Source: Arenimonas sp. SCN 70-307 (lineage in GTDB: Bacteria > Pseudomonadota > Gammaproteobacteria > Xanthomonadales > Xanthomonadaceae). Taken from it: a stretch of DNA of 33,882 bases. Positions 1-33,882 of the stretch are shown here, piece after piece (within the stretch, counting starts at the first letter, position 1; every line of letters starts with the position of its first letter). The translations under genes and the position numbers were made by a program. Location: assembly GCF_001724815.1 (NCBI RefSeq), contig NZ_MEDO01000023.1:1-33882 (forward strand), given 5' to 3'. The notes under the pieces are model-generated. The model was not told where the DNA came from and made no database searches. It saw only the letters and a program-made list of their open reading frames with translations.

Positions 1-57
1 CTTGCCGAGCTTGATATAGAGCCGAACGGCACGTAGCCGATCCTCGTATGAATACAT
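1..57 (-). CDS. IS3-like transposase, N-terminal fragment (cut by window edge)
   Basis: Reading the minus strand from ATG at 57 gives 19 codons that run off the window and begin MYSYEDRLRAVRLYIKLGK. This resembles the N-terminus of transposases of the IS3 family (helix-turn-helix OrfA part); the family assignment is from memory of such openings. A good Shine-Dalgarno, GAAGGAG, lies just upstream on the minus strand (about 64-72). The gene lies inside an accessory insert and points away from the rest of the window. The remainder, including any DDE catalytic domain, is not visible. Confidence 0.7.
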   Translation of the reverse strand, partial: MYSYEDRLRAVRLYIKLGK

Positions 58-128
58 GAACTACTCCTTCAAGTAGTCCAAGAAATCGTCCGCACCCCCG
101 GGTGGTCAATTTTGGGCGCGCATCAACA
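1..128 (-). mobile_element. 5' end of an IS3-like insertion sequence
   Basis: This stretch carries the transposase start and its leader. On the minus strand the leader contains GCGCCCAAAATTGACCACC, an IS-terminus-like sequence, so the outer end of the element is placed near 115-128. The exact boundary is inferred: only one end is in the window, so neither the terminal inverted repeat nor the target duplication can be confirmed. The element interrupts the recombinase-like reading frame that starts at 796. Confidence 0.5.
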
Positions 129-796
129 GCCCTGTAGGTCGCGTGGAGATCCTCTTTAGATACTTCGAGGTCCGCCAAACTTCTCGCTCTCTCCTTCATC
201 TCGAGGAGATTTCTTCCAGCAGCCGCCATTCGGTCGGCAGTGGTCCAACGAGCCAAGATTCCTTGAGCTTTTCGCTTCAGAAGTGTCAGCGCTTCTCTTG
301 CCTGAGCATCGTTTGCGTAGTCCTTGTCGGACGACTTTTCAAATGTAATGACGGGCCAGCGGAACTTATCTCTCGTTCCGGCGATCCGATGCGCCCTTGC
401 CAAGATGCGCCCGGTTTGTTTGAGATTGGTATAGGTGGGCCGCTCCCATGTGAGCCCTTCACGCGGGGGCGTTAGCCAGAAGATGGCCGTTAGCTCTCCA
501 CAGTCTTGCAGGCCCGCGACTGGCTGAAGCAGCTCCTCGAATGAATCCAGGAACCGGAAGAACTCCTGCAGTGAGTACTTATGTGAACGCAACGTCAGGC
601 CAGCCCAGTCGCGGGATAGTTGCTTAAGCGCAGGCCAAAGTGCATCGGCGAGTGCGGGTCGCCCCGAAAACTCGCCCTTCGCTGATTTTCGGTTTGACTC
701 GCTGGCGCCGCTTCCCTTCCACAGCTCAATGAAGTCCACGGACATTCCGTCCTTTGCAACCAGCTTCCTGGAGCCAAGATCCTTTCCCCCAGCCAT
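122..796 (-). pseudogene. Second recombinase-like gene, truncated by the IS
   Basis: An open frame starts with ATG at 796, two bases after the TAG of the upstream integrase (801-799), so the two are translationally linked. It has no stop before the IS junction near 122, giving about 225 residues. Residues roughly 50-110 look like the helical core-binding region of a tyrosine recombinase (a stretch around LRSHKYSLQEFFRFLDSFEE). No catalytic R-H-R-Y domain is reached before the interruption. Tandem recombinase genes are typical of mobile elements that move with several recombinases, such as RIT elements or gamma-mobile-trio cassettes. Assignment to either is a guess from architecture. The frame stays open through the IS to the window edge, which is presumably chance. 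Confidence 0.5.
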
Positions 797-798
797 TG

Positions 799-2163
799 CT
801 ACGCTTCATCCCCATCAAGATGAAGCTGCCAGCGCAACGAGGGCGAGTTACATCTCTCCTCCATTTTTGCCTGGGCCGCACGGAGATATAGGCGGGTTGT
901 TTCGTCGGACAGGTGCCCCATCTGTGGCCTCAGCATCAGGTCGATCTGGTTTCTCATCACGCCCTCCAACCAAGTCAAGTTGGGGAATCCCTGTCGAGTG
1001 GCTTCGTGCTGCGCAGCTGCCGCACTAATGAGCGTCTCAACTGCGAACCAATGGCGGCCACCATGCGGCGTCCAACTGCGCGGCTCTCCTGGCATCTGGT
1101 CGCGTACCGCTTTCCACTCTTCCGTCCAGATATCGCGGAACGTGACGTTCGAGAAAGGCTCGTTGGTGAATTCGCTAAGCCAAAGACGCTGCGGCTTTTT
1201 TGCCGCCCGACTTGCTTGGATGCTCTTCGTTTCCCCGGAGCGGATCCATCTACGGATCTGAAGTTCGCGAGGCCCCCGCCTATAAGCGTCGATCTTCTTG
1301 GCCAGCTCGAGCGAAAGGGAAATCTCCCGACCTCGAATCGCCACGTTCGATGAGGGGGTCAGCTTTGCGCCTTTTACGCCCCGGTTGATTCTGAAATGGA
1401 CCCTCCCTCCAACCGGCCTCCATTGCGATCTTTCGGGTAGGTCGTCCCAAAGCAGTTGATTTGCCTCGCTGATGCGCATCCCGCTGTCCATGATCGTCTG
1501 AGCCATCATCGCCTTGACCTCAGACCGCACCAACATGCGCTTCAGCCAGAGGGCAATGGCCGCATCCGAGGGCAGTACGACAGGGCGCCGATAGGGTTGC
1601 TTGACCCCAGCGAGCGCGGATCTCAGGTTGTGGCCCCGTCCTGATCTCGAGTCAGGCTTACGATCGGCATCGAACTCCCGATAGATGGGATCAAAAGGCG
1701 GGCGGATTGGGCGGCCGTCAGGTGTTTTAGGAATCTGCCCCAACCACGTGAGGTGCAGACATGCCTCCGAGATGTACGCGTGGATCGTGCTCTCTGACTT
1801 CTTCTCTGCGACCATCGCTCCCTGCCATTCAAGGAGGTCCTCGTAGGCGACGGTCACGAGGTCAATCTTTCCTTGCTTGCCGTCCAACCACGCATAGAAG
1901 CGCGTCAGCCTGTAGACGACCGCGTCGAGACTGGCCTTTGTGAGTGCGACGTAGTTACGCGTCCGGGCTCGGGCTTGACCATCAGGGCCCAGGGGCCACT
2001 CACCAAGCGCCCTATTCCTGATGTATCGGTTGACGACTTCTGGATAGCTTCCATCTTCGGCAAGGAAGAACGGAACGTGAGCAACCGAGGGGAATCCTCT
2101 CGCTCTCAGCTCCTGCGCTGACTCACTGGTTGGCCTGACAACCCTCAACTTCACCGGGGCCAC
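799..2163 (-). CDS. Tyrosine recombinase / site-specific integrase
   Basis: This 454-residue protein of the phage-integrase superfamily would cut and rejoin DNA at attachment sites through a 3'-phosphotyrosine. The catalytic set is complete: R230 (GMRISEA), a candidate lysine around 264-267 (VKGAK), H367 and R370 (HGGRHW), H417 (MGHLS) and Y426 (TTRLYLRA). The N-terminal 190 residues hold a long helical core-binding domain. The start is GTG at 2163 with AGGA about five bases upstream; no better in-frame start exists before a stop. It is followed after two bases by a second recombinase-like frame. Codon use is much less GC-biased than in genes after 2250, consistent with transfer. The integrase is large for a phage type and resembles those in multi-recombinase cassettes, though that subfamily call is uncertain. 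Confidence 0.9.
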   Translation of the reverse strand: MAPVKLRVVRPTSESAQELRARGFPSVAHVPFFLAEDGSYPEVVNRYIRNRALGEWPLGPDGQARARTRNYVALTKASLDAVVYRLTRFYAWLDGKQGKIDLVTVAYEDLLEWQGAMVAEKKSESTIHAYISEACLHLTWLGQIPKTPDGRPIRPPFDPIYREFDADRKPDSRSGRGHNLRSALAGVKQPYRRPVVLPSDAAIALWLKRMLVRSEVKAMMAQTIMDSGMRISEANQLLWDDLPERSQWRPVGGRVHFRINRGVKGAKLTPSSNVAIRGREISLSLELAKKIDAYRRGPRELQIRRWIRSGETKSIQASRAAKKPQRLWLSEFTNEPFSNVTFRDIWTEEWKAVRDQMPGEPRSWTPHGGRHWFAVETLISAAAAQHEATRQGFPNLTWLEGVMRNQIDLMLRPQMGHLSDETTRLYLRAAQAKMEERCNSPSLRWQLHLDGDEA

Positions 2164-2213
2164 CTCGTTCCTGGGTAGCCATAGGTTACTAGACCCTACC
2201 TCCTACGCAAGGC

Positions 2214-2474
2214 TCATGGAGATACGTTTACAGGCCCCTTCCTTAAGACGAAGTACTGCACCAGGTAGAACAGGAAGCCCAGCGCCATGCCCAGCGGCCC
2301 GATCTCGCCGCCCTCGAGCAGGCCCAGGCCGAAGATCGGCAGCAGGAAGGTGGCGGCCACCAGCAGGCTGGCCACGGCCGAGATGACCGGGAACACCAGC
2401 AGTTCCTTGTCGCTGCGAAGCACGGCGGCGCTGGCCTTGACCAGGTGCCAGCTGCGCGAAAGTTTGTCGAACAT
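2214..2474 (-). pseudogene. DUF6159-like membrane protein, 3'-truncated
   Basis: ATG at 2474 is preceded by GGGGAGGAC, a strong ribosome binding site. The first 76 residues (MFDKLSRSWHLVKAS...) resemble the N-terminus of DUF6159-type multi-pass inner-membrane proteins of unknown function, with hydrophobic segments at about 28-50 and 60-78. After residue 76 the frame continues for ten residues (LRKGPVNVSP) that do not look like membrane protein and then stops at 2214. Family members are several times longer, so the 3' part has been separated by the inserted element. The rest of the gene should lie on the other side of the insert. Family identity comes from recall of the N-terminal pattern. Confidence 0.65.
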
Positions 2475-2502
2475 GGCGTGTCCTCCCCGGGTGACGGCCC
2501 TG

Positions 2503-2530
2503 ATCATACGTCGGGGGGGCCGCAGCGCAA
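2503..2530 (-). promoter_or_regulatory. Candidate promoter of the DUF6159-like gene
   Basis: On the minus strand, TTGCGC (2530-2525) is followed after 16 bases by TATGAT (2508-2503). The predicted start of transcription is near 2496, about 22 bases before the ATG at 2474. Confidence 0.4.
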
Positions 2531-2551
2531 GGCCGGAAGTCACGCAAGGCT

Positions 2552-2596
2552 TGGGGTCGGAGGTAATTTGCCTGAGGCAAATTACCTCCGACCCCA
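2552..2596. repeat. Inverted repeat capped by GGGGTC, 21-bp perfect arms
   Basis: The arms at 2552-2572 and 2576-2596 are perfect reverse complements (TGGGGTCGGAGGTAATTTGC... ) with a TGA spacer. The repeat lies seven bases beyond the folK stop codon (2604), between folK and the promoter of the next gene. It could fold in RNA and may act as a folK terminator, although it has no T-run. It belongs with similar repeats at 5359, 7171 and 9206. Confidence 0.9.
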
Positions 2597-2603
2597 TGGC
2601 CTC

Positions 2604-3095
2604 TCAGCCCAGCACGAGCGCGTCGGTTTCCGGCGGCGTCGCCGCGTCCGGATGCACCGCCCACATCTCCGCCAGCGTCCGCCCGTCGCCGGGCACGCGG
2701 TAATCCGGTGCAATGTCCGCCAGCGGCTTGAGCACGAAGGCGTGCTTCAGCTCCGGGCGCGGCAGCTCGAGGTTGCCCGGGCCCTTCAGCACCAGGTCGT
2801 CGTAGAAAACGATGTCGATGTCGAGCGTGCGGCTGGAGAAACGCGGGCCGCTGCGGTCGCGGCCCATCGCGTCCTCGAGCGCGTGCAGCCACGCGTTGAG
2901 TTCGAAGGGATCGAGGTCGCTATCGATCGCGGCCGCGGCGTTGAGGAAATCCGGCCCCTCGAAGCCCACCGCCGGCGTGCGGTAGACCGGCGAGAACACC
3001 ACCGCGCCGAAGCGCGCGCGCAGCGCGTCGGCCGCGGCGAGCAGGTTCGCCTCCGGCGCGAGGTTGCTGCCCAGGCTCAGCCAGGCGGTGCTCAC
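2604..3095 (-). CDS. folK: 2-amino-4-hydroxy-6-hydroxymethyldihydropteridine pyrophosphokinase (HPPK)
   Basis: This cytoplasmic folate-pathway enzyme transfers pyrophosphate from ATP to 6-hydroxymethyl-7,8-dihydropterin. The 163-residue length matches the family. It opens with the typical LSLGSNL motif and carries RFSSRTLDIDIVFYDD with the two Mg-binding aspartates D92 and D94, then the conserved LPRPELKHAFVLKPLADIAP stretch. The start chosen is GTG at 3095, which overlaps the folB stop as GTGA and puts LSLGSNL at the expected distance from the N-terminus. It is co-transcribed with folB, which makes the substrate of HPPK. An inverted repeat follows seven bases after the stop. Confidence 0.95.
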   Translation of the reverse strand: MSTAWLSLGSNLAPEANLLAAADALRARFGAVVFSPVYRTPAVGFEGPDFLNAAAAIDSDLDPFELNAWLHALEDAMGRDRSGPRFSSRTLDIDIVFYDDLVLKGPGNLELPRPELKHAFVLKPLADIAPDYRVPGDGRTLAEMWAVHPDAATPPETDALVLG

Positions 3096-3448
3096 GCGGC
3101 GCGGCTGCGCTCGATGATCACGCCCACGGCCTTCGAGCCGCGCACGGCGCCGGGCTTGCTCAGCTTCAGGCGCACGTGCTGCACGCCGAACTCGCCGGTG
3201 ATGATTTCCGCGCAGCGCTCGGCCAGCGTCTCCACCAGGCCGAAGCTCGACTCGGACACGTACTGGATCAGGCGCTTGGAAACGGCCTTGTAGTCGAGCG
3301 TGTCCTTGATGTCGTCGGTGGCCGCGGGCTGGCGGTTGTCGAACGCCATCTCGATGTCGAGCACGACGGGCTGCCTGATCTTGCGCTCCCAGTCGTAGAT
3401 GCCGATCACGCACTCGATCTCGAGCGCTTCGATGAAAACCTTGTCCAT
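3092..3448 (-). CDS. folB: Dihydroneopterin aldolase
   Basis: FolB converts 7,8-dihydroneopterin to 6-hydroxymethyl-7,8-dihydropterin and glycolaldehyde, the step before FolK. The protein is 118 residues, the normal size. It starts MDKVFIEALEIECVIGIYDWER; E21 is in the pterin-binding region, Y53 follows the LDYKAV motif, and K98 in LKLSKPGAVRG is the conserved catalytic lysine region. ATG at 3448 was chosen because everything upstream in frame lacks family similarity. The gene lies 14 bases after tsaD on the same strand and overlaps folK by four bases, so tsaD-folB-folK form one operon. Confidence 0.95.
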   Translation of the reverse strand: MDKVFIEALEIECVIGIYDWERKIRQPVVLDIEMAFDNRQPAATDDIKDTLDYKAVSKRLIQYVSESSFGLVETLAERCAEIITGEFGVQHVRLKLSKPGAVRGSKAVGVIIERSRAA

Positions 3449-3462
3449 TGGCGTCCCAGGAA

Positions 3463-4476
3463 TCAAACCGGCGGCAAGCTTGCCATGTCCCAGCGTGGCG
3501 TCACGGTGACGGCCGGGGTTTCGGCCTGGCCGGCCTGCAGGCGCAGGGCCCCGGCGAAGGCGATCATGGCGCCGTTGTCGGTGCAGAAGGCCGGGCGCGG
3601 GAAGCACACGCGGCCGCGGGCCCCGCCCACAAGGGTCTCCAGGCGGGCGCGCAGACGCAGGTTCGCGCCCACGCCGCCGGCCACCACGAGGGTGCGGATG
3701 CCGGTCTGGTCCAGCGCGCGCTTGCACTTGATGGCCAGGGTCTCCACCACCGCGTCCTCGAAGCCCCGGGCGATGTCGGCGCGGGTCTGCGGGGCCTTGT
3801 CGGAGGCCTGCCAGGCCAGCAGCACCTGGGTTTTCAGGCCCGAAAAGCTGAAATCCAGGCCCGGCCGGTCGGTCATGGGCCGGGAGAACTCGAAAACGCC
3901 CGGGCGGCCGGTCTCGGCCAGGCGGGCCAGCTCGGGGCCGCCGGGGTAAGGCAGGCCCATCAGCTTGGCGGTCTTGTCGAAGGCCTCGCCGGCGGCGTCG
4001 TCCAGGGTTTCGCCCAAAAGGCGGTACTCGCCGATGCCCTGCACCTCCACCAGCTGGGTGTGGCCGCCGGAGACCAGCAGGGCCACGAAGGGTGGCCTGA
4101 GCGTGGGGTCCTCGAGCAGGGGCGCCAGCAGGTGGCCTTCCATGTGGTGCACGCCCACGGCCGGCAGGTCCAGGGCCCAGGCCAGGGCCCGGCCGGCGGC
4201 GGCGCCCACCATCAGGGCGCCCACCAGGCCGGGGCCGGCGGTGTAGGCCACGCCGTCGAGGTCGGCCGGCTCCAGGCCGGCCTCGGCCAGCACCTGGCGC
4301 ACCAGGGGCAGGAGCTTGCGGACGTGGTCGCGGCTGGCCAGCTCGGGCACCACGCCGCCGTACTCGGCATGCAGGGCGATCTGGCTGAACAGGGCGTGCG
4401 ACAGCAACCCGCGGCGGGTGTCGTACACCGCCACGCCGGTCTCGTCACAGCTGGTTTCGATGCCCAGGACGCGCAT
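3463..4476 (-). CDS. tsaD: tRNA N6-adenosine threonylcarbamoyltransferase TsaD
   Basis: TsaD, with TsaB and TsaE, transfers threonylcarbamoyl onto A37 of ANN-decoding tRNAs. The 337-residue protein has the ASKHA fold landmarks: [17 protein letters not shown] at the start, the metal-binding H111 and H115 in HHMEGH, SGGHTQL, a [10 protein letters not shown] segment, VAGGVGAN, and a C-terminal [10 protein letters not shown] that supplies the metal-binding aspartate. It is full length. It diverges from rpsU across a 137-bp promoter region and heads the folate operon; tsaD next to rpsU-dnaG is a conserved proteobacterial arrangement. Confidence 0.97.
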
Positions 4477-4531
4477 GTGCCTGTTTTTCGGGGCTTTGTG
4501 GCCGGATTCAAGGGAAAAAGGCCGGTCTGGC

Positions 4532-4567
4532 TTGCCTGCCGGCCCGGGACCCGCGTATCATACGCGG
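4532..4567 (+). promoter_or_regulatory. Candidate rpsU promoter with overlapping palindrome
   Basis: TTGCCT (4532-4537) and TATCAT (4556-4561) are spaced by 18 bases and would start transcription near 4568, about 45 bases before rpsU. The -10 box lies in the centre of a palindrome, CCGCGTA-tca-TACGCGG (4551-4567), which could be an operator or could form at the very 5' end of the transcript. No regulator is identified. Confidence 0.4.
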
Positions 4568-4613
4568 CTCGCCGGCCCGGCCGTGCGACAACCACCGATC
4601 CCAGGAATCGAAC

Positions 4614-4829
4614 ATGCCGTCTGTCAAAGTCCGCGAAAACGAGCCGTTTGAGTTTGCGCTGCGTCGCTTCAAGCGCACTTGCGAGAAGGCCGGCGTCCTC
4701 GCCGAAACCCGCAAGCGCGAGTTCTACGAGAAGCCGACCCAGGAGCGCAAGCGCAAGGCCGCCGCCGCGGTGAAGCGCCAGCTGCGCCGCAGCTCGCGCG
4801 ACGTCACCAAGCGCCAGCGCCTGTACTGA
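4614..4829 (+). CDS. rpsU: 30S ribosomal protein S21
   Basis: This is the small basic protein of the 30S platform, needed for early initiation steps. The 71 residues match the family: [21 protein letters not shown] opening, then [25 protein letters not shown] and a highly basic tail ending in KRQRLY. It is the first gene of the macromolecular-synthesis block (rpsU, here with yqeY inserted, then dnaG). A strong hairpin with a T-run follows 17 bases after the stop, so most transcripts probably end there. Confidence 0.98.
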
Positions 4830-4846
4830 GCCGCGTTGCTTGCCAG

Positions 4847-4879
4847 AAAGCCGGCACGCTCGCGCGTGGCCGGCTTTTT
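4847..4879 (+). terminator. Rho-independent terminator after rpsU
   Basis: AAAGCCGGC (4847-4855) pairs with GCCGGCTTT (4869-4877), with an inner ACGC/GCGT pairing and a TTTTT run. It separates rpsU from yqeY and probably sets the expected high rpsU to dnaG ratio. Confidence 0.85.
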
Positions 4880-4905
4880 GTGTTTCTGACACCAGGAGAT
4901 CCCCG

Positions 4906-5352
4906 ATGAGCCTCAAGACCCAGCTGACCGAAGACATGAAGGCCGCGATGAAGGCCGGCGAGAAGGACCGCCTGGCGGTCATCCGACTGATCAACGCCGC
5001 CATCAAGCAGAAGGAAGTGGACGAGCGGGTCGAGATGACCGACGCGCTGGTGCTCGGCGTGCTCGAGAAGATGGTCAAGCAGCGCAAGGATTCGATCAGC
5101 CAGTACGAGGCGGCGAACCGCGAGGACCTGGCCACGATCGAGCGCAACGAGCTGGCGGTGATCGAGACCTACCTGCCGGCCAAGATGTCGGAGGCCGAGG
5201 TGGCCGCCGCCGTGGCCGCCGCCAAGGCCGAGACCAACGCCCAGGGCCCCGCCGACATGGGCAAGCTGATGGCCGTGCTCAAGCCCGCCCTGGCCGGCAA
5301 GGCCGACATGGGCCTGGTCTCCCAGCTCGTCAAGAAAGCCCTCGCCGGCTGA
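4906..5352 (+). CDS. GatB/YqeY domain-containing protein
   Basis: This 148-residue protein belongs to the YqeY family, related to the tRNA-binding tail domain of GatB, the amidotransferase subunit. Free-standing YqeY has no firmly established function; a role with tRNA is inferred from the homology. Visible landmarks are SLKTQLTEDMKAAMKAGEKDRL, IRLINAAIKQKEVDER, the VKQRKDSI segment, IETYLPAKMSE and a C-terminal KALAG. ATG at 4906 has AGGAGA about five bases upstream. The gene sits between rpsU and dnaG, a usual place for it in this group. Confidence 0.92.
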   Translation: MSLKTQLTEDMKAAMKAGEKDRLAVIRLINAAIKQKEVDERVEMTDALVLGVLEKMVKQRKDSISQYEAANREDLATIERNELAVIETYLPAKMSEAEVAAAVAAAKAETNAQGPADMGKLMAVLKPALAGKADMGLVSQLVKKALAG

Positions 5353-5358
5353 AAACCC

Positions 5359-5415
5359 AAAATGGGGTCAGAGCACATATCCGTTTGAAACGGTTATGTG
5401 CTCTGACCCCATTTT
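5359..5415. repeat. Inverted repeat capped by AAAATGGGGTC, 21-bp perfect arms
   Basis: The arms at 5359-5379 and 5395-5415 are perfect reverse complements (AAAATGGGGTCAGAGCACAT...). The interior has its own palindrome, CCGTTT-g-AAACGG (5381-5393). The repeat starts six bases after the yqeY stop and ends in TTTTTT, so in the plus direction it could work as a terminator before dnaG. No clear ribosome binding site is left between it and the dnaG ATG at 5437. It has the same cap as the repeat at 2552. Confidence 0.9.
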
Positions 5416-5436
5416 TTGATGTCATGCTTGCGCGAC

Positions 5437-7170
5437 ATGGCACGGATACCCGACGCGTTCATTGACGACCTGCTGGCCCGGACGGACATCGTCGAGGTCG
5501 TGGGTTCGCGCGTGCCGCTCAAGCGGCAGGGCCGGGAGTATTCGGCGCGCTGTCCCTTCCACGACGAGCGCTCGCCCTCGTTCACCGTCTCGCCCACCAA
5601 GCAGTTCTACCACTGCTTCGGCTGCGGCGCGCACGGCACCGCCATCAGCTTCCTGATGAACTACGACCGGCTCGAGTTCCTCGACGCCGTCGAGGAGCTC
5701 GCCAAGCGCGCCGGCATGGAAGTGCCGCGCGATACCCGCCAGCGCAACGAGAGCGGCGAGTCGCGCGAGCTGTACGCGGCCGTGGACGCCGCCGCGAAGT
5801 TCTTCCAGCAGCAGCTGCGCTCGAGCACCAAGGCCCGGGCCTACCTCGAGCGCCGCGGCGTGGACGCCGAGAACCAGGCGCGCTTCGGCATCGGCTACGC
5901 GCCGGAAGGCTGGGAAGGCCTCAAGTCCGCGCTCGGCACCGACGAGCGCCGGCTGGCGCTGCTGGAGAAGGTGGGCCTGTTCTCGCGCAATGACGCCGGC
6001 CGCGTTTACGACAAGTTCCGCGACCGCGTGATGTTCCCCATCCACGACCGCCGCGGCCGCGTGATCGCCTTCGGCGGCCGCGTGCTGGAGAAGGACGACG
6101 GCCCGAAGTACCTCAACTCGCCCGAGACGCCGCTGTTCCACAAGGGTCGCGAGCTCTACGGCCTGTGGCAGGTGCGCCAGGCGCACTCGAAGATCCCGCG
6201 GCTGGTGGTGGTCGAGGGCTACATGGACGTGGTGGCGCTGTTCCAGTACGGCGTGAACACCGCCGTGGCCACGCTCGGCACCGCCACCACGCCCGACCAC
6301 GCCGAGCTGCTGTTCCGCAACGCCGCCGACGTGTACTTCTGCTTCGACGGCGACCGCGCCGGCCGCGGCGCGGCGTGGAAGGCGCTCGAGTCGGTGCTGC
6401 CGCGCATGCGCGACGGCCGCCAGGCCTTCTTCCTGTTCCTGCCCGAGGGCGAAGACCCCGACACCATCGTGCGCAAGGAAGGCGCGGCCGGATTCGACGC
6501 GCGCCTGGCGCAGGCGATGCCGCTGTCGGAGTTCTTCTACAACGAGCTGTCCAAGGACGTGAACCTGGCCGGCATGGAGGGCAAGGCGCGCCTGGCCGAG
6601 CGCGCCAAGCCGCTGCTGGCGGGCATTCCCGACGGTGCCTTCCGCGACCTGATGCTGCAGCGCCTGACCGAGCTGACCGGCGTGGGCCGCCGCGAGGAAG
6701 CCACGCCGCCCGCGCGCCCCACGCCGTCGATGCGCCCGGGCCGCGGCGGCGCGCCGGCGCCCAAGCGCAGCCTGGTGCGCACCGCCATCGCGCTGCTGCT
6801 GCAAAAGCCCGCGCTGGCCGAGGCCATCGAGCCGCCCTACCTGTTCGGCGCCCTGCGCCAGCCGGGCATCCCGCTGCTGGTGGAGCTGGTGCAGCTGGCC
6901 AAGGACCGCCCGGGCATCACCACCGGCGCCGTGCTCGAGCACTTCGCCGGCCGCGAGGAAGAAGCTGCGCTGCAGAAGCTGGCCCTGCAGGCCTTCCCCG
7001 GCGACGAAGCCGGCTGGCGCGCCGAGATCGTCGACGCCCTGGCCCAGCTCGACCGCCAGGTCCGCGCCCAGCGCGTGGAGGAGCTGCAGGCCCGCATCCG
7101 CGAGGCCGGCAGCGCCAGCCTCTCCGAGGCCGAAAAGACCGAACTCCGGGACCTGCTCACCGCGAAGTAA
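5437..7170 (+). CDS. dnaG: DNA primase
   Basis: DnaG makes RNA primers for chromosome replication and binds the DnaB helicase. The protein is 577 residues, close to the usual 580. The N-terminal CHC2 zinc finger has C39, H42, C60 and C63. The Toprim core carries E260 (VVVEGYMD) and D304/D306 (FDGDRAG). A proline/arginine-rich linker around residues 416-445 precedes the C-terminal DnaB-binding helical domain. ATG at 5437 (MARIPDAFIDDLL) fits the family N-terminus; an in-frame start 21 bases upstream lies against the repeat and is less likely. In most relatives rpoD follows; here a secreted peptidase follows instead. Confidence 0.97.
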   Translation: MARIPDAFIDDLLARTDIVEVVGSRVPLKRQGREYSARCPFHDERSPSFTVSPTKQFYHCFGCGAHGTAISFLMNYDRLEFLDAVEELAKRAGMEVPRDTRQRNESGESRELYAAVDAAAKFFQQQLRSSTKARAYLERRGVDAENQARFGIGYAPEGWEGLKSALGTDERRLALLEKVGLFSRNDAGRVYDKFRDRVMFPIHDRRGRVIAFGGRVLEKDDGPKYLNSPETPLFHKGRELYGLWQVRQAHSKIPRLVVVEGYMDVVALFQYGVNTAVATLGTATTPDHAELLFRNAADVYFCFDGDRAGRGAAWKALESVLPRMRDGRQAFFLFLPEGEDPDTIVRKEGAAGFDARLAQAMPLSEFFYNELSKDVNLAGMEGKARLAERAKPLLAGIPDGAFRDLMLQRLTELTGVGRREEATPPARPTPSMRPGRGGAPAPKRSLVRTAIALLLQKPALAEAIEPPYLFGALRQPGIPLLVELVQLAKDRPGITTGAVLEHFAGREEEAALQKLALQAFPGDEAGWRAEIVDALAQLDRQVRAQRVEELQARIREAGSASLSEAEKTELRDLLTAK

Positions 7171-7214
7171 GGGGACGGCTGCGGTTGGGCTTCACCCGAA
7201 TTGCACCTGTCCCC
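7171..7214. repeat. Degenerate inverted repeat capped by GGGGAC
   Basis: GGGGACGGCTGC at the left and GCACCTGTCCCC at the right are imperfect reverse complements (10 of 12 positions), around an imperfect GGGC-ttca-CCCG centre. The repeat begins directly after the dnaG TAA. It looks like a decayed version of the element at 9206-9250. Confidence 0.7.
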
Positions 7215-7257
7215 AATGCATATATCCTCGGTTGACTACACCCATGGGGAACCGAGG

Positions 7258-9198
<1,941 letters not shown>

Positions 9199-9205
9199 GC
9201 GAACC

Positions 9206-9250
9206 GGGGACGGGTGCATATTTGGCAAAGCCAAAAATGCACCCGTCCCC
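9206..9250. repeat. Inverted repeat capped by GGGGAC, 21-bp arms with one mismatch
   Basis: The arms 9206-9226 and 9230-9250 pair with a single mismatch (GGGGACGGGTGCATATTTGG...), around an AAA spacer. The repeat fills the gap between two convergent genes: it starts seven bases after the S9 peptidase stop (9198) and directly abuts the cyoE stop codon (9253-9251). It could serve both genes as a transcription end. Confidence 0.9.
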
Positions 9251-10216
9251 TCACTGCGGAACGAACTCGAGGGTCGGCGCCGCGGCCTCGACCGGCAGGC
9301 TGCCCGGCAGCAGCCAGTGGTCGGCCAGCAGGAAGGCGAACAGGGCCATCAGGTAGACGATGGAGTAGTTGAAGACCTTCATCGCGTAGAGCTCGGAGGG
9401 CGGGTTGAGCAGGCGCACCGCCATCCACAGGAACACGCCGCCCAGCACCAGGGCGCCGCCGAGGTAGAACACGCCGCTCATGCCGGCCACGAAGGGCAGC
9501 ACCGTCACCACCACCAGCAGCACGGTGTAGAACAGGATCTGCCAGCGCGTGTAGTTCACGCCGTACACCACCGGCAGCATCGGGATCAGCGCCTTGGCGT
9601 AGTCGTCGCGGCGGAAGATGGCCAGCGCCCAGAAATGCGGCGGCGTCCAGACGTAGATGATCAGCACCAGCAGCAGCGCGTGGTCGTAGTGCAGCGGCGC
9701 ACCGGCCAGGCCCCAGAGCGAAATGCCCGCCGGCCAGCCCTTCACCGCCGCCCAGCCCAGGGCCGGCGGCGCGGCGCCGGCCAGGCCGCCGATGACGATG
9801 TTCTGCGGCGTGGCGCGCTTGAGCCAGCCGGTGTAGATGATGGCGTAGCCGATCAGCGAGGCGAAGGTGAGCACGGCCGCGAAGGCGTTCACCCACAGCA
9901 CGAGCACCGCCATCGAAACGAAGCCCAGCACCAGCGCGAAGGCCAGCACCTGCCCCGGCCGCAGCGAGCCGGTGGCCAGTGGACGGTGCTGGGTGCGCGC
10001 CATCAGCACGTCGATGCGCTGGTCGAGCAGGTGGTTGATGGCGGCCGCCGAGGACGCCGCCAGCCAGATGCCCAGCGCGCCCAGCACCATGCGCGCCCAC
10101 GGGTACGCCTCGCCCGGTTCGACCGCCAGGAACATGCCGATGATCGCGGTGAACACGATCAGCGCGACCACGCGCGGCTTGGTCAGCTCCCAATAGGCGG
10201 CCGGTTGAAGACTCAT
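9251..10216 (-). CDS. cyoE: Protoheme IX farnesyltransferase (heme O synthase)
   Basis: This UbiA-type prenyltransferase of the inner membrane (also named ctaB) adds farnesyl to heme B to give heme O, the precursor of heme A for the oxidase encoded upstream. It is 321 residues with about eight or nine hydrophobic segments. It begins with [19 protein letters not shown] and has the prenyl-diphosphate-binding N61-x3-D65-x3-D69 motif (NHLLDQRID) followed by [30 protein letters not shown] marks the second loop. The ATG overlaps the ctaA stop as ATGA. Last gene of the oxidase cluster; its stop abuts an inverted repeat. Confidence 0.96.
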
Positions 10217-11361
10217 TCCGGTGCCCGCAGGCGGGCCAGCAGGCCGACGACGGTGAACAGCAGCAGGGCCGCGCCGGCGTTGTGCGCCGTGGCCACCCAC
10301 AGCGGCAGGCCGGCAACGATGTTGGTGATGCCCAGCGCCACCTGGGCGGCGAGCAGCACGCCCAGCGTGCTGCCCCAGAACACCAGGCCCGGCGTGCGCA
10401 GCATGCGCAGCACCACGAACAGCAGGTGGCCGACCACCAGCAGCGCGAAGAGGCGGTGGGTCATCTGGATGGCCACGCGCGCCGGGCCGTCGAGCACGCC
10501 GCCTTCGTAGTCCACGCCGATGCCGCGCCAGAGCACGAAGGCCTCGCGGTAGTCCTGCTCGGGCCACCACTGGCCCACGCAGGTCGGGAAGTCGGTGCCG
10601 CAGGCCAGCGCGGCGTAGTTGGCGCTGGTCCAGCCGCCGAGCGCGATCTGCACGACCAGCAGCACCAGGCCGATCCACAGCAGGCGGCGCAGCCTCGGCG
10701 CCTCGGCCACCACCAGCGCCGACGAGGGCGTGGTGCCCCAGGCCAGCCAGGTGAGCAGCGAGAAGGTGAGCAGGCCGCCGAGCAGGTGCGCCATCACGAT
10801 GGCGGGCTTCACGAGCCAGATCACCGTCCACATGCCCAGCACGGCCTGGAAGATGATCACCATCAGCAGGGCCGTGCTCAGGCGCGCCGCGTCCACGTTC
10901 GACCAGCGCAGCACCTGCACCAGCAGGATCAGCTCGCCCGCCAGCCACAGCGCGACGGAGAGCTCATGGTTGGGCGCCATGCCGCCCACGCCCATGTAGA
11001 TCGGGATCGACGCGCCCACCAGGGCCGCGGCCGCCAGCACGCTGGCCACGCCGCCCTTGCGCTTGCGCACGGCCAGCAGCGCGAGGATGAGCGTCAGCAC
11101 GCCGAGAATGGCGGCGATGTGCCGGTGGAACTGCTCGCGCCAGGCCTTGGGCACCTCGACGGCGCGCTCGAAGGCGGCGTTGGCGGCGGCGATCTCGTGC
11201 TCCTGGTTCGGCCAGGTGGCCTTGCCGTAGCAGGTGGGCCAGTCGGGGCAGCTCAGGCCGGCGTTGGAAAGGCGCACGAAGCCGCCGAACACGATCACGC
11301 CCAGGGCGAGGATCAGCGCGGCCCAGGCCAGGCGGTGGTAATGACGGGAGGGAGCGTTCAT
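10213..11361 (-). CDS. ctaA: Heme A synthase (COX15/CtaA)
   Basis: CtaA hydroxylates the C8 methyl of heme O to make heme A in the inner membrane. It is 382 residues and has eight predicted membrane segments in two similar halves. Visible landmarks are [22 protein letters not shown] with the C38/C44 pair, H79/H81 in [10 protein letters not shown], a second-half MTHRLFAL and the late [12 protein letters not shown] histidine. A second cysteine pair (ACGTDFPTC) follows [12 protein letters not shown]. The start at 11361 gives the typical short cytoplasmic N-terminus. It lies seven bases after the SCO-like gene and overlaps cyoE by four. Confidence 0.95.
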
Positions 11362-11368
11362 CAGGGGC

Positions 11369-11917
11369 CTACTTCAGCACACGTCCGAGGTCCTTGCGCA
11401 GGCCGGACGGGTTGAAGCCCGGGGCGTAGCGCAGGACGAGGTAACCATTGGCGTCGGCCAGGTAGGCCGGCAGCGCGTCGGGGGTGGAGGCATCGGGCAG
11501 CAGCGCGGCGAGTTCGGCGCTGGGCTGCATGGGCACGAAGCCGCTGAAGTCGGCGGCGCCCTCGGGCACCGGCCCGAACCACAGCACCTTGAGCTTTTCG
11601 GCGTGGCGGCCTTCCGACACCCAGATGCGGTGCATCACGTCGTGCATGGCCACGCAGGCCTGGCCGCAGCCTTCCGGCGCGACGAACACGATGTGCCAGT
11701 GGCGGCTGGCCGGCTGCCATTGCCAGGCGCTGCCGTCGGCGCGCCTGAGCTCGAGCGACTGCAGCATCGGGTACGGGTCGAGCATCTGGCCGATGTTGCG
11801 CGTCTGCGTCGGCTTCCAGCCGCCGAAGAACAGCGCGGCGGCCACGCCGAAGCTGCCGAGGAAAAACGCGGCCACCAGCAGCAGCTGCAGGCGCGAGCGG
11901 GTTTGTTGGGTGGTCAT
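11369..11917 (-). CDS. Membrane-anchored SCO-like thioredoxin-fold protein of the oxidase cluster
   Basis: The protein has 182 residues. An N-terminal membrane anchor (about 9-31) is followed by a periplasmic domain. It carries C84-GQA-C88 in VAPEGCGQACVAMHD, the CxxxC spacing of SCO1/SenC copper chaperones, at the end of a beta strand (HIVFVAP), as in thioredoxin folds. The end, AYLADANGYLVLRYAPGFNP, resembles the last strands of SCO proteins. The distal copper-binding histidine seen in SCO is not apparent before that segment. The gene overlaps SURF1 (ATGA) and precedes ctaA, the position of an uncharacterised gene in related oxidase clusters. A copper or thiol role in CuA assembly is an inference. 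Confidence 0.7.
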   Translation of the reverse strand: MTTQQTRSRLQLLLVAAFFLGSFGVAAALFFGGWKPTQTRNIGQMLDPYPMLQSLELRRADGSAWQWQPASRHWHIVFVAPEGCGQACVAMHDVMHRIWVSEGRHAEKLKVLWFGPVPEGAADFSGFVPMQPSAELAALLPDASTPDALPAYLADANGYLVLRYAPGFNPSGLRKDLGRVLK

Positions 11918-12621
11918 TGTTTTCTGCGGAACCAGAGCAGGAGGGTGGTCACGAAGGCAGCGGCGGCCAGGCCGAACCACTGCAGGGCGTAACCGCGGTG
12001 TTTTTCAGGGGGCAGCGTATTCGACAGCAGCTCAAGGTCGCGTTCATGCCCCAGCGGCAGGGCAGGATCGAGCCTGAGCACGCGCGGCGCCAGTGCCGGC
12101 AGTTGCCAGGCGCGGGCGACCTCGGCCGGCTCGAGGTGCAGGGCCAGCCAGCGCTGGCCGCCGTCGCGCGACTCCAGCCCACCGCCCAGCTTGAGGCCCA
12201 CGGCCGGGGGCGGCGCCAGCAGGCCCGCCAGGGCCGCGTCGCCGCGCGGGCAGGTCGCGTCGGGCAGGGTGCGGTCGCCCGGCAGCGGCAGCCAGCCCAG
12301 GTCCACCAGCAGCGGCGCAGCGGCGCCGGCGGGCTGGAAGGCGCAGTACTGGCGCACGCCGACGCGCTGGCCGCGGCGCTGGTTGTCCAGCCACAGCGGC
12401 GGCGTGTCGAGGAACCGACCTTCGCCAGCCACCTTGCGGATGCCGTTGGCGCCAGCCAGGGCCCCGGCCAGCGGCTGGGCCGGCCCGGCCAGCACGCCGG
12501 CGGTGTCGGCCAGCAGCGCTTCCTTCTCCAGCGCGCGGCCCAGCTGCCAGCGGCCCAGCGCCGAGAACGCCAGCACCAGGCACAGGCCGAACGCCACCAG
12601 CAGCACGCGGCGTTTCACCAC
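11914..12621 (-). CDS. SURF1 family cytochrome oxidase assembly protein
   Basis: SURF1 proteins take part in heme A delivery or stabilisation of subunit I during oxidase assembly. This one is 235 residues with two membrane segments, one at the N-terminus (VLLVAFGLCLVLAFSALGRWQ) and one near the C-terminus (WFGLAAAAFVTTLLLWF), with a periplasmic domain between. GRWQLGRALEKEALL and LVDLGWLPLPGDR fit the family, as does the NTLPPEKHRGYALQWFGLA end. Start GTG at 12621, or the next codon, also GTG at 12618. The stop overlaps the next gene's ATG. It is separated from coxC by a small gene on the opposite strand. Confidence 0.9.
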   Translation of the reverse strand: MVKRRVLLVAFGLCLVLAFSALGRWQLGRALEKEALLADTAGVLAGPAQPLAGALAGANGIRKVAGEGRFLDTPPLWLDNQRRGQRVGVRQYCAFQPAGAAAPLLVDLGWLPLPGDRTLPDATCPRGDAALAGLLAPPPAVGLKLGGGLESRDGGQRWLALHLEPAEVARAWQLPALAPRVLRLDPALPLGHERDLELLSNTLPPEKHRGYALQWFGLAAAAFVTTLLLWFRRKQ

Positions 12622-12639
12622 GCGCGGCCCCGCGGGGCG

Positions 12640-12645
12640 GATAAT
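12640..12645 (+). promoter_or_regulatory. Candidate -10 box of the DUF2909 gene
   Basis: GATAAT in the context GCGGATAATGGCGCC lies about 30 bases before the ATG at 12676. No convincing -35 is visible. It lies just outside the SURF1 start on the opposite strand. Confidence 0.35.
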
Positions 12646-12675
12646 GGCGCCCTTCCCTTCCACGCGGCGCCTTCC

Positions 12676-12906
12676 ATGAGCAGCGAGCTGAAAACCCTGG
12701 TCGTCATCGGATTCTTCCTCTTCATCCTCTGGAACCTCGGTGCCGGCCTCTACTACATGATGGTGGACAAGGGCCGCACCACCCGCACGGTGAAGTCGCT
12801 GACCTGGCGCATCGGTTTGTCGGTGGCGCTGATCGTGCTGGTGATCATCGGCATCGCCGCCGGCGTGATCGAACCGCACGGCATCGGCCGCAACCCGAAT
12901 CCCTGA
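12676..12906 (+). CDS. Twin transmembrane protein, DUF2909 family
   Basis: This 76-residue protein has two hydrophobic segments, about 6-28 and 44-65, joined by a short basic loop (DKGRTTRTVK). DUF2909 proteins are small inner-membrane proteins found in cytochrome oxidase clusters between coxC and SURF1; their function is unknown. Here it is encoded on the strand opposite to the cluster, between the coxC stop and the SURF1 start, so it needs its own promoter. A perfect hairpin shared with coxC lies just after its stop. Confidence 0.85.
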   Translation: MSSELKTLVVIGFFLFILWNLGAGLYYMMVDKGRTTRTVKSLTWRIGLSVALIVLVIIGIAAGVIEPHGIGRNPNP

Positions 12907-12909
12907 AAA

Positions 12910-12937
12910 CATCGGGCCGGCTGACGCCGGCCCGATG
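12910..12937. terminator. Bidirectional terminator hairpin between DUF2909 and coxC
   Basis: CATCGGGCCGGC (12910-12921) pairs perfectly with GCCGGCCCGATG (12926-12937) around TGAC. It lies between two convergent stop codons (12906 and 12961). The flanks are only weakly T-rich. Confidence 0.8.
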
Positions 12938-12960
12938 TGTGTTTCGGAGGGCCCGGTTCG

Positions 12961-13839
12961 TCAGAGCACGTAGACGAACAGGAACAGGCCCAGCCAGACC
13001 ACGTCCACGAAGTGCCAGTACCAGGCCACGGCTTCGAAACCGAAGTGGTGGTCGGGGCTGAAGTGGCCCTTCATGCAGCGCAGCCAGATGATGATCAGCA
13101 TCACCGTGCCCAGGAACACGTGCAGGCCGTGGAAGCCGGTGAGCATGAAGAAGGTCGAGCCGTAGATGCCCGAGCCGAGCGTCAGGCCCAGGTCCTGGTA
13201 GGCGTGGTAGTACTCGTAGCCCTGCACCACCATGAAGACCAGGCCCAGCGCGATGGTCGCGCCCAGCCAGAACACCAGCTTGCCGCGCTGGTTGGCCTTG
13301 ATGGCATGGTGGGCGATGGTGATGGTGACGCCCGAGGTGAGCAGCAGCAGCGTGTTCACCAGCGGCAGGCCCCAGGCCGGGATGGTCTGGAAGCTGCCGC
13401 CGATGTCGCCCGGGCCGTTGCTCGGCCAGCCGGCGCTGAAGCCCTGCCAGATGAACTGGTTGGTCAGCGCGCCGTCGCCCACGCCCGACAGCCACGGCAG
13501 CGCGAACTGGCGCACGTAGAACAGGGCGCCGAAGAAGGCGGCGAAGAACATCACCTCGGAGAAGATGAACCACATCATTCCCATGCGGAACGAGGTGTCC
13601 ACCTGCGCGTTGTACTTGCCCGACACCGACTCGGCGATGACGTTGCCGAACCAGCCGAACAGCACGGCCAGCGTGCCCAGCAGGCCGACGTAGAACACCG
13701 GCTGGCCCCAGGCGTGGCCGTTGAACCAGTTCGCCACGCCCACCATGGTGATGAACAGGGTGATCGAACCAACGAACGGCCACGGGCTGTGGTGCGGGAC
13801 GTAGTAGACGTTCGGATCGTCGTGGGTGCTGCTTGCCAT
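12961..13839 (-). CDS. coxC: Cytochrome c oxidase subunit III
   Basis: This is the 292-residue multi-pass subunit III of the aa3-type oxidase; it stabilises the core and the proton uptake path. The sequence has the family pattern: PHHSPWPFVGS, MGMMWFIFSEVMFFAAFFGALFY with the conserved glutamate, LPLVNTLLLLTSGVTITIAHHA, a FFMLTGFHGLHVFLGT segment, and a C-terminal YWHFVDVVWLGLFLFVYVL. It is full length, starting at ATG 13839. It is transcribed after ctaG with a 32-bp gap and ends before a shared hairpin. Confidence 0.96.
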   Translation of the reverse strand: MASSTHDDPNVYYVPHHSPWPFVGSITLFITMVGVANWFNGHAWGQPVFYVGLLGTLAVLFGWFGNVIAESVSGKYNAQVDTSFRMGMMWFIFSEVMFFAAFFGALFYVRQFALPWLSGVGDGALTNQFIWQGFSAGWPSNGPGDIGGSFQTIPAWGLPLVNTLLLLTSGVTITIAHHAIKANQRGKLVFWLGATIALGLVFMVVQGYEYYHAYQDLGLTLGSGIYGSTFFMLTGFHGLHVFLGTVMLIIIWLRCMKGHFSPDHHFGFEAVAWYWHFVDVVWLGLFLFVYVL

Positions 13840-13871
13840 GGTGTTCCCCAGTATTGCTGTTGGGCCTCGCG

Positions 13872-14453
13872 TCACGGCGCCGTGCGCGCGGCGGCGCCCG
13901 CGTGGGCGCCCCCGGCGAGGCGGGCCGTGGCCACGTCGTTGTTGTAGAAGGTGTACGACAGCGTGAGCGTCTGCACGTTGGCCGGCAGCGCCGGGTCGAC
14001 GATGAAACGCACCGGCATCAGGCGCTCCTCGCCCGCGGCCAGCAGCTGCTCGGTGAAGCAGAAGCACTCGGTCTTGTTGAAGAAGGTGGAGGCCGTGGAC
14101 GGCGCCACCGAGGGCGCGGCGTTGCCGACGATGGCCTGGTCGCCCACGTTGCGGGCGATGTAGTTCATCTCGTACACCTGGCCCGGGCGCACCTGCATGC
14201 TCAGCTGCGTGGGCTTGAACTCCCAGGGCAACTTCGAGTTCACGGTGGCGTCGAACTCGACGGTGACCGAGCGGTTCTGGTCCACCACCAGGCCGGCCAC
14301 GCGCGCTTCGCCGGCCGGGCCCTGCTCGAGCTTGATGCCGAAGACCTTCTCGCAGGCGATGTAGTACAGCGGCACCATGCCGAAGGTGAACAGGAAGGCG
14401 CCGACGGACACCAGCGCGGCGGTCTTGAGCGTGGCGGTCGAGGAAGGCTTCAT
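13872..14453 (-). CDS. ctaG: Cytochrome c oxidase assembly protein CtaG/Cox11
   Basis: CtaG carries Cu(I) to the CuB site of subunit I. The protein has 193 residues: an N-terminal membrane segment (about 11-31), then a periplasmic immunoglobulin-like domain. The copper motif C130-F-C132-F is intact in [11 protein letters not shown], and C34 lies just after the membrane segment, as in Cox11. The tail is longer than usual in alanine and glycine ([14 protein letters not shown]). Its ATG overlaps the stop of the 42-residue gene. Confidence 0.95.
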
Positions 14454-14578
14454 GGCAGCACCGCGGAAAGCATGAAGGCGACGTAGATGCCGACCGCCAC
14501 GAACGCGACGGCCCAGGCCGTGCGGCGGATGCCGCGGCGGCGTGCTTGGTCGGTCTTGTTGGCGGTGGGCTGGGTCAT
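14450..14578 (-). CDS. 42-residue single-pass membrane protein of the oxidase operon
   Basis: ATG at 14578 to TGA at 14450 encodes [20 protein letters not shown] followed by one membrane segment ([17 protein letters not shown]) and a short tail. It overlaps ctaG by ATGA and follows coxA, so the gene is translationally coupled. Similar tiny proteins (annotated as cytochrome oxidase small assembly protein) occupy this place in other proteobacterial clusters. The basic N-terminus followed by one helix predicts an N-in orientation. Its function is unknown; the overlap and position make it a genuine gene. Confidence 0.8.
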
Positions 14579-14590
14579 GTCGTCTGGATT

Positions 14591-14614
14591 GCGGCGCCCC
14601 GCGAAGGGCGCCGC
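14591..14614 (-). promoter_or_regulatory. Intra-operon hairpin after coxA
   Basis: GCGGCGCCC (14591-14599) pairs with GGGCGCCGC (14606-14614) around a six-base loop, between the coxA stop and the 42-residue gene. It has no T-run. It may stabilise the coxBA message or weaken read-through. Confidence 0.5.
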
Positions 14615-14623
14615 GCCGTTACG

Positions 14624-16249
14624 TCAGTGGGTGACGTCGCCGTGGGCGAGGTCGCCGTCCTTGATCTTGGGCGGCAGGGTGAAGGTGTGGTGCGGCGCCG
14701 GCGACGGCACGGTCCACTCCAGGCCCTTGGCGCCTTCCCACGAGCGCGCTTCGGCCTTGACGCCGCCGCGGGCCGTCTTCCAGACGATGTAGGCGAACAG
14801 CAGCTGGCTGAAGCCGAAGCCGAAGCCGCCGATGGTCGACCACATGTTGAAGTCGGCGAAGGCGACGTTGTAGTCCGGCACGCGGCGCTGCATGCCCGCC
14901 AGGCCCAGGAAGTGCTGCGGGAAGAACAGCAGGTTCACGAAGATCGTGGACAGCCAGAAGTGCCACTTGCCCAGGGTCTCGTCGACCATGTGGCCGGTCC
15001 ACTTCGGCAGCCAGTAGTACACGCCGGCCATGATGCCGTAGACGGCGCCGGTCACCAGCACGTAGTGGAAGTGCGCCACCACGAAGTAGGTGTCGTGGTA
15101 CTGGAAGTCGGCCGGGACGATGGCCAGCATCAGGCCCGAGAAGCCGCCGATGGTGAACATCACCACGAAGCCCAGGGCGAACAGCATCGGGGTCTCGAAG
15201 GTCAGCGAGCCGCGCCACATGGTGGTGACCCAGTTGAAGACCTTCACGCCGGTGGGGATGGCGATCAGCATCGTGGCGTACATGAAGTACAGCTCGCCGC
15301 CGAGCGGCATGCCCACGGTGAACATGTGGTGGGCCCAGACGATGAACGACAGGAAGGCGATCGACGCGGTGGCGTACACCATGGCCTGGTAGCCGAACAG
15401 CGGCTTGCGGGCGAAGGTCGGGATGATCTCCGACACGATGCCGAAGGCCGGCAGGATCATGATGTAGACCTCGGGGTGCCCGAAGAACCAGAAGATGTGC
15501 TGGTACATCACCGGGTCACCGCCGCCGGCGGCGTTGAAGAAGCTGGTTTCGAAGAACTTGTCGGTCAGCAGCATGGTGACCGCGCCGGCCAGCACCGGCA
15601 TCACCGCGATCAGCAGGAAGGCGGTGATCAGCCAGGTCCACACGAACACCGGCATCTTGAGCAGGTCCACGCCCGGGGCGCGCATGTTGAGCACGGTGGC
15701 GATGATGTTGATCGCGCCCATGATCGAGCTGATGCCCATCAGGTGGATGGCGAAGATGGTGAAGGCCGTGCTGTTGCCGCCCTGCAGCGACAGCGGCGGG
15801 TACAGGGTCCAGCCGCCGGCCGGGCCGCCGCCGCCGATGCCGAAGAACAGCTGCAGGATCAGCGGCATCAGCAGCAGGGTGAAGGCGAACGGCATGATCC
15901 AGAAGGACCAGTTGTTCATGCGCGGCAGCGCCATGTCCGGCGCGCCGATCTGCAGCGGGATCATCCAGTTGGCCAGGCCCACGAAGGCCGGCATGACCGC
16001 GCCGAAGATCATCACCAGCGCGTGCATGGTGGTCATCTGGTTGAAGAACTCGGGCTCGACCAGCTGCAGGCCGGGCTGGAAGAGCTCGGCGCGGATCACC
16101 AGCGCCATCGCGCCGCCGATGAAGAACATCACCAGCGAGAACACCAGGTACAGCGTGCCGATGTCCTTGTGGTTGGTCGAGTAGAACCAACGCTGGAAGA
16201 AGCTCTGCTTGTGCTCGCCATGGTCGGCGTGGGCGTCAACGTGTGCCAT
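14624..16249 (-). CDS. coxA: Cytochrome c oxidase subunit I
   Basis: This is the catalytic subunit of an A-type heme-copper oxidase, which reduces O2 to water at heme a3-CuB and pumps protons. It has 541 residues and 12 predicted membrane segments. Metal ligands are all present: H76 (heme a), H258 and Y262 in GHPEVY (the CuB ligand and cross-linked tyrosine), H307/H308 in AHHMF, and H393/H395 in AHFHYVL (hemes a3 and a). The GHPEVY tyrosine identifies an A-family oxidase. The start at ATG 16249 gives the normal N-terminus ([18 protein letters not shown]). It follows coxB by 26 bases. Confidence 0.98.
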
Positions 16250-16275
16250 TTCTCGTGCCTCTCTCAGGGTTCTGC

Positions 16276-17160
16276 TCAGCCTTCGCCGCCGGCGGTGGCC
16301 GGGGCGGTGGCGGCGATGCGGGCGGCCTCGGCCAGGTCGCCGGCCTTCTGCGCGGCCAGCCAGGCTTCGTACTCGGCGCGCGGCACGGCCTTCACCACGA
16401 TCGGCATGAAGCCGTGGTCCTTGCCGCACAGCTCGGCGCAAACGCCGCGGTAGGTGCCCGGCTCGCGGATCTCGGTCCAGGCCTCGTTGATGATTCCGGG
16501 GATGGCGTCCTGCTTCCAGCCCAGCGCCGGCACCCACCAGGCGTGGATCACGTCGTCGGCGGTGAACACGAGGCGGATCTTGGTGTCGGTCGGCAGCACC
16601 AGCGGGTTGTCGACGTCACGCAGGTAGTGCGGGTTGGCGTTCGGGTCCGGGCGGATGCCGGCCTGGCGGATGCGGTCGGACTCGCGGTCGAGGCGGGAGA
16701 TGAAGTTCACGTCCTCGCCGACGATCTCGTAGCGCCACATCCACTGGTAGCCGGTGACCTTGACGGTCATCTCGTGGCCCTTGGCGTCGTACTGCTCGAT
16801 CACCTTCAGGGTGGCCGGCACGGCCATCACCACCAGGATGAGGATGGGCACCACGGTCCAGATGACCTCGAGCTTGGTGGAGTGGGTGAACTCCACGTCC
16901 GGCTTGGCGCCCTTGGACTTGCGGAACTTCACCATCGCGTAGCCCATCGCGCCGAACACCACCACGCCGATGGCCACGCAGATCCAGAGCATCAGCATGT
17001 GCATGTCGTAGGCGTTCTCCGCGGTGCGGGTGACGCCCTGCGGCATGTTCAGCTGCCAACGCACGGGCTCGCTGTCGGCCCAGGCCGGGATACTCGCCAG
17101 GGCGGCCAGCAGGCCGGTGGCGGCCTTGGCGACGATGGCGTTTGCTTTCTTCGCATTCAT
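16276..17160 (-). CDS. coxB: Cytochrome c oxidase subunit II
   Basis: Subunit II takes electrons from cytochrome c at the binuclear CuA centre. The protein has 294 residues: a signal peptide ending near ALASIPAWA (residue 28), two membrane helices (about 55-77 and 98-119), and a periplasmic cupredoxin domain. CuA ligands are H206, C241, E243, C245, H249 and M252 ([12 protein letters not shown]). The aromatic electron-entry patch is YQWMWRYE (138-145). There is no fused cytochrome c domain; the tail is Ala-rich. It is the first structural gene of the cluster, six bases after the DUF2244 gene. Confidence 0.97.
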
Positions 17161-17166
17161 CCGAAC

Positions 17167-17676
17167 TTACCCCAACGTGTGGTCTTGGTCCCGGCCGCGG
17201 CCCGAGGCCGCCGCCAGCAATTCTTTCAACCGTGCCGCGAGTTCCAGGCGCTCCCCCGGTGGGAGGAAGGCCCCGACCTCGACCTGCCGGCCCTGGGAGC
17301 CCAACAGTACCCGCTCCCGGCCCTCGCCGCCGTCCAGCGAAACCCGCACCCAGTAGGGGTGGGCCTCGAAGGCCGGCCCGTCCTGGGCCGAGCGCCGCAC
17401 TTCCAGGCGCCGCGCGTCGAGCGCGATCACCTCGAAGCGTTCGCCCTGGCGCCACACCCATCGCAACACCACGGCGATGAAGGCGGCGTCCAACAGCGCG
17501 AACACCGGGGCAAGCACGTTGCCCTGGTGCCACCAGGCGAAGCAGGCCACCGTGAAGGTGGCCAGCGACAGGGCCACGAACAACCCGGTGAACTGGCTCG
17601 CCGTCATGGCGCGCCGGGGCCGGAGCACCAGACGGGCCCCGGGCCCTGCAGGCGCCGAAACATCGAGCTCGATCAC
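17167..17676 (-). CDS. DUF2244 family membrane protein
   Basis: This 169-residue protein has two adjacent membrane segments (about 27-68) and a soluble C-terminal domain with the EVIALDARRLEVRRSAQ and FLPPGERLELAARLKELL stretches typical of DUF2244. No biochemical function is established; the family is repeatedly found beside oxidase genes. Start GTG at 17676. It precedes coxB by six bases on the same strand and is probably the first gene of the transcript. It diverges from putA. Confidence 0.8.
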   Translation of the reverse strand: MIELDVSAPAGPGARLVLRPRRAMTASQFTGLFVALSLATFTVACFAWWHQGNVLAPVFALLDAAFIAVVLRWVWRQGERFEVIALDARRLEVRRSAQDGPAFEAHPYWVRVSLDGGEGRERVLLGSQGRQVEVGAFLPPGERLELAARLKELLAAASGRGRDQDHTLG

Positions 17677-17783
17677 GCGGATTCTCCGCGACCAGCTAGA
17701 ACCGGGGGATTTTACCGACCCGCGCGATGGGGGGGCAAGCCAAAGCCCGGCCCGCGCCAGCGTGGAAAGTGAAGGCCCGTGGC

Positions 17784-17812
17784 TTCCGCGCCCCCCGGCG
17801 CGGCCTTAGAAT
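17784..17812 (+). promoter_or_regulatory. Candidate putA promoter
   Basis: TAGAAT (17807-17812) is a good -10 of the type seen again before the M28 peptidase gene. A weak -35-like TTCCGC (17784-17789) is 17 bases upstream. The predicted leader is about 35 bases long. Confidence 0.35.
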
Positions 17813-17854
17813 CCGCGTTCTCGCGCGCCCCGCGCCCGCCCCGCCTGGACCCCC

Positions 17855-20800
17855 GTGACCCCGATCCTGAGCCCTGAACTGCCCGGCGCGCCCTCGGAGC
17901 TGCGCGCCCGGATCACCGCGGCCTACCACCGCGACGAGGCCGAGCACCTGGCCGAACTGCTCGAACAGGCCCGCCTGCCGGCCGACCAGCAGGCCCGGGT
18001 GCAGGCCACGGCCGAGGCCCTGGTGGGCCGCACCCGCATCCGCGCCGCCGACCCGGGCATGGTCGAGGCCTTCATGCGCCAGTACGACCTCTCCAGCGAG
18101 GAAGGCGTGCTGCTGATGTGCGTGGCCGAGGCCCTGCTGCGCATCCCCGACCGCGCCACCGCCGACAAGCTCATCCGCGACAAGCTCGGCGACGCCGACT
18201 GGGACCGACACATGGGCCAGTCGAGCTCGGTGCTGGTCAACGCCTCCACCTGGGGCCTGATGCTGACCGGCCGCATGGTCAACCTGGCCGAGGAAACCCG
18301 CCGCAACGCCATCGGCGCCTTCCGCCGCCTGGTGGGCCGGGCCGGCGAGCCGGCCATCCGCCTGGCCGTGCGCCAGGCCATGAAGATCATGGGCCACCAG
18401 TTCGTCATGGGCCGCACGATCGCCGAGGCGCTCGAGCGCAGCCGCAAGGGCGAGCAGGCCAAGTACCTGTATTCGTTCGACATGCTGGGCGAGGCGGCCT
18501 TCACCCAGGCCGACGCCGACCGCTATTTCCGCGCCTACCGCGACGCCATCGGCGCGATCGGCGCCGGCGGCCCCTTCCCGGACGTGTTCGCCGCGCCCTC
18601 GATCTCGGTCAAGCTCTCGGCCCTGCACCCGCGCTACGAGCTGGCCAAGCGCGCCCGCGTGCAGGCCGAACTCACCCCGCGCGTGCTCGAGCTGGCCAGG
18701 CTGGCCAAGTCGCACGGCATCGGTTTCACCATCGACGCCGAGGAGTCCGAGCGGCTCGAGCTGAGCCTGGACGTGATCGCCGGCGCTTTCGCCGATCCGA
18801 CCCTGGACGGCTGGGAGGGCTACGGCCTGGCCGTGCAGGCCTACCAGAAGCGCGCGCCCTTCGTGATCGACTTCCTGGCCGACCTGGCCCGCAAGACCGG
18901 CCGCCGCATGCCGATGCGCCTGGTGAAGGGCGCCTACTGGGACAGCGAGGTCAAGAAGGCCCAGGCCGAGGGTTACCACGGCTACCCGGTGTTCACCCGC
19001 AAGGCCAACACCGACGTGAGCTACCTGGCCTGCGCGCGCCGCATGCTGGCGGCCAGCGACGCCATCTACCCGATGTTCGCCACGCACAATGCGCAGACCA
19101 TCGCGGCGATCCATCACTACGCCGCCGGTGCGCGCTTCGAGTTCCAGAAGCTGCACGGCATGGGCGACGATCTTTATGCCGAGGTGATTCCGGCGGACAG
19201 GCTGGGCGTGCCCTGCCGCGTGTACGCGCCGGTGGGCTCGCATGAGGACCTGCTGCCCTACCTGGTGCGCCGCCTGCTCGAGAACGGCGCCAATTCCAGC
19301 TTCGTCAACCGCATCACCGACGAATCGCTGCCGGCCGCCGAACTGGTGGCCGACCCGGTGGCCACCGTCGCCGGCTACGCCAGCAAGCCGCACACCCGCA
19401 TCCCCCTGCCGCGCGACCTCTACCAGGCCGCCGGCGAAGACAGGACCAACTCCATGGGCGCCAACCTCGCCAACGACGACACCCTCGCCACCCTCGCGCG
19501 CGACATCAACGCCGCGCTCAAGCCGGTTTCGGCCACGCCGCTGGTGCCGGGCGCCAGCGCCTCGGGCGCGCCGGTGGCGGTGAGCAACCCGGCCGACCGC
19601 CGCGAGCGCGTGGGCGAATACCTGCCCGCCGACGCCGCGATGGTGGACAAGGCCATCGCCAATGCCGTGGCCGCGCAGCCGGGCTGGGACGCGATGCCCG
19701 CCGCCAGCCGCGCGCTGGTGCTCGAGCACGCCGCCAACCTGATGGAGCAGCGCCTGCCGCAGTACATCGCCATCTGCGTCAAGGAAGCCGGCAAGTCGCT
19801 GGCGGCCTCGGTGGCCGAGGTACGCGAGGCGGTCGACTTCCTGCGCTACTACGCCATGCAGGCGCGCAAGCTGCTGGCCCAGCCCGAGAAGCTGCCCGGC
19901 CCCACCGGCGAATCGAACGAGCTGTGGCTGCACGGCCGCGGCGTGTTCGTCTGCATCAGCCCGTGGAATTTCCCGCTGGCCATCTACATCGGCCAGGTGG
20001 CCGCGGCCCTCGCCGCCGGCAACAGCGTGCTGGCCAAGCCGGCCGAGCAGACGACGCTCACGGCGTTCCTGGCCACCCAGCTGCTGCATGAGGCCGGCGT
20101 GCCCAAGGACGTGCTGCAGCTGCTGCCGGGCGACGGCGCCACCGTCGGCGCCGCGCTCACCCGCGACCCGCGCGTGGCCGGCGTGTGCTTCACCGGCTCG
20201 ACCGAAACCGCCTGGGCGATCAACCGCGCCCTGGCCGCGCGCAACGCGCCCATCGCCACGCTCATCGCCGAGACCGGCGGCCAGAACGCGCTGATCGCCG
20301 ACTCCTCGGCCCTGCCCGAGCAGCTGGTGAAGGACGCGATGACCTCTGCCTTCGACTCGGCCGGCCAGCGCTGCTCGGCGGCGCGCGTGCTGTTCGTGCA
20401 GGCCGACATCGCCGACAAGGTGATCGGCATGCTCGCCGGCGCGATGGACGAGCTGACCGTGGGCGACCCGGCCCTGCTGAGCACCGACGTCGGCCCGGTG
20501 ATCGACGAGGACGCCCGCAAGGTGCTCGCCGACCACGCCGCGCGCATGGACAAGGAGGCCAGGCTGATCAAGGAAGTGAAGCTGCCGGCCTCGGCCGAAC
20601 ACGGCTGCTTCTTCGCGCCGCGCGCCTACGAACTCAACTCGCTCTCGCAGCTCACCCGCGAGGTGTTCGGCCCGGTGCTGCACGTCATCCGCTACCAGGC
20701 CGACCAGCTCGACCAGGTGCTGGCCGACATCAACGCCACGGGCTACGGCCTGACCCTCGGCATCCACTCGCGCATCGACGCCACGGTCGAGAAGATCGCC

Positions 20801-21010
20801 CGCACCGTGCGCGTGGGCAACTGCTACGTCAACCGCAACCAGGTCGGCGCGGTGGTGGGCGTGCAGCCCTTCGGCGGCGAGGGCCTGAGCGGCACCGGCC
20901 CCAAGGCCGGCGGCCCGCACTACCTGCTGCGCTTCGTCTCCGAGCGCACGCTCACCGTCAACACCACCGCGGCCGGCGGCAACGCCTCGCTGCTCACGCT
21001 CGACGACTGA
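17855..21010 (+). CDS. putA: Bifunctional proline dehydrogenase / L-glutamate gamma-semialdehyde dehydrogenase
   Basis: PutA oxidises proline to glutamate in two steps, using FAD then NAD+. The protein has 1051 residues. The N-terminus starts directly with the arm domain, with no ribbon-helix-helix DNA-binding domain as in E. coli PutA (about 1320 residues). The dehydrogenase barrel carries MRLVKGAYWDSEVKKA, FATHNAQTI, FQKLHGMGDDLY and RVYAPVGSHEDLLPYLVRRL. The aldehyde dehydrogenase part has SPWNFPLAIYIGQV, FTGSTETAW, E806 (ETGGQNAL) and the catalytic C840 (GQRCSAAR). It is therefore an enzyme without the autoregulatory repressor activity. Start GTG at 17855. It is monocistronic, with a hairpin after the stop. 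Confidence 0.97.
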   Translation: MTPILSPELPGAPSELRARITAAYHRDEAEHLAELLEQARLPADQQARVQATAEALVGRTRIRAADPGMVEAFMRQYDLSSEEGVLLMCVAEALLRIPDRATADKLIRDKLGDADWDRHMGQSSSVLVNASTWGLMLTGRMVNLAEETRRNAIGAFRRLVGRAGEPAIRLAVRQAMKIMGHQFVMGRTIAEALERSRKGEQAKYLYSFDMLGEAAFTQADADRYFRAYRDAIGAIGAGGPFPDVFAAPSISVKLSALHPRYELAKRARVQAELTPRVLELARLAKSHGIGFTIDAEESERLELSLDVIAGAFADPTLDGWEGYGLAVQAYQKRAPFVIDFLADLARKTGRRMPMRLVKGAYWDSEVKKAQAEGYHGYPVFTRKANTDVSYLACARRMLAASDAIYPMFATHNAQTIAAIHHYAAGARFEFQKLHGMGDDLYAEVIPADRLGVPCRVYAPVGSHEDLLPYLVRRLLENGANSSFVNRITDESLPAAELVADPVATVAGYASKPHTRIPLPRDLYQAAGEDRTNSMGANLANDDTLATLARDINAALKPVSATPLVPGASASGAPVAVSNPADRRERVGEYLPADAAMVDKAIANAVAAQPGWDAMPAASRALVLEHAANLMEQRLPQYIAICVKEAGKSLAASVAEVREAVDFLRYYAMQARKLLAQPEKLPGPTGESNELWLHGRGVFVCISPWNFPLAIYIGQVAAALAAGNSVLAKPAEQTTLTAFLATQLLHEAGVPKDVLQLLPGDGATVGAALTRDPRVAGVCFTGSTETAWAINRALAARNAPIATLIAETGGQNALIADSSALPEQLVKDAMTSAFDSAGQRCSAARVLFVQADIADKVIGMLAGAMDELTVGDPALLSTDVGPVIDEDARKVLADHAARMDKEARLIKEVKLPASAEHGCFFAPRAYELNSLSQLTREVFGPVLHVIRYQADQLDQVLADINATGYGLTLGIHSRIDATVEKIARTVRVGNCYVNRNQVGAVVGVQPFGGEGLSGTGPKAGGPHYLLRFVSERTLTVNTTAAGGNASLLTLDD

Positions 21011-21021
21011 GCCTGCACACC

Positions 21022-21045
21022 GGCCCTCCCGTCGCCGGGAGGGCC
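21022..21045. terminator. Hairpin between putA and the convergent secreted-protein gene
   Basis: GGCCCTCCCG (21022-21031) pairs with CGGGAGGGCC (21036-21045) around TCGC. It lies between convergent stop codons (21010 and 21055). No T-run is visible, so it may be a Rho-assisted end or a 3' stabiliser. Confidence 0.65.
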
Positions 21046-21054
21046 GCGCCGGCC

Positions 21055-21666
21055 TCAGAACGGCCGGGTGTGCACTTCATACCCGCACCAGCACGAGGAA
21101 CCCACCCCGCACTCGCCCGGGGTGTAGAAGCCCGTCATGCCGTCCTGGCTGCACTCCCAGGTGCAGTTGGCGCGCGCCAGCCGCTCGGCGTTGGCGCAGA
21201 CATCGCCCAGGGTCCAGATGCCTTCCGCGTTGCTCCACACCGGCTGGTCCTCCGGATCCGGCGGCGGCTCGAAGGGGCCGCCCGAGGCCAGGAAACGCCT
21301 GCCCGGCAGGTCCACGCCCCGCTCGCGGAACATCGACACCATGCGGCGGGTGAGTTCGAGCTCGCCTTCGGTGGGCAGCCGCTTCGACGCCGGCACGTGC
21401 TGCACCAGGCCGCCGGGCAGGCGCAGCACCACGTCGCCGCCGCTGCGCAGCTCGGCTTCGGTGCGCCGGCCCAGGCTGTCCTCCCACACCAGGTGGGTGC
21501 TGCCATCGGGCGTGAAGCGCGTGGCCTCGGGCAGCGCGGTGCTGAAGTGCAGCATGCACCGCAGGGGCCCCTCGGTGTCCTCGATGGGCCCGGGCGTGGG
21601 CGCCGCGCGGGCCACGACCGGGCCGGCCAGCAGGGCCGCCGCCGCGACCAGGATGATTGCTTTCAT
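21055..21666 (-). CDS. Secreted cysteine-rich protein of unknown function
   Basis: I do not recognise the family. The 203-residue product has a signal peptide (1-22, MKAIILVAAAALLAGPVVARA). The middle (about 54-90) is strand-rich (THLVWEDSLGRRTEAELRSG, GDVVLRLPGGLVQHVP). The last 50 residues carry six cysteines (157, 168, 172, 186, 192, 194), enough for three disulfides, with a CWCGYEVHTRPF end; C37 is a seventh. ATG at 21666 was chosen because it starts the signal peptide and is preceded by AGGAGGAAC, a strong ribosome binding site. It is alone on its strand between putA and the exeA-like gene. It looks like a small, disulfide-stabilised periplasmic or secreted protein. Confidence 0.7.
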   Translation of the reverse strand: MKAIILVAAAALLAGPVVARAAPTPGPIEDTEGPLRCMLHFSTALPEATRFTPDGSTHLVWEDSLGRRTEAELRSGGDVVLRLPGGLVQHVPASKRLPTEGELELTRRMVSMFRERGVDLPGRRFLASGGPFEPPPDPEDQPVWSNAEGIWTLGDVCANAERLARANCTWECSQDGMTGFYTPGECGVGSSCWCGYEVHTRPF

Positions 21667-21866
21667 GGCTGTTCCTCCTGCGCCGGGATGGCGCCCGCAC
21701 AGGCTCGCCGGCGCGCGCGCCGGGCGGGTCAGCGCTAATCCTGCCGGCCGGTAGGCACGGCCCGCGGGCGCGGCGAGGAAAGCCGCCCGCCGCACGCAGG
21801 AAAGATGCGGTTCCAGCGTCCGCCGAAGGCGTGGCATTCTGGACGCCCTTACCCGCCGGACCGCGC

Positions 21867-23480
21867 ATGTACCTCGGGCACTACGGCCTGGACGAGCCGC
21901 CGTTCTCGATCACCCCGGACCCGCGCTTCGTCTTCCTGGGCGAGCGCCACCGGGACGCGCTCGCGCACCTGCTGTTCGGCGTCGGCCAGGGCGGCAGCGG
22001 CGGTTTCGTGCAGCTCACCGGCGAAGTCGGCACCGGCAAGACCACGCTCTGCCGCCTGCTGCTCGAACAGCTGCCGGAAAACGTGCGCGTGGCGCTGGTG
22101 CTCAACCCGCGCCTGAGCCCGGTGGAGCTGCTCGAGACGATCTGCGAAGAGCTGCGCATCGACACCACCGGCCGCAAGGGCAGCCTCAAGGGCCTGGTGG
22201 ACGCGCTCAACCACTACCTGCTCGACGCCTATGCGCAGGGCCTGCGCGTGGTGCTGATCATCGACGAGGCGCAGAACCTCAGCGCCGAGGCGCTCGAGCA
22301 GGTGCGCCTGCTCACCAACCTCGAGACGCCGACCCAGAAGCTGCTGCAGATCCTGCTGCTGGGCCAGCCCGAGCTGCGCGAGCTGCTGGCGCGCGAGGAC
22401 CTGCGCCAGCTGTCGCAGCGCGTCACCGCGCGCTTCCACCTCACGCCGATGGACGCAGCCGAAACCGAGGCCTACCTGCGGCACCGGTTCGCGGTCGCCG
22501 GCGGCAAGCGTTTTCCCTTCACCAAGCTGGCGGTCAAGCGCATCCACCACCACTCGGGCGGCGTGCCGCGGCTGGTGAACATCATCGCCGAGCGCGCGCT
22601 GCTGGCCGGTTATGCGCACGACGAAGCCCAGATCGGCGAGCGCTGGGTGGACCGCGCCGCGCGCGAGGCGCTGGCGCCGCGGCTGTCGAAGCTGCCGCGC
22701 CCGGACCTGGCCTGGGTCGTGGCCGGCGTGCTGGCCCTGGTCGTGCTGCTGCTGGCACTGCGCGATCGGCCGGTGCCGCCGCCGGCGACGGCGGAAGCGC
22801 CCGAGGCGGGCAGCACCGACGCGCCCGCGCCCGAGCCGGCCGTGCCCTACCTGCCCGGCGGCGAACTGGCGGCGCGCGTGCGCCTGGCCGGCGCGTCGTC
22901 CGAACCGGCCTGGGGCCAGCTGCTGGGCCTGTGGACCGTGCGTGCGCAGGAAGCCACGGTGGACCAGGCGCAGGCCTGCCCGCCGTCGCTGGCGCCCGGC
23001 CTGTATTGCCTGCGCGGCCGCGCCACGCTGGGCAAGCTCGCGGCGCTGGGTCGCCCGGCCCTGCTGCGCCTGCAAACCGCCGAGGGCGAGACCTGGGCCG
23101 TGCTGCTTGGCGCCGACGCGGTGCGCGTGCGCCTGTGGCTGGGCGGCGGCCGCTTCGACACCGACCGCCTGGCTTTCGAACGCGCCTGGCGCGGCGAGTA
23201 CGCCGCGCTCTGGCGTGGCCCCGATTTCCTGCTGCCCGCTCCGGTGCCCGGCGCCAGCGGCCCGGCCGTGGACTGGATCCACGACCGCCTGCGCGACCGC
23301 GCCGGCCTGCAGTCGCCCGATGCCGGCCCGGCCGTGTTCGACGCGGCCAGCGTGGCCGCGGTGCGCCGCCTGCAGGAAGCCAACGGCCTGGCCGCCGACG
23401 GCGTGGTCGGCCCGGAAACCCTGCTGGCGCTGGCGGCCCGCGAAAACGAGGGCCCGCGCCTGCGCCGGGTGCTGGACTGA
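21867..23480 (+). CDS. ExeA-like AAA ATPase with peptidoglycan-binding domain
   Basis: ExeA (GspA) with GspB helps place the type II secretion secretin in the peptidoglycan. The protein has 537 residues. The N-terminal AAA domain opens MYLGHYGLDEPPFSITPDPR, with Walker A GEVGTGKT (52-59) and Walker B LIIDEAQNL with D133/E134. One membrane segment (about 281-300) follows, then a proline/alanine linker and a periplasmic region (about 315-450). A C-terminal PG_binding_1-like domain (SVAAVRRLQEANGLAADGVVGPETLLAL) ends it. ATG at 21867 gives the exact family N-terminus; a much longer frame upstream is not family-like. The stop overlaps the gspB ATG. No other type II secretion genes are in the window. 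Confidence 0.92.
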   Translation: MYLGHYGLDEPPFSITPDPRFVFLGERHRDALAHLLFGVGQGGSGGFVQLTGEVGTGKTTLCRLLLEQLPENVRVALVLNPRLSPVELLETICEELRIDTTGRKGSLKGLVDALNHYLLDAYAQGLRVVLIIDEAQNLSAEALEQVRLLTNLETPTQKLLQILLLGQPELRELLAREDLRQLSQRVTARFHLTPMDAAETEAYLRHRFAVAGGKRFPFTKLAVKRIHHHSGGVPRLVNIIAERALLAGYAHDEAQIGERWVDRAAREALAPRLSKLPRPDLAWVVAGVLALVVLLLALRDRPVPPPATAEAPEAGSTDAPAPEPAVPYLPGGELAARVRLAGASSEPAWGQLLGLWTVRAQEATVDQAQACPPSLAPGLYCLRGRATLGKLAALGRPALLRLQTAEGETWAVLLGADAVRVRLWLGGGRFDTDRLAFERAWRGEYAALWRGPDFLLPAPVPGASGPAVDWIHDRLRDRAGLQSPDAGPAVFDAASVAAVRRLQEANGLAADGVVGPETLLALAARENEGPRLRRVLD

Positions 23481-24205
23481 TGTCGCTGATCCTCGAAGCG
23501 CTGAAGAAATCCGAAGCCGAGCGCCAGCGCGGGCAGGCGCCCGGGCTGTTCGTCGAACAGGCGCCGCTGGCGCGCGCGCGCCGCGAGGGTGCGCCGGCGT
23601 GGGCGTTTGCGCTGGGGGCGCTGTTGCTGGTGGTGCTGGCGGTGTTTGGCTGGCGGGAGTGGCAGCGCGTCGATGTCGTGACGCCCTCTCCCCAGCCCTC
23701 TCCCGCCAGCGGGAGAGGGAGCGAAGCGGCGGTTCCCCCTCCCACCTCCGTGGGAGAGGGCCGGGGAGAGGGGGCGGTCGTCCGTGCCGAGCCGCCCGCG
23801 CCCGTGCCGATGCCCTCTCCCCAGCCCTCTCCCGCCAGCGGGAGAGGGAGCCAATCGGCGGTTCCCCCGCCTGCGGGAGAGCGAAGCGAAGCGGCAGTTC
23901 CCCCGCTTGCGATTGAGGGAAGCGAAACGGCAGTTCCCCCTCTCCCGCCTGCGGGAGAGGGCCGGGGAGAGGGCAGCATCCCGCGCCTGGCCGACCTCGC
24001 CGCCGGCGAACGCGCCGCGCTGCCGCCGCTCAAGCTCACCATGCACGTCTTCGCCGACGACCCGGCGGCGCGCTTCGTCATCCTCGACGGCCGCCGCCTC
24101 GGCGAGGGCGCGATGGTGGCCGACGGCGTCGTGCTGCGCGGCATCGACCGCGACGGCGTGGTGATCGAGGCCCAGGGCCGCGCGCTGCGCCTGCCGAGGC
24201 CCTGA
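23480..24205 (+). CDS. gspB: General secretion pathway protein GspB with repeat-encoded linker
   Basis: GspB is the partner of ExeA/GspA. The 241-residue protein begins MSLILEALKKSEAERQRGQ, the usual cytoplasmic start, then has a membrane helix (about 39-58) and a C-terminal GspB domain (about 176-238: LKLTMHVFADDPAARFVILDGRR, GVVLRGIDRDGVVIEAQG). Between them, residues about 69-165 are low complexity (PSPQPSPASGRG, EAAVPP, GEGRGEG). This stretch is encoded by two REP/MITE-like inverted repeats lying in frame, and it nearly doubles the length of a typical linker. ATG at 23480 overlaps the exeA-like stop. The conserved ends are intact, so the protein is probably still functional. Confidence 0.9.
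   Translation: MSLILEALKKSEAERQRGQAPGLFVEQAPLARARREGAPAWAFALGALLLVVLAVFGWREWQRVDVVTPSPQPSPASGRGSEAAVPPPTSVGEGRGEGAVVRAEPPAPVPMPSPQPSPASGRGSQSAVPPPAGERSEAAVPPLAIEGSETAVPPLPPAGEGRGEGSIPRLADLAAGERAALPPLKLTMHVFADDPAARFVILDGRRLGEGAMVADGVVLRGIDRDGVVIEAQGRALRLPRP
23684..23772. repeat. REP/MITE-like inverted repeat inside gspB, copy 1
   Basis: It begins CCCTCTCCCCAGCCCTCTCC and ends GGGAGAGGGCCGGGGAGAGG-G, so the two ends are near-perfect inverted repeats. Inner hairpins are CTCTCCCGC-cag-CGGGAGAG on the left and CTCCCAC-ctcc-GTGGGAG on the right. It is 89 bp, read in frame as PSPQPSPASGRGSEAAVPPPTSVGEGRGEG. The same kind of repeat is normally intergenic. Confidence 0.85.
23813..23973. repeat. REP/MITE-like inverted repeat inside gspB, copy 2
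   Basis: It has the same ends as copy 1, but 161 bp because the interior holds extra units: the motif CGGC(A/G)GTTCCCCC occurs three times here and once in copy 1, coding for (E/Q)(A/S/T)AVPP units. It keeps an open reading frame throughout. Confidence 0.85.
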
Positions 24206-24207
24206 AC

Positions 24208-24885
24208 GTGTTCGTGAACCTGCCCACGCGGCGCAAGTCGCACTGGCGCTGGGCCACGCCGCTGCTGGCGGCGCTGATGGTGGGCGCCTACATCTGGATC
24301 GCGCTGCTCGCCGACGACGCCGCCTGGCGCGCCACCCTGCTGCGCTGGGGCACCATCTCCGGCAGCGTCACCGAATGGCGCGCCGCGCTGCGCGACGAAC
24401 GCCTGCTCACCCTGCTCAGCGCGCTCTTCATCCACGCCGGGCCGGTCCACCTGGCCGGCAACCTGCTCTTCCTGCTCATCTTCGGCCTGCCCGCCGAGCG
24501 GGTGATGGGCCCCTGGCGCTACCTGCTGCTCTTCCTCGCCGGCGGCGCCCTGGCCAACCTCGCCGCCGCGCTGCTGATGGGCGACCCGGCGCGCGCCATC
24601 ATCGGTGCCAGCGGCGGCGTGTCGGCGGTGATCGGCGCCTACCTGGCACTCTTCCCCACCGCGCGCCTGGGCGTGGTGGTGCCGCTGGGCCTGTGGCTGG
24701 AATTCATCAAGCTGCCGGCGGCACTGCTGATCGGCCTGTGGGCGGTGCTGCAGCTGGTCTTCACCTTCGTCGGCCCCAGCTTCGGCGCCGTGGCCTGGTG
24801 GGCGCACCTGGCCGGCTTCGGCGTGGGCCTGGTGTACGCGCTGGCGCTCAAGCCCGCGCTGGCGCGGCGTTCACGCGGCCAGTAA
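24208..24885 (+). CDS. Rhomboid family intramembrane serine protease
   Basis: Rhomboids cleave membrane proteins within the lipid bilayer. The 225-residue protein has six or seven hydrophobic segments. The catalytic dyad is S135 in GASGG and H200 in AHLAGFGVG; the loop HAGPVHLAGNLLFL supplies H76, H81 and N85 of the family. It resembles the group with a long first loop (residues about 35-68). Start GTG at 24208, two bases after the gspB stop, so it is co-expressed with the secretion-associated pair. The substrate is unknown. Confidence 0.92.
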   Translation: MFVNLPTRRKSHWRWATPLLAALMVGAYIWIALLADDAAWRATLLRWGTISGSVTEWRAALRDERLLTLLSALFIHAGPVHLAGNLLFLLIFGLPAERVMGPWRYLLLFLAGGALANLAAALLMGDPARAIIGASGGVSAVIGAYLALFPTARLGVVVPLGLWLEFIKLPAALLIGLWAVLQLVFTFVGPSFGAVAWWAHLAGFGVGLVYALALKPALARRSRGQ

Positions 24886-24894
24886 AGCCGGGAA

Positions 24895-24900
24895 TATAAT
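24895..24900 (+). promoter_or_regulatory. -10 box (TATAAT) right before the DUF1820 start
   Basis: A perfect TATAAT ends nine bases before the ATG at 24909, so the transcript would begin on or within two bases of the start codon. A weak TTCACG lies at 24870-24875. No Shine-Dalgarno is visible, which fits a leaderless message. Confidence 0.5.
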
Positions 24901-24908
24901 CGCGGGCC

Positions 24909-25232
24909 ATGAACCAGCGCATCCTCTACAAGGTCACGTTCCTCAACGCCGGCAAGGTGTACGAGATCTACGCGCGCCGCGTGGCGGCCAGCTCGCTGTG
25001 GGGCTTCACCGAAGTGTCGGACCTGGTGTTCGACGCCAAGGAAGGCGTGGTGGTCGACCCCACCGAAGAGCGCCTGCGCGATGAGTTCGCCGACACCCGC
25101 GTGCTGCACCTGCCGATGCAGAGCGTCGTGCGCGTCGAGGAAGTCGACCGCAAGGGCCAGCTGAGCATCCGCGACGCCAGCACCGGCGAGAAGGTGGTCA
25201 CGCCCTTCCCGCTGCCGGCCAAGCCGCGCTGA
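24909..25232 (+). CDS. DUF1820 family protein
   Basis: This 107-residue soluble protein begins MNQRILYKVTFLNAGKVYEIYARRV and has the SSLWGFTEVSDLVFD and PTEERLRDEF segments of DUF1820. The family is small, found in gammaproteobacteria, and has no known function. The protein is strand-rich and acidic to neutral. It has its own promoter candidate directly upstream and no visible ribosome binding site. The next gene follows after five bases. Confidence 0.9.
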   Translation: MNQRILYKVTFLNAGKVYEIYARRVAASSLWGFTEVSDLVFDAKEGVVVDPTEERLRDEFADTRVLHLPMQSVVRVEEVDRKGQLSIRDASTGEKVVTPFPLPAKPR

Positions 25233-25237
25233 ACCCC

Positions 25238-25741
25238 GTGTCCGCCGACGGGTCGCTGGCGGACCGGATCGCGGATTTCCTGCGGGACGCCGGCATCCGG
25301 GTGCGCGAGGCGCCGGTGCCCGACGACGCCTTCCTGCCGGGCGTGCAGGTGCAGGCCGGCGAGATCATCTTCGACCGTGCGCGCCTGGCCTGGCCCGGCG
25401 ACCTGCTGCACGAAGCCGGCCACATCGCCGTCACGCCCGCCGCGCGCCGCCACGAACTGCCGGCGCTGCTCGACGGCCATCCGATCAACGCCCCCGGCGG
25501 CGAGATCGAAGCCACTGCCTGGGCCTACGCGGCCTGCGTGCACCTGGGCCTGCCGGCCTCGGTGCTGTTCCACCCCGGCGGCTACCACGGCCGCTCGGAG
25601 TCGCTGGTGATGACCTACTCGCTCGGCGTCCACCCCGGCAGCGCCGGCCTGGCCGCCCACGGCCTCACCCTCGTCGGCGAACAGGCGCGCGAGCGCGGCC
25701 TGCCGCCCTACCCCCACATGCTGCGCTGGCTGCGCGACTGA
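25238..25741 (+). CDS. HEXXH-motif protein, putative zinc-dependent hydrolase
   Basis: I do not recognise a named family. The 167-residue product has H58-E-A-G-H62 (DLLHEAGHIAVTP), the zincin zinc-binding helix, and E91 in a following GGEIEATAWAYAA helix that could be the third ligand, as in ImmA/IrrE-type minigluzincins. No signal peptide or membrane segment is seen, so it is probably cytoplasmic. Start GTG at 25238, five bases after DUF1820. It also has a notably conserved-looking FHPGGYHGRSESLVMTYSLG loop. Peptidase activity is inferred only from the motif. Confidence 0.65.
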   Translation: MSADGSLADRIADFLRDAGIRVREAPVPDDAFLPGVQVQAGEIIFDRARLAWPGDLLHEAGHIAVTPAARRHELPALLDGHPINAPGGEIEATAWAYAACVHLGLPASVLFHPGGYHGRSESLVMTYSLGVHPGSAGLAAHGLTLVGEQARERGLPPYPHMLRWLRD

Positions 25742-25752
25742 GAGAGACCGCC

Positions 25753-26172
25753 ATGACCCTGACCGCCGTCGTCCTGCTGGGCTACATCGCCTGGACCCTG
25801 CTCCTGCTGCTGGTGATGGAGCTCATGCGCACCGGCCTGGTGCTCAGCGGGCGCCGCCGCGCCGACAGCTTCCGCCCCGACGGCAGCGACGGCACGCCCT
25901 TCGCGCAGCGGCTGGCCCGGGCGCACGCCAACTGCCTCGAGGGTTTCCCGGTGTTCGGCGGCCTGATGCTGGTGGCGTTGCTGGCCAGCCTGCACACCGT
26001 CACCGACCCGCTGGCGCCCTGGCTGCTGGCCGCGCGCGTGGCGCAGTCCAGCGTGCACCTGGCCTCGACCGGCGCCACCGCCGTGACCGTGCGCTTCGGC
26101 TTCTTCGCGGTGCAGCTGGGCATCGCCAGCTGGTGGTGCGTCCGCCTGCTCGGGGCCTGGGCCGGCGCGTGA
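25753..26172 (+). CDS. MAPEG family membrane protein
   Basis: MAPEG proteins are four-helix membrane proteins related to microsomal glutathione S-transferase. This one has 139 residues and four hydrophobic segments (about 3-24, 66-84, 88-105, 112-134). The family hallmark, R/H-A-x-x-N-x-x-E, is present as ARAHANCLEGFPVF (residues about 55-68). The catalytic role in bacteria is mostly unknown. The ATG has a GAGAGA box upstream. The stop overlaps the next gene's GTG. Confidence 0.85.
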   Translation: MTLTAVVLLGYIAWTLLLLLVMELMRTGLVLSGRRRADSFRPDGSDGTPFAQRLARAHANCLEGFPVFGGLMLVALLASLHTVTDPLAPWLLAARVAQSSVHLASTGATAVTVRFGFFAVQLGIASWWCVRLLGAWAGA

Positions 26173-27029
26173 GCGCGGCGCGTTCGCCGCTGGCGCTGGC
26201 CGCGCTGGTGGCGCTGGCGCTGGCGGCTTTCGCAGGCAATTCGCTGCTCGCGCGCGTGGCGCTGCGCGACGGCGGCATGGACGCGGCCAGCTTCACGGCC
26301 CTCCGCCTGGTGTCCGGCGCGCTGGTGCTGTGGGCGCTGGTGTCGCTGCGGCGCGCGCCCGCGGCCCGCGGCAGCGGCGACTGGATTTCGGCATTGGCGT
26401 TGTTCGCCTACGCGGCGCTGTTTTCGCTGGCGTACGTGCAGCTCGAGGCTGGCGCCGGCGCGCTGCTGCTGTTCGGCGCGGTGCAGGCGACGATGATCGG
26501 CCGCGGCCTGGCCGCGGGCGAACGACTGGCGCGGTGGCAGTGGCTGGGCCTGCTGGTGGCGCTGGCCGGCCTGGTGGGTTTGCTGCTCCCGGGGCTGTCG
26601 GCACCGCCGCCGCTGCCCTCGTTGCTGATGCTGGGCGCGGGCGTCGCCTGGGGCGCGTACTCGCTGCGCGGACGCGGCGCCCTCGATCCGCTGCGCACCA
26701 CCGCCGGCAACTTCCTGCGCACGCTGCCGATGGCCGCGCTGTTCCTGCTTGCGCTGCTCTCGCAGCTCCAGGTCGACACGCCCGGATTGCTCGCGGCGCT
26801 GGCCTCGGGTGCCTTGGCTTCGGGGGTTGGCTATGCGATCTGGTACACCGCCCTGCCCTCGCTGCGCCGCGCCTCGGCCGCGACGCTGCAGCTCGCGGTG
26901 CCGCTGATCGTTGCCGTGGCCGGCGTGCTCTGGCTGGGCGAACCGGCCACGCTGCGCCTGCTGCTGGCTGGCGCGGCCATCCTGGGCGGCGTGGCGCTGG
27001 TGCTGCGGGCCGGCAAGCCGGCGACCTGA
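26169..27029 (+). CDS. EamA/DMT family transporter
   Basis: This 286-residue inner-membrane protein has about ten hydrophobic segments in two EamA repeats. It opens LALAALVALALAAFAGNSLLARVALRDGG, with the N-S-x-x-x-R pattern of the first repeat; the second repeat has GVAWGAYSLRGR, and it ends WLGEPATLRLLLAGAAILGGVALVLRAG. The substrate cannot be predicted; relatives export amino acids or metabolites. Start GTG at 26169 overlaps the MAPEG stop (GTGA). A longer frame upstream (from 26133) would overlap the MAPEG gene more and lacks family similarity. Confidence 0.87.
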   Translation: MSAARSPLALAALVALALAAFAGNSLLARVALRDGGMDAASFTALRLVSGALVLWALVSLRRAPAARGSGDWISALALFAYAALFSLAYVQLEAGAGALLLFGAVQATMIGRGLAAGERLARWQWLGLLVALAGLVGLLLPGLSAPPPLPSLLMLGAGVAWGAYSLRGRGALDPLRTTAGNFLRTLPMAALFLLALLSQLQVDTPGLLAALASGALASGVGYAIWYTALPSLRRASAATLQLAVPLIVAVAGVLWLGEPATLRLLLAGAAILGGVALVLRAGKPAT

Positions 27030-27049
27030 CCGCTCGGGATAAGCCGCGG

Positions 27050-28315
27050 CTAGAAGCGCCGGCGCGAGCGCGCGGTGGCGGTGCCGGCCTTGAGCGCGTC
27101 GAGCGCGCGGGCGATGGCGGCGTCGCCTTCGATCAGCTCGCCGGTGCTGTCGTCGTCGCCGCCCTCGGCGGCCAGGTGGCCGGCGAGGTCGCTCTCGCGC
27201 AGCGAGCGCGCCGCGGCGCCGCGCAGCACGATGTCGGGGCGGATGCCGCGGGCCTGGATCGATTCGCCGCTGGGCGTGTAGTAGCGCGCGGTGGTGAGCT
27301 TGATCGAATCGCCGTTGTCGAGCGGCACCACCGTCTGCACCGAGCCCTTGCCGTAGGTGCGCGAACCCATCACCGAGGCGCGGCCATGGTCGCGCAGCGC
27401 GCCGGCCAGCACTTCGGCGGCGCTGGCGGTGCCGGTGTCGACCAGCACCACCACCGGCGCGCCCTGCAGCAGGTCGCCGGGGCGGGCATGGAAACTGGCG
27501 TTCGAATACGCGAGGCGGCCCTTGGTGCGCACGATCAGGCCGCCCTCGAGCAGCGCGTCGGCGGCCTCGACCGCCGCGCTGAGCAGGCCGCCCGGGTTCG
27601 AGCGCAGGTCGAGCACCAGGCCGCGCAGCGGCGCCTCGCCGTCGCGGGTGAGCGCGCGCAGCTGCCGGCGCAGCGCCGGGCCGGTGTCGGCCTGGAAGGT
27701 GCTGATGCGCAGGTAACCGTAACCCGGCTCGAGCAGCTTGCTGGCCACCGAGGCCACGCGGATGGTCTCGCGCGTGATTTCGACATCGAAGGCCTCCGGC
27801 TCGCCGGTGCGCTCGATGGTCACCACCACCGTGGTGCCGGCGTCGCCGCGCAGCGCGTGGTGCGGGTTGGGGTTGGACAGCAGCGGCTCGCCGTCGATGG
27901 CGGTGATGATGTCGCCGGCACGCAGGCCGGCGCGGTGCGCGGGCGTGCCGTCGATGGGCGCGACCACGCGCAGGGTGTCGTCGGGGCGGCGCTCGGTTTC
28001 CACGCCGATGCCCACGTACTCGCCCTCGGTGTCGGCGACCAGCGCTTCGGCTTCGTCCTTGTCGAGGTAGGCGCTGTGCGGATCGAGGTCGGAAAGCAGG
28101 CCGCGCAGCGAGGCCTTCATCAGCGCCTCGTCGTCCACGTCCTCGACGTAGGCGTCCTTGACCGCGTTGAACACCGACACGTAGCGGCGGATCTCGGCCA
28201 GCGGCACCTCGGCCGGCGCCGTCTCCGCCACCACCGGGTCGCTGGCGTCCACCGGCGCCGGCGATTGGGCCAGGGCCAGGGACGGAAACAGCAGCAGGGC
28301 GGGCAGCAGGCGCAT
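27050..28315 (-). CDS. S41 family carboxy-terminal processing peptidase
   Basis: CtpA-type periplasmic serine peptidase that trims or degrades envelope proteins. It has 421 residues: signal peptide 1-17 (MRLLPALLLFPSLALAQ), an N-terminal helical part with DPHSAYLD (78-85), a PDZ domain (about 95-175, GIGVETERR... AGLRAGDIITAIDG), and the protease core. The catalytic S298 (DTGTASAAE) and K323 (YGKGSVQ, with Q327) are present, as is LRSNPGG. It is the last gene after gpmI and envC, an order conserved in gammaproteobacteria. Its promoter overlaps a REP-like hairpin. Confidence 0.95.
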   Translation of the reverse strand: MRLLPALLLFPSLALAQSPAPVDASDPVVAETAPAEVPLAEIRRYVSVFNAVKDAYVEDVDDEALMKASLRGLLSDLDPHSAYLDKDEAEALVADTEGEYVGIGVETERRPDDTLRVVAPIDGTPAHRAGLRAGDIITAIDGEPLLSNPNPHHALRGDAGTTVVVTIERTGEPEAFDVEITRETIRVASVASKLLEPGYGYLRISTFQADTGPALRRQLRALTRDGEAPLRGLVLDLRSNPGGLLSAAVEAADALLEGGLIVRTKGRLAYSNASFHARPGDLLQGAPVVVLVDTGTASAAEVLAGALRDHGRASVMGSRTYGKGSVQTVVPLDNGDSIKLTTARYYTPSGESIQARGIRPDIVLRGAAARSLRESDLAGHLAAEGGDDDSTGELIEGDAAIARALDALKAGTATARSRRRF

Positions 28316-28321
28316 CGTCTG

Positions 28322-28346
28322 ATTATGCGCCTGAAGGCGCTCCTAC
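28322..28346 (-). promoter_or_regulatory. -10 box fused to a GTAG-type REP-like hairpin
   Basis: On the minus strand, GTAG (28346-28343) is followed by a hairpin, GCGCC-ttca-GGCGC (28340-28327), which runs straight into CATAAT (28327-28322), a -10 box. The ATG of the S41 peptidase at 28315 is six bases beyond, so the message would be leaderless. GTAG-headed REPs are known from Xanthomonadales. Confidence 0.5.
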
Positions 28347-28364
28347 GGGCCAGGATCCGTGCGA

Positions 28365-29519
28365 TCAGGGGCGCAGCCAGGGCTTGGGGTCCTGCGGCTG
28401 GCCGTTGCGGCGCAGCTCGAAATACAGGGCCGGGCGCCCCTGGCCGCCGGAGCTGCCGACGGTGGCCAGCGGGTCGCCGGCGCGCACCCAGTCGCCGGCG
28501 TCCTTGAGCAGGGCGTCGTTGAAGGCGTACAGGCTCATCCAGCCGTCGCCGTGGTCGACGATGGTCAGCAGGCCGTAGCCCTTGAGCCAGTCGGAAAACG
28601 CCACCCGGCCGGGGGCCACGGCGCGGACCTCGGCACCGGCGGTGCCGGCGATCAGCAGCCCATCGCTGCCCCGGCCGTCGGGCAGGCGGCCGCCGAAGGC
28701 CGCCAGCACCGTGCCCGCGAGCGGCTTGCCGAGCTGGCCGCGGCGGCTGGCGAAGGGGCGGTTGTCGTCCACCTGGCGCGGGATGTCGGCCACGGCGTCG
28801 CGCAGCTGCTCGAGCAGCCTGACCACGCCGGCCTCGTCCTTGCCCAGCGCCGCCAGCCGCGCGGCGCGGTCCTTGAAGCCGGCCTCCAGCGTGGCCAGCA
28901 AGGTGGCGCGCTCGCCGCGCTGGGTCTCGAGCGCGGCCAGGTCGGCCTGCTGGCGGGCGCGTGCGGCTTCGAGCACCTCGCGCTGGTCCTGGATTTGCCG
29001 GGCGACGGCGGCCAGCGCACGCAGCTCTTCGATCAGGCCGGCGATGCGCTCCTGGCGGTCGGCCTGGAAATAGCGGTGGTAGGCCAGCACGCGGGCCAGG
29101 TCGGCCGCGCGGTCCTGGGCCAGCAGCAGCTTGAGCTGTTCGTGCCGGCCCAGCGCATAGGCCGAGCGCACCAGCGCCGACAGCGCCTCGCGCTGGCCCG
29201 ACAGGCCGGCCTCGAGCTCGCCCTGCTGCGACTGCAGCTGCTGCAGTTCGGTTTCGGTGGTGGCGATGCCGGCCTCGGTGCGTCGCAGCGCGCGCACCGC
29301 TTCGCCGACCTTGGCGTCGGCGGCACGCAGCTCGCGGCTGGCGGCGCCGCGCTCGCCCTCGAGCGCGCGCTGCTCGGCGGTGATGTCGCGGATCTGCTTG
29401 CGCAGCTGCTCGAGCCGCTGCTGCGCGGCGGCCTCCTTCTTCGCGCGGTCGGCGTCCTGGGCCGCGGCGGGCGCGGCCAGCGCGCCCAGGCAAAGCGCCA
29501 GCGCGAAGGCGCGGATCAA
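28365..29519 (-). CDS. envC: Murein hydrolase activator EnvC
   Basis: EnvC activates the amidases AmiA/AmiB at the division site. The 384-residue protein has a signal peptide (about 1-20, [21 protein letters not shown]), long coiled-coil regions (about 25-250) and a C-terminal LytM/M23 domain (about 285-384). The M23 domain is degenerate: the metal motifs are replaced (SLYAFN where active enzymes have YAH, and ALYFELR where they have HLHF), as in true EnvC regulators. Start TTG at 29519 overlaps the gpmI stop (TTGA); no ATG would keep the signal peptide. Confidence 0.92.
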
Positions 29520-31051
29520 GCCAGCGCCACCAGCGGGCGGCCGGTCATCTCGGCCGGCTGCGGCAGTCCGAGCAGGGCCAGCATCGTCGGCGCGATGTCG
29601 CGCAGGGCGCCGCCGGCGCGCAGCGTGGCGGCGCGGCCGCAGTAGACGAAGGGCACCGGGCCGACGGTGTGCGAGGTGTGCGGCTGGCCGGTTTCCGGGT
29701 CGCGCATCATCTCGAGGTTGCCGTGGTCGGCGGTGACGATCATCTCGCCGCCCACTTCGGCCAGCGCCGCGCGGATCGCGCCCAGGGCGTGGTCCACCGC
29801 CTCGGCCGCCTTCACCGCCGCGGCCAGCACGCCGGTGTGGCCGACCATGTCGGGGTTGGCGATGTTGCAGATGATCACGTCGTGCCGGCGCGCGCGGATG
29901 TCGTCGGTCAGGCGTGCGGTCAGCTGCGGCAGGCTCATCTCCGGCTGCAGGTCGTAGGTGGCGACCTTGGGCGAGGGCACCAGCGCGCGCTCCTCGCCCT
30001 CGACCAGCGGCTCCCTGCCGCCGCTCATGAAGAAGGTGACGTGGGCGTACTTCTCGGTTTCGGCGATGCGCAGCTGGCTCAGGCCGTTCGCCGCCAGCAC
30101 TTCGCCCAGGGTGTTGCGCAGGTCTTCGGGCGCGAAGGCCACGGGCGCCGGCAGCTTCGCGTCGTACTCGGTGAGGCAGACGAATCGGCCAAGCCTGGGC
30201 ACGCGGCGCGCGAAGCCGTCGAAGGCCGGGTCGGTGAAGGCGGCGGTGAGCTGGCGCGCGCGGTCGGCGCGGAAGTTCATGAACACCACCGCGTCGCCGT
30301 CGCGCATCGGGTGGTGGCCGCGGATGACGGTGGGCTGGACGAACTCGTCGTTCTCGCCGCGGCCATAGGCCGCCTGCAGGGCGGTGAGCGGGTCGGAGGC
30401 GGTGTCGTCGGCCTCGGCCTCGACGATGGCCTTCCAGGCGCGCTCCATGCGGTCCCAGCGCTTGTCGCGGTCCATGGCGAAGTAGCGGCCGCTGACGCTG
30501 GCCACGCGCACGTCGCCGTCGGCGCAGAGGGCATGCAGGGCCTGCAGGCTGGGCTCGGCCGAACGCGGCGGCATGTCGCGGCCGTCGAGGAAGGCGTGCA
30601 CGGCGATGTCGGCCACGCCCTCGCGGCGGGCCAGCTCGACCATGGCGAAGACGTGGTTCTCGTGGCTGTGCACGCCGCCCGGCGAGAGCAGGCCGAACAC
30701 GTGCAGGGTGCCGCCGGCGGCCTTGGCGGCCCGGCAGGCGGCGACGAGCTCGGGGTTGGCGAAAAAGCTGCCGTCTTCGATGGCCGCGTCGATGCGGGTC
30801 AGGTCCTGGTAGACGATGCGGCCGGCGCCGATGTTCATGTGGCCGACCTCGGAATTGCCCATCTGGCCGTCCGGCAGGCCGACGTGGCGGCCCTCGGTGT
30901 GCACCAGGGTGTGCGGGCATTCGGCCAGCAGGCGGCGCCAGTTGGGCAGCCGGGCCTGGGCCAGGGCGTTGTCGGCGGGGTCGTCCCGGTGGCCCCAGCC
31001 GTCGAGGATCAGCAGCAGCAGGGGCTTGGGGCGGTTCTGGGCGGAAGGCAC
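29516..31051 (-). CDS. gpmI: 2,3-bisphosphoglycerate-independent phosphoglycerate mutase
   Basis: GpmI interconverts 3- and 2-phosphoglycerate using two Mn ions. From GTG at 31051 it has 511 residues, the usual length. Visible are D17 in LILDGWGH, catalytic S67 in [61 protein letters not shown] and TADHGNLE near the end. GTG at 31051 has GGAG six bases upstream; the GTG at 31075 is in frame but coincides with the predicted start of transcription. The -10 at 31087-31082 favours the shorter form or a leaderless longer one. It diverges from the VNGGI gene and heads gpmI-envC-S41. Confidence 0.95.
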
Positions 31052-31081
31052 GGCAGGCTCCGGGACGTGTGGCACGGGCGA

Positions 31082-31087
31082 ATTGTA
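31082..31087 (-). promoter_or_regulatory. -10 box of gpmI
   Basis: TACAAT on the minus strand (31087-31082), in the context GGCCCGCTACAATTCGCC. It would start transcription near 31075, giving a 24-base leader with GGAG for GTG 31051, or a leaderless GTG at 31075. Confidence 0.45.
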
Positions 31088-31174
31088 GCGGGCCGGGGCA
31101 TCGTGGGTCCGTCGCGGCTTTAAACCCCCGGGCCAGCCGCCGCATCAGACCGGGACAACCCAAGGAGACCCGCC

Positions 31175-31894
31175 ATGCGCATTCGCCCCCTCGCCCACGC
31201 CCTGCTGCTCTCGCTGGCCTTCGCCGGCGCGCCGGCGCTGGCCCAGGAGAACGTGGACAAGGTCTTCGGCGGCATCACCGCCGAGGCCGGCCGTGAGTAC
31301 GGCACGCTTGAAACCGTCAACGGCGGCATCACCGTGCGCGCCGGCGCCACCGTGCGCAAGGCCAGCGCGGTCAACGGCGGCATCACCATCGGCCGCGACG
31401 CCCGCGTGGGCAGCGCAGAGACGGTGAACGGCGGCATCCGGCTGGCCGAGGGCGCGGTCGCGGGCGGCGTCGAGACGGTCAACGGCGGCATCCGCATCGA
31501 CAAGCGGGCCGAGGTGGAGGACGACGTGGAACTGGTCAACGGCGGCATCACCGTGGACGACGAGGCGCGCATCGGCGGCGACCTGTCGAACGTCAACGGC
31601 GGCATCCGCCTGGGCCAGGCCGAGGTGGGCGGCTCGGTGACCACCACCAACGGCGACATCACCCTCGACGGCACGACGGTGCGCGGCGACCTGCGCGTGG
31701 AGAAGCCGACCGGCTGGTTCTCCGGCCGCAAGCGCCTGCCGCGGGTGGTGATCGGCGCCGGTTCGGTGGTCGAGGGCAACCTGGTGTTCGAGCGCGAGGT
31801 GGAGCTGTACGTGCACCCGGACGCCCGCGTGGGCAAGCAGCAGGGCACCGCGCCCCTCATGCTCGACCGCCCCGACGCCCCGCGCGCCGACTGA
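31175..31894 (+). CDS. Secreted VNGGI-repeat protein, putative beta-helix
   Basis: No named family is certain. The 239-residue protein has a signal peptide (about 1-24, MRIRPLAHALLLSLAFAGAPALA). Residues about 47-155 hold six VNGGI repeats, each 18-19 residues long, flanked by an FGGIT at 30 and a TNGDI at the end. The regular period and the alternating hydrophobic residues suggest a single-stranded beta-helix or solenoid, as in polymer-forming (bactofilin-like) or DUF4097-type proteins. The C-terminal part (residues about 165-239) continues with VVIGAGSVVEGNLVFERE, another bactofilin-like turn. The ribosome binding site AAGGAGA (31162-31168) is strong. An envelope structural role is a guess. 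Confidence 0.75.
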   Translation: MRIRPLAHALLLSLAFAGAPALAQENVDKVFGGITAEAGREYGTLETVNGGITVRAGATVRKASAVNGGITIGRDARVGSAETVNGGIRLAEGAVAGGVETVNGGIRIDKRAEVEDDVELVNGGITVDDEARIGGDLSNVNGGIRLGQAEVGGSVTTTNGDITLDGTTVRGDLRVEKPTGWFSGRKRLPRVVIGAGSVVEGNLVFEREVELYVHPDARVGKQQGTAPLMLDRPDAPRAD

Positions 31895-31900
31895 ACCAGG

Positions 31901-31990
31901 CGAACCAGGTTCATTTTATCCAACCCGGTTCACCGGCCCGCACTGGCCCGCGGGCCGGTGAACCGGGTTGGATAAAATGAACCTGGTTCG
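31901..31990. repeat. Long palindrome: perfect 40-bp arms, 10-bp spacer
   Basis: 31901-31940 and 31951-31990 are exact reverse complements, beginning CGAACCAGGTTCATTTTATC and ending with the mirror. The spacer is CACTGGCCCG. The palindrome starts six bases after the VNGGI gene stop and ends nine bases before the TAGAAT box of the next gene. The perfect pairing implies recent origin or strong constraint, and it would be a cruciform or a very stable RNA hairpin. It resembles a small non-autonomous element. Confidence 0.97.
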
Positions 31991-31998
31991 ATTGGGGC

Positions 31999-32004
31999 TA
32001 GAAT
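31999..32004 (+). promoter_or_regulatory. -10 box of the M28 peptidase gene
   Basis: TAGAAT in GGGGCTAGAATCGGGG, 31 bases before the ATG at 32036. A -35 would fall inside the palindrome's right arm. GGAG at 32023-32026 is the ribosome binding site. Confidence 0.45.
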
Positions 32005-32035
32005 CGGGGTTTCCGTTCAGCTGGAGACCCCACGA

Positions 32036-33733
32036 ATGAAGCACACCCTGCTGTTTGCGGCCGCGGCGCTGGCGCTGTCGGCCTGCAGCCCGGCGCCTGA
32101 ACCGGCGGCCGAGGCCCCGGTGGCCACCGCCGCCCCGTCGGCCGACCACGGCTTCGGCCCCGAGATCTCGGCCGAGGACTTCGCCGCCCACGTGCGCGTG
32201 ATGTCGTCGGACGAGTTCGCCGGCCGCGCCCCGGGCACCATCGGCGAGCAGATGACCGCCGACTACCTGGTGTCGCAGTTCGAGCGCCTGGGCCTGCAGC
32301 CCGGCAACGGCGACAGCTGGTTCCAGGACGTGCCGATGGTCGCCACCACGGCCGACGAAGCCACCAGCAGCGCGAAGTTCGTGCTCGGCGGCAGCGACCG
32401 CGCCCTCGCCTTCGGCAGCGACATGGCCCTGGGCACCCGCACCGCGCAGGCCGAGGTTTCGGTGGACGCCAGCGAGCTGGTGTTCGTCGGCTACGGCGTG
32501 AACGCGCCGGAAGCGAACTGGAACGACTACGCGGGCCTGGACGTGAAGGGCAAGACCGTGGTCATGCTGGTCAACGACCCGGGCTTCCACGTCGGCGACG
32601 AGCAGCTCTTCAGCGGCAAGAAGATGACCTACTACGGCCGCTGGACCTACAAGTTCGAAGAGGCCGCCCGCCAGGGCGCCGCCGCCGCGCTGATCATCCA
32701 CGACGACGCCGGCGCCGGTTACGGCTGGGACGTGGTCAAGAACAGCTGGTCGGGCGAACAGTACGACCTGCCGGCCAGCGCCGACCCGGAGCCGCGCCTG
32801 CCGATGCAGGGCTGGATCACCGGCGACGTGGCCAAGGAGCTGTTCGCGGCCGCCGGCCAGGACCTCGACGCGCTGCGCATCGCCGCCAACAAGCCCGGCT
32901 TCACCGCCGTGGCCCTGGGCGACGCCACCTTCACTGCCAAGCTCAACTCGAGCATCAAGGAAGCCAGCTCGCGCAACATCCTGGCCAAGATCCCCGGCAG
33001 CACCCGCCCGGACGAGGCCATCGTCTACACCGCGCACTGGGACCACCTGGGCACGCACGACGGCCCCGAGGGCGAGGACCACGTCTACAACGGCGCCATC
33101 GACAACGCCACCGGCGTGGCCGGCGTGCTCGAGATCGCCGAGGCCTTCACGGTGCAGAACCCGGCACCGGAGCGCAGCGTGGTGTTCCTGCTGGTGACGC
33201 TCGAGGAGTCGGGCCTGCTGGGCTCGAAGTACTACGCCGCCAACCCCGTCATCCCGCTCAAGGACACCGTCGCCGTGGTCAACCTCGACGCGATGAGCGT
33301 CGTCGGCCCGACCCGCGATTTCGTGGTGATCGGCCTGGGCAACAGCGAGCTCGACGACGTGCTGCGCCCGATCGCCGAGGCCCAGGGCCGCGTGCTGGTC
33401 GAGGAGGACGGCGTGGAAAAGGGCTTCTTCTTCCGCTCCGACCACTTCAGCTTCGCCAAGTTCGGCGTGCCGGCGCTGTATGCCAAGGGCGGCATCGACC
33501 ACGTCGAGAAGGGCGTGGAGTACGGCCGCGAGATCCAGGCCCGGTACACCAACGTGGCCTACCACAAGCCCGCCGACGAGTTCGACCCGAACTGGGACCT
33601 GCGCGGCGTGGTGCAGGACCTGCAGGCGCTCTACGGCGTCGGCCGCGAACTGGCCGGCAACGAGGCCTGGCCGAACTACGTCGAGGGCAACGCCTTCAAG
33701 GCCGCCCGCGACGCCTCCCGCGCTGGCGAATAA
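32036..33733 (+). CDS. M28 family zinc peptidase, lipoprotein
   Basis: This 565-residue, probably outer-membrane-anchored, aminopeptidase-type enzyme would use two zinc ions. The signal peptide ends in a lipobox, LSAC with C17. A PA-like insert domain lies at about 130-290. The zinc ligands are H334 (HWDHLG), D356 (IDNATG), E391 (after catalytic E390, TLEESG), D418 (NLDAMS) and H510 (AYHKPADEF), complete for the family. Many relatives in Xanthomonadales encode several such secreted peptidases. A strong terminator follows the stop. Confidence 0.95.
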   Translation: MKHTLLFAAAALALSACSPAPEPAAEAPVATAAPSADHGFGPEISAEDFAAHVRVMSSDEFAGRAPGTIGEQMTADYLVSQFERLGLQPGNGDSWFQDVPMVATTADEATSSAKFVLGGSDRALAFGSDMALGTRTAQAEVSVDASELVFVGYGVNAPEANWNDYAGLDVKGKTVVMLVNDPGFHVGDEQLFSGKKMTYYGRWTYKFEEAARQGAAAALIIHDDAGAGYGWDVVKNSWSGEQYDLPASADPEPRLPMQGWITGDVAKELFAAAGQDLDALRIAANKPGFTAVALGDATFTAKLNSSIKEASSRNILAKIPGSTRPDEAIVYTAHWDHLGTHDGPEGEDHVYNGAIDNATGVAGVLEIAEAFTVQNPAPERSVVFLLVTLEESGLLGSKYYAANPVIPLKDTVAVVNLDAMSVVGPTRDFVVIGLGNSELDDVLRPIAEAQGRVLVEEDGVEKGFFFRSDHFSFAKFGVPALYAKGGIDHVEKGVEYGREIQARYTNVAYHKPADEFDPNWDLRGVVQDLQALYGVGRELAGNEAWPNYVEGNAFKAARDASRAGE

Positions 33734-33751
33734 CTCCCGCCGCCGCAAGAG

Positions 33752-33783
33752 AAAAGGCCGCCCGCCCGGGCGGCCTTTTTTTT
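33752..33783 (+). terminator. Rho-independent terminator after the M28 peptidase gene
   Basis: AAAAGGCCGCCCG (33752-33764) pairs with CGGGCGGCCTTTT (33767-33779) and is followed by a T-run to 33783. It also reads in the other direction for the transposase that ends at 33790. Confidence 0.9.
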
Positions 33784-33789
33784 GGTTCT

Positions 33790-33882
33790 TCACCCAAGTC
33801 CGGGGAAGGCCGCCCGGATCTTCAAGAAGAAGTAGGCGTCATCGCGGTAGCCGTAGGCCACCCGTTTGATGACCTTGATCTT
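33790..33882 (-). CDS. ISL3-like transposase, C-terminal fragment (cut by window edge)
   Basis: The minus strand from the edge reads 30 codons to a TGA at 33792-33790: KIKVIKRVAYGYRDDAYFFL followed by KIRAAFPGLG. The VIKR-AYGYRD-FFLKI pattern is typical of the C-terminus of ISL3/IS204-type DDE transposases (recalled, not searched). Only the tail is present, so whether the gene is intact is unknown. The terminal repeat cannot be placed; it should lie between the M28 stop (33733) and 33790. Confidence 0.6.
   Translation of the reverse strand, partial: KIKVIKRVAYGYRDDAYFFLKIRAAFPGLG

Follow-up and report, generated by a model that had tools for sequence, protein, structure and literature searches.

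In-frame copies of a dispersed BoxC/PIT-type palindromic repeat in the GspB linker of Arenimonas sp. SCN 70-307

Results

The gspAB locus and the domains of GspB

The window analysed here is a 33,882-nt stretch of the Arenimonas sp. SCN 70-307 genome (contig NZ_MEDO01000023.1), in which gspA and gspB follow each other on the forward strand (Table 1), the stop codon of gspA sharing bases with the start codon of gspB in an ATGA overlap; the gspA start was picked via codon score. GspB/OutB proteins are described as having a single membrane helix, a spacer and a periplasmic HR domain that binds the N0 domain of the secretin, and their gene often adjoins gspA (PMC9239104, accessible parts). Membrane helix, linker, HR domain and adjoining gspA are all found here, whereas the encoding of the linker by repeats sets the protein of Arenimonas sp. 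SCN 70-307 apart from that description. The AlphaFold2 model of GspB contains helices at residues 3-17 (low confidence) and 40-64, no predicted structure and low confidence for residues 65-168, and a confident beta domain at residues 169-239, with pLDDT 92-96 across blocks 171-240. Pfam recognised the T2SSB family (PF16537) at residues 181-239, with a score of 59.9 bits (cut-off 28.4). GspB of Dickeya dadantii (PDB 4wfw) was the sole solved relative found by sequence (E 0.0021) and also the best match to the model in fold comparison (probability 1.00, E 0.0029).

Table 1. Features of the 33,882-nt window, in window positions
Feature	Position	Strand	Description and basis
putA	17855..21010	+	repeat-free allele of the loop that carries a repeat in L220 and L291; comparison with relatives
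gspA	21867..23480	+	AAA ATPase with peptidoglycan-binding domain; Pfam AAA_22, PG_binding_1
gspB	23480..24205	+	241 aa, one open frame running through the repeats; translation
Predicted membrane helix of GspB, residues 40-64	23597..23671	+	AlphaFold2 model; aligned in relatives
Triplex-motif repeat copy 1	23684..23719	-	encodes PSPQPSPASGRG; BoxC/PIT TM_ECO layout (PMC4666352, accessible parts)
Triplex-motif repeat copy 2, first block degenerate	23737..23772	+	encodes about PPTSVGEGRGEG; inverted pair 78% complementary
Non-repeat linker between the pairs, residues 99-111 (AVVRAEPPAPVPM)	23774..23812	+	sequence
Triplex-motif repeat copy 3	23813..23848	-	encodes PSPQPSPASGRG
Three head-to-tail 36-bp units (SQSAVPPPAGER / SEAAVPPLAIEG / SETAVPPLPPAG)	23849..23956	+	repeat search, spacing 129/36/36
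Triplex-motif repeat copy 4	23938..23973	+	encodes about PLPPAGEGRGEG
HR (secretin-binding) domain of GspB, residues 169-239	23984..24196	+	AlphaFold2 pLDDT; PDB 4wfw match

Repeat copies in the GspB linker

Two inverted pairs of a single 36-nt palindromic repeat, read in frame, code for residues 69-165 of GspB (positions 23684-23973), with copies 1 and 2 forming the first pair and copies 3 and 4 the second. The original prediction, made from the letters of the window, had placed two inverted-repeat elements with shared ends at these positions within gspB, and both the coordinates and the paired arrangement were borne out, the two elements being 94% identical over 63 nt at their head. Three of the four copies read CCCTCTCCC - 6-nt loop - GGGAGAGGG - 2 nt - GGGGAGAGGG, as in copy 1 on the minus strand (CCCTCTCCC-loop-GGGAGAGGG-CT-GGGGAGAGGG); copy 2 fails to fit the strict three-block pattern. 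The 13 residues that separate the pairs resemble an ordinary linker.

Stop codons are absent from all six frames of element 1 and from five of the six frames of element 2, and the frame of gspB stays open with the conserved parts on both sides intact, as had been claimed. The peptides PSPQPSPASGRG and EAAVPP, named beforehand as products of the repeats, are indeed encoded by them. The open frame and the intact domains point to translation through the repeats, for which GSEAAVPPPTSVGEGR is an example of a predicted tryptic peptide across the repeats, with GEGSIPR at the repeat exit. The expectation that hairpins would form in the mRNA agrees with the predicted RNA fold of the repeat stretch, which has an energy of -222.5 kcal/mol against a mean of -169.0 for shuffled sequences (z -9.06).

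Besides the palindromes, the linker holds three head-to-tail 36-bp units (Table 1) and an additional copy of this unit at 23720-23755. The reiterated CGGC(A/G)GTTCCCCC units that had been listed with the inverted repeats do exist in gspB, but they lie outside the dispersed repeat: the 16-nt core of the unit, with at most two mismatches, was found 14 times on the forward and 4 times on the reverse strand of the genome, compared with 13 and 10 in the control search, and its only exact matches, three in number, were all within gspB. The unit was rejected as part of the dispersed repeat for this reason, and its chance-level occurrence elsewhere in the genome marks it as a local in-frame 36-bp tandem expansion.

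The repeat family in the genome

The genome searched comprises 2.93 Mb in 35 contigs. BLAST of the gspB repeat stretch against it gave 27 matches, both strands counted, among them 36- to 39-nt matches at 97-100% identity, and the palindrome was matched 19 times forward and 20 times reverse, compared with one and one for a reversed-pattern control. The palindrome matches group into 13 sites, several of them as pairs. With the flanks judged by eye, nine of these sites are intergenic, such as the one behind metK and the one separating rplY-like from pth-like genes (names read from the sequence), and four lie inside genes, so that the repeat is mostly intergenic, as foreseen, while gspB turns out to be one of several intragenic cases. 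The search for other intragenic copies that had been proposed yielded three more genes, encoding a 2-oxoacid dehydrogenase E2, a hydrolase-flavin monooxygenase (FMO) fusion and a member of the methylmalonyl-CoA-mutase family (all three assigned with Pfam), and all four intragenic sites are in frame. Taking a coding density of 88% as assumed, the probability of four or fewer of 13 sites falling in genes is 2e-6.

An automatic coding-score rule passed the E2 and FMO fusion sites and failed those in gspB and the mutase gene, which are called intragenic from their frame and homology; applied to the whole triplex-motif set, the rule gave two clear cases among the 13 (E2 and FMO) and one flagged 5' extension (L064). 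A separate GTAG-REP family is also present (56 matches, 40 distinct elements), of which the automatic rule classed one as an in-frame genic copy. This is an inverted GTAG-REP pair on contig 14 (L294:1501-1595), again located between two domains, here the lipoyl domain and the dihydrolipoamide dehydrogenase part of one protein. The genic share looks higher for the triplex motif (4/13 by eye vs 1/40 by the automatic rule; Fisher p 0.01), but the two sets were judged differently, and the figures do not establish that this motif enters genes more often than the GTAG-REPs.

Apparent frameshifts were observed in metK (L043, contig 3) and in the mutase gene (L041, contig 1), each upstream of a repeat copy, and these are probably assembly errors because metK is normally essential. 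An Rfam search of the window returned no match.

Layout of the repeat and its relation to transposases

The original prediction had classed the repeats as REP/MITE-like. Their layout is instead that of BoxC/PIT elements, and no transposase was found with them. At the sequence level, the repeat has the three-block layout of the BoxC/PIT/TM_ECO intrastrand-triplex motif, namely CCCTCTCCC - loop - GGGAGAGGG - short spacer - GGGG(A/T)GAGGG, which spans 34-37 nt in E. coli, with CCCTCTCCCTGTGGGAGAGGGCCGGGGTGAGGGC as one TM_ECO example (Table 1 in PMC4666352). According to the accessible parts of the same paper, the 23 TM copies of E. coli MG1655 are always intergenic, sometimes arranged as tandem inverted pairs, show no link with transposases and are associated with instability of the genome around them; in those parts, PIT elements show no in vivo effect and no promoter or terminator activity, and leave RNA polymerase unaffected (PMC4666352). 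The Arenimonas repeat shares the many copies, the tandem inverted pairs and the lack of a nearby transposase, but differs in that 4 of its 13 sites are genic and in frame, whereas the E. coli copies are intergenic only. The intergenic-only rule is a property of the E. coli MG1655 genome rather than of the motif.

In REPs linked to RAYT transposases, one end of the palindrome bears a GT(A/G)G head (PMC2817692, accessible parts), a feature absent from the sequence of the triplex-motif repeat. Four Y1_Tnp genes are present in the genome, and a further 41 matches came from 14 other genomes, chosen for many palindrome copies; the four own genes and 30 of these matches gave 34 Y1_Tnp loci of 2-3.3 kb each. 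Neither CCCTCTCC nor GGAGAGGG occurred in any of these 34 loci; GTAG/GTGG tags flank both sides in at least nine of them. A RAYT-REP identity of the repeat was rejected, since it lacks the GT(A/G)G head and flanks no Y1/RAYT gene among the 34 loci, and the GTAG-REP family of the genome is separate from it. The sequence GGGGAGAG fits GGGGWSAS, the consensus of terminal inverted repeats (TIRs) beside some tyrosine transposases (PMC3733652, accessible parts).

gspB in relatives

A gspB match was found in 49 of 61 genomes, own included, and 12 were without one. The comparison with relatives had been set beforehand as the refuting test: CCCTCTCCC or GGGAGAGGG was found in none of 29 gspB loci of relatives, some of them partial, and the repeat matches intergenic copies in its own genome, so that on these data the insertion origin was not refuted. 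GspB has 241 aa here, compared with 214-350 aa in 18 relatives measured, and its linker, delimited by one rule, has 124 residues vs 93-234; the linkers of these 18 relatives are ordinary Pro/Ala-rich sequences with a Gly fraction of 0-0.09, compared with 0.13 here. Judged from these sequences, the repeat DNA occupies the place of the native linker and is not added on top of it. Unrelated short GC-rich palindromes are present in the gspB linkers of several relatives (e.g. L012, L029, L033), implying that such linkers can hold palindromes without the triplex repeat.

When GspB proteins of 14 relatives were aligned, the linkers proved too divergent to align through. In the nearest relative, G021, contig ends interrupt gspB within the linker (L213 and L214; contigs 6 and 7), the visible parts of which are Pro/Ala-rich and free of the triplex repeat. 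Because the relatives' linkers do not align and that of G021 is split, we infer the insertion in gspB by analogy with the FMO fusion and PutA.

The same repeat in frame in other genes

In E2, the repeat follows the E3-binding domain (147-182) and precedes the catalytic domain (242-446) (Pfam). Among 22 E2 linkers extracted out of 30 loci, own included, three carry the triplex repeat and three the GTAG/GTGG type. In the fusion protein, the repeat separates the alpha/beta hydrolase (74-268) from the flavin monooxygenase (from about 331) (Pfam). This junction is short and repeat-free in eight relatives and holds a full inverted pair in Arenimonas sp. SCN 70-307; as a separate hit, G023 has a single copy in it. 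On contig 9 (L088, 50701-53352), one hydrolase-monooxygenase fusion gene has three inverted triplex-repeat pairs, located ahead of it, within it and behind it.

A loop in the proline dehydrogenase domain of PutA carries the repeat in frame, in one place, in G003 (L220) and G023 (L291), where it reads PSPQPLSREGRG and PSPQPLSPEGRR; the window itself contains a repeat-free allele (Table 1). Further in-frame cases in relatives concern a DEAD-box helicase in G003 and a molybdopterin oxidoreductase in G023. Seven genus genomes were picked for many palindromes, of which G005 and G008 yielded none under the asymmetric pattern, and in the remaining five relatives 5 of 43 elements were intragenic and in frame, seven having passed the automatic rule and two (L226, L235) having been dropped with a non-coding upstream flank. 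No frame-breaking copies were seen among the 43, although the rule would list such cases poorly. Gains in genes with repeat-free alleles in relatives provide positioned insertion events, with the likely ends of the moving unit, which makes mobility testable.

The mutase loop

The linker of the methylmalonyl-CoA-mutase family was compared over 110 loci, taken from Lysobacterales and from further relatives of that order, which gave 86 distinct linkers (other extractions gave 85 distinct, with 5 duplicates and 20 missed, and 91 rows). Either repeat is present in frame in 16 of the 86 (L153-L182, L308-L387), namely 10 of the triplex type and 6 further ones of the GTAG/GTGG type, L160 matching both motifs. 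Equal-length windows taken from the sequence that precedes the linker in these loci gave a count of 21/2811 (Fisher 7e-16 vs 16/86), with motif definitions that were fixed after viewing the sequences. The own mutase loop carries the triplex motif, while the nearest relative G021 (L155) has in the same place a 21-nt GTAG-REP core that is found throughout the Arenimonas sp. SCN 70-307 genome.

On a mutase tree built by a quick method with the linker left out (89 rows, 84 different; 19 rows labelled repeat-bearing, with the near-variants L317 and L328 labelled by hand), repeat presence needs at least 15 changes, compared with a mean of 17.1 (range 13-19) for shuffled labels, so that its distribution over the tree is close to a random scatter; support is modest, 33 of 81 inner branches being under 80, and the change counts do not separate gain from loss. 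G016 and G019 share their mutase linker with records of A. donghaensis and A. malthae, which puts the genus as Arenimonas. L310, from a record named Rhizobium sp. (MAG B101), has a mutase linker identical to that of the Arenimonas-group genome G022 and looks misnamed.

Discussion

The idea that a dispersed repeat has been turned into protein-coding sequence is supported by these results, and we consider it very probable that the periplasmic linker of GspB is mostly repeat-derived, through insertion of BoxC/PIT-type pairs and tandem growth that were tolerated as a flexible spacer. Inverted pairs of the dispersed palindrome would have arrived in the linker and taken the place of much the greater part of its native Pro/Ala-rich sequence, with one pair growing through in-frame 36-bp tandem duplication. 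The resulting PSPQPSPASGRG / EAAVPP / GEGRGEG peptide would most likely be a plain flexible tether from the membrane helix to the secretin-binding HR domain, in a disordered spacer whose length and flexibility would count more than its sequence. The repeats would persist because they are almost stop-free in any frame, their lengths keep the frame and the spacer is disordered. We surmise that most landings in genes are lost, given that just 4 of the 13 sites fall inside genes although the genome is presumably gene-dense (density assumed), and that those in frame in disordered spacers or loops survive. Both the neutral spacer function and the mobility of the repeat are what we infer from this pattern.

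It is unlikely that a Y1 tyrosine transposase (RAYT or TIRYT) of the genome mobilises the repeat in trans as its non-autonomous partner. The four Y1_Tnp genes of the genome, one of them flanked on both sides by GTAG-REP pairs (L121) and another with such a pair about 1.2 kb away (L122), the 56 own copies of the GTAG-REP family and the fit of GGGGAGAG to the TIR consensus (PMC3733652) would agree with mobilisation of this kind, yet all 34 Y1_Tnp loci lack CCCTCTCC and GGAGAGGG despite the choice of copy-rich genomes, at least nine of these loci have GTAG/GTGG tags on both sides, the repeat is without the GT(A/G)G head, and the E. coli motif is described as likewise free of transposase association (PMC4666352, accessible parts).

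We regard it as quite unlikely that the repeat is kept for its nucleic-acid structure, with a hairpin or triplex in gspB DNA or mRNA that delays the polymerase or the ribosome on the way from the membrane segment to the HR domain, or else adjusts mRNA stability, the peptide being incidental. The very stable predicted RNA fold of the gspB stretch speaks for such a role, but PIT elements lacked in vivo, promoter, terminator and RNA polymerase effects in the accessible parts of PMC4666352, the repeat also occupies loops of unrelated enzymes in which such a role is not obvious, and gspB of the relatives read manages without it. Decay of gspB, with repeats piling up in a gene that is no longer important, would be consistent with a single gene holding four copies of the repeat plus a tandem expansion, and with the 12 of 61 genomes without a gspB match; this is nevertheless very unlikely, as the frame is open, the HR domain scores well above the Pfam cut-off and gspA lies upstream with the stop/start overlap. 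A chance likeness of a Pro/Gly/Ser-rich linker in a GC-rich genome, or an assembly misplacement of the kind that the apparent metK and mutase frameshifts might bring to mind, is highly improbable in view of the 36- to 39-nt matches at 97-100% elsewhere in the genome, the single match of the reversed-pattern control, the 94% identity of the two elements over 63 nt, and an open frame in a gene well within its 33.9-kb contig.

A GspB linker derived mostly from inserted repeat pairs would have known precedents in kind. Rickettsia palindromic elements (RPEs) of 105-146 bp (PMC2229807) are found in frame in many unrelated genes and are translated (PMC10969869, PMC2229807, accessible parts), as palindromic repeats are in frame at 4/4 own intragenic sites here; compared by description, the Arenimonas elements differ in genus, in their 36-nt unit and GC-rich pairs of about 90-160 bp, and in residing mostly in linkers. 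GTAG/CGTC REPs were also reported within the ORFs of a number of species, among others of Xanthomonas and Stenotrophomonas, where linkers or loops were suggested to make them neutral (PMC3733652), a tolerance similar to the one proposed here, but that family has the GTAG/CGTC tag and often a RAYT. gspB, E2, mutase and PutA are absent from the intragenic REP cases in the accessible main text parts of that paper. Thus, in-frame palindromes as such are already known from RPEs and intragenic REPs. In the open-licence PMC literature, as far as its accessible texts go, we found no report that places BoxC/PIT motifs within ORFs or derives a gspB linker from repeats; as far as our searches show, the BoxC/PIT motif in genes, its presence as most of a GspB linker and the recurrence of unrelated repeat families in homologous linkers are new within that literature.

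We further propose, with about even confidence for and against, that certain linkers and loops, above all that of the acyl-CoA mutase, are recurrent in-frame landing pads for unrelated repeat families across Lysobacterales, that linkers of conserved enzymes, like the one of GspB, are regularly replenished from the genomic repeat pool, and that BoxC/PIT elements are mobile without a Y1 transposase. Unrelated repeat families in the mutase loops of near relatives offer a natural experiment on linker tolerance, and the filtering of open-frame repeats into linkers would be a route for repeat DNA to become protein.
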